DNA of 47,867 nucleotides. Source: Lachnospiraceae bacterium. GTDB taxonomy: Bacteria > Bacillota > Clostridia > Lachnospirales > Lachnospiraceae. The position numbers were made by a program, and so were the translations under genes. The notes under the pieces were generated by a model. The model saw only the letters and a list, made by a program, of their open reading frames with translations. It was not told the DNA's origin and searched no databases. Position 1 is the first letter of the stretch; the number at the start of each line of letters is the position of its first letter. This document shows, in pieces, positions 1-47,867 of the stretch. The DNA lies in the NCBI GenBank assembly GCA_030536685.1, contig JAUNPP010000004.1, positions 7,457 through 55,323 on the forward strand, given 5' to 3'.

Positions 1-1261
1 TTCCGGCACTTTTTTCTGGCACTTTTTTTACAAAAGAAAGTGCCAGAACCGTTCTATCCGGATCAAATTTTTCCTCTATCTCTGGTTCAATGAAACCTTC
101 ATCATTCCATACATTGAAAATATTCGGAACTCCACTCCCTGCACGTTCACCTATATTAATCAAATTAAACATTTTCATAAGTGACTTGTTTCGTGGATCA
201 GATTCTCCACCCAAACGCATCTGTTTCTTACCTGTTCGAATATAGCCGGGATTTGCGAAAGTAATTTTGTCTATCTCTTTCCTAATCACCACACCACGAC
301 TACCGTGATAATCAGCATTAATCAAACAATTTGCCAGTGCCTCACGAAGAGCTTGATGAATCGGGGTATCATCAATACGTTCTCCTCCTTTCATTTTAAA
401 CGGCACCTTAATATCTTTAATCATCTTATTATAAACTCTGAAATAAAAGTCAAAGACATTACCTGACCATTCACCTGAACTTGATTGTAACCGATCCGTC
501 CAACGAATTGCCGAATTCATTTCTTCTCTATAATCCAGGAAATATTCCGGAAAATGTCGGACAATATTATACTCATTCCCGAACATAAGCATGCCAGCCG
601 CTGTTGGGTGTAGCTGTCCATCTTCTTCTGAAATAGCTGCTGCACCAATACTTCTTAAATACTCATGATCACTCAACCGCTCGAAGGGATGCCCTTCCTT
701 CAAAGTTCTATGACTATTACGATATCCATGAATTGTATCGTAATTTAAATCTTCCATAGGAACCTTATCCAAAATTTCCATATCCATTGTTCTCTCTGTC
801 TGATCACGAAGCATCGCTTTTACTTGCAATCTGGTACAATGGTAATCTCCTTCATAGTTTCTACGAAATGTTCCATTAAAGATGTCGTTATTAATATAAA
901 TTGGCTTTTGCTCTCTCTTCGCCATCGGAACATATATAACCATGATGACATCTTGTCTTTCACCGATTGTATATGTCTCTATATCATCATCTGTCAATAA
1001 ATTAAGATTTACTTTCTTAGGGTTATTAATAGTATCCCAGAAGTCTTTACGTAATTTCGATTCATTTCGTAGCCCCGTTGTTCTCCAACGTCCATCTTCT
1101 TCCTCTTTTACACCTAAAATAATAACTCCACCATAACAATTTGCAAACGATGAATATGTGTCCCACAAAGAATTTGGCAAACCACCATTTGCTTTCTTCA
1201 CTTCTCTTCTGTTATCTTCTCTATATTTATCAAAACTTGAAATATCAAATTCTTCTCTCAC
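1..1261 (-). CDS. AlbA_2/AAA_4-type putative ATP-binding regulator (3' end missing)
   Basis: The gene reads off the left edge, so at least 420 codons are present and the C-terminus is missing. The start is a GTG at 1261, preceded in frame by a TGA two codons upstream and by an AGGATGGTGA ribosome-binding region. The N-terminal part contains FANCYGGVIILGV, typical of the AlbA_2 (schlafen-like) domain. The second half contains LREALANCLINADYHG, FANPGYIRTG and GERAGSGVPNIFNVW, typical of the ATP-binding AAA_4/HATPase-like region. Proteins of this family are usually called transcriptional regulators or putative DNA-binding proteins, and some lie in defence or mobile regions. The visible end, KKVPEKSAG, is probably the start of the linker that precedes a winged helix in relatives. 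The family assignment is firm; the biological role is unknown. Confidence 0.8.
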   Translation of the reverse strand, partial: MREEFDISSFDKYREDNRREVKKANGGLPNSLWDTYSSFANCYGGVIILGVKEEEDGRWRTTGLRNESKLRKDFWDTINNPKKVNLNLLTDDDIETYTIGERQDVIMVIYVPMAKREQKPIYINNDIFNGTFRRNYEGDYHCTRLQVKAMLRDQTERTMDMEILDKVPMEDLNYDTIHGYRNSHRTLKEGHPFERLSDHEYLRSIGAAAISEEDGQLHPTAAGMLMFGNEYNIVRHFPEYFLDYREEMNSAIRWTDRLQSSSGEWSGNVFDFYFRVYNKMIKDIKVPFKMKGGERIDDTPIHQALREALANCLINADYHGSRGVVIRKEIDKITFANPGYIRTGKKQMRLGGESDPRNKSLMKMFNLINIGERAGSGVPNIFNVWNDEGFIEPEIEEKFDPDRTVLALSFVKKVPEKSAG

Positions 1262-1450
1262 AATAAATCACCATCCTATTCAAAACCTAACTTTAAATTC
1301 TATACTCCAATTTACAATCTACTCCTAAGTTTACCTTGTTTCTTTCAATAACACAAGTCAACTTCTAATTCAAAAGCTACGGCTTCAAAATCTACGCACT
1401 CTATGAACCGCATTTTTTCTTCCTTTTTTCTCATCATTTTTCTTTTGCTG

Positions 1451-1459
1451 TGTTATAAT
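1451..1459 (+). promoter_or_regulatory. extended -10 promoter for the sortase gene
   Basis: TGTTATAAT at 1451-1459 is a perfect extended -10 element (TGnTATAAT). No convincing -35 hexamer is seen. It lies about 75 bases before the preferred sortase start and overlaps an upstream in-frame ATG at 1458, which argues against that ATG being used. Confidence 0.5.
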
Positions 1460-1535
1460 GAGCAAAACAGGTTACAAACTCTCATGTGCCGAATCTGCCG
1501 GCACAAACGCAGACAGTAACAAAAGGAGCTTTTGT

Positions 1536-2303
1536 ATGAAGAAATTTTTGCAGTCACTGCTGTTACTTATATGTATCGCCGTTTTCCTTTTCAGCGCATG
1601 GAAGCTGTATGGCATCTGGAAAGAATATCAGGCCGGCGATGAAATCTATAACTCCATTCGGAAACAAGCCTCCTCTCCGGACTCTGATTCCCAATCTGGC
1701 CATTCCTCCGGGCAAGAAAACTCTCTTCCGAAAAGTACTCTGGATGACCTGGTCAATCTGAATGCGCTTCTTGAAATCAACGCAGATACCATCGGCTGGA
1801 TTCAGATTCCCGACAGCGCAGTCAACTATCCGATTCTGCAGGCAGGAGACAATGACAAATATCTGTACCGCACCATCACCGGAGAATCGAACAAAGCAGG
1901 ATGTATCTTCGCAGATTACAGAAACCAACAACCCTTTGCAGATGCAAATACAACTGTCTACGGACACAACCTCCTTAACGGAAAGATGTTCAATGACCTT
2001 ATGAACTACGAAAAAAAGGACTGGTGGAAAACGCACCCTGATATTTATATCCAATCCGAAAACGGAACCTATCTTTATCAGGTATATTCCTGCTACCGCA
2101 CAATAGCCGACAGCCAGGCCTATGAATTCAACCTGCAAAACAACACAGAAGAATTTAAAAACTTCCTCTCCTGGACTCTGAAACAGGCGCTCTACCCAAC
2201 CAACTGCAAACCAAAACCCACAGACCACATCGTCACCCTCTCAACCTGCACCAATGAAGAAGACAAGGAACGATTTGTAGTCCATGCAGTGTTGATAAAA
2301 TAG
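1536..2303 (+). CDS. srtB: class B sortase
   Basis: A 255-residue membrane-anchored cysteine transpeptidase of the sortase B family. Such enzymes cleave a C-terminal sorting signal and attach proteins to peptidoglycan or pilins on the outer face of the membrane. Residues 1-25 form a signal anchor (MKKFLQSLLLLICIAVFLFS). The catalytic His lies in TTVYGHNLLNGKMF, the Cys in TLSTC and the Arg in KERFVVHAVL, so the triad is complete. The ATG at 1536 is preferred because AAAAGGAG sits just upstream. An in-frame ATG at 1458 would add 26 residues before the signal anchor and overlaps the promoter. No substrate gene with a sorting signal is seen nearby, so the gene appears isolated. Confidence 0.9.
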   Translation: MKKFLQSLLLLICIAVFLFSAWKLYGIWKEYQAGDEIYNSIRKQASSPDSDSQSGHSSGQENSLPKSTLDDLVNLNALLEINADTIGWIQIPDSAVNYPILQAGDNDKYLYRTITGESNKAGCIFADYRNQQPFADANTTVYGHNLLNGKMFNDLMNYEKKDWWKTHPDIYIQSENGTYLYQVYSCYRTIADSQAYEFNLQNNTEEFKNFLSWTLKQALYPTNCKPKPTDHIVTLSTCTNEEDKERFVVHAVLIK

Positions 2304-2316
2304 TTTATGGTTCTTT

Positions 2317-2462
2317 GGACAGATGTGATGTCCTGGGATGGGTGTCCAGGGGCAAGTGTTCAAGGGTAAGTGTTCAAGGGACGCACAAGCCCAATCGTAT
2401 AAGTCTCTCCGGAGGCGGCTCCGCAATGCCTCCTTACGAGACTTATACGATTGGGCTTGTGC
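2317..2462 (+). repeat. structured intergenic repeat, copy A (degenerate right end)
   Basis: The element starts with GGACAG (2317-2322) and carries the AGGGACGC box (2377-2384). It then has a perfect 25-bp inverted repeat: 2383-2407 pairs with 2438-2462. Inside the stem is AAGTC...GACTT, and the apex has GGAGG/CCTCC pairing, a small GCGG-CT-CCGC hairpin and an AAT strand. The terminal CTGTCC seen in copies B and D is missing. It lies between the convergent sortase and sigma-factor genes and may also serve as a terminator. Confidence 0.75.
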
Positions 2463-2561
2463 TGTGTTTCACAGTTTCCCACCATTATACCCCAGATTTA
2501 CTGTTAACTTATTCACTCCAAATCAGGATACTATCCTTTTCCGTTCCGTAATAAATTTCTC

Positions 2562-3077
2562 TTATGTGTACGCTTTTTCCATCTTCCGTTTTTTGCATTT
2601 TAGGCAAAGTAAAAGCCGCCGCCCAATTCGCACCCTCGCCCAGCTTTCCGTTTTCCCAAAAATCCCTGATATTTTTTTGAAAGATAATTCGCCAAAAACT
2701 CGTAACATAAACACTTCTTTATAAGGTTCTTCTATGCCATGCAAATATTCAAGAATACGCATAGCATCAGACTCATCGGTTATTATCAGCTCCAATGACG
2801 GAGATGTAGTATCTGCTAAATGATCTGACACTTCATCTAACGTCATTATTGCACGATGTTTCTCCTTTCGCTTTTGGGCGAAGTAAAGATGTTTTGCAAT
2901 CTGACATAACCATACTGTCATTTTACAATCGCCACGAAAGGATGAAATACTTTTCATAGCCTGAAAAAATGTTTCCTGCGTGATTTCTTCTGCCTGCTCG
3001 GAATTTCGGCAAAGAGATAATACATATCTGTAAATATCTTTGAAGTATAAAGAATAAATTTCTTCAAATGAATCCAT
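2562..3077 (-). CDS. ECF-type RNA polymerase sigma factor
   Basis: A 171-residue sigma-70 family protein of the extracytoplasmic-function group. Region 2 is residues 1-70 (FEEIYSLYFKDIYRYVLSL, EEITQETFFQAMKSISSFRG, the -10 recognition part). Region 4 is about residues 110-160 (EEPYKEVFMLRVFGELSFKK, ISGIFGKTESWARVRIGRR, the helix-turn-helix that binds the -35). The start is well supported by GAAGGAGG. It probably forms an operon with the small membrane-protein gene just upstream. ECF genes normally precede an anti-sigma gene, but here the downstream side holds only an intergenic repeat and a convergent sortase gene. Its target regulon cannot be read from the window. Confidence 0.9.
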   Translation of the reverse strand: MDSFEEIYSLYFKDIYRYVLSLCRNSEQAEEITQETFFQAMKSISSFRGDCKMTVWLCQIAKHLYFAQKRKEKHRAIMTLDEVSDHLADTTSPSLELIITDESDAMRILEYLHGIEEPYKEVFMLRVFGELSFKKISGIFGKTESWARVRIGRRLLLCLKCKKRKMEKAYT

Positions 3078-3097
3078 TTGCTGCCTCCTTCCATAAG

Positions 3098-3277
3098 CTA
3101 TATTTCATCCTTAATGTTCTGTAAAAAATTCTGGTGTTTCATACAGCACCATTCTGCTATCATTGCAGCCAGAGCAGCTGTAATCATCGCAGCAATCAAC
3201 AAAAAAATCTGATTTAACGGCAGCATAAACCGAATACGCCACATAGAGCGAAGAAACCGAATAAACTTTAGACACAT
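3098..3277 (-). CDS. small single-pass membrane protein, reading frame uncertain
   Basis: A 59-codon frame with a basic start (MCLKFIRFLRSMWRIRF) followed by one hydrophobic segment (IFLLIAAMITAALAAMIAEW) and a short polar tail. It ends 20 bases before the sigma-factor start, so the two are probably co-transcribed. The best ribosome-binding site of the locus (AGGAGGTGAT) instead serves an ATG at 3299 in another frame, which encodes 62 residues with no membrane segment. The two frames would join if the seven-T run (3201-3207 on the complement) were one base shorter. Either the 3277 start, a slippage product or a damaged gene is possible. The function is unknown; a partner or inhibitor of the sigma factor is only a guess from position. 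Confidence 0.45.
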   Translation of the reverse strand: MCLKFIRFLRSMWRIRFMLPLNQIFLLIAAMITAALAAMIAEWCCMKHQNFLQNIKDEI

Positions 3278-3389
3278 TTTTCACTTCAATATAGCGCATA
3301 ACATCACCTCCTATATAGATAAGAGTATGATTTATTCCATTCGTTACAGGAAATCAAATATAAATTCCAAAAACTGATTAAAAGTTCAT

Positions 3390-3525
3390 GGACAGATATG
3401 CAGCGACAACCAGCCACGTGTGGATGATACAAGTCCTAAAGGAGCGTATTGGGCGTTCACGCCCCTTAGCTCCGCAGGACTTCGTATCATCCACACGTGG
3501 CGTCCCTCCCCCATCACCCCTGTCC
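3390..3525 (-). repeat. structured intergenic repeat, copy B
   Basis: A 136-bp element bounded by GGACAG (3390-3395) and CTGTCC (3520-3525). The main stem is 24 bp with one bulged base: 3414-3437 with 3476-3500. The apical part read on the minus strand is GGAGC, TAAG, a GGGCG-TGAA-CGCCC hairpin, AATAC, GCTCC. The AGGGACGC box lies at 3501-3508 on the minus strand. It shares its flanks, core and architecture with copy D at 14.5 kb but its stem sequence differs. It lies between the divergent sigma-factor operon and adhE. Confidence 0.8.
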
Positions 3526-3734
3526 CCGAACTCCAATCAGTCCTCCCACCCTTTTTTGACAGTTTTGCGGAAATGTTCTCCTTCATTCTTTTGTAGAAAT
3601 GTTACATTTTCCTATTTATATTCTTTTTTATATCGTATTCTCCATACTGTTTTGTTATTATTTTAACATAACAAGTCTGTATACCGCCTTTTTTTCATCG
3701 TTTTCCCGATTTTTTTCTTTTCCAGCTTTTAACA

Positions 3735-3763
3735 TTGACAATTAATTAACGATATTGTATGAT
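3735..3763 (+). promoter_or_regulatory. adhE promoter with overlapping Rex-like operator
   Basis: A perfect -35 TTGACA (3735-3740), a 17-base spacer and a -10 TATGAT (3758-3763) form a strong sigma-A promoter about 100 bases before adhE. The -35 overlaps TTGACAATTAATTAACGA (3735-3752). This matches the clostridial Rex consensus TTGTTAAnnnnTTAACAA at 5 of 7 bases in the left half and 6 of 7 in the right. Rex represses fermentative genes when NADH/NAD is low, so the location fits direct redox control of adhE. Confidence 0.65.
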
Positions 3764-3870
3764 GCAGAAGTAGCGATTAGCTGATGAAAACATTAGCTGA
3801 TGAAAACAAATCTGAAATGTTTGTTTCTTATACTCATCTTAGAAATAATAAATAAAATCGGAGGTATCTT

Positions 3871-6495
3871 ATGAGTGAGACAATGGAATGGACCAACGAA
3901 ATGATTGACGCTCATGTGGATGAGCTGGTGACAAAGGCTCAAAGTGCTCTTGACACCTATTTGACTATGGATCAGGAAACCGTAGATTACATTGTTGCAA
4001 AATGCTCAGTTGCCGGTCTGGATCAGCATGGTGTGCTTGCGGAGGCTGCCGTACAGGAAACAGGCAGAGGTGTATTTGAGGATAAAGCAGTAAAAAATCT
4101 GTTTGCCTGCGAATACGTAACATCCAATATGAAACACCTGAAAACAGCAGGTGTGATCAAAGAGGATCGTTTAAACGGTATTGTGGAAATTGCAGAGCCT
4201 GTTGGCGTGATCTGCGGTATTATCCCGACCACAAACCCGACCTCAACTGTTATTTTCAAATCCCTGATTGCCATTAAGACCAGAAACCCTATTATTTTCT
4301 CCTTCCACCCTTCTGCTTACAACTGCTCTGTACAGGCTGCGGTCTGCATGCGCGATGCTGCTGTTGCAGCGGGTGCTCCTGCTGATTGTATTCAGTGGCT
4401 GGGATTAAAATCCATGTACGCAACCAATGCGCTGATGAATCATCCCGGTGTGGCTACCATTCTTGCAACCGGGGGAAATGCAATGGTAAAGGCTGCTTAC
4501 TCCTGTGGAAAACCTGCTCTTGGCGTAGGCGCGGGCAACGTACCTTCTTATATAGAAAAAACTGCTGATATCAAACGCGCTGTAAATGATGTGGTTCTTT
4601 CCAAATCATTTGACAACGGTATGATCTGTGCATCCGAACAGGCCGTTATCATCGATCACGAAATCTATGAGCCTGTCATGGCTGAATTTGCCCGTTTCAA
4701 AACCTACCTGGTCAATGCAGAGGAAAAAACAAAGCTGGAACTGTACATGTTCGGCGCAGCGGCTTACAGTGAAAACACAGCAGATGCCCACCTGAATCCG
4801 AATCTGGTCGGAAAGCCTGCGGTATGGATCGCTGAACAGGCTGGATTTTCAGTACCTGCAGATACACAGATTCTTCTGGCCGAATGTGAGGAGGTCGGTC
4901 CCTGCGAACCTCTGACCCGTGAAAAGCTTTCTCCGGTTCTCGCCGTGCTGAAAGCAGAATCCACCGACGACGGAATCGCAAAAGCAGCAGCTATGGTAGA
5001 ATTTAACGGACTCGGCCATTCTGCAGCAATTCATTCCAATGACCGCGACATTATCCTGCGGTTCAGCAAAGCAGTAAAAGCAATCCGTATCATTGAAAAT
5101 GCGCCCTCCACATTCGGCGGTATCGGCGGCGTTTACAATGCATTTATCCCCTCTCTGACACTCGGCTGCGGCTCCTACGGACACAACTCCGTATCCAACA
5201 ACGTCAGCGCCGTTAATCTGATCAACATTAAACATGTCGGAAGGAGAAATAATAATATGCAGTGGATCAAGCTTCCCCCTAAAATTTACTTTGAACGCAA
5301 TGCCATCCGCTACCTGCTCGATATGAAGGAAATGGAACGCGCTATGATCGTTACGGACCGCGGAATGTACACACTGGGATATGTTGCCAAAATTGAAGAT
5401 GTCATCAAATCCAGAAGAAATACGGTTGATATTGAGCTGTTCTTCGACGTAGAGTCCGACCCTACCTTCCACACCGTGCGCAAAGGTCTGGAACTGATGA
5501 AAAACTTCCGTCCCGACACCATCATCGCACTGGGCGGCGGCTCCGCAATGGACGCAGCCAAGGTAATGTGGCTTATGTACGAACATCCCGAAGTAAACTT
5601 CAACGATATCAAGCAGAAATTTATGGATATCCGCAAACGTGCTTTCAAATTCCCGGAACTGGGCAAGCAGGCTAAATTAATCTGTATCCCCACCACCTCC
5701 GGAACAGGCTCTGAAGTAACGCCATTTGCCGTTATCACAGATTCCGATGAAAACAAGAAATATCCTCTGACAGACTACGCTCTGACTCCCACGATTGCAA
5801 TCGTAGACCCTGAGCTGACCATGAGTCTTCCTGCCTCCATCGCAGCCGACACCGGTATCGATGTCCTGACCCACGCAGTAGAAGCCTTCGTTTCTATCCT
5901 GGCATCTGATTACACCGACGGTCTTGCAAAACAGGCAGTGAAAATGGTATTTGATTACCTGCCCCGCTCCGTAAAGAACGGTAAAAACGACCCCGAAGCG
6001 CGTGAAAAAATGCACAATGCCGCAACCATCGCCGGCATGGCATTTGCCAATGCATTCCTCGGCATGAACCACTCTCTGGCACACAAAATCGGCGGTGAAT
6101 TCCACGTTCCTCACGGACGCGCAAACGGAATCCTCTTACCTCATGTCATCCGCTACAACGGCACCGTACCGACCAAATTAAACATCTGGCCCAAGGTAGA
6201 ACGCTACAAAGCAGATGAAAAATACATGGAGCTGGCTCAGCTGATCGGCCTCAACCCCAAAAACACCAAAGAAGGTGTTGAAATGTTCGCAGATGCCTGT
6301 GAAAAGCTCTGCGCAGAAGTCGGCGTAGCCTGCAACATCAAATCCCAGAATATTTCTGAGGAAGACTGGAACGAAGCCGTACACCGCATCGCCATGAACG
6401 CATACGAAGACCAGTGTACCCCCGCAAACCCCCGTATGCCTATGGTGAAGGATATGGAAGAAATCCTGCATCTCATTTACGATTATAATTTTTAA
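3871..6495 (+). CDS. adhE: bifunctional acetaldehyde-CoA/alcohol dehydrogenase
   Basis: An 874-residue fusion that reduces acetyl-CoA to acetaldehyde and then ethanol with two NADH, closing the fermentative redox balance. The N-terminal aldehyde dehydrogenase domain (about 1-440) has its catalytic Cys at residue 253 (SFDNGMICASEQAV). The C-terminal iron alcohol dehydrogenase domain (about 460-870) has the GGGSAMDAAK nucleotide motif and iron ligands in FLGMNHSLAHKIGGEFHVPH. Enzymes of this type form cytoplasmic filaments (spirosomes). The start is fixed by GGAGG seven bases upstream. The length is normal and the gene stands alone, with its own promoter and a terminator-like hairpin behind it. 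Confidence 0.97.
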   Translation: MSETMEWTNEMIDAHVDELVTKAQSALDTYLTMDQETVDYIVAKCSVAGLDQHGVLAEAAVQETGRGVFEDKAVKNLFACEYVTSNMKHLKTAGVIKEDRLNGIVEIAEPVGVICGIIPTTNPTSTVIFKSLIAIKTRNPIIFSFHPSAYNCSVQAAVCMRDAAVAAGAPADCIQWLGLKSMYATNALMNHPGVATILATGGNAMVKAAYSCGKPALGVGAGNVPSYIEKTADIKRAVNDVVLSKSFDNGMICASEQAVIIDHEIYEPVMAEFARFKTYLVNAEEKTKLELYMFGAAAYSENTADAHLNPNLVGKPAVWIAEQAGFSVPADTQILLAECEEVGPCEPLTREKLSPVLAVLKAESTDDGIAKAAAMVEFNGLGHSAAIHSNDRDIILRFSKAVKAIRIIENAPSTFGGIGGVYNAFIPSLTLGCGSYGHNSVSNNVSAVNLINIKHVGRRNNNMQWIKLPPKIYFERNAIRYLLDMKEMERAMIVTDRGMYTLGYVAKIEDVIKSRRNTVDIELFFDVESDPTFHTVRKGLELMKNFRPDTIIALGGGSAMDAAKVMWLMYEHPEVNFNDIKQKFMDIRKRAFKFPELGKQAKLICIPTTSGTGSEVTPFAVITDSDENKKYPLTDYALTPTIAIVDPELTMSLPASIAADTGIDVLTHAVEAFVSILASDYTDGLAKQAVKMVFDYLPRSVKNGKNDPEAREKMHNAATIAGMAFANAFLGMNHSLAHKIGGEFHVPHGRANGILLPHVIRYNGTVPTKLNIWPKVERYKADEKYMELAQLIGLNPKNTKEGVEMFADACEKLCAEVGVACNIKSQNISEEDWNEAVHRIAMNAYEDQCTPANPRMPMVKDMEEILHLIYDYNF

Positions 6496-6611
6496 ATTAA
6501 TTTTACTTGTGAGTTGAAAGTTTTAACTCAACAGTAATTTTATAAGTTTGAAAAATCCAAAGTTTTTTAAAAAGCAGAAGTGCCTAAACAACACAAGTGC
6601 TTAAACAACAC

Positions 6612-6696
6612 AAAAGCCCAATGATACAGGTTCCCAGGAATCGGCGGCTATTCGATAGCCAATGGTTCCTGACGGTCCTGTATCATGGGGCTTTTT
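6612..6696. terminator. bidirectional terminator; also structured-repeat copy C
   Basis: A 19-bp stem with one mismatch (6612-6630 with 6677-6695) starts with AAAAGCCC and ends with GGGCTTTTT, giving T-runs in both directions between convergent adhE and the nuclease gene. The apex has AGGAA/TTCCT pairing, a GGCTAT-TCG-ATAGCC hairpin and an AAT strand. This is the same layout as copies A, B and D, and the lower stem keeps ATGATACAGG. The GGACAG ends are absent. Confidence 0.75.
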
Positions 6697-6700
6697 CGGA

Positions 6701-7387
6701 TTATTTCCGTCCACTTTTTATATAGGCTGCAAGCTCCGGGTAAAATTCCTGATTATCTTTAATCAGCCAACGCTTGAAAGCTGCAAACGGAGATGTATCT
6801 TCTAACTGCTTTTTCAGGAGATACTTCAAATCCTCCTGATCCTCATCCTCCGCCTCCTGATATTCCCGCACATATTCCTTGAACTGTGAAAGCTCTTTTC
6901 TCAAAGTTCTTCTCAATTTTTTTGCTTCCATCTGTTTTTGAGGAGTTGATCCGTAATATACTTCTCGAAGAAGCTTCGCTGTATTTTGAATTTCCAATCT
7001 TTCATCCAAAACCTCAAATATCAATTCTTCTTCCGTTCCAAAATACCCTTTTTTACGAAACGTAATTAATTCCTCTACATTTTCTTTTGTACAGTCAACA
7101 ATCGGTTCATATTTATTGAGCTTCGTATTATTGCAATGAGCACAGGCCAGAAATAAATTATTCCAATTATATTTTAATTCCACATCTCCTTTATGGGATC
7201 TGAGATGTTCTATTTGATATGAAGTAATCTGATTACTTTCGCAAATATAGCATTTACTATGGAACATTTCTCTCAGAGCTGCATTTACTTCAGGAGTATT
7301 GTATGTGCTGTTTTGCGTTTTCGCCTTCAGTAAAGATGCTATTGCTTTTTGTGCTTTATCCGTTAATTTCCGCTCAACTTTGATCAT
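6701..7387 (-). CDS. HNH endonuclease, PtuB-like (Septu-type defence)
   Basis: A 228-residue HNH nuclease. The metal-site cysteines are in SKCYICES and ACAHCNNTK, and the HNH core is in QIEHLRSHKGDVELKYNWNN. It matches the retron/Septu-associated HNH family (TIGR02646 type). Its start codon overlaps the stop of the upstream ATPase gene by four bases (ATGA), so the two are translationally coupled. In Septu systems the ATPase senses phage infection and releases or activates the HNH nuclease against nucleic acid. No reverse transcriptase or retron RNA is seen next to it. The assignment rests on family motifs and gene order, not on any activity. Confidence 0.8.
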   Translation of the reverse strand: MIKVERKLTDKAQKAIASLLKAKTQNSTYNTPEVNAALREMFHSKCYICESNQITSYQIEHLRSHKGDVELKYNWNNLFLACAHCNNTKLNKYEPIVDCTKENVEELITFRKKGYFGTEEELIFEVLDERLEIQNTAKLLREVYYGSTPQKQMEAKKLRRTLRKELSQFKEYVREYQEAEDEDQEDLKYLLKKQLEDTSPFAAFKRWLIKDNQEFYPELAAYIKSGRK

Positions 7388-8493
7388 AAGCGCCTTCTTC
7401 TTTCTATTTCCTCAAATTTTTCTCTTGCTTCCCGGGATAATCCCCTCGGAATATCCTTTAACTCACTCCGTATTTTTGCACGTTCTGCGCGCTCTTCGTC
7501 CGTAGGTTTCATTTTTTTTATCAAATATTCATATCTCTCTATTTTTTCTTTCAACTCCTCTGAATACTCATCGGCATCAAAATAACTTTCCGCAAGTCCT
7601 TCAGAAGAATACACTGATAAATTTTCCAGCGCTATATCTCTCTCCAAATCATATGCCTTAGCATTAGAAATCGAACTAAGGATATAAGGCGAATGAGTCG
7701 TAACAATAAATTGTATTCTTGGAAAAAATTTCGTTAAAAATGGAAGAATCTTTTTCTGCAGTTCAATATGAAGATGTGTCTCCAGTTCATCAATTAATAC
7801 AATGCCTTCAATATCATATTCGCTCAGTTTATCACTCAAAATCCAATTTTTGTCCATTCTTAAAATCAGATCCGAGACTACATGGATAACGGCAGAATAG
7901 CCATCCGATAACTCATCAAAACAAAAAGGACTTCTTCCTTTTTCATGAATTTTGAAATTATACTCTTTGTAATCATACTCCAGCTTAATCGAATTATCAT
8001 CCAGCAGAATTTGCAGCGCACCTTCAAAGCGATCAAACCATTTTTGAATTCGGTCTGCATTTGCCATATCTCCTTCATTTCGCGCATATGCCTGCTGAGT
8101 TTTTAAATGTACCATATATTTGAGCAAAATTTCACCGGGATCGGAATCTATTTTATAAAAATCACTCAAACGAACATCCTGCACTCCCTGCGCACGTACA
8201 ATCCGGATTTTCCTGTTTGCAGGAAAAAAAGCTGTTATAAAATCCCCCTGCACATATAAAGTATTTAAACTATCTTCATTATTAAATAGCAGTTTTACAC
8301 CATCATTATAATTCTTATTTCCATCATTCATTGCCTGCAAATATGTTTTAATTGCCAGAAGCAGGGAAGTTTTTCCCGATCCATTTTTACCTGTAATCAA
8401 TAAATGTTGTCTTTTTTCTGAACTTAACGATATTACGCTATTAGATAAATGTCTTAGTTTTTCAATATAAATTTGCGTAATATAATGTTCCAT
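7384..8493 (-). CDS. AAA/ABC-type ATPase, PtuA-like (Septu-type defence)
   Basis: A 369-residue SMC/ABC-like ATPase. The Walker A is GKNGSGKTS at about residues 34-42. The Walker B with D-loop is IVLIDELETHLHIELQKK and the H-motif is FIVTTHSPYILSSI. The signature region is FDELSDGYSAV. There is no TOPRIM domain, which separates it from OLD nucleases. The C-terminal third is charged and helical (MKPTDEERAERAKIRSELKD). The start is supported by GAAGGAGAAGGGG. With the overlapping HNH gene it forms a two-gene cassette with its own promoter, as in type I Septu. It could instead be another two-gene ATPase-HNH system, since the PtuA family is broad. Confidence 0.78.
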   Translation of the reverse strand: MEHYITQIYIEKLRHLSNSVISLSSEKRQHLLITGKNGSGKTSLLLAIKTYLQAMNDGNKNYNDGVKLLFNNEDSLNTLYVQGDFITAFFPANRKIRIVRAQGVQDVRLSDFYKIDSDPGEILLKYMVHLKTQQAYARNEGDMANADRIQKWFDRFEGALQILLDDNSIKLEYDYKEYNFKIHEKGRSPFCFDELSDGYSAVIHVVSDLILRMDKNWILSDKLSEYDIEGIVLIDELETHLHIELQKKILPFLTKFFPRIQFIVTTHSPYILSSISNAKAYDLERDIALENLSVYSSEGLAESYFDADEYSEELKEKIERYEYLIKKMKPTDEERAERAKIRSELKDIPRGLSREAREKFEEIERRRRL

Positions 8494-8529
8494 TTCCCCT
8501 TCTCCTTCACAAAACCTCTTTTATTTATC

Positions 8530-8558
8530 ATTATATTTCACAAAGGAAAGTATTTCAA
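8530..8558 (-). promoter_or_regulatory. promoter of the ATPase-HNH cassette
   Basis: Minus-strand TTGAAA (8553-8558), 17 bases, then TATAAT (8530-8535), about 35 bases upstream of the ATPase start. This is a strong constitutive-looking sigma-A promoter. Confidence 0.7.
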
Positions 8559-8579
8559 TATTTTTCTCTTTCTGCAAGC

Positions 8580-9599
8580 TTATTCCTCCGCCTCTTCCTC
8601 CTGCATTCCTTCTTTTCCCTGCTCTGCAGGTTTGTCCGTTATATTCAGCTGGATCACCGCCTGACTGTAATTAAAAGTCATTCGTACATAACAATCCTTT
8701 TCTTTCGCTGAGCGGGCTGCAAGTTCAGCTATCTCGAGTAAAACCTCCCTTGTGAGATATCCCCCTCTCCAGTGAAATACAAAATGCTCCTGCTTCTTGC
8801 GGATTGCTGTCTGCAGACGTTTTCCGATATCTTCCATTTTGGTAAGTGAGAGCCTGTTTTCTTTATAATAGAAATGATCCCCGTCTGTGCAGGCAGGAAT
8901 TGGATAAATCACCGGTCTGTGGTCTTTAAAGATTTTCTTATCATCAAGATTTACGTAATCGAAACGCTTCTGACCATATTTCGCCAGGGAGTTATCAAAT
9001 GTTGCATCCAGATGGTACCATTTGCCCTGAATTTTGATAACATTCCAGGCATGACGGTATTTCATTCCATTTTCAGGGTCAGCGCCGCAAATAGCTATGA
9101 TGCAGGGAATGCCCAGCTCGTCGCAGAGAAGCTTTACGGTTTTGGCAATGCCCTCGCACACACCGATTCCCTGCTGAAGAGGGCCGATGATTTCGTGAGA
9201 ATAACTTTTTTTCAGTTTATCATAGGTTACATTGCTGCAGATAAAGTCATGGATATACATCTCCTTTTCCAGCTCTGTACGCATTCCTGCCGCAGGACGC
9301 ACAAGACGGGCGATGCGGCCCGCAAGCGCCTTCTGATGCTCCTTTATCTTCTTCTTTTCAAACATGTACCCGGGAACCAGCTGCATATTGTCTGCTCCAT
9401 GAGCATGGCGGCAGGAAAACCCGGTTACATAGAAAATCTTCGGGTTATCAAGGCGGAGCCGGAAAAAAATATCCGACAGTTCCCGCATTTCCAGAGCCGG
9501 CACCGGAAAGGAAGGAGCGGCAGCCTCAAAGCCTTCAAGCATCTGATGATAAGCAATCTGCTGGTTTCGGTTCATCTGGCGGTAATAATAACGATTCAT
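8580..9599 (-). CDS. transglutaminase-like domain protein
   Basis: A 339-residue cytoplasmic protein (no signal peptide) with a transglutaminase/protease-like core. The catalytic Cys is in GIGVCEGIAKT, the His in YRHAWNVIKI and the Asp in WYHLDATFDN. This core covers roughly residues 120-225. The N-terminus is rich in Arg, Gln and Tyr (YYYRQMNRNQQIAYHQML). The C-terminal 90 residues may be a separate alpha/beta domain and end in an acidic tail. The ATG at 9599 is preferred over the adjacent TTG because of GGGAGGG spacing. It lies 18 bases downstream of the YdjM-like gene, so the pair is probably co-transcribed. The substrate is unknown. Confidence 0.8.
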   Translation of the reverse strand: MNRYYYRQMNRNQQIAYHQMLEGFEAAAPSFPVPALEMRELSDIFFRLRLDNPKIFYVTGFSCRHAHGADNMQLVPGYMFEKKKIKEHQKALAGRIARLVRPAAGMRTELEKEMYIHDFICSNVTYDKLKKSYSHEIIGPLQQGIGVCEGIAKTVKLLCDELGIPCIIAICGADPENGMKYRHAWNVIKIQGKWYHLDATFDNSLAKYGQKRFDYVNLDDKKIFKDHRPVIYPIPACTDGDHFYYKENRLSLTKMEDIGKRLQTAIRKKQEHFVFHWRGGYLTREVLLEIAELAARSAKEKDCYVRMTFNYSQAVIQLNITDKPAEQGKEGMQEEEAEE

Positions 9600-9617
9600 C
9601 AAAAATCCCTCCCATTA

Positions 9618-10295
9618 TTATATAAGACCATCAGGCAGCAATAACCTGATTTTATCCCATGCAAATTCTCCCCGCTTGTACATGCCATATAAAATCATGG
9701 CGAGCAATACCGTATAACACGCAGCTGCAGCCTTAAAGATCAGTTTTCCCAGCCAGCTTTCCGATCTGGTCAGGCGCAGGCAGAAACGTTTTTTCATTAC
9801 AGGCCAGAAAAGCATCTCCCCCCTCTTATTCAGAAAATCGAGCGCCAGATGCGATGCGTAAGCCAGGAAAAACCAGATTGTAATCTCCGGATTCCGGCCG
9901 GTCATGCGGTAAAATAACCAGCTGTAGCCAAACAGGGCAGCAATCGAATGTGTTGCCGACCTGTGCTCCGTTAAAATCCCTGCAAAAATCGCTAAAATAT
10001 AAAACATTGCATACTGCCAGTCCGCTTCCTTCGGTGTCAGCCACTGAAGCAGAAAACAGAAAACGGCTACCATAACCATACAATGAAATAATTTTCCGAT
10101 TCCGTTTTTATTTTTCCGGTCATATTGATCACAATCCGGTAATGTAGACGCCATTGCCGCAGCCATGCTTCCAAGCGCCAGAACCGGCAGTGTCAGCGTA
10201 TCGGTTCCTGTCACAGCGGCGTAAGCAGATGCCGCAGTCCCTGCTGCTGCCGTACTTACGAAAAGCCCCGCCGCCATATGTGTTCTTCCGTTCAT
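9618..10295 (-). CDS. YdjM-like membrane-bound metal-dependent hydrolase family protein
   Basis: A 225-residue polytopic membrane protein of the YdjM/DUF457 family. It starts MNGRTHMAAG with the conserved early His and then has several hydrophobic segments (LPVLALGSMAAAMASTLPD, GKLFHCMVMVAVFCFLL, MFYILAIFAGIL, ITIWFFLAYASHLALD). Conserved polar residues, EHRSATHS and SHLALDFLN, fit the family's putative metal site. In Escherichia coli the ydjM gene is LexA-regulated, but no SOS box was recognised here. The start is fixed by GGAGG. The biochemical role of the family is not established. Confidence 0.82.
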   Translation of the reverse strand: MNGRTHMAAGLFVSTAAAGTAASAYAAVTGTDTLTLPVLALGSMAAAMASTLPDCDQYDRKNKNGIGKLFHCMVMVAVFCFLLQWLTPKEADWQYAMFYILAIFAGILTEHRSATHSIAALFGYSWLFYRMTGRNPEITIWFFLAYASHLALDFLNKRGEMLFWPVMKKRFCLRLTRSESWLGKLIFKAAAACYTVLLAMILYGMYKRGEFAWDKIRLLLPDGLI

Positions 10296-10421
10296 TTTTC
10301 CTCCATCCGTGCAAAACCATTACTATTCGCATCCACGCTGTGAACGCGGCGTAAAAGCTGCACTTTGACATTTTTCTATCAGATTTATAGATTTTTTATT
10401 TGAGTATTTTTTATTTTCAGG

Positions 10422-10450
10422 TTGCATCCCGCATGAAAATCCTTTATACT
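10422..10450 (+). promoter_or_regulatory. candidate promoter upstream of tRNA-Sec
   Basis: TTGCAT (10422-10427), 17 bases, TATACT (10445-10450). It would give a transcript starting near 10457 with about 130 bases before tRNA-Sec. A second, weaker candidate is TTGACA (10365-10370), 17 bases, TAGATT. Otherwise 10296-10586 holds no convincing gene. Confidence 0.45.
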
Positions 10451-10586
10451 CTTTATTGTGAGCAGTTTTATTGCAGACAGAAGTTATCATGATTATCCTT
10501 TTATTCACATTGATCTTCTGAATATGATTCGCTTTTCTGAATGCGATTCGCAGTTCCTGCATTATTTAACTGCATCTGTCATTTAC

Positions 10587-10682
10587 GGGAATAGTTAGGT
10601 AACTGGTGTGCCTCCTGGTCTTCAAAACCTGTGTGGGGTGTTGATCATCCCGGGTGGGTTCGATTCCCACATGTTCCCGCCA
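10587..10682 (+). tRNA. selC: tRNA-Sec (UCA anticodon)
   Basis: A 96-base tRNA with the long variable arm expected of selenocysteine tRNA. The anticodon is TCA within CTTCAAA. The T-arm is GTGGGTTCGATTCCCAC and CCA is encoded at 10680-10682. It is charged with serine, converted to selenocysteinyl-tRNA by SelA and delivered by SelB. It is convergent with selB and selA on the opposite strand. Confidence 0.95.
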
Positions 10683-10712
10683 GAATTCATACAGCAAAGC
10701 TGTATCAGATAT

Positions 10713-10747
10713 AAAAAGTGCATAGTTTGAGCTATGCACTTTTTTTG
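10713..10747. terminator. bidirectional terminator between tRNA-Sec and selB
   Basis: AGTGCATAG pairs with CTATGCACT across a five-base loop. It is flanked by A5 on the left and T7 on the right, so it can end both the tRNA-Sec transcript and the convergent selAB transcript. Confidence 0.85.
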
Positions 10748-10776
10748 TGACAATTTATGTAAGGCAAAGCTGCGCC

Positions 10777-12696
10777 TTACTGCTGCAAAGCGGACTCTCT
10801 TTCACTTTCAGTTCCGTTTTTCCGTGTCAGATGAATGCTGTCAAAATACTCCAGAAGCGGCTTCACATTCTTTCTTGAAGTGTTCAGCAGATCCCGCACG
10901 CCGGAAATGTTGATCTTCCCTTCACTTTTCAGAACGGGAATGATCTTTTCCTTTGCATCCTCCAGATATTCAGGCAATGTATAGATATTTTCAAATACCT
11001 TAACCACCTTCTGTTCAAATACCATATTCTGCAGCACATCGTCCTTGTACTGCTCCTGCTCCTCCATAAAGGTGATTTCAGGAAAACGAAGGAAATTAAA
11101 GCCTGCTTCTCTGAGATTTTTGATAATCCATTTTTCCATCTTCTGGTAATTGCGGTCCTTGCGCAGACGGAAATCTGCCATATTGACGCATTCCAGCTCG
11201 ATTTTGATTTTTCCATCCTCTTCCCAGTGCTTTAAAAGCTGATCGAAAATCGCCTGCTTTGCCGAGGGAAGGAGTTTGTTGTGAAGCTCCGATTTAAACA
11301 TGCCCCGGCGGTATTTGTATGTCTCGTGGAACTCGTTCAGCATCAGCTGCAGATCCTCCAGAAGCTCCATTTCCCAGAAGCAGTGAAGCAGATAGCGGTC
11401 TTTTCTTACAGGGATCTCCGCGATCCGATGGTTTTCCTTCAGCTTTTCAATCGCAGGCTCCAGCTCTTCTGGCGGAAATGCGCCTTTATCCGCTATATTT
11501 TTCACAGTGATCATGGCCTTTTCGGCTTCTTTTACCATGTATTCCAGAATATCCTCTGCGCCGCCCTTCTCTTTCTGGCGCATTTCCTCCAGAGTTGCCT
11601 CCGCCATGCGCCGTTTCTTCACCGCAAGCTGGTCAAGCACCTCGCCGCCGGCAATTGTTTCCAGAGGAGAATAAAAACGCAGGATAAAACGGTCTTTTTT
11701 CCGCACGGCAATCGGTTCTTCCAAAAGCAGCTGCGCGTAACCTTCCTGCCCCGGCAGAAGCTCGTCTGTTCCGAGAAGTACCGCGCGGCAGAGCACCTGT
11801 GTCGTACCGATGCAAAGATGCAGACGGCCTCTGTTTTTAATGCTGCGCTCCGTCAGCTCCAGCATGCGGATCTTCACATCCAGACGATCCGTGTTCTGCA
11901 TACTGTCGGGAGGCGCCAGCACGTCGCCCCGGTGCACCTCCTCTTTCTTTACATTGGAAAGGTTGATCGCCACACGCTGACCCGCATAAGCAGTCTCCAC
12001 ATCCTGATCGTGCACCTGAATATTTCTGATCTTGCACGGCAAATCACGCGGATACAAGGCCAGTGGCGTTTCCTTATTTAAAATGCCGGAAATCAGTGTT
12101 CCGGTTACGATCGTTCCAAATCCCGGTAAGGAAAATACTCTGTCAATCGGAAGACGGGGAATTTCACTGATATCGCGCTCCCCGGCAGTTTCTGTCATCT
12201 GATCGATCAATGCGGTAAGCTCCGGTATTCCTTCCCCTGTTACGGAGGAAACGCAGACCATAGGAGATTCTGCATAAAGAGTCGTCTTTAACTCCTCCCT
12301 CAGCTCCTCCTGCATCATAGAAATCCACTCTGCATCCACCAGATCGCATTTGCTCAGCACCAGAATCGCATTGCTGACGCCAAGCTGCTCCAGAATTGCG
12401 ATATGCTCCCTTGTCTGCGGCATCATTCCCTCATCGGCAGCGATCAGAATCAGCACCAGATCCATTCCGACAACTCCCGTTACCATATTTCCCACAAATT
12501 TTTCATGTCCGGGAACATCAATAATGCCAATCCGGGTTTTACCTGGCAGATCAAAATGCGTAAATCCCAGCTCTATCGTAATGCCGCGGCGCTTTTCCTC
12601 TGTCAGCCGGTCAGCATCATATCCGGTCAGGGCTTTGATCAGGCTGGTTTTGCCATGATCAATATGCCCCGCCGTACCCACAATAATATTTTTCAT
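10777..12696 (-). CDS. selB: selenocysteine-specific elongation factor
   Basis: A 639-residue translational GTPase that brings Sec-tRNA to UGA codons followed by a SECIS hairpin. The G1 motif is GTAGHIDHGKT at residues 7-17, DVPGHE is G3 and SKCD is G4. EF-Tu-like domains II and III follow, and the C-terminal third has the winged-helix repeats that bind SECIS RNA. The start at 12696 is chosen because TTGGAGG lies eight bases before it; a start five codons upstream lacks a site. It follows selA by 95 bases and the two form an operon. Confidence 0.96.
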   Translation of the reverse strand: MKNIIVGTAGHIDHGKTSLIKALTGYDADRLTEEKRRGITIELGFTHFDLPGKTRIGIIDVPGHEKFVGNMVTGVVGMDLVLILIAADEGMMPQTREHIAILEQLGVSNAILVLSKCDLVDAEWISMMQEELREELKTTLYAESPMVCVSSVTGEGIPELTALIDQMTETAGERDISEIPRLPIDRVFSLPGFGTIVTGTLISGILNKETPLALYPRDLPCKIRNIQVHDQDVETAYAGQRVAINLSNVKKEEVHRGDVLAPPDSMQNTDRLDVKIRMLELTERSIKNRGRLHLCIGTTQVLCRAVLLGTDELLPGQEGYAQLLLEEPIAVRKKDRFILRFYSPLETIAGGEVLDQLAVKKRRMAEATLEEMRQKEKGGAEDILEYMVKEAEKAMITVKNIADKGAFPPEELEPAIEKLKENHRIAEIPVRKDRYLLHCFWEMELLEDLQLMLNEFHETYKYRRGMFKSELHNKLLPSAKQAIFDQLLKHWEEDGKIKIELECVNMADFRLRKDRNYQKMEKWIIKNLREAGFNFLRFPEITFMEEQEQYKDDVLQNMVFEQKVVKVFENIYTLPEYLEDAKEKIIPVLKSEGKINISGVRDLLNTSRKNVKPLLEYFDSIHLTRKNGTESERESALQQ

Positions 12697-12740
12697 AAAA
12701 AAATCCTCCAAATGTATCGTTCATCGACCTCTGCCGGTAT

Positions 12741-12800
12741 CAGTTCCCTTCGCTACTTCCCTTCACCAGTTTCTTTCGCTATTTCCCTTCGTCAGTTCCC
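12741..12800. repeat. short imperfect tandem repeat between selA and selB
   Basis: About 2.4 copies of a roughly 26-base unit. On the minus strand it has AACTG followed by GAAGGGAARTAGCGAA, and it starts at the selA stop codon. It fills most of the selA-selB spacer. No stem or promoter was recognised in it. Confidence 0.6.
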
Positions 12801-14216
12801 GGCAAGCACTGTCAGGCCTTCTTCTATAAAAAGAGACAGCTCTTCATCAAATACCGTCTGCATATGAAGCTCAAAACGTCCATCCTGAATTCTTCCGATC
12901 ACCGGGCGTTTTAAGCTGCGGAATGCGTGTTCCAGCCCTTCCGTTGTCAGAATGTCGAAAGCTGCGGAAGTTTTACACGGTACAATCACAACCCCTGCGC
13001 CTTCAAACTGGTGAAGCGGCAGCGTTCCGCCTCCCATCTGCGCCTCCATCGGGCAGACCGTAACCTCGTAACGGCCCTCAGCAGCCTCCTTCCAGGCATT
13101 CACAAGCTTCTGCGCCCGAAGCGCCTGTTCTTCCCTTGTGCTGGCAAACATCCTAAGTACCGGAATCCGTTCCATCAGCTGCGCAGGACTCAGACGGTAG
13201 TATTCTCTCCAGATCAGTTCCAGAGAAGCCGCCGTAAATTTATCAATTCGAAGCGCACGGGTCAACGGGTGCTTTTTGATCCGGTCAATATATTTCTTCT
13301 TTCCCGCAATGATCCCCGCCTGCGGGCCTCCCAGAAGCTTATCTCCGCTGAAACAGACCACATCTGCTCCTGCTGCCAGAACCTCCTGTACAGTAGGCTC
13401 ATGTGAAATGCCATAGCGGCGCAGATCCACTAAAATTCCGCTGCCCAGATCTTCTATAAACGGAATACTTGATTCCACACTTAGTTCCGCCAGCTCCCTG
13501 GTAGAAACGCTTTCTGAAAATCCCACAATCCTGTAATTGCTGGTATGTACCTTTAACAACACCCCTGTCCGCTCGCAGATTGCCTCTTCATAATCAGAAA
13601 GATGTGTTTTATTAGTCGTTCCAACCTCACAAAGCTCGGCTCCTCCCTGTCTGATCACATCCGGAACCCGGAATTTACCGCCGATTTCAATCTGTTCCCC
13701 GCGTGAAACAATAACCTCTTTTCCATACGCCAGCGCACTTAAAATCAAAAGAACCGCTCCTGCGTTATTATTCACCGCCATCGCGCTTTCCGCCCCGGTC
13801 ACTTCGCAGATCAAACGCTCAAAATGGGCATAACGCTCTCCCCTGTGTCCTTCTTCCAGGTTATATTCCAGATTGGAATAACCGGAAACCAGCTCCGCAA
13901 TCTTTTCCGCATGCTCTCTGGCAATCGGCGCACGTCCCAGATTCGTATGCAGAATCGTACCAGTTGCATTGATCACACGCCGGAAGCCACTTTCCTCCTG
14001 TCTGGTAAGCTCTGTACAGACCTTGTCCGGCAGCCGCTGAAGCTCCTTCTCAAAAAGCTCAGCATCCCCCTGTTTCAAGAGCACACGCACCTTTTCCATC
14101 TCTTCACGGATACACTCCGTCACCGCTTTTTGTCCAAATTTTCTCACCAGCTCCTGAATCTGCGGCATCGCAAGAAGCACATCCACCTTCGGAATTTTCC
14201 GGTATAATTCTCTCAT
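12792..14216 (-). CDS. selA: L-seryl-tRNA(Sec) selenium transferase
   Basis: A 474-residue PLP enzyme that converts seryl-tRNA(Sec) to selenocysteyl-tRNA(Sec) using selenophosphate; bacterial SelA is a decamer. The PLP lysine is Lys293 in CFSGDKLLGGPQAG. Other family motifs are NATGTILHTNLGRAP and SNLEYNLEEGHRG. The length is normal. The first gene of the selA-selB pair, it is preceded by a coding-like frame that overlaps its ATG by four bases. selD, which supplies selenophosphate, is not in the window. Confidence 0.96.
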   Translation of the reverse strand: MRELYRKIPKVDVLLAMPQIQELVRKFGQKAVTECIREEMEKVRVLLKQGDAELFEKELQRLPDKVCTELTRQEESGFRRVINATGTILHTNLGRAPIAREHAEKIAELVSGYSNLEYNLEEGHRGERYAHFERLICEVTGAESAMAVNNNAGAVLLILSALAYGKEVIVSRGEQIEIGGKFRVPDVIRQGGAELCEVGTTNKTHLSDYEEAICERTGVLLKVHTSNYRIVGFSESVSTRELAELSVESSIPFIEDLGSGILVDLRRYGISHEPTVQEVLAAGADVVCFSGDKLLGGPQAGIIAGKKKYIDRIKKHPLTRALRIDKFTAASLELIWREYYRLSPAQLMERIPVLRMFASTREEQALRAQKLVNAWKEAAEGRYEVTVCPMEAQMGGGTLPLHQFEGAGVVIVPCKTSAAFDILTTEGLEHAFRSLKRPVIGRIQDGRFELHMQTVFDEELSLFIEEGLTVLAGN

Positions 14217-14330
14217 GATCTCCCATACCCTCTCTGATTTTCTGCTGCAAGCAGCTCGGCAGCTATACTGATATCCTGCATCTGAACGAAACTGCTCTGC
14301 AATCCTGACAAAGTCTTATCGACTCCCAAG

Positions 14331-14370
14331 ATAAATTCAGCCAGGAAATCCCCTCCCTGGCTGAATTTAT
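14331..14370. repeat. perfect 15-bp inverted repeat upstream of selA
   Basis: 14331-14345 and 14356-14370 are perfectly complementary around a ten-base loop, about 115 bases upstream of selA. No clear T-run follows on either strand, so it is at best a weak terminator for hypD. It could also be an operator or leader hairpin of selA. Confidence 0.6.
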
Positions 14371-14472
14371 ATACAGAAATATCTGCAATTTAATTTTATT
14401 ATATGTTATTCCCGTTTAAATGTAAAGAGATGCAGGGGCGGTTACTGTTCAGAGATTTCTGGAGAGATTTCT

Positions 14473-14611
14473 GGACAGTAGGGGTGTTCAGGGGACGCAA
14501 ACTGTCTATGATGCAAGTCTGTCCGGGGCTAGGGGGTGCTTTCAGCACCAATACGCCCCTTGCAGACTTGCATCATAGACAGCTTGCTGGTTTTTGCAGC
14601 TCCTACTGTCC
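14473..14611 (+). repeat. structured intergenic repeat, copy D (best preserved)
   Basis: A 139-bp element bounded by a perfect 10-bp inverted repeat, GGACAGTAGG (14473-14482) and CCTACTGTCC (14602-14611). Next comes the AGGGGACGC box. The main stem is perfect over 20 bp (14502-14521 with 14563-14582) and extends by GCAA/TTGC past one mismatch. The apex is GGGGC, TAGGG, a GGTGC-TTTCA-GCACC hairpin, AATAC, GCCCC. It lies between the end of hypD and selA and can be compared directly with copy B. Confidence 0.82.
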
Positions 14612-14627
14612 GAAAATGTTAACGTTC

Positions 14628-17054
14628 TCACTCGTACCGGGCATTTGTACCGGGCATTTGCTGCTCCGTCCGCTCAATGATTTCATCCTGCAGAGCCTTG
14701 CTTAAATTCCGGAAATGGTCGCTGTAGCCTGCCACGCGCACGATCAGATCCCTGTATTCATCCGGATGTTTCTGCGCCTGAATCAAAGTCTCACGGTCTA
14801 TTACATTAAACTGAATATGATGTCCGTCCAGATTGAAATAGGTACGAATCAGATTCGCCATCTGCGTAAGCCCATCTTCTCCGGCTACCGTCGAAGGAGC
14901 AAATTTCTGATTTAACAGCGTTCCGCCGGTACTTAAATGATCCATACGCGAAGCCGATTTGACAACGGCTGTCGGACCGCAGATATCCGCACCTTTTTCC
15001 GGTGAAATCCCCTCCGATACAGGCTTGCCGGCCAGCCGGCCATTGGGACTTGCCATCATAACCTCACCAAAATACACATGACAGGTCGTTGGCAGCATAT
15101 TGATGCGGTAGCTTCCCCCCTTCATGTTCGGACGTCCCGTTACGCTGTTATAATAGTAATCAAATATCTCCCTCATGATCTCATCCGCATAGGAATCATC
15201 ATTTCCATACTTGGGAGTACGGTTTTTCACAAGATTCAAAATCCGGTCATGTCCATTAAAATTGTCCTTAAGCGCCTCTAAAAGCTCACTCATGGTAAAT
15301 TTCCTGTGATCAAATACATTGTATTTTACAGCAGCCAGACAGTCTGTTATCGTACCAATCCCCACTCCCTGGATATAGCTGGTATTATAGCGGGCGCCTC
15401 CTGCATTGTAATCCTTTCCCCTGGCAATGCAGTCATTGGTCAGAATGGACAGAAACGGAACCGGCATATAATCGGCATAAATTTTCTCAATCACGTTATT
15501 TCCCCGCAGCTTGATCTTAAGAAACCACGAAAGCTGTGTCTTCCATGCCTCAAACACCTCATCAAAACTGCCAAATTCCTCTGCATTTCCGGTGTGAGGC
15601 CCCAGCTGGCGGCCGCTTACATGGTCGTAGCCGTCAAACAATGCCAGCTCAAAAATTTTCGGCAGATTGAAATATCCGGTCAGAATATATGCTTCATTGC
15701 CAAATGCGCCGGTTTCCACGCAGCCGCTGGTACCGCCTCTGCGCGCGTCCGCAAGACTCTTCCCTGCATTTAAAAGCTCCTGCACAATAGCATCCGTATT
15801 ATAAAACGCAGGCTGACCCCATCCTTTTCTGGAAATTTCACAGGCTTTTTTCAAAAATGCTGTCGGTGTTTTTCTGCTGATCTGCACGTTGGAGCTTGGC
15901 TGCAGAAGCTTCATTTCATCCATACATTCCAAAATCAGATAACTGACCTCATTTACGCCATCCTGCCCATCAGGTGTAATACCACCGGTATTGATATTGG
16001 CAAAATCCGTATAGGTGCTGCTTTCTTTCAAAGTAATTCCCACCTTGGGCGGTGCGGGCTGGTTGTTAAATTTGATCCAGAGGCATTCCAGAAGCTCAAG
16101 CGCCTGCTCTCTGCTCATCCTTCCATCCTCCACATCCTTTTCATAAAACGGATAGATATGCTGATCCAGTCTTCCCGGGCTGTACGCATCCCATGGATTT
16201 AATTCGCTGGTAACACCCAGATGCACAAACCAGTACATCTGCAGCGCCTGCCAGTAGGTCTGCGGACGGTGAGCCGGTACTGTACGGCAGTTTTCTGCAA
16301 TCTGCAAAAGCTCCTTTCTGCGGACGGCGTGCGTTTCGGCAGCCAGCTTCTCTGCGTAATCTGCATAACGCTCTGCCAGTATCAGAATCGCGTCGCAGGC
16401 AATTCCCATCGCCTTTAATTCCTGCTCCTTATTCAATGCTTCCGGGTCGTGAAGATAATCCAGCCTGTCAATTGCCGCCTGAATATCCTCCTTATGCTCC
16501 AAAAAGCCCTTATTATAGATATTTTCAGAACCAACCGTGTGCCCCGGTCCCCGCTGTTCCATAAATTCTGTAAAAATGCCGCTTTCATAGGCCGCCTTCC
16601 ACTCCGGCGTCATATGATCAAGGATTTTATGCCGGATCGAACGCTTCTCCCAGAACGGGATCATCTCCTTCTCCTGAAATTCATAATCCTCCTCTGCTAC
16701 CTTAAAGCTGATCAGCTCTCTGTCATTCATCACCTTCAGATCCTGCACGGTATGACAGCACAGCTCCGGAAATGTCGGGGATGCCTGCGGTCCGCTTCCC
16801 TTTTCTCCTACTATCAGTTCTCCTTCATTGATACAAAGCGTTTTATGTGCAAAATAATGCTTCAAGCACAGCGCACGCAGCTCGGGAACAGAAACCCTGC
16901 CTTCATATTCCCTGTAAACCTCCGTAAAAAGGCGCGCACGTTCCATATCAATATGAGCCTGTGTCTCAAGGCTCTGCTTCCTTAAACGGCGAATCCTCTC
17001 ATTCATTCCCCGTTCTCCAGCTTTCAATCCCTTAATCATTTCTCTCTCAGACAT
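14628..17054 (-). CDS. hypD: glycyl radical enzyme, probable trans-4-hydroxy-L-proline dehydratase
   Basis: An 808-residue glycyl radical enzyme. The radical Gly is residue 776 in VRVAGYSDHF. The thiyl Cys is residue 445 with Glu447 in GGTSGCVETGAFG. The stretches NNQPAPPKVGITLKESSTY, TDFANINTGG and EFMEQRGPGHTV match what I recall of hydroxyproline dehydratase (HypD), which turns trans-4-hydroxyproline into pyrroline-5-carboxylate. GGGGGAGG fixes the start, which overlaps the activase stop by eight bases. No pyrroline-5-carboxylate reductase gene is adjacent. The C-terminus is extended by an 11-12 base duplication (TACCGGGCATTTG twice on the plus strand). Another dehydratase of the same clade is the main alternative. 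Confidence 0.85.
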   Translation of the reverse strand: MSEREMIKGLKAGERGMNERIRRLRKQSLETQAHIDMERARLFTEVYREYEGRVSVPELRALCLKHYFAHKTLCINEGELIVGEKGSGPQASPTFPELCCHTVQDLKVMNDRELISFKVAEEDYEFQEKEMIPFWEKRSIRHKILDHMTPEWKAAYESGIFTEFMEQRGPGHTVGSENIYNKGFLEHKEDIQAAIDRLDYLHDPEALNKEQELKAMGIACDAILILAERYADYAEKLAAETHAVRRKELLQIAENCRTVPAHRPQTYWQALQMYWFVHLGVTSELNPWDAYSPGRLDQHIYPFYEKDVEDGRMSREQALELLECLWIKFNNQPAPPKVGITLKESSTYTDFANINTGGITPDGQDGVNEVSYLILECMDEMKLLQPSSNVQISRKTPTAFLKKACEISRKGWGQPAFYNTDAIVQELLNAGKSLADARRGGTSGCVETGAFGNEAYILTGYFNLPKIFELALFDGYDHVSGRQLGPHTGNAEEFGSFDEVFEAWKTQLSWFLKIKLRGNNVIEKIYADYMPVPFLSILTNDCIARGKDYNAGGARYNTSYIQGVGIGTITDCLAAVKYNVFDHRKFTMSELLEALKDNFNGHDRILNLVKNRTPKYGNDDSYADEIMREIFDYYYNSVTGRPNMKGGSYRINMLPTTCHVYFGEVMMASPNGRLAGKPVSEGISPEKGADICGPTAVVKSASRMDHLSTGGTLLNQKFAPSTVAGEDGLTQMANLIRTYFNLDGHHIQFNVIDRETLIQAQKHPDEYRDLIVRVAGYSDHFRNLSKALQDEIIERTEQQMPGTNARYE

Positions 17055-18024
17055 TTTTACCTCCCCCGATTACTACATTGGAAACCCCGTTTCTGCGAAG
17101 TATTTCTGCAAACATCTCCATCTGCTCTGCAGACGGAGTATAGAAATCCTTCCCTTTATACTGTCGTCCCAGCTGCTGATATTTACCGCTTCCAGCAGCA
17201 TGATACGGCAGTAGATTTACCTGTGTATAACGAATCTTCTTATCCTTTAAAAATGCTGCAGTCCGCTCCATATGCTTTTCAGTGTCATTTACACCTCCAA
17301 TCACCGGCATCCGAATCCAGATATCCGTTCCGGTCTCCGGCAGATCTGCAGAAAGCTTTTCAAGATTCTCAAGCGGCAGCGCCGCCTCACAGCCCAGCCA
17401 TTTTCGCGCATCTTCCTCTTCAAACAGCTTAATATCATACAAAAATGTATCTGTCCACGGAAGCACACGCAAAATCCGTTCATATTTTACGGCTCCGCAG
17501 GTATCAATTGCAAGCTGCATTCCCCGCTTTTTGATCTCTTTTGCCAGGTTTTCCACATACTCCATATCCTGCGCCAGCACTTCTCCACCGGACAGAGTAA
17601 TTCCACCTCCTGACTGTTCATAAAATGCCCTGTCCTTTTCCAGCTCTTTTATCAGATCTGATGTCCTATACTGCTTTCCGGACAAAGCTCTTGCATTCTG
17701 TATACAGAAATCGAGACAGGTTTCGCAGCCTGTACAAAGCCGGCTGTCTGTCACCGGATGTTTCCGGCATTCTTTTTCCTCTAAAAATCTTCCACCCGCT
17801 TCCATCGTAACCGCATGCTCCGGGCACACATCAGCGCAGCTGCCGCATCCGCTGCATTTTTCCGGATAGAGCAGAAGCTCCTGTGCAAATGACTGCGTCT
17901 CCGGATTATGACACCAGGCGCACGTAAGCGGGCAGCCTTTAAAAAAGACGGCAGTGCGAATCCCCTTTCCGTCATGAATCGAATATTTTTGTATATTTGT
18001 AATATAAGGCGTTCTGTTTTTCAT
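17047..18024 (-). CDS. glycyl-radical enzyme activating enzyme (radical SAM)
   Basis: A 325-residue radical-SAM activase that abstracts hydrogen from Gly776 of the adjacent enzyme. The SAM cluster motif is CPLTCAWC at residues 31-38. Two ferredoxin-type clusters follow (CSGCGSCADVCP and CTGCETCLDFC), as usual for activases outside the pyruvate formate-lyase group. The start at 18024 is preferred. An upstream frame to 18207 is open, but it contains a perfect-looking promoter and repeat DNA, so the extra 61 residues are probably not translated. The activase is first in the operon and overlaps the dehydratase gene. Confidence 0.92.
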   Translation of the reverse strand: MKNRTPYITNIQKYSIHDGKGIRTAVFFKGCPLTCAWCHNPETQSFAQELLLYPEKCSGCGSCADVCPEHAVTMEAGGRFLEEKECRKHPVTDSRLCTGCETCLDFCIQNARALSGKQYRTSDLIKELEKDRAFYEQSGGGITLSGGEVLAQDMEYVENLAKEIKKRGMQLAIDTCGAVKYERILRVLPWTDTFLYDIKLFEEEDARKWLGCEAALPLENLEKLSADLPETGTDIWIRMPVIGGVNDTEKHMERTAAFLKDKKIRYTQVNLLPYHAAGSGKYQQLGRQYKGKDFYTPSAEQMEMFAEILRRNGVSNVVIGGGKNV

Positions 18025-18069
18025 TAATTTTTCCAGTACCTTCCTTCCGATTTCTATCCTTATCTGATT

Positions 18070-18098
18070 AGTGTAATTTTCTCTTTCCAAAATGTCAA
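18070..18098 (-). promoter_or_regulatory. promoter of the activase-hypD operon
   Basis: Minus-strand TTGACA (18093-18098), 17 bases, TACACT (18070-18075). The transcript would start near 18063, about 39 bases before the chosen activase ATG at 18024. Confidence 0.7.
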
Positions 18099-18136
18099 GC
18101 GCCCGCCTCCCACAGTTCACGGTAAACACACGCTTT

Positions 18137-18452
18137 TCCAGCATCCGTTGCACCTGCAAAGTATTGCAAGACTGCGGCGGCGAAATTAAAGTAATATCCT
18201 GTGGCAAGACTGCGGCGGCGGAATTACAGTAATATCCTGTGGCAAGACTGCGGCGGCGGAATTACAGTAATATCCTGTGAAAGGGACCATAGAGAACGCC
18301 GGTACTTAACGATCGGGCTGTCTGAAAGACAGTTCGAGAGTTTAGTTCCGCTGCGTTCGATCAGAGCGAGAGCGAGTCCCCGAACAGGATATTACTGTAA
18401 TGGAGCCTTCACAGCCTTTTATAACAATAAAATAAACTGTTATAAAAAGCAT
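18137..18452 (+). repeat. 141-bp TIR element, copy 1, with amplified left arm
   Basis: The core (18261-18401) has perfect 18-bp terminal inverted repeats (18261-18278 and 18384-18401). A 38-bp unit holding the left arm occurs three times in tandem (18168-18205, 18206-18243, 18244-18281), the first copy degenerate. To the right, TTTTATAACA...TGTTATAAAA forms a hairpin. To the left, TTTTCCAGCATCCGTT is shared with copy 2 at 29.3 kb. It fills most of the divergent spacer between the hypD operon and the transporter. An open frame across it is a property of the repeat, not a supported protein. Confidence 0.85.
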
Positions 18453-18637
18453 TCATTCCGCTTCTGAACAGATAGTTTAAATACAAGCGAAAAAACCCTC
18501 TGTTTTCGGCATTTCTGTCTATTTTTTCTTTTCTAATTGAACACATTCGTGAATTATGTTAATTTTATATCACGAAGCTGCAGCTCTTTGTACGAATTAA
18601 CAAGATAAAGGCGCATTGTGCGTCAGTGGAGGATAAC

Positions 18638-20032
18638 ATGAAAAAAGTTCAAATTGCAGGAGCAATTTTATCCATTGCAGTCTTATTTGGAATGTTTCTG
18701 GTACCCGAAAGCATTGGGCTGAGCCGGCAGGGAATTAACACGCTTGGTGTACTGATCGCGGTTATCATCGCACTGGTTACAGAACCGATTTCCATTGGTA
18801 TCACCTGTATACTCGGTGTTGCATTAATGGTCATTTTCGGAGTATATCCCAACATCTCGGGAGCCCTTAGCGGATACACCAATCATATTCTTTTTTTTGT
18901 ACTGGTATCATTCGGTATTTCCGAAGCGATTGCAAAGGTTCCTTTGTCGAAACGGCTTCTTGTATTTATGATCCGGATTTTCGGAGCGAAAAGTGAACGA
19001 GTTTTACTGGCATTGATGTTAAGTGCCGCAACAATGTCTTCTATCATGTCAAATGTAGCGACAACTGCTGTGCTTGTAACGGTTGTACTTGATTTTCTCA
19101 GAGTATATAAGGATGCGGATGCCCGCTCGCACAGTGCCAAAGCATTTATGATCGGACTGCCGATTGCCAGTATGCTCGGAGGAATGATCACTCCTGCGGG
19201 AAGCCCTTTAAATATTCTGGGACTTGATTGTCTGCAGAAGGAGGCCGGGATCACCGTCAATTTTGTTCAGTGGATGCTGATTGGTACTCCCGTCGCAATT
19301 GTGATGCTTTTATTTTCCTGGTTTGTCATTATACGAGTATTTAAGCCTGCGCCGATCGATAAGGCCTCTACAGATGCCTATCTTGCAAGCCTCAATATTC
19401 CGTCTCACTTTGATTTTCATGAAAAATATGTAACCTTTATTGTTTGCTGTATGTTCTGCCTGTGGATACTTTCCTCATGGTTTCCGGTTCTGAATATCAC
19501 AGTTGTGGGAACGGTCGGATTTACCTTTTTATTTCTCCCCAGACTGGGCGTGCTGGAATGGAACAGATACAGCAAAAATGTCAGCTGGGCCTCCTACTTT
19601 CTGATTGGAACCATGATGTCGCTTGGCAGCGCGTTGAGCGCCAACGGCGTCAGCGGATGGCTTGTAGACATGTTCTTCTCCGGTAAAATGAATCTGTCAC
19701 TGCCGTTTGTTATTCTGCTGATTGGCATTACCGTATTCCTGATGCTGATTCCGATTCCAATCGGCCCCGCACTGATTTCCATGCTGGGAGCTCCATTTGT
19801 CGGACTTGCGGTATCCTGGGGAATCTCACCTGTCGTACTGATTATGACACTGGTGTTATGCGCAGCCAACTGCTTCCTGCTTCCGCTGGACACGGTTCCG
19901 CTTTTAACCTACGCTACCGGAACCTACAAAATGAGCGATATGCCCAAAGTATCCATTATCATCCAGCTTGTACTGGCTGTACTGCTGGCTTTGTGGCTGC
20001 CTGTCAGCCTCGGAATCCTTGGATTTATATAG
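18638..20032 (+). CDS. DASS/SLC13-family anion transporter
   Basis: A 464-residue polytopic permease of the divalent anion:Na symporter family. It has about 11 hydrophobic segments. Two inverted halves each carry a substrate/cation loop: MSNVATTAVLV near residue 145 and ITPAGSPLNILG near 185, then PIPIGPALISM and LLPLDTVPLLTYATG. Members move succinate, malate, citrate or sulfate. The start at 18638 is set by GTGGAGG; the GTG four codons upstream lies inside that site. It is divergent from the hypD operon, so uptake of a related carboxylate is possible, but the substrate is not readable. A strong terminator follows. Confidence 0.88.
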   Translation: MKKVQIAGAILSIAVLFGMFLVPESIGLSRQGINTLGVLIAVIIALVTEPISIGITCILGVALMVIFGVYPNISGALSGYTNHILFFVLVSFGISEAIAKVPLSKRLLVFMIRIFGAKSERVLLALMLSAATMSSIMSNVATTAVLVTVVLDFLRVYKDADARSHSAKAFMIGLPIASMLGGMITPAGSPLNILGLDCLQKEAGITVNFVQWMLIGTPVAIVMLLFSWFVIIRVFKPAPIDKASTDAYLASLNIPSHFDFHEKYVTFIVCCMFCLWILSSWFPVLNITVVGTVGFTFLFLPRLGVLEWNRYSKNVSWASYFLIGTMMSLGSALSANGVSGWLVDMFFSGKMNLSLPFVILLIGITVFLMLIPIPIGPALISMLGAPFVGLAVSWGISPVVLIMTLVLCAANCFLLPLDTVPLLTYATGTYKMSDMPKVSIIIQLVLAVLLALWLPVSLGILGFI

Positions 20033-20046
20033 CTGATATAAACAAC

Positions 20047-20079
20047 AAAAAAGCCTGTTTTGAACTGCAGGCTTTTTTT
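20047..20079 (+). terminator. terminator of the transporter gene
   Basis: AAAAAAGCCTG pairs with CAGGCTTTTTTT, an intrinsic terminator 15 bases after the stop codon. The following 20081-20209 has a TATAAT-like -10 (20096-20101) and three near-copies of ATGCACTTTTTC. Confidence 0.85.
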
Positions 20080-20209
20080 GATATCTATATTCTGTTATAA
20101 TGCAGTCAAAAGAGTTTTCATGCACTTTTTCAGTAACTTTTTTATGCACTTTTTCATGCACTTTTAAAATAAACAGGTAACCTATCCTGTTATCCACGGA
20201 GGAACTGCC

Positions 20210-20788
20210 ATGACTACATTACATACCATTTATCGATTTATCTGCCGCGATGTCATCACCCGCGGAGTCCGTATGCGCTCCTACCTGGTGGAGGAAAATC
20301 AGTTTTTTCTTCGTATCTTTCCTTCAGCATTGATAAACACCTACAGCAAACTTTTAAATCCGGCGCATCCGGATTTCGATGCCAACAGCCTGCGCATACT
20401 GGCAGATGGAGATAATAAAGCTCAGTCGCAGCGATTGTACCTGACCAGCTATTTTCTTGCAAATCCGGCTTCCATAGAAGCACTGCAGCAGAACTGTAAC
20501 AGCTTCCTTTCTGAATACTTCTCCATCATCAACTGGGAGAACTATCTCTCAGTCATGCAAGAGTGGCTTCGCACCATCCCCGCAGGGCCGACAGATTCCC
20601 CGGAATTTTTATCAGACAGTTCTCTGATCCGCTATCTGGAAAATGCCTGCCGCTCCTTTACGCAGTACCCGGTTCTGATGAGCTGGATGATTCTGGATGC
20701 GGTCTCCACCAATCCTCAGGATATTCATGCCCTGTATTCCGTATACTACAACTGGAAGAACGCGTCTTCCGGGCTGCAGATACGGTAA
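20210..20788 (+). CDS. uncharacterised 192-residue protein
   Basis: Not recognised as a known family. It begins MTTLHTIYRFICRDVITRGV after a good GGAGG site. It is predicted soluble and largely helical, with Tyr- and Trp-rich segments (FSIINWENYLSVMQEWL, YPVLMSWMILDAVS). The stop codon falls inside the first unit of a 30-bp tandem repeat. In another frame that repeat continues as AADTVNNQL and AADTVNSQL, so a recent frameshift may have shortened the C-terminus. It sits at the head of a block of poorly known genes, facing two small coupled genes. Confidence 0.65.
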   Translation: MTTLHTIYRFICRDVITRGVRMRSYLVEENQFFLRIFPSALINTYSKLLNPAHPDFDANSLRILADGDNKAQSQRLYLTSYFLANPASIEALQQNCNSFLSEYFSIINWENYLSVMQEWLRTIPAGPTDSPEFLSDSSLIRYLENACRSFTQYPVLMSWMILDAVSTNPQDIHALYSVYYNWKNASSGLQIR

Positions 20789-20850
20789 ACAATCAGCTTA
20801 CAGCAGCAGATACGGTAAACAGCCAGCTTACAGCAGCAGATACGCTGAGC
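20776..20850 (+). repeat. 30-bp tandem repeat, 2.5 copies
   Basis: Units at 20776-20805, 20806-20835 and a partial one at 20836-20850, each starting GCAGATACG. The upstream gene stops in the first unit. In another frame the array encodes repeated AADTVN-QLT peptides. Confidence 0.85.
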
Positions 20851-20898
20851 AAAGCTTTTAATGGCTGATACAACGGACCTGCCTCCATCAGCAGGTAC

Positions 20899-21207
20899 TT
20901 ACGCACAGCGTAAGCCAGGCCTGCTGATCATCATTTTACTGTCTGCATCAATTGACATAACCGTTACCGAACCATTTTTCCGGTTCACTTTAAACTGGTA
21001 CCGTAAACCGATTTTCTGATTCACGTAAACGAATGACCTTTTACAGCCATATCGAACATACAGCTGCTGCATAAACTCTGACTGTAATCCCTGATAGGCA
21101 TTTCTTACCACACACTCAATATCTGAATATTGATATACAGAAAGCAAACTTAAATTTTCATTTCCACCCTTTCCTGAAAAGGAATAAACATTTCTCCAGC
21201 TGATCAT
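20899..21207 (-). CDS. uncharacterised 102-residue protein
   Basis: Starts MISWRNVYSFSGKGGNENL and ends ISRPGLRCA. The middle, YVRYGCKRSFVYVNQKIGLR, is basic and beta-rich. The ATG at 21207 overlaps the stop of the upstream small gene (ATGA) and has AGGAGG before it, so the two are translationally coupled. No membrane segment or known motif is seen. The role is unknown. Confidence 0.6.
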   Translation of the reverse strand: MISWRNVYSFSGKGGNENLSLLSVYQYSDIECVVRNAYQGLQSEFMQQLYVRYGCKRSFVYVNQKIGLRYQFKVNRKNGSVTVMSIDADSKMMISRPGLRCA

Positions 21208-21467
21208 AACAAACCTCCTGAAAAATAGTGCAGACAAGCCGCTGCAAAACAAAGTGCCTTTCCCGCTTCTTCACCGGAATATTCATATTCTTCCAGTATT
21301 TTCAAAAAGCCTTCATCTTCACAAACAGATGAACCAAAATTTTCACTGTTCATAAACTCTTTTAAATCCCCATTAAACAGTACTGAACGAATTCCCGTAC
21401 AAATTCTCTGTTCTTTTTCTTCTTTCCGTTCTCTTTTTTCCCTTTTTTCTGCAGCTGTCTTTTCCAT
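21204..21467 (-). CDS. uncharacterised 87-residue charged protein
   Basis: Starts MEKTAAEKREKRERKEEKEQ, a highly charged helix, then an acidic, more globular part (FLKILEEYEYSGEEAGKAL) with a hydrophobic end. The start is fixed by GGAGGAGG seven bases upstream; an upstream in-frame ATG at 21548 lacks such a site. It overlaps the following gene by four bases. The charged N-terminal helix resembles in style that of the coiled-coil protein at 24.7-25.1 kb in the same block. No family was recognised. Confidence 0.6.
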   Translation of the reverse strand: MEKTAAEKREKRERKEEKEQRICTGIRSVLFNGDLKEFMNSENFGSSVCEDEGFLKILEEYEYSGEEAGKALCFAAACLHYFSGGLL

Positions 21468-21625
21468 ACCCTTACCTCCTCCATAAACCGATATCTCAAA
21501 TATTTCCTTATCTGATTCTATTTTAACATTTAAGTATGGGGGAGACAACTGCGCACTTTTTTTATTCGTCTGTTCCTAAAACAGGCATTATATGCAGATT
21601 TTTCCATATTTCTGTTCCTGTCATA

Positions 21626-21654
21626 TGGTCAATCGGAACACACTGTGGTATAGT
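21626..21654 (+). promoter_or_regulatory. candidate promoter of the WYL-domain gene
   Basis: TGGTCA (21626-21631), 17 bases, TATAGT (21649-21654), about 80 bases before the start at 21735. The -10 is good and the -35 weak. Confidence 0.4.
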
Positions 21655-21734
21655 GAAGACAGAAAATACCCGGTATCTGCAAAGGCAGAAGCCTTCTCAT
21701 ATCCGGGGACAGATTTAAAAAGGGGGGATTTTTC

Positions 21735-22991
21735 ATGGCTTTTTCAAATCAGGGAAGCAGTGACAATAAACAGCATATCAACCTCAGCTGTCAGGCCTGG
21801 GAGATCATCAACTATGACCGATACCGTTTTTTTGTAAATACCACGCAGTCCAGCTCTGACAGAACAGATCAACAGGCTTCTGCAGATAACTGCCAGCAAC
21901 AGGCTTCTACGGATAACTGCCAGAGGCAGTCTTCTGCAGATAACAGCAAAAAACAGGCTTCTGCAGATAATAACCAGCTGCCGCTTTCTACATTTTTAAA
22001 CCGGATTTTTCATAATTTTTATGAAACAGCGAATGCATCGCTTTCTTTGTATGAGGAAAATTACGCAGAAAAACTGCGGGAACTGCTTGCTGATGTGAAA
22101 TCCGGGGAAACCGGAGAATGCAGTGCATGTACGGAAGCTCTGATCCAAAAGCTGACAGATACTTATATCAAAACGATTCAGGACAAACATAAAAAACTGT
22201 TCCGGGGAAACAGCGCCAAATTCCGGCTGAACAATGAAAATTTCGCTTACCTGACTGATCCGGACTCAAACTGCAGGGAAGATCATTTTTATTCCAGTAT
22301 CGGACAATATCTGAAAGCACTTTTTGAAGAGTATGCCTCGCTCACCCATCTGCAGCGGGATCAGATTTATTATCGCCCTGTTTTTGAAAAGGTCGAACAG
22401 GCCTTTAATACACGAACAGCACTGCACGTAACCCACTTAAACGGCCTTCAGTTTGAATTTAAACCCTACGCCATTCTGAACGATCAGACGTCCACCTTTC
22501 ACTATCTCATCGGCTATTCCACGCCGTTAAATATGAGTGTTGATTACGATGTGACTCATCAGAAGATTCCCTGTCAGTCGCGCCCCGCCTGCTTTCGGAT
22601 TTCCAACATCCGGAAAATCGACCTGCTGCGAAGAAAGAGCGGCAAGCTGACCGCCAAACAGACAGAAGAGCTGGAACAGGTATTGCATACAAATGGGCCG
22701 CAGTTCATGACAGATGCCACACATGAAATCCGCATCCGGCTTACTCCGAAGGGAATCATGCACTACAACTACCAGCTTACCCTGCGTCCGTCCTATGATG
22801 AGATCATTGATGGAAACATCTATGTATTTCACTGCTCTGAACGACAGATTGAATACTACTTTCTCAGTTTTGGAGACGATGCTCTTATCCTGGAACCAAA
22901 ACGGCTTCAGCAGCACTTTGAAAAAATATATCAAAGTGCCGCTAAAGCCTATCAGGACGCAGAAAACACTCCTGCCTCAATCACTTTTTAG
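21735..22991 (+). CDS. WYL-domain protein with repeat-bearing N-terminus
   Basis: 418 residues. After a short start comes a low-complexity insert of four nine-residue repeats (QQASADNCQ type) from a 27-bp DNA repeat. Then follows a helical segment, LPLSTFLNRIFHNFYETANAS, seen before WYL domains in related proteins. The C-terminal half looks like a WYL domain plus extension (HYLIGYSTPLN, RISNIRKIDL, YYFLSFGDDALILEPKRLQQ). WYL domains commonly sense nucleic acids or nucleotides and occur in regulators of defence and mobile DNA. No clear winged helix is visible. AAAGGGGGGA supports the start. Its stop overlaps the convergent gene by 11 bases. Confidence 0.7.
   Translation: MAFSNQGSSDNKQHINLSCQAWEIINYDRYRFFVNTTQSSSDRTDQQASADNCQQQASTDNCQRQSSADNSKKQASADNNQLPLSTFLNRIFHNFYETANASLSLYEENYAEKLRELLADVKSGETGECSACTEALIQKLTDTYIKTIQDKHKKLFRGNSAKFRLNNENFAYLTDPDSNCREDHFYSSIGQYLKALFEEYASLTHLQRDQIYYRPVFEKVEQAFNTRTALHVTHLNGLQFEFKPYAILNDQTSTFHYLIGYSTPLNMSVDYDVTHQKIPCQSRPACFRISNIRKIDLLRRKSGKLTAKQTEELEQVLHTNGPQFMTDATHEIRIRLTPKGIMHYNYQLTLRPSYDEIIDGNIYVFHCSERQIEYYFLSFGDDALILEPKRLQQHFEKIYQSAAKAYQDAENTPASITF
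21870..21977 (+). repeat. 27-bp in-frame tandem repeat, four units
   Basis: Four contiguous 27-bp units (21870-21896, 21897-21923, 21924-21950, 21951-21977) encode nine-residue Gln/Ser/Ala/Asp/Asn-rich repeats in the WYL protein. Because the period is a multiple of three, unit gain or loss keeps the frame. Confidence 0.9.
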
Positions 22992-24570
22992 ACAACTCAG
23001 ATTTGGAATATCCATACGCGGTTGCCAGCGGAAGCTCGCTGGCAGCCTGCCGAATCAGTTCACGAATCTTTTTGGTCATACGCTTTCCTTTGGAATTCAG
23101 CATTGACCGTATCTCCCGGATAATGCTTTCCAGATCATACTCCATCTGTATCAATTTCAATACTCTTTCCATAATAAAATGCAGCAGATCCACATCCTGA
23201 AACATGTCCCAGATAACCCCGGTCAGCTCCTCATACGCAGCTGAATCATAAAAAATGTCATTCTGCAGATAATTCTCACATTCAAAGCTGTCATAAAGCC
23301 TGTAGCAAAGACTCCCATAAGCCTTTCTGCCTTCCTGGATCTTCTCTATCTCATCGCTTTCAAAAAGCCAGGTAAGATATCGCTCACCATCATCCGTATC
23401 AAATAATTCCAGCTGCCCAAAATAGATCAGACGCCCCTGAATCAGCCAGATATAAGCTTCTTTACTTATCTGTGGATAGATTTTCTTAATGCAGATTTCA
23501 TAAAGTTCACTCAAACTGACAAGTCCTGCTCTTTTAACCAGAATCTCCGCCTGTTTTTCAATCCTCCAATATCCATTCAGCTTCTTTGCAGCTGCCCTTG
23601 TGTTGATCCATTTACCGTAACTGTCACGAATTTCCTGAGGAATCTGAAAACCTGTAACCTGCTGCGTTCTTTCATCCACATCGGGCATACAGATTCCCAG
23701 GGTGTACAGCTCTATCAAAGAAGACGTCAGCTCCATCAGAACTTCCTCTCCGTTGTCCAGAGTAATCTCATCCTCTATATACTCCCACAATTTTTTTATA
23801 TCCAGCTTTCCGCTTTGCGGGTCCGCCTCTGTAGTCACCATAAAATAAAACATCTGCGCAGCCCGGCCTTTTATAAATGCAATCATCCGTTCTCTGTTCT
23901 GCAGAATTGCCTGCACGTACTTTTTGCGTACCCACTCAACATCCTTTGTCACAAGACAAGCAGAATGTTCTTTATCTCCCAGAAAAACGGACGCATACAG
24001 CCGCAAATCACTTTCCTCCAGATCATCAATGATCTGACGGACAGTTAAAGACGGATTCAGCCTGAAATTCAGTTCGTCTTCATCATAATCGTCATATTCG
24101 TCCTCTGACAGATACTGTTCAAGTTCACCCTTAACCAGCTTAATTCCATTGATCACATGCTCCCGGGTCTCATATATTCTCTGAACCTGAATATCAAACT
24201 CCCATTCATCGCCAAAATCATACAGAAAATAGAACTTCTGTTTTTCAGAAAGACCCAAAGCGCCTAAAGTGACATCGGTTCCCCCGATTCCCATATCCGG
24301 CAGAGGACAGTAGACATTCTCTCCGTATCCCTGTCCTTCCAGATTAAATAAATACAAATGCTCATATGAAAAATCAAAGGCATCCAATATCATTTTACAC
24401 AGATCATCCAAAGTGCTTTCTGCTGACATATCAAGCACCGAGAAAATTTTTTTATCTCTGCTATAAACCGCCTTCAGTTCATACCTTATGCCGCTTATCT
24501 GTCTTTTTTTACCGATACCCGATCTCCCTTTTATCGGTTTTCCGGCGCTGTTTCTATTGTTTTCGTTCAT
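22981..24570 (-). CDS. plasmid pRiA4b ORF-3-like domain protein
   Basis: 529 residues. Residues about 25-145 match the pRiA4b ORF-3-like domain (IRYELKAVYSRDKKIFSVLD, TLDDLCKMILDAFDFSYEHL, KFYFLYDFGDEWEFDIQVQ). This fold occurs in TnpR-like passengers of mobile elements and in many stand-alone genes. The rest is a long helical, acidic region of unknown kind. The start at 24570 is chosen for GGGGAAGGGG before it; in-frame starts further up lack such a site. It converges on and overlaps the WYL gene by 11 bases. The function is unknown. Confidence 0.7.
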   Translation of the reverse strand: MNENNRNSAGKPIKGRSGIGKKRQISGIRYELKAVYSRDKKIFSVLDMSAESTLDDLCKMILDAFDFSYEHLYLFNLEGQGYGENVYCPLPDMGIGGTDVTLGALGLSEKQKFYFLYDFGDEWEFDIQVQRIYETREHVINGIKLVKGELEQYLSEDEYDDYDEDELNFRLNPSLTVRQIIDDLEESDLRLYASVFLGDKEHSACLVTKDVEWVRKKYVQAILQNRERMIAFIKGRAAQMFYFMVTTEADPQSGKLDIKKLWEYIEDEITLDNGEEVLMELTSSLIELYTLGICMPDVDERTQQVTGFQIPQEIRDSYGKWINTRAAAKKLNGYWRIEKQAEILVKRAGLVSLSELYEICIKKIYPQISKEAYIWLIQGRLIYFGQLELFDTDDGERYLTWLFESDEIEKIQEGRKAYGSLCYRLYDSFECENYLQNDIFYDSAAYEELTGVIWDMFQDVDLLHFIMERVLKLIQMEYDLESIIREIRSMLNSKGKRMTKKIRELIRQAASELPLATAYGYSKSELSKK

Positions 24571-24685
24571 ATAATGCCCCTTCCCCATTTGCCATATACC
24601 GTTTTTTACTACCTCTATAATAACATATATCGCCAAAAAAGGGGCATTATTAATAATTTATATTTAAAAGTGCCATCAGCATTCT

Positions 24686-24714
24686 TGCTGCGAGCGGCTC
24701 GTCAGCTACGCTGA
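24686..24714 (-). repeat. 29-base dispersed repeat, copy 2
   Basis: 24 of 29 bases match a sequence at 14243-14271 upstream of selA. On the minus strand both read TCAGYRTAGCTG then CGAGC. Here it lies just after the stop of the coiled-coil gene, and the frame stays open past that stop for about 20 codons. Confidence 0.5.
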
Positions 24715-24718
24715 CATA

Positions 24719-25144
24719 CTATTCAGATAAAACTTTATCTATATTCTCCGCCTTGATCTGATCCACAACTCGTTCCAGTACCCACATACAGGCCGACGCA
24801 TCTCTGCCATCACAAAATTCGGGAGAATCAAATCCCAGCCGCAGAACAGAGCACATCCTTGACACAGCATCCAGAGCTACCCCTGTCCTGCACAAAGCAT
24901 CCATCAGTTCCAGCCGCTCCTGGCGGTATTTTTTCACCTCTGCCTCTTCTGCAGCCAGCCTTTTATCCGCAATCAGTTTTTCCGCCGCAATCCGCTCCTG
25001 TGCCGCAGCCAGCTTTTCCGCCGCAGTCCGTTCTTCCGCTTCGATCTGCTTTTCTTCTACAGCCTCTTCTCTCTCTTCAGTCTGCTTTTCTTCTATTATC
25101 TGTTCTTCTTTAATCAGTTTTGCTTCCATATCTTTACCACTCAA
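24719..25144 (-). CDS. coiled-coil protein with degenerate Ala/Glu/Lys repeats
   Basis: 141 residues. Residues 1-80 are a highly charged helical repeat (EEREEAVEEKQIEAEERTAA and AAAQERIAAEKLIADKRLAA), predicted as a coiled coil. The C-terminal 60 residues look globular (ALCRTGVALDAVSRMCSVLR, DASACMWVLERVVDQIKAEN). The start is a TTG at 25144, supported by GGAAGGG eight bases upstream. It lies between the HTH gene and the pRiA4b ORF-3-like gene, all on the minus strand. No known family was recognised. Related proteins may vary in repeat number. Confidence 0.6.
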   Translation of the reverse strand: MSGKDMEAKLIKEEQIIEEKQTEEREEAVEEKQIEAEERTAAEKLAAAQERIAAEKLIADKRLAAEEAEVKKYRQERLELMDALCRTGVALDAVSRMCSVLRLGFDSPEFCDGRDASACMWVLERVVDQIKAENIDKVLSE

Positions 25145-25256
25145 TAGCTTTTCCCTTCCTGTTACATTCAGCCTCTGTTATCTATGGTCTGAACCATATA
25201 CTTAATGCTATCTTAACACGAAGCTGTTTCTATGTCATTCGGTTATAAACAGAATT

Positions 25257-25568
25257 TTATACAATATTTTTATATGCCACCAAACGGCGCATCTGAGGCA
25301 TTCTGCCAAACCGCCTTTTCCGGTACCGTTCATATTCAGTCGCCTCCGCTACCAGAAGCCAGTTCATAGGAATATGAAGTAATACGCTTAGTGCAAATAA
25401 ATGATCCAGCGAAGGCAGTGTTTTCCCATGATACCAGTTATAAATCGACTGCGGACAGACAATCTGAAGATACTCCTGAAGTCTGCGAACCGTATAACCA
25501 TTCACCATACACAACTGCCTGATTCTTTTTCCGGTTCGACCCATATCAATTACCGGCGCCTGAAACAT
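25257..25568 (-). CDS. small helix-turn-helix (XRE-like) regulator
   Basis: 103 residues. An XRE/Cro-type helix-turn-helix covers about residues 11-68 (TGKRIRQLCMVNGYTVRRLQ, then the recognition helix in CPQSIYNWYHGKTLPSLDHL). The C-terminal tail is basic (YERYRKRRFGRMPQMRRL). The start at 25568 has GGAGGGAGGG before it. It is the first gene of a minus-strand run and may control the uncharacterised block downstream, which is an inference from position only. Confidence 0.75.
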   Translation of the reverse strand: MFQAPVIDMGRTGKRIRQLCMVNGYTVRRLQEYLQIVCPQSIYNWYHGKTLPSLDHLFALSVLLHIPMNWLLVAEATEYERYRKRRFGRMPQMRRLVAYKNIV

Positions 25569-25675
25569 CAAACATCCCTCCCTCCTGCTTTACCTCATCC
25601 GATAAGTACTTGTGTCGGTTTTTCGATTTCCATGTTCTCATGGCATAAGTATAACACAAACCACTACCTGAGGCT

Positions 25676-25817
25676 ACCTCAACCCACCATCGGCCCCATT
25701 TTCCATTTTACTTCAATCCACCATCGACCCTGCTTTACCTCAATCCACCGTCGGCCCCATTTTACCTCAACCCACCATCGACCCTGCTTTACCTCAATCC
25801 ACCGTCGGCCCCACTTC
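25676..25817. repeat. 27-bp intergenic tandem repeat, five units
   Basis: Units at 25676-25702 (followed by a 7-base insert), 25710-25736, 25737-25763, 25764-25790 and 25791-25817, based on ACCTCAAYCCACCRTCGRCC. Units 2/4 and 3/5 are most alike, showing a 54-bp higher-order duplication. There are no spacers. It lies upstream of the HTH gene and about 360 bases before the hydrogenase. The rest of 25569-26176 is AT-rich leader DNA. Confidence 0.85.
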
Positions 25818-26014
25818 GAACTCACAGCTTCCTCTACGTATTCTTTTCAATACACGTTTCTCCTTTTCTTCAAAAGAACCATGCTTTTCCTGTAAAATCC
25901 GCCTTTTGTATGCTCAAAAATACTTTTTTTCAAACATTTTAGTCACTTTGAACAACTTTTTGCTCAAAACTGTTCAAAATAATTTATTTGCCAAAAAAGG
26001 AGGTGCAGGCTACA

Positions 26015-26104
26015 ATGTTATCGACATTTACGGAGGTCAGATTACCTCACAATGCACCGAAAACTGCACATCCCCCATCTGTGTACGGTCACTGTGGAAA
26101 ATAA
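26015..26104 (+). CDS. possible 29-residue leader peptide before the hydrogenase
   Basis: A short frame (MLSTFTEVRLPHNAPKTAHP and nine more residues) with a strong AAGGAGGT site about ten bases upstream, ending 72 bases before the hydrogenase start. It may be translated as a leader, but no regulatory repeat of one amino acid is seen. Support is only the ribosome-binding site. Confidence 0.25.
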   Translation: MLSTFTEVRLPHNAPKTAHPPSVYGHCGK

Positions 26105-26131
26105 TCTGCTCCACAAAAGGAACTGCTAAAC

Positions 26132-26149
26132 TGATGGTACAGCGTTGTA
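26132..26149 (+). promoter_or_regulatory. hairpin just before the hydrogenase ribosome-binding site
   Basis: GGTACA-GCGT-TGTACC forms a short perfect hairpin about 15 bases before the GAGGAGG site. It has no T-run, so it is more likely a mRNA-stability or translation-control element, or an operator, than a terminator. Confidence 0.3.
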
Positions 26150-26176
26150 CCAGGGAATCATTGAGGAGGTACTATT

Positions 26177-27610
26177 TTGAAAATCCACAAATTTGACACA
26201 CGGGTACAGCATTTGAAATACCAGGTATTACGTGAAATTGCAAAGGAAGCCTGGAATGACTCACTGCTGGAAAACCTGCATAATATCCCGAAACGAATTC
26301 TGCCAAACGATCATCCCACCATGCGGTGCTGCATTTACAAAGAACGGGCAATCTTAACCGAACGTATGCAGATTGCTATGGGCGGAGACAAATCAAACCC
26401 CAATATTATCGAAGTCATAGATATTGCCTGTGATGAATGTCCCATGAGCGGTTACGAAATCACCGACCTTTGCCGCGGCTGTCTGGCGCACCGCTGTGAA
26501 GAATCCTGCAAAAAAGGCGCGATCACCTTCGATGAACATATGAAAGCGCACATTGATAAGTCCAAATGCGTAAACTGCGGCGCCTGCGCAAAGGTCTGCC
26601 CTTATACCGCAATCACCAACCGAAAACGTCCCTGCGAAACCGCCTGCAAGGTAAAAGCAATCCACGCCGGGGCAAATGGAGCTGCTGAGATTGATGATGA
26701 AAAATGTATCTCCTGCGGCGCCTGCGTTTACCAGTGCCCTTTTGGTGCAATCTCTGATAAATCTTATATTCTGGAAGTAATTGACCTGATCAAAAAAAGC
26801 TGCGGCAATACCGCCTATAAAGTCTATGCTATTGTTGCACCCTCCATTGCCGGTCAGTTTTCCTATGCCAAATCAGGCCAGGTTCTCTCGGGATTAAAGG
26901 AACTCGGTTTCGATGCAATTATGGAAGCCGCCCTCGGCGCCGATATGGTTGCCTATGAAGAATCAAAGGAAGTTGCAGAAACTGACAGCTTTGTAACCAG
27001 CTCCTGCTGCCCTGCCTTTGTAAAATATGTAGAAAAACAGTTTCCCCAGCTGAAGGAGCATATTTCACATAATATGTCTCCCATGGCCGCTCTTGCAAAG
27101 TATGTAAAGGAAAAAGATCCCTCCTGCAAAATCGTATTTATCGGCCCCTGCACTGCCAAAAAAATGGAAATCCAGAAGGATTCTGTGCGACCTTATGTAG
27201 ATTCTGTAATTACATTTGAAGAACTTCAGGCTCTATTTGACAGCCGCAACATCGAAATTTCCGATTTAGAAGAAACCGTGATCTCAGACGCCTCCTTCTT
27301 CGGACGCATCTTTGCCTGCAGCGGCGGCCTGACCGAAGCAGTCGCCCAGGGAATCAAGGAACACGGATTTACCGAATTTGAATACAAACCGGTAACCTGC
27401 AGCGGCATCGAAGCCTGCCGTCTTGCACTTCTGAAAGCCAAAAAAGGTGTTCTGAACGGAAACTTTATCGAAGGAATGGCCTGTGAAGGAGGCTGTATCA
27501 GTGGCGCCGGCTGTCTCACACACGCTGAGAAAAATGTAAAAGCCGTTAACGTCCATGCCGTTACAGCTAAAAAATTAACCATCACAGAATCTGTACAAGA
27601 CTTAAAATAA
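26177..27610 (+). CDS. monomeric [FeFe] hydrogenase, group B-like
   Basis: 477 residues. N-terminal ferredoxin-type cysteine motifs (CVNCGACAKVCP, CISCGACVYQCP and a further Cys set, CDECP/CRGCLAHRC) precede the H-cluster domain. H-cluster motifs are TSSCCPAFV (L1), IGPCTAKKME (L2) and EGMACEGGCISGAG (L3), so all four ligating cysteines and the proton-transfer Cys are present. The enzyme exchanges electrons with ferredoxin to make or use H2. The motif variants fit the group B clade, whose exact role is less clear than that of group A. The start is a TTG at 26177 with GAGGAGG seven bases before it. It is a single gene with a strong terminator. Confidence 0.88.
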   Translation: MKIHKFDTRVQHLKYQVLREIAKEAWNDSLLENLHNIPKRILPNDHPTMRCCIYKERAILTERMQIAMGGDKSNPNIIEVIDIACDECPMSGYEITDLCRGCLAHRCEESCKKGAITFDEHMKAHIDKSKCVNCGACAKVCPYTAITNRKRPCETACKVKAIHAGANGAAEIDDEKCISCGACVYQCPFGAISDKSYILEVIDLIKKSCGNTAYKVYAIVAPSIAGQFSYAKSGQVLSGLKELGFDAIMEAALGADMVAYEESKEVAETDSFVTSSCCPAFVKYVEKQFPQLKEHISHNMSPMAALAKYVKEKDPSCKIVFIGPCTAKKMEIQKDSVRPYVDSVITFEELQALFDSRNIEISDLEETVISDASFFGRIFACSGGLTEAVAQGIKEHGFTEFEYKPVTCSGIEACRLALLKAKKGVLNGNFIEGMACEGGCISGAGCLTHAEKNVKAVNVHAVTAKKLTITESVQDLK

Positions 27611-27710
27611 TACAATTTTCAGATGCATAAAAAATCATAAAGCAATACAGCTTTCAGATACATAAAAAACCATAAAGCAATACAGCTTTCAATATATGCG
27701 CATCATAAAA

Positions 27711-27757
27711 AACCGGGTTATATGCCGTTAAATAACATATAAACCCGGTTCTTTTTT
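27711..27757. terminator. terminator after the hydrogenase
   Basis: AACCGGGTTATATG pairs with CATATAAACCCGGTT (one bulge), followed by CTTTTTTC and preceded by A-rich DNA, so it can act on both convergent genes. Just upstream, 27635-27700 holds two near-copies of CATAAAGCAATACAGCTTTC. Confidence 0.85.
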
Positions 27758-27841
27758 CTGTAATATTATATCTGTCACGGTAACTCTCTTTACTAACTCA
27801 TACTTTCTGCCGATCACACGGCTCTGTCTGAAAATCCGTCT

Positions 27842-28267
27842 TCAAAATGGAAGTATTTCACTCTGGCGCTGACGCATCTGCTGCTGCATAACCTTATTCA
27901 GCTCCTCAATTTCTTCCTGAATACATCCTATCGCAATCGTATACTCCATATCACCCGTTTCTTTTTCAAGCTCAGAAGCCAGCTGATAGGCCTGATTCAA
28001 ATACTGCATTTTTTCCTTTTGTTTTGTCTGAGGAAGCATTGCACAACGAAACAGGGTATGCATGTACTCTCCCTTTGCCTCTATTTCACAGGAGGAATGC
28101 TGTTTCAGCACCCCTGAAAACATGTCACAACACATATGATAAATACTTTTTGCCGCAATATAATCAGACTGCTCTTCACTTCTTTCCGCGTCTTCCATAT
28201 AAGCACGTCCCAGCTGCAAGGTTTTTTCTACATCCATAAGCATATGATTCCATTCTGTTTTAATCAT
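27842..28267 (-). CDS. uncharacterised helical protein
   Basis: 141 residues, predicted all-helical and possibly TPR-like (LGRAYMEDAERSEEQSDYIA, LNQAYQLASELEKETGDMEY), ending in a Gln/Arg-rich helix (VMQQQMRQRQ). The start at 28267 follows AAAGGAG; an upstream in-frame codon at 28285 overlaps that site. No signal peptide or catalytic motif is seen. Upstream lies a 13-bp inverted repeat. The function is unknown. Confidence 0.65.
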   Translation of the reverse strand: MIKTEWNHMLMDVEKTLQLGRAYMEDAERSEEQSDYIAAKSIYHMCCDMFSGVLKQHSSCEIEAKGEYMHTLFRCAMLPQTKQKEKMQYLNQAYQLASELEKETGDMEYTIAIGCIQEEIEELNKVMQQQMRQRQSEILPF

Positions 28268-28348
28268 TCCAAACTCCTTTACCACTTAAATATCCGCTAT
28301 CAGCTCTTCTGCTCCCTTAATGAAATGCTGCTGCAGTTCCAGCGACAA

Positions 28349-28389
28349 TACAGCATTGCATAGATTCCAGTTAATCATGCAATGCTGTA
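28349..28389. repeat. perfect 13-bp inverted repeat upstream of the helical-protein gene
   Basis: TACAGCATTGCAT (28349-28361) and ATGCAATGCTGTA (28377-28389) around a 15-base loop. It has no T-run. It may be an operator, as it lies about 85 bases upstream of the start at 28267. Confidence 0.55.
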
Positions 28390-28535
28390 CCAGATACATT
28401 TCACTACCAATATAGCATGATATTTCAAAATGTCATGTATTTTTTAAAATTAAACCATTTTTTTTGCAGCGTCTGTATTTACTGTTTTACGACTGTTTCA
28501 GCGACACCAGTTTACAGAATCCGAAAACTGCTTCG

Positions 28536-29093
28536 TTATCTGCGGTTGTCAACTCCCAGACGATCATCATAGATTGCTCTGCAGCCGCCAATGAATTTGG
28601 GACGTGTTCTGGCCGCAGTAAGAGCAGCCTCCCCGATAACCTTTATGCTCAGTCTTACCGGCACTGCAACATGCTTCAAATGCATTCCGATCAGAGTACT
28701 GCCGATATCCAGACCTGCATCTGCCCTGATTTCCTCCAGCGCTACAGGATCTTCCATTCCATGATAAGCAGCCGTTGCAAAAGACCCCCCTGCTTTCGGC
28801 TGAGGTACCACATTACAGATTTCCGCATAAGGCACTGCGCTGCGTTCTACAATGATTGCACGATTCAAATGTTCACAGCACTGCGCTGCCAGGTAAATAC
28901 CACGCGGCTTCAGTACAGACTGAAGGGCATCGTAAATTTCCTGCGCGGTCTCTTCGCTGGAATAAGAACCAATCCTCTTTCCCAGAACTTCACTGGAAGA
29001 ACATCCCACAACAAGAATCTGTCCTTTTTTCAATCCAGCTGCTTCACAGATCTCTGTCGCTGCAGCAATACACTGTTCTCTTATTTCTGACAT
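28536..29093 (-). CDS. UPF0340/DUF436 family protein (YwlG-like, TIGR01440)
   Basis: 185 residues matching the UPF0340 family (AGLKKGQILVVGCSSSEVLG, CCEHLNRAIIVER, GLDIGSTLIGMHLKHVAVPV). It is a conserved cytoplasmic protein of Firmicutes with no established activity. The early VVGCSSSEV and AAQCCEHLNRA motifs suggest a phosphate- or thiol-binding site, which is an inference. The start at 29093 is the first Met that aligns with family members; AAAGGA lies 13 bases upstream. The length is normal. Confidence 0.85.
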   Translation of the reverse strand: MSEIREQCIAAATEICEAAGLKKGQILVVGCSSSEVLGKRIGSYSSEETAQEIYDALQSVLKPRGIYLAAQCCEHLNRAIIVERSAVPYAEICNVVPQPKAGGSFATAAYHGMEDPVALEEIRADAGLDIGSTLIGMHLKHVAVPVRLSIKVIGEAALTAARTRPKFIGGCRAIYDDRLGVDNRR

Positions 29094-29204
29094 AATGATC
29101 ACAATCCTTTCTTTTCCATCTTTTCTGTTTTTCCAACTCAAACACATAATAACAGAAAATTCATCTGTTTTCTATCCATATGATGCTCAAAAACACGGTA
29201 AACG

Positions 29205-29450
29205 CAAGCTTTTTATAATAGTTTTTTTTATTGTTATAAAAGGCTGTGAAGGCTCCATTACAGTACAATCCTGTTCGGGGACACGCTCTCGCTCGGATCG
29301 AACGCAACGGAACTAAACTCTCGAACTGTCTTTCAGACAGCCCAATCGTTAAGTACCGGCGTTCTCTATGGTCCCTTTCACAGGATTGTACTGTAATTCC
29401 GCCGCTGTAGTTTTGCGATATTGCAGGTTTAACGGATGCTGGAAAAACAT
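29205..29450 (-). repeat. 141-bp TIR element, copy 2
   Basis: Inverted relative to copy 1 at 18.3 kb. The core (29257-29397) is exactly 141 bp with perfect 18-bp terminal repeats (29257-29274 and 29380-29397). Compared with copy 1, each arm differs at two bases, and the two arms change together so that pairing is kept. The flanking TTATAACA hairpin (29212-29241 region) and the TTTTCCAGCATCCGTT flank are shared. It has a single left arm, unlike copy 1. It lies downstream of rpsR and upstream of the UPF0340 gene. Confidence 0.85.
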
Positions 29451-29457
29451 GATATGC

Positions 29458-29491
29458 AAAAACCGCCATGCTCTTTCGAACATGGCGGTCT
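29458..29491 (-). terminator. terminator of the rpsF-ssb-rpsR operon
   Basis: On the minus strand ACCGCCATG pairs with CATGGCGGT across a ten-base loop and is followed by a T6 run, 23 bases after the rpsR stop. Confidence 0.88.
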
Positions 29492-29513
29492 GTACATCTG
29501 CTTTATGTGGAAA

Positions 29514-29777
29514 TTAATCCAGTGTGTAAGGCATTAATGCAACGTGACGTGCTCTCTTGATTGCAACAGTAAGAGCTCTCTGATGTTTTGCACAGTTGCC
29601 AGTAATTCTTCTGGGAAGAATTTTACCTCTTTCAGATACGTATCTTTTCAGTTTGTTTGTATCCTTGTAATCAATACCAGCGTCTTTACCACAGAATACG
29701 CAAACTTTTCTTCTTCTGCGTCCGCCGTTTCTTCTCTTCATGGGAGAATCTGATCTTTCACCTTTATTGTAAGCCAT
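29514..29777 (-). CDS. rpsR: 30S ribosomal protein S18
   Basis: 87 residues. It has the S18 signature around [20 protein letters not shown] and [20 protein letters not shown]. The basic N-terminus ([20 protein letters not shown]) carries one CxxC pair, CVFC, which may be a remnant of or alternative to the zinc site seen in some S18 forms. It pairs with S6 on the central domain of 16S rRNA. It is the last gene of rpsF-ssb-rpsR, with AAGGAGG before the start. Confidence 0.97.
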
Positions 29778-29834
29778 GGCTATAACCTCCTTAACCGCAT
29801 GCCTTTCGGCATCATCAAAAACGAATCACAAATA

Positions 29835-30371
29835 TTAGTTAAAAGGAAGACCTTCGTCATCAACACCATCGGGAATATTCATAAAATCATCTCCGACAGC
29901 ACTTGCGGGGCTGGGTCTTGAACCGCCCTGCTGACCAAAACCGCCGTAGCTCTGACCGCCGCCATAGTTCTGGCTTCCACCATAGCTCTGACCTGCGCCA
30001 AAACCGTCCTGTGCACCTCCGTTGTAGGATGATGCAGCTGACTTGCTCTCAGCAAATTCCTGTTCTTCTACTACTACATCTGTTGTGTAAACTTTTACAC
30101 CATCTTTATTGGTATAGCTTCCAGTCTGCAGACGGCCGCTTACAACCATTCTGGTGCCTTTTCTCAGATACTTTTCAGCAAACTCGGCCTGACGATCAAA
30201 TGCTACACAGCTGATAAAATCAGCAGTCTGTTCATTGTTATCGCTGTTTCTGCGAAATCTTCTGTCAACCGCAAGAGTATATCTTGCCACTGCCAGCTGA
30301 CGGTCGCCCTGGTTTGAATATCTGACATCGGGATCTCTTGTAAGTCTCCCCATTAAAATAACCTTGTTCAT
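29835..30371 (-). CDS. ssb: single-stranded DNA-binding protein
   Basis: 178 residues. The OB fold is at about 1-105 (MNKVILMGRLTRDPDVRYSN, FISCVAFDRQAEFAEKYLRK). A Gly/Gln/Tyr/Ser-rich linker with repeated QSYGG-type units follows. The acidic C-terminal tip DDEGLPFN corresponds to the protein-interaction tail (usually DDDIPF). It binds ssDNA as a tetramer in replication, repair and recombination. It lies between rpsF and rpsR, the usual Firmicute arrangement. Confidence 0.97.
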   Translation of the reverse strand: MNKVILMGRLTRDPDVRYSNQGDRQLAVARYTLAVDRRFRRNSDNNEQTADFISCVAFDRQAEFAEKYLRKGTRMVVSGRLQTGSYTNKDGVKVYTTDVVVEEQEFAESKSAASSYNGGAQDGFGAGQSYGGSQNYGGGQSYGGFGQQGGSRPSPASAVGDDFMNIPDGVDDEGLPFN

Positions 30372-30441
30372 TCACTCACCCAAATCTTTCTATAGCAGAA
30401 GTGTGACTCAGCTTCCTGTTTCAAGCTTTCTTGATACAAGC

Positions 30442-30732
30442 TTATGCTTCCTGTTTTACTACCAGGTATCTGATAACGTTTTCCATTAAACGAATGTGAG
30501 CTTCTACTTCGTTAGGACAGTTGTTATCTTCTGTCTCGAACTGAATAAAGTAGTAGAAACCTTCTCTGGTCTTCTGAATTTCGTAAGCAAGTCTCTTCTT
30601 ACCCCATTCATCCACGCCAGTTACGTTGCCGTTAAAACGAGCGATATAACCTTTTACTTTTTCGATTGCCGCTGCTCTTTCTTCTTCTTCAAGTTTTACG
30701 CTTAAAACAACAGCTAATTCATACTTATACAT
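30442..30732 (-). CDS. rpsF: 30S ribosomal protein S6
   Basis: 96 residues with the S6 ferredoxin-like fold: MYKYELAVVLSVKLEEEERA, the GVDEWGKKRLAYEIQKTREG loop and FYYFIQFETED. It binds S18 and 16S rRNA. It is the first gene of the operon, with AAGGAGGT before the start and a structured leader upstream that fits S6:S18 feedback. Confidence 0.97.
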   Translation of the reverse strand: MYKYELAVVLSVKLEEEERAAAIEKVKGYIARFNGNVTGVDEWGKKRLAYEIQKTREGFYYFIQFETEDNNCPNEVEAHIRLMENVIRYLVVKQEA

Positions 30733-30741
30733 TTAGCACTA

Positions 30742-30782
30742 CCTCCTTGTGGACTTTGTGGCCCCCTTGCGGGAGCAAGGAT
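30742..30782 (-). promoter_or_regulatory. probable S6:S18-binding leader of rpsF
   Basis: On the minus strand CCTTGC-TCC-CGCAAGG forms a hairpin with CCG near the loop, followed by GGGGGCC and a CACAAAG/CTTTGTG-type outer region just before the ribosome-binding site. The layout resembles the known rpsF leader motif bound by the S6:S18 complex, but not every consensus position was checked. Confidence 0.5.
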
Positions 30783-30803
30783 TAAAATTTATCACAGTTT
30801 TTG

Positions 30804-30832
30804 ATTCTAACACAAAAACACTGGTTTTGCAA
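30804..30832 (-). promoter_or_regulatory. rpsF operon promoter
   Basis: Minus-strand TTGCAA (30827-30832), 17 bases, TAGAAT (30804-30809). The transcript would start near 30797, giving a leader of about 65 bases that contains the S6:S18-type hairpin. Confidence 0.7.
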
Positions 30833-30893
30833 GCATTTTTCCAATTTTCTTTACAGTACTTTTTCAATTTTCTTTACAATACTATATGATAGT

Positions 30894-31091
30894 CTATGAC
30901 TTTTCTTTTTTCTTCAGTTCCTTTGTGCTTTTCTCCACCGTTTTGCGCGGTACCATAATCATATGCCCGCAGCCAGTACATTTTAGACGGAAATCCATAC
31001 CCACACGCAGGATCTCCCATTCGTAGCTTCCGCAGGGATGAGGTTTTTTCAAACGTACCACATCGCCCGGTTCATAATTTAATCGTTCCAT
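30894..31091 (-). CDS. DUF951 family protein
   Basis: 65 residues of the DUF951 (YyzM-like) family. It has the signature GDVVRLKKPHPCGSYEWEIL and a CTGCGH motif that, with the first Cys, may bind zinc. The small beta-rich fold suggests nucleic-acid binding, but no activity is established. An open frame continues upstream to a GTG at 31142. The ATG at 31091 is preferred because it gives the family's usual length and has GGAAG five bases before it. It is often found close to rpsF/ssb, as here. Confidence 0.85.
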   Translation of the reverse strand: MERLNYEPGDVVRLKKPHPCGSYEWEILRVGMDFRLKCTGCGHMIMVPRKTVEKSTKELKKKEKS

Positions 31092-31169
31092 TAAGGCTTC
31101 CAACTTTCCGCAATTCTTTAATAGTTTCTTATAACTCGCCACTTATAGAAGCGGGAGTCTTATTGAATT

Positions 31170-31889
31170 TCAAGATAAAAACATACTCATCACCTGACCA
31201 ATCGGCTGATTGATCACCAGATTAGCCTGACGATCCATAGGCGTTACCGATTTATTGATCAAAACCAGCTTATTGCCTCTGTAATAGTCAATAAAACCTG
31301 CTGCCGGATAGACAGTCAGAGAGGTTCCTCCTATGATCAGCACATCTGCTTCACTGATATAACGAAGTGATTTGCTGATCACATCACTGTCGAGGCTTTC
31401 CTCATACAATACCACATCCGGCTTAATCACGCCTCCGCAGCTGCAGTACGGAACTCCCTCCTTCTCCAGAATATCGTTCATATCGTAAAATTCACCGCAG
31501 CGGCTGCAGTAATTCCGATGAACCGAACCATGAAGCTCCAGCACCTCCTTGCTTCCCGCTGCCTGATGCAGACCGTCAATATTCTGCGTAATAACAGCTT
31601 TTAACTTACCTTCCTGCTCCAGCTTCGCAAGCGCCAGATGGGCAGCATTCGGTTTTGCTTCAGGGTAAAGCATCCTGTCCTTATAAAAGCGGAAAAATTC
31701 CTCTGTATTGCGCATATAAAAGCTATGACTGATAATTGTTTCCGGCGGATAGGCATACTTCATATTGTAAAGACCATCTGCACTTCTAAAATCAGGTACA
31801 TTGCTTTCTGTCGAAACACCTGCACCTCCAAAAAATACAATATTATTGCTCTCCTCCACCCACGATTTTAAAGTTTCCAGTTCATTCAT
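31170..31889 (-). CDS. NAD-dependent protein deacylase (sirtuin)
   Basis: A 239-residue Sir2/CobB-type enzyme that removes acetyl or longer acyl groups from lysine, consuming NAD. It has the NAD site GAGVSTESNVPDFRS, TQNIDGLHQAAGS, the catalytic His in LHGSVHRNYC and four zinc cysteines (CSRC...CSCG). GTSLTVYPAAGF is the C-terminal NAD motif. The start at 31889 removes an 11-residue extension that lacks a good ribosome-binding site. It is part of a same-strand run between the kinase and DUF951 genes; it could regulate metabolic enzymes such as acetyl-CoA synthetase, which is not in the window. Confidence 0.93.
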   Translation of the reverse strand: MNELETLKSWVEESNNIVFFGGAGVSTESNVPDFRSADGLYNMKYAYPPETIISHSFYMRNTEEFFRFYKDRMLYPEAKPNAAHLALAKLEQEGKLKAVITQNIDGLHQAAGSKEVLELHGSVHRNYCSRCGEFYDMNDILEKEGVPYCSCGGVIKPDVVLYEESLDSDVISKSLRYISEADVLIIGGTSLTVYPAAGFIDYYRGNKLVLINKSVTPMDRQANLVINQPIGQVMSMFLS

Positions 31890-31975
31890 ACCTGCAATCC
31901 GCCTTTCTGCGAAAGACACCAACGAGGCTGCAAAACCTGTTGGATGACTTTCGCCATTTCATTTATCCTCTGCTC

Positions 31976-34819
31976 TTATCTTGAAATCATATCATCCCGC
32001 ATCCAGCCGGTTGTTCCATCAGGTGTTATCACCTGATACCAGATATGCGATCCATCTGATTGTGATTTTCCGGTTGTATTTACCTCCGTTCCCTTTTCAT
32101 AGGAATTCAGTATCTCATATGAAGTTCCGGCTCCGGCGCGCAAACGGGCGCTCTTTACTGACACTTTAAACACATCGCTCGCCCTGGTTTCGCCTTCCTG
32201 GCTTTCTTTTTTGTCATTTTTCTGAAATAATGAGGTCACCTGGCCGATCACATCACCTCCGTGAAGTGAGATCACTCCATCCATATACAAACCTGTACCC
32301 AGAATACAAAATGATATCATAAAAATCAGATAATATCTTAATAATCCGTTCTTTAATTTACGATAGATCGCCAGATAGCCGCTGTATGCCCGTTCTGCCT
32401 GCGCTTCCATCTCCAGATTGTGCGCCGCCGGTGAAATCTCATTTACCGAGTCAATTTCATCCAGTTCCATATCCTTACGAAGCCTGTCCACTTCCGAAGC
32501 AATATCATTCAGGTTATCCACAGAATGTACCATTCTTCTCCACAGACGGTACTGAGCAAGCCGAACCACTCCCGCAGCCATACACAGCATAACGGCTAAA
32601 AAGGTCAGCATAAATCCGGCCTTTGACACAACTCCGCTTCCTTCCAGATAATTCTGCGACAAAATGCTGCAGAAGAACATAAGCACCACTCCGCCCAAAA
32701 GAGAGATAAAACCTCCCAAAACTCCCGGCGCCTGGCGTTTCTGCTGTTTCTCCTGGCAGACCACCTGACATTCTCTGCCCCATGCACGTATCTTTTCAGA
32801 AAACTGATTCATATACCTGGCCGCAGAAGTTCTCATCTCCTCAAACCCCTTTTGGATCAGACTTTTGTTCTGAAGTCCGCCCCGCTCTCTCAGCCATCCA
32901 ACCGGCACATATTCATGATCAGCCCCCTGTACAAAGTACGCATCCGTCTGTTTGCTGACAATCCGGTAATCCGTCACATCATAAACACCCAGCCGATATA
33001 ATTCCGGGTTGTTTAAGAAATCCCTGCGCAGCTCATACATATATTCCTTCATCTCATGCTGGGCACGCATCAGTTCCGGAATAGACATTTCTTCCGTATA
33101 CGTGATGCTTTCAAAACTTTCCTGTGCCATATGCTCCATCATCTCATCCATCTCGTAAAGACTCAGATGGCTTTTCAGCCAGTATTCGGGCCCACTCTCC
33201 AGCTCACGAATGACCAGCTGGCGCAGCACTGCCTGTTTTTTGGGACATATTCTTTCCAGAAACTGACATACATTCCCTGTAATCCGTTCATCCTGGGCAA
33301 TACGTCCTCCTTTATAGAAGAACTCCCGCCATTCCCTGAATGCAATACTATAGCCAATCGCCCCAAGCCAGCATCTGAAATATTCTTTATTAAAATCCTG
33401 ATAAACCTGTTTGGTAAAACCAATCTGATTTTTCTCCAGAAAATTGATGTAGGAAATGATATCTTTTACCTGAACATCCTTCTGCGGCTGATAAACCGGG
33501 TCAGGCAGCATCTTCACCACCAGCTCACAGGCGGCTCGAAGCGGATGATTCTGTGCTTCATTCTCCACAGATTTCAACAGCTCCATATCATCCTTTGACA
33601 GGATATCTTCATAATAATAACTCAAAATCCGGCTGGCAAGCAGTTCCTCCGAAGAAGAATACAATGCTCCTTCCGCTACCTCCTGCCGCAGATCATTTAA
33701 AAGTGCAAAAAGCCCTTTATATTTTCTTCCATTCCAGAAAAACCCTTCCGATGCAGGATTCAGCAAATGAATTGCCGCAGCCAGTCCCGCATTATGTGCA
33801 TGCGGAAAACGATTCACGGTCAGATCTGACAATGTATTGGATAAATGCTGATACTGACGGCGCAGGCTGTCCGACAGCAGCCCGTCATACAAATGCTTTT
33901 TCCCCTCTTCCGGGTACTGACAGATTGCCTCTGACAGTTCGCGCAGGCTGCTGCAGCTGACATTTGCAGTCAACTGATAAGGCACATCCAACAGCTGCTC
34001 TTCCTGAGAATAACGGAAAATCGGCACATTCGCGCCCGAAAGCCACGCCTTTACTTCTTTGTAGCCCCAGCGGTATCTCGGATCCTGAACAGTCAGTCCC
34101 TCCAAAAGTCCTGCCAGGCGTTTGCTTACGCCCTCATAACGCATCAGTTCCCCTCTGCGGGTTTTTATCATAATTTCATCCGGGCTCAGCCCTTCATAAA
34201 TCTGTCTGCCTGTCAGAAGATAATAAATACTCACCGCCAGTCCATAATAATCGGAAGCAGCCGAGTACATACCAGTTCCCAGAACCTCCGCAGGAGCATA
34301 GCCCGGCGTAAAAGCAAGCGCGGCATCACAGTAGCTTTTCTCTTTTCCCAGCGCCACACTGATACCAAAATCACCCAGCTTTGCACACTCCGTTCCATCC
34401 GCCAGGACAGCACGGTACATATTATCCGGCTTAATGTCACGATGCAGAAATCCAGCCTCATGCATGCCGTTAATCGCTTCATTTATACAGGGAATCACGG
34501 TCTTTTCCACATAATATTCATCCAGAGGAGCTCCTGAAGCCAAAGTTCCCTGTTCCATGTATTCAAATATCTCATACGCACACTTATTCCCCTGGATTTC
34601 CGATACTCCGTGATCCCAAAGCTTCATCAGATAAGGATTTTCCGTCTGATACAAAAATTTGCGTACCGGATTACAGATTCCGTTCATATCACGATAAATC
34701 CGTGCAGCAAACTTCTCACCCTGCTGATTTTCGCAAAGGTAGATCCCGGCTTCTCCGGTTCCCTTTGAAATCTGACGTACCGGCATGTAAATGTCCTTCT
34801 GTCCCTCAAGTATAATCAT
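31976..34819 (-). CDS. membrane Ser/Thr protein kinase with extracellular SH3b domain
   Basis: 947 residues. A Hanks-type kinase domain (about 12-270) has the catalytic loop HRDIKPDNMYR, DFG in LGDFGISVAL and APE in PGYAPAEVLG. The glycine loop is weak (ISKGTGEAGIYLC). A long helical region (about 280-690) follows, then two closely spaced membrane segments (about 700-765), a third near 830 and a bacterial SH3 domain at about 885-947 (VKSARLRAGAGTSYEIL, GWMRDDMIS). With three crossings the SH3b would face outside, so it may read cell-wall state. It differs from PrkC, which has PASTA repeats. The coiled-coil gene 18 bases upstream is probably its operon partner. Confidence 0.88.
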   Translation of the reverse strand: MIILEGQKDIYMPVRQISKGTGEAGIYLCENQQGEKFAARIYRDMNGICNPVRKFLYQTENPYLMKLWDHGVSEIQGNKCAYEIFEYMEQGTLASGAPLDEYYVEKTVIPCINEAINGMHEAGFLHRDIKPDNMYRAVLADGTECAKLGDFGISVALGKEKSYCDAALAFTPGYAPAEVLGTGMYSAASDYYGLAVSIYYLLTGRQIYEGLSPDEIMIKTRRGELMRYEGVSKRLAGLLEGLTVQDPRYRWGYKEVKAWLSGANVPIFRYSQEEQLLDVPYQLTANVSCSSLRELSEAICQYPEEGKKHLYDGLLSDSLRRQYQHLSNTLSDLTVNRFPHAHNAGLAAAIHLLNPASEGFFWNGRKYKGLFALLNDLRQEVAEGALYSSSEELLASRILSYYYEDILSKDDMELLKSVENEAQNHPLRAACELVVKMLPDPVYQPQKDVQVKDIISYINFLEKNQIGFTKQVYQDFNKEYFRCWLGAIGYSIAFREWREFFYKGGRIAQDERITGNVCQFLERICPKKQAVLRQLVIRELESGPEYWLKSHLSLYEMDEMMEHMAQESFESITYTEEMSIPELMRAQHEMKEYMYELRRDFLNNPELYRLGVYDVTDYRIVSKQTDAYFVQGADHEYVPVGWLRERGGLQNKSLIQKGFEEMRTSAARYMNQFSEKIRAWGRECQVVCQEKQQKRQAPGVLGGFISLLGGVVLMFFCSILSQNYLEGSGVVSKAGFMLTFLAVMLCMAAGVVRLAQYRLWRRMVHSVDNLNDIASEVDRLRKDMELDEIDSVNEISPAAHNLEMEAQAERAYSGYLAIYRKLKNGLLRYYLIFMISFCILGTGLYMDGVISLHGGDVIGQVTSLFQKNDKKESQEGETRASDVFKVSVKSARLRAGAGTSYEILNSYEKGTEVNTTGKSQSDGSHIWYQVITPDGTTGWMRDDMISR

Positions 34820-34837
34820 TCTTCCTGCACCTTCTCT

Positions 34838-35884
34838 CTATGCTATGCCGGGAATCGAAAGCCTGCCTTCATGAATCATGAACGCATAATCCTTTTCCAG
34901 GAGCTGTTTAATGTATGTATTCTTTAAAGTTTCCGTTCCCTCAAACCAGAGACGCCCAAGCTTTGCCGGAAGCGGTATGCCATCCGAACAAATAAACTTT
35001 TTCTGTGCTCTTTCCGCCTCCTCGAAGCTTTTATAGATTTGTTCCATCTCCTGTGAAGGATACTTTTCTTTCAGCAGGTCTCTGAACGCTTCATAATTCT
35101 TCATCTGCCGATTCTGGTAATCTTCCCGCAAATGCCTTGTTTCTGCTTCACATGCCTGCTCAAACATCTTCTGATAAGCCTCATTCTCAATCTGAATCTT
35201 TTTCTGCTTCTTCATCGCTTCGGAAGCAGCCTCCATAAACCGTTCATCGGCTTCTTCCAGCTGTTTTTCCAGCTGCTGGATCTCCACATTCCCCTTTTCT
35301 CTCAGCGCATCATTATCCACCTCACAAAGGTAACGTGCCTTTCCGATCAGATTGGCAAAGGAAGCATACTCCACCATCATATCTTCGCTTTTAAACAAAA
35401 CCTTCAGCCGATTGATCCACAGGCTTGTTTTATTGTCATTGATCCGGTCGATCATCTCCGCCAGATCCAGCTCTTTATAATCCTCAAGCCGGGTAATCTG
35501 AGGATAAAAATCACCGTAAGCCCGGTATCGATATGCATACTGAAAAAATTCCGGTCTCAGAATTTCATTCTTTCTGCTTAATATCCGGTCTCTCACTCTT
35601 AAATTTGTTTCTATATTCTTACGCATCAGTTCTTTCTTCTGAAAGATCTTTCCGCGTATCTTTTCCTGCATCTCGTCCCGTTCTCTTACCGCCTTCTCCT
35701 GCATCGCCTTAAATGCTGCCTGCTGCTGCCGGTAACTGTCCTCATTGCGGACCCTTCGCATCTCCTGGTCTTTACCCAGTTTTTTCTTCATACTCTCATA
35801 CCAGTTATCTGTCTGACCGGAAGCATCACAATATCTGCCTAATTCCTTCAAAAATCCTTCCAGAAACTCTACCTTCTGTTCCAA
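34838..35884 (-). CDS. coiled-coil protein encoded with the kinase
   Basis: 348 residues, soluble and largely helical, with long charged coiled-coil stretches (RRVRNEDSYRQQQAAFKAMQ, EIQQLEKQLEEADERFMEAA). A short, less charged C-terminal part (DGIPLPAKLGRLWFEG, YAFMIHEGRLSIPGIA) may be a folded domain. The TTG at 35884 is preferred over the GTG at 35890 because GGAGG then has normal spacing. It ends 18 bases before the kinase start, so the two are co-transcribed. A scaffold or substrate of the kinase is a reasonable guess, but no family was recognised. Confidence 0.7.
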   Translation of the reverse strand: MEQKVEFLEGFLKELGRYCDASGQTDNWYESMKKKLGKDQEMRRVRNEDSYRQQQAAFKAMQEKAVRERDEMQEKIRGKIFQKKELMRKNIETNLRVRDRILSRKNEILRPEFFQYAYRYRAYGDFYPQITRLEDYKELDLAEMIDRINDNKTSLWINRLKVLFKSEDMMVEYASFANLIGKARYLCEVDNDALREKGNVEIQQLEKQLEEADERFMEAASEAMKKQKKIQIENEAYQKMFEQACEAETRHLREDYQNRQMKNYEAFRDLLKEKYPSQEMEQIYKSFEEAERAQKKFICSDGIPLPAKLGRLWFEGTETLKNTYIKQLLEKDYAFMIHEGRLSIPGIA

Positions 35885-35964
35885 ATCCACACCTCCAGAC
35901 TGCGGACTTCCATAAATTCCCGCCTAATATCCTAAAACAACAGCTACAGTATACACCAAGTTCA

Positions 35965-36005
35965 TTATGATAACAAGAAGCCGCATGATAACAAGAAGCC
36001 GCAGA
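35965..36005. repeat. 18-bp tandem duplication with distant inverted match
   Basis: ATGATAACAAGAAGCCGC occurs twice in tandem. GAAGCCGCAGA in the second copy is complementary to TCTGCGGCTTC near 36101-36111. This lies between dhaM and the coiled-coil gene. 36006-36139 otherwise shows only A/T-rich runs that may end the dha transcript. Confidence 0.5.
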
Positions 36006-36139
36006 GTTACTGTTTATTGCTGTCATCCTGTGCGCTACTGTTCAAAGGTTATTTCCCCATAAATGTTCAGTATTCCATGAAAAAAGCAAAAAACAGCAAA
36101 TCTGCGGCTTCCGTAAATCTTCAGTCTTCTTTGATCATC

Positions 36140-36520
36140 TCAGAATTTTGCAGTCATTCCCACCTCTTTTAAGGAAGAAAGAATCTCTTCCCGGCTCATT
36201 CCGGCCTGCGCGCTGACAGTAGCGACCACAGCGCCTTCTACCACCGGGCAGTCTGCCATCGATACCTTATCAGATCCATAGGCTTCCAGCACCATCTCCG
36301 TCGTCATAACCGCACTTCCCATATCCATCAGAACGATCACGCCATCCTCTGAATACACCGAATCAATGGCCTGATAAATCTTCTGAAAATCTGTTCCAAA
36401 GCCTCCGTCCTCAAGTCCTCCGGCTGCTGCAACCTTTGCTCCCGCCGCCATCAGACCTGTAAGCTCTACAATGCTGTCTGCAAGATTCCTGCTATGTGAT
36501 ACAATAACAATTCCAACCAT
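36140..36520 (-). CDS. dhaM: dihydroxyacetone kinase phosphoryl donor subunit (PTS EIIA-like)
   Basis: 126 residues. His9 in GIVIVSHSRNLADS is the phosphorylated residue of the EIIA-mannose-type domain. VIVLMDMGSAVMTTEMVLE is a family motif. It takes phosphate from HPr and passes it to ADP bound on DhaL. This is the short form, EIIA only, without the HPr and EI domains of the E. coli protein. It is the last gene of dhaK-dhaL-dhaM, with GGAGGG before the start. Confidence 0.94.
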   Translation of the reverse strand: MVGIVIVSHSRNLADSIVELTGLMAAGAKVAAAGGLEDGGFGTDFQKIYQAIDSVYSEDGVIVLMDMGSAVMTTEMVLEAYGSDKVSMADCPVVEGAVVATVSAQAGMSREEILSSLKEVGMTAKF

Positions 36521-36544
36521 TCAAATGCCCTCCGCCAATGCCTC

Positions 36545-37186
36545 TTACAAATACTTTTCTGCTGTCTGAAGCATCATCGTAAAGGAGGTTGCTCCCGGAT
36601 CCTGATGTCCGATTCCGCGTTCACCCACATAGCTTGCACGTCCCTTCGTCGCAATCAGATCCTTCGTATGTTCCACACCAGCCTCAGCCGCCTTCACACC
36701 CGCGGTAAATGCTGCCTTTACATCCTTATCCGCTTCATAAGCTTCCTTCATCGCATTCAAAGCCGGCACCATCGCATCCAGCATCGTTTTTTCCTCCGTT
36801 GTGGAACGGCCTCTCTGTCCTACGCCTTCCACACCTGCCTGAAATGCCGCCAGAAACTCCGGAAAACTCATCTCCTTTTTACCGCCTAACAGCATTCCCA
36901 TCTTCATAAAGGCAGTGCCGTAAAGAGGGCCTGAAGAACCTCCCACCTTTGAAACCAGCGTCATGCCAACCGTCTTAAAAACGCTGCCAAGCTCCTGATT
37001 CTCCGTCGTCTCGTTCTCTTCCCAGGTTTCAAAAACCTTCTTCACCTCGGTAAATCCCTTTGCCATGTTGATTCCATGATCATTATCTCCGATCGGCCTG
37101 TCAAGCTCCGTCAGAAAGTCCTTCTCCTCAATAATCTTATCACCGATTCTGTCAAGAATCTTAATTACTTCAATATTACAAATCAT
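36545..37186 (-). CDS. dhaL: dihydroxyacetone kinase ADP-binding subunit
   Basis: 213 residues. DRPIGDNDHGINMAKG (about residues 29-44) carries the aspartates that hold Mg-ADP. KVGGSSGPLYGTAFMKMG and GRASYVGERGIGHQDPGA close the nucleotide pocket. The ADP stays bound as a cofactor and is rephosphorylated by DhaM. The start at 37186 has GGAGG seven bases upstream; an open frame ten codons longer overlaps dhaK. It lies 26 bases after dhaK. Confidence 0.95.
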   Translation of the reverse strand: MICNIEVIKILDRIGDKIIEEKDFLTELDRPIGDNDHGINMAKGFTEVKKVFETWEENETTENQELGSVFKTVGMTLVSKVGGSSGPLYGTAFMKMGMLLGGKKEMSFPEFLAAFQAGVEGVGQRGRSTTEEKTMLDAMVPALNAMKEAYEADKDVKAAFTAGVKAAEAGVEHTKDLIATKGRASYVGERGIGHQDPGATSFTMMLQTAEKYL

Positions 37187-37212
37187 CGCGCTGCCTCCTG
37201 TGCTGCTGTCTA

Positions 37213-38202
37213 TCACTCTTTAAAAGCAGGCGTATCTGCCTTCGCATCCAGAAGCTCCTTCAGTTCGTCATCCAGACGAAGCAGAGAGATTGAAAATCCC
37301 GCCATCTCGATAGAAGTCATATAATTTCCCGCATATGTCTTATATACCTTGATTCCCTTTGAAGCAAGTACATCCGCTACATGGTTGTTGATAATAAACA
37401 GCTCCATCAGCGGTGTTGCGCCTGAACCGTTGATCATAACAGCTACTTCGCTGCCGGAATAATCAATATCAGCCAGGATCTTCTCAAGCAGCATATCCAC
37501 GATCTCATCAGCCTGTTTTAACGGCTCACGATGTGTACCGGGCTCTCCATGAATACCGATTCCCACTTCCATCTCATCGTCACTCAGCTCAAAACCGGGC
37601 TTTCCGGAAGCCGGTACTGTACAGGGTGTAATTGCCATGCCCATTGTCCGCACATTATCAATAACCTTCTGAGCAGCTGCCTGTACCTCGTCAAGCGAAG
37701 CGCCTGTCTCAGCCTTTGCGCCTGCAATCTTATGTACAAAAACAGTTCCCGCAACACCACGGCGTCCCACGGTATATAAACTGTCTTTTACAGCCACGTC
37801 ATCATTCACAACGACCTGCTTAACTGAAATCCCCTCCATCTCAGCCATCTCACCGGCCATCTCAAAATTCATAACATCGCCTGTATAATTCTTAATAACC
37901 ATCAAAACACCCTGATCTGTCGCAACCGCCTTAATCCCTTCCAGAATCTGATCCGGCGTAGGAGAAGTAAAGACCGCACCTGCCACAGCCGCATCCAGCA
38001 TACCTTCCCCGACATAACCGCCGTGTGCCGGTTCATGACCGCTGCCGCCGCCGCTGATCAAAGCAACCTTACCTTCTTTTTTAGAAGCCCGTACCACTAC
38101 GTTGCCGCAATCCAGCTTTCTCAGATACTGAGGATATGCCTTCACCATACCAAGGATCATCTCGTTCTCAACCTGATCAACACCGTTAATAATCTTCTTC
38201 AT
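37213..38202 (-). CDS. dhaK: dihydroxyacetone kinase substrate-binding subunit
   Basis: 329 residues. The substrate-linking His is in VGIGIHGEPGTHREPL, which forms a hemiaminal with dihydroxyacetone. LISGGGSGHEPAHGGYVGEG is the phosphate-handling loop. It makes dihydroxyacetone phosphate with DhaL and DhaM, joining glycerol-derived dihydroxyacetone to glycolysis. The start at 38202 follows TTGGAGG; the open frame upstream to 38238 lacks a site. It is the first gene of the operon. No dhaS/dhaR regulator or glycerol dehydrogenase gene is adjacent. Confidence 0.95.
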   Translation of the reverse strand: MKKIINGVDQVENEMILGMVKAYPQYLRKLDCGNVVVRASKKEGKVALISGGGSGHEPAHGGYVGEGMLDAAVAGAVFTSPTPDQILEGIKAVATDQGVLMVIKNYTGDVMNFEMAGEMAEMEGISVKQVVVNDDVAVKDSLYTVGRRGVAGTVFVHKIAGAKAETGASLDEVQAAAQKVIDNVRTMGMAITPCTVPASGKPGFELSDDEMEVGIGIHGEPGTHREPLKQADEIVDMLLEKILADIDYSGSEVAVMINGSGATPLMELFIINNHVADVLASKGIKVYKTYAGNYMTSIEMAGFSISLLRLDDELKELLDAKADTPAFKE

Positions 38203-38267
38203 ACTGTACCTCCAATTCAAATTCGAATCAGTTCTCATCTGATCTATTTCACGTTGCGTATGGATTC

Positions 38268-38296
38268 ATTATACGATGTTGATAAACTAAATTCAA
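38268..38296 (-). promoter_or_regulatory. dhaKLM promoter
   Basis: Minus-strand TTGAAT (38291-38296), 17 bases, TATAAT (38268-38273), about 65 bases before dhaK. Confidence 0.75.
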
Positions 38297-38443
38297 TAAT
38301 CAATTTATGAAATATTATTAAAATTTCTGTCAAAACGAATTGAAAATTTTATTTTTCTGTCAGAGTTTTTATAAAGATTTCCTCTTTGCCCCAAAATATA
38401 TTTTCCAATATATTTTCCGAATCATATAAAAAGCTGAGCGTAC

Positions 38444-38480
38444 AAAAAAAGCTGATTCAGAATAAAACTGAATCAGCTTA
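38444..38480 (-). terminator. terminator of tRNA-Trp
   Basis: On the minus strand GCTGATTCAG pairs with CTGAATCAGC across an eight-base loop, followed by a T7 run, just beyond the tRNA 3' end. Confidence 0.85.
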
Positions 38481-38484
38481 TAAG

Positions 38485-38555
38485 CAGGGGTGAAAGGAGT
38501 CGAACCTTTCTCTGAGGTTTTGGAGACCGCCATTCTACCGATGAACTACACCCCT
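38485..38555 (-). tRNA. tRNA-Trp (CCA anticodon)
   Basis: 71 bases, no encoded CCA tail. The acceptor AGGGGTG pairs with CACCCCT and the discriminator is G. The anticodon loop CTCCAAA gives CCA (Trp). The T-arm is AAAGG-TTCGACT-CCTTT. The anticodon stem GCGGT/ACCTC has a C-U mismatch at its second pair, which is unusual. No protein gene is co-transcribed with it in the window. Confidence 0.88.
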
Positions 38556-38670
38556 GTACCTGTCAGGCGCAAACCCGACTGTGATATAATAGCACAGCCG
38601 GGTTTAAATGTCAACAGTTTTTCATGTAATAATTTTCTATTGACACAGCCTGTTGCACAATATTTTTTTC

Positions 38671-42020
<3,350 letters not shown>

Positions 42021-42081
42021 GATTCTCCTCCTTAGATAATAAGTAATTCCTCAGCCTTATAGCTGAATTTCTCCTAAACTG

Positions 42082-42213
42082 CCTTAAATCCGGCAATAAG
42101 ATACCTTAAATGTGACAACACAATGCCTTAATTTCGACAGCAAGATTCCTTGATTTCGACAACACGATGCTTTAAATCCGACAGCAAGATGTCTTAAATT
42201 CGGCAATAAAAAA
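42082..42213. repeat. 22-bp tandem repeat, six units, in the bglP leader
   Basis: Six contiguous 22-bp units (42082, 42104, 42126, 42148, 42170 and 42192) based on CCTTAAATYCGACARCAAGATG. Units 2 and 4, 3 and 5, and 1 and 6 are most alike, showing 44-bp substructure. The array lies between the antiterminator/terminator and the bglP ribosome-binding site, so it is transcribed whenever LicT allows read-through. Confidence 0.9.
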
Positions 42214-42261
42214 CCTTCCATAACCAATACACGCAGCAAGCATGTATCTGCTATGGAAGGT
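42207..42261 (-). terminator. LicT-controlled terminator upstream of bglP
   Basis: On the minus strand ACCTTCCATAGC pairs with the GGTTATGGAAGGT side, followed by TTTTTTATT. Its 5' arm overlaps the 3' half of the RAT site, so formation of the antiterminator prevents this hairpin. Confidence 0.85.
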
Positions 42262-42284
42262 AATGCCCAAAGGTTACAATCCTT
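42255..42284 (-). promoter_or_regulatory. RAT antiterminator site overlapping the licT stop codon
   Basis: The minus strand reads AAGGATTGTAAC, CTTTG, GGCATTACCTTCC. This fits the BglG/LicT ribonucleic antiterminator pattern GGATTGTTAC...GGCAAAACCT. The licT stop codon TAA lies within GGATTGTAAC. Confidence 0.8.
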
Positions 42285-43119
42285 CTCTTACACATATTCG
42301 ATTCACATGTAAAATCAAGTATAACTTTTCTTCATCGGAAAGTGAAAACTTCCACTTTTCCCCAAAATATTTATCAATCAGGTCAACGCATTCGGCAATC
42401 TCCTGAAATTCTTCCCGGAGCGACTGATACATGATGCCATTATCCGTATCAAGCGCCTGATTGCTGCTGATTCGTTTCAGCAGATACATCAGATGGGACG
42501 AATATCTGGCGAAATTGAACGAATCCCGGTCAATTACAATGCCAATCTCGTCTTCTACGATACTGATCGTATCCTCCAGTATCTCATCAAACTGCATCTG
42601 CCAGCGCATCGCAACATCCATCCTCGACTTGGAACTGTATCGCGCATTCACAAAGCTTGCGGCAATACCGGAAGCTTCATTCGGATTGAGGCGGATAGCA
42701 AAGCGCCTTTCAATCTGTTTCACCGCATATCTTCCAAGCTTTCCCTCTTTCGGATAGCTCTGTTCCAGTTCATAGATCAACGGCATCTGAACATAAATAT
42801 TCTTTCTGGCTCTTTCGATACAGAAACTGATATGGTCTGCCAGAGTCAGCACCAGATTGGGATTCAACTCATACTGCAGCTCATTCCTCGCTATATCCAC
42901 AAGCTTTACCGTAAAATGAAACACCTTTTCAGGAAGTTCATTCAACAGAGCCAGATATCTGGAATCAATGTCGTAAAACGTTCGATCGATCACATTGAGA
43001 TCGGTAATTTCATAAGGGACTTTCGGAAAACCAATTCCTTTTCCATAAGCAATCAGCTCCTGCCCTTCTCCGTCTACGCAGATTGCAAAATTGTTATTCA
43101 ACTTTTTGATCACACGCAT
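42274..43119 (-). CDS. licT: BglG/LicT-family transcriptional antiterminator
   Basis: 281 residues. The RNA-binding CAT domain is residues 1-58 (MRVIKKLNNNFAICVDGEGQ, LIAYGKGIGF). Two PTS regulation domains follow, PRD1 (about 65-170, LADHISFCIERARKN) and PRD2 (about 171-281, YSSHLMYLLKRISSNQ and LYLILHVNRICVREGL), with the regulatory histidines. In the absence of sugar the beta-glucoside EII phosphorylates PRD1 and blocks it; HPr phosphorylation of PRD2 activates it. It binds RAT sites to stop terminators forming. The start at 43119 gives the usual length; the frame to 43167 crosses the leader. It controls its own leader and bglP. Confidence 0.94.
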   Translation of the reverse strand: MRVIKKLNNNFAICVDGEGQELIAYGKGIGFPKVPYEITDLNVIDRTFYDIDSRYLALLNELPEKVFHFTVKLVDIARNELQYELNPNLVLTLADHISFCIERARKNIYVQMPLIYELEQSYPKEGKLGRYAVKQIERRFAIRLNPNEASGIAASFVNARYSSKSRMDVAMRWQMQFDEILEDTISIVEDEIGIVIDRDSFNFARYSSHLMYLLKRISSNQALDTDNGIMYQSLREEFQEIAECVDLIDKYFGEKWKFSLSDEEKLYLILHVNRICVREGL

Positions 43120-43198
43120 CCAAAACCACCAACCTACTCCAAAAAAACAAAAAACCCTTCGAAACATAAAGACATCTTACCTAACTGTACAGATGCCA

Positions 43199-43226
43199 TT
43201 AGTAATGCCTCAAAGAGTTACAACCT
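43199..43226 (-). promoter_or_regulatory. RAT antiterminator site in the licT leader
   Basis: The minus strand reads AGGTTGTAAC, TCTTTGA, GGCATTACTAA, closely matching the RAT before bglP. Just downstream GGCATCT and AGATGTC can pair, followed by T-rich DNA, a weak terminator. LicT therefore appears to control its own transcript. Confidence 0.7.
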
Positions 43227-43240
43227 AACTGACAACATCA

Positions 43241-43269
43241 ATGATAGCAAATGATTTTTGAAATGTCCA
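43241..43269 (-). promoter_or_regulatory. licT-bglP-bglA promoter
   Basis: Minus-strand TGGACA (43264-43269), 17 bases, TATCAT (43241-43246). The predicted transcript starts near 43234, only about eight bases before the first RAT. Confidence 0.65.
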
Positions 43270-43270
43270 G

Positions 43271-43315
43271 CAGCAATTTGCATAATTTTTGTTTTTTTAT
43301 TTATGCAAACTGCTG
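43271..43315. terminator. hairpin between the PucR gene and licT
   Basis: CAGCAATTTGCATAA (43271-43285) pairs with TTATGCAAACTGCTG (43301-43315) with one mismatch and an A/T-rich loop. It is probably the terminator of the upstream PucR gene, although the T-run after it is weak. Confidence 0.55.
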
Positions 43316-43388
43316 TGTTTTTTTCAAAATTATCACTTCAAAACTTTTGCTGCTTCAAACTTTTTACCTTTTTAAAGCTGTTATTCCT

Positions 43389-44951
43389 TCAAAGCTTATT
43401 CTTTTCTTTTAAATCCAGTCCCCGCTCCTCCATCAGTTCAAACACGATCAAAAGCTCCAGTCTGACTCTGTAATCCTCCAGTTTCAGCCCTGATATCTCG
43501 CCAATTCTTCTCAGCTGATATAAAAAAGTAGCTCTCTGCAAATACAGGATCCGAATAGTCTTCGCAATACTCATATTCTGTTCCAGATAGATCTTCAGTG
43601 CGTAGCTGTAATTGCGATTATTTTTCAAATCATATTCCATTAGCTTCAACAGCCCCTGCGGACATAAGGAACGAATGCTGTACTCTCCTGCAAGCCGTTC
43701 CAGTTTATGCTGCAGCGAATAGGACTCATAGCGATAGCACCAAAGTGTTTCATTCTGAACCTCTCCTATCCGCAGTGCATTTTTGGCCTGTTCATAATAA
43801 TCGCTCAAAACCGCCATAGACCGAAAGCAATTACTTACCCCCGCCTTCAAAAGCCCTTCCCGCAAAATATAAGCCAGCGCCATAAGACTTTCCTCCCTTG
43901 TTGCATTTCCCACCCGCAAATTAACCAGAAGGAGAATTTCATCTGCCAGCAAAACGGCACATCCGCCTTTTATATTTTCCTCCAGTCGAATACACAGATT
44001 GGGAACAGAACAAATCGCGCGATCATAGCTGCTGATTTTTATCACGGAACAAAAATACTCATCCTCTATCTTCCATTTCAGCTTACTCATTACAGAAGCC
44101 AGCTGTTCTGCATCTACCTTCTGCCGCGCCAGCAGCATATTGATGCAGGTATCAAACTGTTCAGGGTGTCTGTTCACTACAATATTCTGTTTCTGCATAA
44201 GCTGTTTCAAATGCTCTGCCAGAAAAACCAGAAGACAGGCATCACTGTCCTTTAACGGACGATCAATTTCCAATGCCATCACCCGAGCCACATAAAGCCC
44301 GGAAATTCTTACGTTATAGTAAAGAATCCTGTACCCCCATGTTCTATCAGAAAATATATCAGGATCTTCTTTTTCCATCGTTTCCCGAAATTCTTCATTG
44401 AGCTTCAGATTATCAATCTCCGAATCAGGCAGATAAGTATTCAGATATTCTTCATGAAACATCTGAAACCGCCCTTCCTTTTTCCGTTCACTGTAAAAGA
44501 TCAGCTGATGGTTCACCGTATACAATGCAATCGGGTTATACAGAAATTCCATCGCAATATTTCCCATTGCCTGCATGGATGCACCGTTCATAACCATCTT
44601 ACCCATCTGCATTTCCCACTGGTAAAATCTCTTAAAGAGCTGCTGCAGCTTTTCATAAATTTCCATCTCTTCATACTCTTCTGATACAAAAATAACATCT
44701 GCCGTTTCGGGTACCGCTGTATCCACCGGCACACCTCGGCACAATATGCAAAGCTGTGAATCTTTTTCCAGTAAGGGCTTCAGCAAAATATCAGAAGTAA
44801 TTATAATATTTTCTCTTTCAGGAGACTTCTGATCTTTCGTCCTGTAAAATGAAATTCCGGACAGCTCTCTTTTCAGCGTACTGCTGTGCAAAACCGCTTT
44901 TTCCACGGGCAGATCTATATAATCGTTGATCAGGTATACATTCAGATTCAT
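43389..44951 (-). CDS. PucR-type transcriptional regulator
   Basis: 520 residues. The N-terminal ~120 residues form a PucR-like alpha/beta domain (RENIIITSDILLKPLLEKDS). A sensor-like middle follows (about 130-250, MGNIAMEFLYNPIALYTVNH). The C-terminal helix-turn-helix of the PucR/CdaR class is at about 450-510 (YALKIYLEQNMSIAKTIRIL, FLYQLRRIGEISGLKLED). Such proteins control catabolic genes in response to a substrate. AAAGGA precedes the start. It is divergent from the URO-D-family gene and its MFS transporter, which are its likely targets. Confidence 0.85.
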   Translation of the reverse strand: MNLNVYLINDYIDLPVEKAVLHSSTLKRELSGISFYRTKDQKSPERENIIITSDILLKPLLEKDSQLCILCRGVPVDTAVPETADVIFVSEEYEEMEIYEKLQQLFKRFYQWEMQMGKMVMNGASMQAMGNIAMEFLYNPIALYTVNHQLIFYSERKKEGRFQMFHEEYLNTYLPDSEIDNLKLNEEFRETMEKEDPDIFSDRTWGYRILYYNVRISGLYVARVMALEIDRPLKDSDACLLVFLAEHLKQLMQKQNIVVNRHPEQFDTCINMLLARQKVDAEQLASVMSKLKWKIEDEYFCSVIKISSYDRAICSVPNLCIRLEENIKGGCAVLLADEILLLVNLRVGNATREESLMALAYILREGLLKAGVSNCFRSMAVLSDYYEQAKNALRIGEVQNETLWCYRYESYSLQHKLERLAGEYSIRSLCPQGLLKLMEYDLKNNRNYSYALKIYLEQNMSIAKTIRILYLQRATFLYQLRRIGEISGLKLEDYRVRLELLIVFELMEERGLDLKEKNKL

Positions 44952-45014
44952 AAGTTTCCTTTCATTTATACATTTTATATAAATTAAACTTCAACAAACA
45001 TATACTTTGGCAAA

Positions 45015-45081
45015 TTGTTTCTTTAAAATATGGGTGTTATGATAATACCAGCTTAAAAATTCAGAAAAAACAGCTGTTTTT
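45015..45081 (+). promoter_or_regulatory. promoter and palindromic candidate operator for the URO-D gene
   Basis: TTGTTT (45015-45020), 17 bases, TATGAT (45038-45043). A perfect 16-bp palindrome AAAAACAGCTGTTTTT lies at 45066-45081, and its core ACAGCTGTTT recurs at 45227-45236. A second candidate promoter, TTGAAG (45127-45132) with TATATA (45149-45154), lies closer to the gene. The divergent PucR protein may bind these sites. The rest of 44952-45260 shows no gene. Confidence 0.4.
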
Positions 45082-45260
45082 CAAGCAGTAATTCACATAT
45101 TTTTCTTCTAAATCATCTGATTTTTATTGAAGTTTTCCATTTATATATTATATATAAAACAATGAAAAACGCAATGCAAAAATATATAAAAGCAAAGAAA
45201 GCAGACATTACTGTAAATAGTAGCAGACAGCTGTTTCATTACTGCTCAGGAGGTTTATCT

Positions 45261-46250
45261 ATGTTAACAAAACGCCAGAATCTGCTCGAAACTATTCACG
45301 GTGGAACTCCCGACCGATTCGTAAATCAGTACGAATTTCTTCATTTTATATACGGAGATCCTTTTACCATGACAGATCCGTATCCCGCATATGGACAACA
45401 TAATGTTGTAAACAACTGGGGTGTAACCATGTCCTGGCCGGAAGGCACACCCGGAGCATTTCCTGTCCACACACCTGAAAAGATTGTATGCAAGGATATC
45501 GAAGATTGGAAAGAAACCGTAAAAGCCCCCAACCTGATCTTCCCGGATTCCATGTGGGAAACGGCTCAAAAAAATGCCGAAGCTGCCGACCGCAGCGATG
45601 TATTTGCCGCAGCATTCATCGCTCCCGGTCTGTTTGAACGCTGCCACTATCTGATGTCCATCGAAGAGGCCATGGTAGCCTTCTATACAAATCCGGATGA
45701 AATGAAGGATCTGATCCGCTACCTTACCGAATGGGAATTACAATACGCCGATCTCCTCTGCGAAAAGCTTCACCCGGACGCGCTTTTCCACCACGATGAC
45801 TGGGGCAGCCAGATTTCCACATTTATCTCCCCTGCCATGTTCGAAGAATTCTTTCTTGACTGCTATAAAGAACTGTATGGCTTCTATAAAAAACATGGAG
45901 TAGAATTGATCGTACATCACTCCGATTCTTACGCAGCCACACTCGTTCCTTATATGATTGAAATGGGCATTGATATCTGGCAGGGCGTTATGAAATCAAA
46001 TAACATCCCCGAACTGATTGAAAAATACGGCGGTCAGATTTCTTTCATGGGAGGAATCGACAGTGCAACCGTTGATTTCCCCGGATGGACAAAAGAGGTA
46101 GTTTCCAAACGAGTAGAAGAAGCATGTAAAACCTTTGGTACAAAGTATTACATTCCCTGTGGTTCTCAGGGCGGTCCCATGTCTACTTTTCCTGGTGTTT
46201 ATGAAACTATCAGCGCTGAAATCGACCGCATGAGCCTTGAAATGTTCTAA
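45261..46250 (+). CDS. uroporphyrinogen decarboxylase-family protein (MtaA-like methyltransferase fold)
   Basis: 329 residues with the URO-D/MtaA fold (MLTKRQNLLETIHGGTPDRF, HPDALFHHDDWGSQISTFIS, SFMGGIDSATVDF, YYIPCGSQGGPMSTFPGVYE). Relatives in anaerobes move methyl groups between corrinoid proteins and coenzymes or demethylate small substrates; true heme synthesis is unlikely in this context. At the place of the MtaA zinc motif HxC the sequence is VHHSDS, lacking the Cys, while a later Cys in YIPCGS is kept. No corrinoid protein is adjacent. CAGGAGG fixes the start at 45261, so the frame to 45162 is rejected. It is probably in an operon with the MFS transporter. Confidence 0.8.
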   Translation: MLTKRQNLLETIHGGTPDRFVNQYEFLHFIYGDPFTMTDPYPAYGQHNVVNNWGVTMSWPEGTPGAFPVHTPEKIVCKDIEDWKETVKAPNLIFPDSMWETAQKNAEAADRSDVFAAAFIAPGLFERCHYLMSIEEAMVAFYTNPDEMKDLIRYLTEWELQYADLLCEKLHPDALFHHDDWGSQISTFISPAMFEEFFLDCYKELYGFYKKHGVELIVHHSDSYAATLVPYMIEMGIDIWQGVMKSNNIPELIEKYGGQISFMGGIDSATVDFPGWTKEVVSKRVEEACKTFGTKYYIPCGSQGGPMSTFPGVYETISAEIDRMSLEMF

Positions 46251-46351
46251 TTTAACATTTTTAACATGTGAAACATTTGGCAGGAATCCTTCCTGTGGAC
46301 AAACATATTCCTGTGGACAAATCATTCCCGCAAACACAAAGGAGAAAACTT

Positions 46352-47539
46352 ATGAAGACACGCTCAAAAACTCAAAATCTGCTTCTAATGATCACACTGT
46401 TTCTCAGCACTGCAAGCATTATGGGCGGCGGTATTATCAGCGTTATCGTTTCCAGGCTTTATGAGCTCTATGACGCATGGGCAGTGAATCTGATGCTGAC
46501 TGGTCCCGGTATCGCCGGTCTGATTGCCTGCCCGATTGCAGGCAGATTATGCGATAAAATGGATAAAAAAACAATTATGCTGACTGGCTACATATTATAT
46601 GCCTTTTCCGCCATCGGAGGAGCCGCTGTAGACAACCAAATCTATATGATCATCATGCGTCTTCTGGCAGCCGGTATATGTTATGGGCTTACCAGTACCG
46701 CTGCCATGGGCATTATCACGGACTGTTATCCTGCTGAAAATGAACGTGGACGAATTGTCGGATGGTATAATGCTGCTATGGCGATTATCGGCGGCATTGT
46801 TATGCTGGCAGCCGGAAATCTAGCTGTAAGCAACTGGAAACTGGCTTTCGCTGTTAACTGGTTTTCCATACCGCTAATCATCATGATCATATTTTTTATT
46901 CCTTCCTGTCCGCCCATTCCCCATAGCATCCCCAATGGTGCTGCCACAAAGGCAAAAGGAACTAAGGGCTGGTACAGAAAACTGGTTCCGCTGTTAATTT
47001 CTCTATTTCTAACAGGTTTTTGTTATTACACCATTACAGGTATGATTGACCTGTATGTATCTGGCAACCAGCTGGGAAACTCTGCTTTTACAGGTCTTCT
47101 TGCCACAGCCGGTTCCGTCGGATCTTTTATCGCCTGCTCCCTGTTCGGTTTTACTTACAGTAAGCTTAAAGACAAAACCGGTATTCCTTCCTATATTCTT
47201 CTTTCCGCCGGTTTCTTCCTGCTTGCCTTTTTCCCTTCCAGCATACTGGCGCTGACAGTCAGTACTGTTATGGGGCTGGCCTGGGGGAATGTATATTCTT
47301 ACTGGTGGATGCGGTGTACCGTAGTAGTTCCCGAAGAAATGGCCGGTACTGCCATCGGTATCACCGGAACTGTAAACTCCATCTGTGGGTTCCCCGTTCC
47401 ATACTTCTTACTGTTTTTAAAAGATACCATCCTGCATACGGAAAATATCGCAGCAACTTTCCCGGTATACGGAATGATTCTCATTCTGGTTGCAGCAGGT
47501 GCCATAATTTACACTGCAAGACAGAAACAGACGGCATAA
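46352..47539 (+). CDS. major facilitator superfamily transporter
   Basis: 395 residues with about 12 membrane segments. The MFS loop 2-3 motif is GRLCDKMDKKTIMLTGYIL. A polar central loop (HSIPNGAATKAKGTKGWYRK) joins the two six-helix halves. CPIAG and AAMGIITDCYPAENERGRIV are typical of small organic-acid or drug transporters. The start at 46352 follows AAAGGAG; the open frame to 46268 crosses the spacer. It lies about 100 bases after the URO-D-family gene and probably brings in or exports the compound handled by that protein. Confidence 0.88.
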   Translation: MKTRSKTQNLLLMITLFLSTASIMGGGIISVIVSRLYELYDAWAVNLMLTGPGIAGLIACPIAGRLCDKMDKKTIMLTGYILYAFSAIGGAAVDNQIYMIIMRLLAAGICYGLTSTAAMGIITDCYPAENERGRIVGWYNAAMAIIGGIVMLAAGNLAVSNWKLAFAVNWFSIPLIIMIIFFIPSCPPIPHSIPNGAATKAKGTKGWYRKLVPLLISLFLTGFCYYTITGMIDLYVSGNQLGNSAFTGLLATAGSVGSFIACSLFGFTYSKLKDKTGIPSYILLSAGFFLLAFFPSSILALTVSTVMGLAWGNVYSYWWMRCTVVVPEEMAGTAIGITGTVNSICGFPVPYFLLFLKDTILHTENIAATFPVYGMILILVAAGAIIYTARQKQTA

Positions 47540-47593
47540 TGCCCAGCGTATACGTACTATATAAAGATAAAGTTCAAAAGTTTTGACAGAAAT

Positions 47594-47642
47594 CCCCGAA
47601 GAATACTTTAAACAGAAACATTCTTCGGGGAAAGAGTTTTTA
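47594..47642 (+). terminator. terminator of the URO-D/MFS operon
   Basis: CCCCGAAGAAT (47594-47604) and ATTCTTCGGGG (47620-47630) form a perfect 11-bp stem, followed by AAAGAGTTTTTAG. Confidence 0.8.
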
Positions 47643-47705
47643 GCCCGATAATCTAACCAGATTATTTAAATTTAATCCTTCCTGAATTCATAACTACTCT
47701 TTTTA

Positions 47706-47867
47706 TTATCTTTCACTGTCTTTCAGCCATTCTTCAACCATCTCGATATCTGTATTGAGTGCTTTTGCTATCACATCATATTCCATCCCCATCAGATGCA
47801 GATTGACAGCAGTTTCTTTTTTTGTTTCTGTCCTGCCCTGCGCGCGACCTTCTTCACGACCTTCTTC
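47706..47867 (-). CDS. Rpn-family recombination-promoting nuclease, C-terminal fragment at the edge
   Basis: The last 53 codons of a gene that runs off the right edge. EEGREEGRAQGRTETKKETA is the repeat-bearing linker characteristic of Rpn/PD-(D/E)XK nuclease (putative transposase) proteins. The end, AKALNTDIEMVEEWLKDSER, is their usual C-terminal helix pair. The catalytic domain is outside the window, so completeness cannot be judged. These proteins are often present in several copies per genome. Confidence 0.75.
   Translation of the reverse strand, partial: EEGREEGRAQGRTETKKETAVNLHLMGMEYDVIAKALNTDIEMVEEWLKDSER

What the first reader, a model, noticed from the sequence alone, without database searches (positions are those of the whole stretch)
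14473..14611. A family of structured intergenic repeats with covarying stems
Copies at 2317-2462 (A), 3390-3525 (B, inverted), 6612-6696 (C) and 14473-14611 (D) share one architecture: a long outer stem containing a variant of ATGATACAAGTC, an inner 5-bp stem, a small apical hairpin and an unpaired AAT or AATAC strand on the 3' side. B and D also share GGACAG/CTGTCC ends, a GGGACGC box and a GCTGGTT flank. The inner stem is GGGGC/GCCCC in D, GGAGC/GCTCC in B, AGGAA/TTCCT in C and GGAGG/CCTCC in A. The apical hairpins differ completely but stay paired. Keeping pairing while changing sequence points to selection on a folded RNA or DNA hairpin. It could be a REP/MITE-like element moved by a distant enzyme, or an uncatalogued structured RNA. 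I do not recognise it as a named motif.
Basis: seen in the sequence. Interest (0 to 1): 0.85.

Follow-up and report, generated by a model that had tools for sequence, protein, structure and literature searches.

The report
Mobile hairpin repeats with covarying stems
The four hairpins belong to a family of roughly 90 scattered repeats per genome, found in only three related bacteria, in which the stem letters change but pairing is kept; some copies spread as small transposons, and older ones sit just after genes, where they probably end or protect the gene's RNA.

Summary
A covariance model finds all four hairpins (D 117, B 88, A 69, C 46 bits), about 90 copies in this genome, and members in 2 of 3 congeners. 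Nothing turned up in about 400 other genomes of the family. Covariation is very strong: across three species 98.8% of cells pair and 20 of 25 pairs have two-sided changes. No Rfam family matches.

Copy D is a right-truncated member of a 269-bp MITE with 11-bp terminal inverted repeats (GTTACTGTTCA) and an 8-bp target duplication. A congener without the hairpin carries other MITEs with the same ends, so the hairpin rides a DDE-type chassis. No partner transposase was found, and the RAYT reading is not supported.

Older, diverged copies cluster just after stop codons in gene-sense orientation, with a T-run after the stem. Some are orthologous between species. In congeners, mismatches are G·U (19) and never A·C outside one special position; young D-type copies lack that bias. 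This points to selection on RNA at retained 3'-end copies, probably as terminators or 3'-end protectors (inferred, untested). Closest kinds: REP, SPRITE and MITE repeats.

The parts
14441..14623 (+). Copy D: right-truncated member of the 269-bp MITE. Left terminal repeat GTTACTGTTCAG at 14441 (with a 12-bp tandem duplication AGAGATTTCTGG); the right part of the full-length form is missing
14493..14593 (+). Copy D hairpin. Outer arms 14497-14521 and 14563-14587; inner stem GGGGC 14525-14529 / GCCCC 14555-14559; internal loop TAGGG 14530-14534 / AATAC 14550-14554; apical GGTGC/GCACC 14535-14539 / 14545-14549
   Evidence: 117.1 bits, E 4.6e-27; z -10.75
14588..14596 (+). TGGTTTTTG tract right after the stem, conserved family-wide (possible U-tract of a terminator)
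   Evidence: T-run in 62 of 66 copies, A-run upstream in 1 of 66
3390..3525 (-). Copy B, with GGACAG/CTGTCC ends; hairpin match 3407-3505
   Evidence: 88.3 bits, E 7.1e-20; z -12.46
2317..2468 (+). Copy A, starting 14 bases after the stop codon of the sortase gene 1458-2303; hairpin match 2379-2468
   Evidence: 69.3 bits, E 3.8e-15; z -11.63
6606..6703 (+). Copy C, the most diverged, between the 3' ends of convergent genes 3871-6495 (+) and 6701-7387 (-); looks like a terminator
   Evidence: 45.9 bits, E 2.6e-9; z -6.89

Best explanation
This is a genus-restricted family of mobile palindromic repeats whose core is a ~85-105-nt hairpin. Shown: (1) one family of ~90 copies here, with structure kept by two-sided changes; (2) the D subtype moves, or moved, as a non-autonomous DNA transposon (MITE) with 11-bp inverted ends and 8-bp target duplications, on a terminal-repeat chassis that also occurs without the hairpin in a congener; (3) diverged copies lie just past stop codons, in sense, and several are orthologous between species. 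Inferred: the partner is a DDE transposase acting in trans, now absent from or unassembled in these genomes; insertions near stop codons were tolerated and then kept because the sense RNA hairpin plus U-tract ends transcription or protects the mRNA 3' end. At those loci pairing is kept by selection on RNA, while fresh copies mutate freely. Template switching or conversion between copies may supply the two-sided changes.
For: Family and structure; covariation 85 two-sided cells against 13.8 shuffled in own genome and 167 against 39.8 over three species. Transposition: TSDs 66/80 matched letters in 10 copies against mean 32.5 and maximum 48 in 20,000 mispairings; hairpin-less copy L049 with perfect TSD AAAACAAG; same ends with 8-bp TSDs in congener G001, which has no hairpin. 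Placement: diverged copies have the left gene in sense 26 vs 10, p=0.011, D-type 13 vs 14, and no copy lies inside a gene; stop codons 27-75 nt upstream, often TAG. Terminator look: T-run in 62/66 copies. Orthology and RNA-level signal: orthologous gene ends carry hairpins with changed but paired stems; G.U vs A.C mismatches 19:0 in congeners, 7:2 in old own copies, 3:7 in D-type.
Against: No transposase with these ends was found. The mobility of the diverged types is not shown: TSDs were tested only for the D type. The G.U/A.C counts pool related copies, so p-values are optimistic, and in the own genome the old-copy bias is not significant (p=0.18). The placement bias could reflect tolerance of insertions at gene ends rather than function. 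The U-tract starts 3 nt after the stem, which is not ideal for a terminator, and a terminator alone does not explain the conserved bulged G, internal loops and GGGAC box.
Confidence: 0.68

Rival explanations
1. A purely selfish foldback element. Arms stay complementary because replication template switching, or conversion from other copies, copies one arm onto the other; the hairpin has no RNA function and 3'-end copies survive only because insertions there are harmless.
For: Two-sided changes are mostly Watson-Crick to Watson-Crick with few G.U intermediates, often in blocks (L026 changes five adjacent pairs at once). One copy (L023/L047) has its internal loop turned into perfect pairing, as template switching predicts. 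Neighbouring copies within G003 share stems that differ from their orthologs. The mechanism is documented for RNA hairpins (PMC8794818).
Against: Arm copying should also erase the conserved asymmetric internal loops and bulge, yet these are kept in nearly all copies and in three species. The G.U-only mismatches in congeners (19:0) are not expected from a DNA-level process. Sense orientation of old copies is not explained.
Confidence: 0.2
2. A REP system moved by a RAYT (HUH tyrosine) transposase that was lost or lives in a relative.
For: Biology resembles REPs as described in PMC3733652: location just past genes and between convergent genes, tail-to-tail pairs, TAG stop supplied by the repeat, an unpaired conserved foot beside the stem.
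Against: Only broken IS605-type Y1 remnants in the three hairpin-bearing genomes, no hairpin near any Y1 gene; 8-bp TSDs; neither GTAG nor a CGTC tag in the described order; size 85-105 nt against 20-40.
Confidence: 0.06
3. Unrelated intrinsic terminators with chance similarity.
For: C lies between convergent gene ends and looks like a terminator.
Against: Model scores, ~90 copies with shared unpaired motifs, cross-species covariation.
Confidence: 0.02

Closest known systems
[quoted passage not shown] Correia elements, QMITE2
   Same: Short, no gene, inverted ends, 7-9-bp direct repeats, stable stem-loop, moved in trans (review PMC10969869); D type matches
   Different: Parent IS not found; the hairpin core with cross-copy covariation also exists without these ends, in other flanking arms
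SPRITE / BOX / RUP repeats of Streptococcus pneumoniae
   Same: SPRITE is a mobile repeat resembling Rho-independent terminators (PMC10969869), as suggested here
   Different: Not compared at sequence level here; different host; no Rfam match of ours
REP elements, GTAG and CGTC superfamilies (PMC3733652)
   Same: Palindromic, high copy, 3' of genes, convergent pairs, may supply TAG stop codons, unpaired motif beside the stem
   Different: 85-105 nt against 20-40 bp; no GTAG tag; GACGC/GCTGG in the wrong order for CGTC...CCA; no RAYT
Rickettsia palindromic elements (RPE)
   Same: Long (~100 bp) palindromic repeats, genus-level, partly conserved in place
   Different: RPEs sit inside genes; none of ours does. 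From memory and PMC3733652; not compared by sequence

Membership tests
MITE (D type) | Terminal inverted repeats | tested here: met
   GTTACTGTTCA...TGAACAGTAAC, 11 bp, in full-length copies
MITE (D type) | Target-site duplication | tested here: met
   8 bp; 66/80 letters against at most 48 in 20,000 mispairings. Copy D itself is right-truncated, so its own TSD cannot be read
MITE (D type) | Short and without a transposase gene | tested here: met
   269 bp; the one copy with a DDE gene (L047) is an IS4-like element inserted into it with its own 10-bp duplication
MITE (D type) | Autonomous partner with the same ends | tested here: not met
   None seen in own genome or congeners by exact end pattern, IS256, IS6 and right-end searches; assemblies are fragmented, so absence is weak evidence. 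Not required of every MITE
MITE (diverged copies A, B, C and 3'-end types) | Target-site duplication | not tested
   Ends of the diverged types are not sharply defined; duplications were not tested
GTAG REP / RAYT system | GTAG tag beside a 20-40-bp palindrome | tested here: not met
   Flanks are GGGAC and TGGTTTTTG; stem 25 bp, hairpin 85-105 nt
GTAG REP / RAYT system | RAYT gene flanked by the repeat | tested here: not met
CGTC REP | CGTC at one end, CCA tail at the other, stems 8-9 bp | tested here: not met
   GAC/TGG lie on the opposite ends and stems are ~25 bp
Known Rfam RNA family | Match at or above gathering score | tested here: not met
   (only sub-threshold microRNA models, which any long stem matches)
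Intrinsic terminator | GC-rich stem followed by a U-tract, 3' of genes | tested here: met
   T-run in 62/66 copies, old copies 3' of genes in sense; activity not testable here

The most novel reading that the evidence does not exclude
A mobile, genus-specific RNA element: the conserved bulged G, the recurrent A.C pair next to it, the internal loops and the GGGAC/UGGUUUUUG flanks form a binding site for an RNA-binding protein or nuclease, and transposition has spread this site to the 3' ends of dozens of genes, building a new post-transcriptional regulon that is then kept by selection on RNA pairing.
Probability: 0.2. Interest if true: 0.78.

Novelty: new variant of a known kind. Interest (0 to 1): 0.52.

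Why it matters
The family offers, within one genus, the whole path from fresh transposon insertions to positionally conserved, RNA-constrained elements at gene ends. It makes testable whether compensatory stem changes come from selection on RNA, from template switching, or both: young copies, old copies and orthologs can be compared directly. It also warns that strong covariation across repeat copies is not by itself proof of a functional RNA.

Tried and rejected
RAYT/Y1 mobiliser: searched PF01797 in own genome and three congeners; only remnants in hairpin-bearing genomes, and no hairpin near any Y1 gene. IS256 (PF00872) in the own genome and IS6 (PF13610) in all four congeners as partner families: none. 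The transposase in L047 looked like a partner at first but is an insertion into the repeat. Plasmid and phage collections: no match. GTDB scan by pattern: only the congener MAG SUG1763. (neighbour orientation) used wrong strands for loci L061-L090 and was replaced. The pooled G.U/A.C count mixed in conserved internal loops and was replaced. I did not fetch the whole chromosome of congener G001 in pieces to hunt for the partner, because the tool does not lay whole genomes out; I took targeted stretches only. Reading the element as CGTC-REP was considered and rejected on the order of the tags.

Full report
What was checked. The four hairpins exist at the stated places and share the stated architecture. 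Each folds far better than shuffles, z from -6.9 to -12.5. A covariance model built from 25 own-genome hairpins (alignment A1, model R1) scores D 117.1, B 88.3, A 69.3 and C 45.9 bits in the window with filters off. A, B and D belong to the model's training family, so their scores are partly by construction. C was not in the training set and still reaches E 2.6e-9.

Copy number and range. A blastn of D against its own genome gave at least 40 places. R1 and the three-species model R2 give roughly 80-90 distinct loci (136 and 93 matches, the former including reverse-strand matches of the same palindromes). Among relatives, two of three congeners carry the family (35 and 17 matches) and the third, G001, none. 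397 genomes of the family in 334 genera gave no hit outside the own genome, though only ten candidates per genome were scored there. An exact pattern over the GTDB contigs hit only one MAG, Lachnospiraceae bacterium SUG1763. No plasmid, phage or Rfam match.

Anatomy of the hairpin. Reading 5' to 3': GGTGTCCAGGGGAC, then a ~25-bp stem whose first ~12 pairs are free to change and whose upper part reads ATGATAC(G)AAGTC / GACTTGTATCAT, with a bulged G on the 5' side in most copies (45 of 82 own, 16 of 18 congener by a simple pattern). An asymmetric loop follows, then an inner stem, then a terminal part that differs by subtype: a loop TGAAAAT in congeners and some old own copies, or TARGG [apical hairpin] AATAC in D-like copies. 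After the stem comes TGGTTTTTG. Four pairs never vary among 27 hairpins of three species: G5-C98, C6-G97, A24-U79 and U27-A76.

Covariation. Own genome: 97.1% of cells paired, 23 of 35 pairs with two-sided changes, 85 such cells against 13.8 in shuffles, and far above slid controls. Three species: 98.8% of cells paired, 20 of 25 pairs, 167 cells against 39.8. Repeat copies are related and can be copied into each other, so this shows that pairing is maintained, not by which process. Changes are mostly Watson-Crick to Watson-Crick and sometimes in blocks, which template switching can produce (PMC8794818). One copy even had its internal loop turned into perfect pairing (L023/L047). Yet the asymmetric loops and bulge survive almost everywhere, which arm copying alone would erase.

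The D type is a MITE. Full-length copies are 266-271 bp (one short form 175), start GTTACTGTTCAG, end TGTGAACAGTAAC and are flanked by 8-bp duplications, e.g. GATGCCTT in L007 and AAAACAAG in the hairpin-deleted L049. Over ten copies 66 of 80 letters match, against a mean of 32.5 and a maximum of 48 in 20,000 mispairings. The flanks were entered by hand, with one base of slack allowed equally in the control. In congener G001, which lacks the hairpin, other short elements have the same ends and 8-bp duplications, e.g. ACTACCTG in L184 and GCTAGGAG in L196; a 33-bp one is present in the own genome (L206). So the terminal chassis and the hairpin are separable. TIRs plus 8-bp duplications are the mark of a DDE-type enzyme (established knowledge); the enzyme itself was not found. 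Copy D in the window starts at 14441 and lacks the right end, so its own duplication cannot be read.

The older, diverged copies. None of the copies examined lies inside a gene. Diverged copies have the left neighbour in sense 26 times against 10 (p=0.011) and the right neighbour convergent 21 against 8; D-type copies show no left bias, 13 against 14. The stop codon is usually 27-75 nt before the hairpin, often a TAG at the element's edge, as reported for REPs (PMC3733652). Close pairs are tail-to-tail. Window copies A (after the sortase gene) and C (between convergent genes) fit this; B and D do not. Six gene ends carry a hairpin in two species each, five between G002 and G003 and one between G003 and the own genome, with protein identity 87-98% and stems that differ but still pair. 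In five of these pairs nine differences are two-sided and ten more are G.U exchanges. The only A.C cells are at one position next to the bulge, where A.C recurs in all three species, and there is one other mismatch.

RNA or DNA. A one-sided transition makes G.U or A.C equally often; only RNA pairing tolerates G.U. Excluding the special position, G.U:A.C is 19:0 in congeners, 7:2 in old own copies and 3:7 in D-type copies. Copies are not independent, so the numbers indicate a trend. They fit fresh copies without constraint and retained copies with RNA-level constraint.

Most likely working. Inferred: a DDE enzyme acting in trans scatters copies; those landing in sense just after a stop codon are kept; transcribed, the hairpin with its U-tract stops polymerase and/or blocks 3' exonucleases. 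The conserved bulge, loops and GGGAC box go beyond what a terminator needs and may be transposase or protein contacts. No expression data were available.

Comparison and verdict. It works like REP or SPRITE-type repeats, and the D type is a MITE by tested features. It does not meet the tag, size or RAYT criteria of GTAG or CGTC REPs. I call it a new variant of a known kind.

Noticed in passing
L045 (C204:2346 ff), L050 (C218), L130 (C27): A second small element (about 150-200 bp, ends TGTACTG...CAGTACA) sits in the internal loop (TAAG) of the hairpin in at least two copies, which suggests a preferred target inside the hairpin.
   Followed up: partly
L047:1262-3023 (-): An IS4-like element (446-aa DDE_Tnp_1 transposase) has inserted into the terminal repeat of one copy with a 10-bp duplication GTTCAGAGAT.
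   Followed up: yes
window 18213-18418 and 29257-29397; also L012, L015, L021, L091, L097, L101, L116, L121: Another dispersed repeat (CGGCGGCGGAATTACAGTANTATCCTGT ... GAGAACGCCGGTACTTAACGATCGGGCTGTC ... ACAGGATATTACTGTAAT), itself an inverted repeat, often next to ACGGTAAACGCATGATTTT pieces and near the hairpin copies.
   Followed up: no
L206:1946-1978: A 33-bp element made of little more than the two GTTACTGTTCA-type ends, with an 8-bp duplication ATTTTTGC: possibly the smallest form of the same transposon chassis.
   Followed up: partly
hairpin outer stem, position of A before C(G)AAGTC (model A3 columns 21/81): An A.C mismatch recurs at the same position next to the bulged G in all three species, possibly an A+.C pair that matters for recognition.
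   Followed up: partly
window 10587-14216: Selenocysteine locus (tRNA-Sec 10587-10678, SelA 12792-14216) directly beside copy D, followed by a glycyl-radical enzyme of the PFL-like family (14628-17054) and a radical-SAM protein, probably its activase.
   Followed up: no
G002:C131 about 15167-15554 and L114/L110/L122: Tandem arrays of the hairpin or its parts (about 150-bp period in G002), showing local amplification besides dispersal.
   Followed up: no
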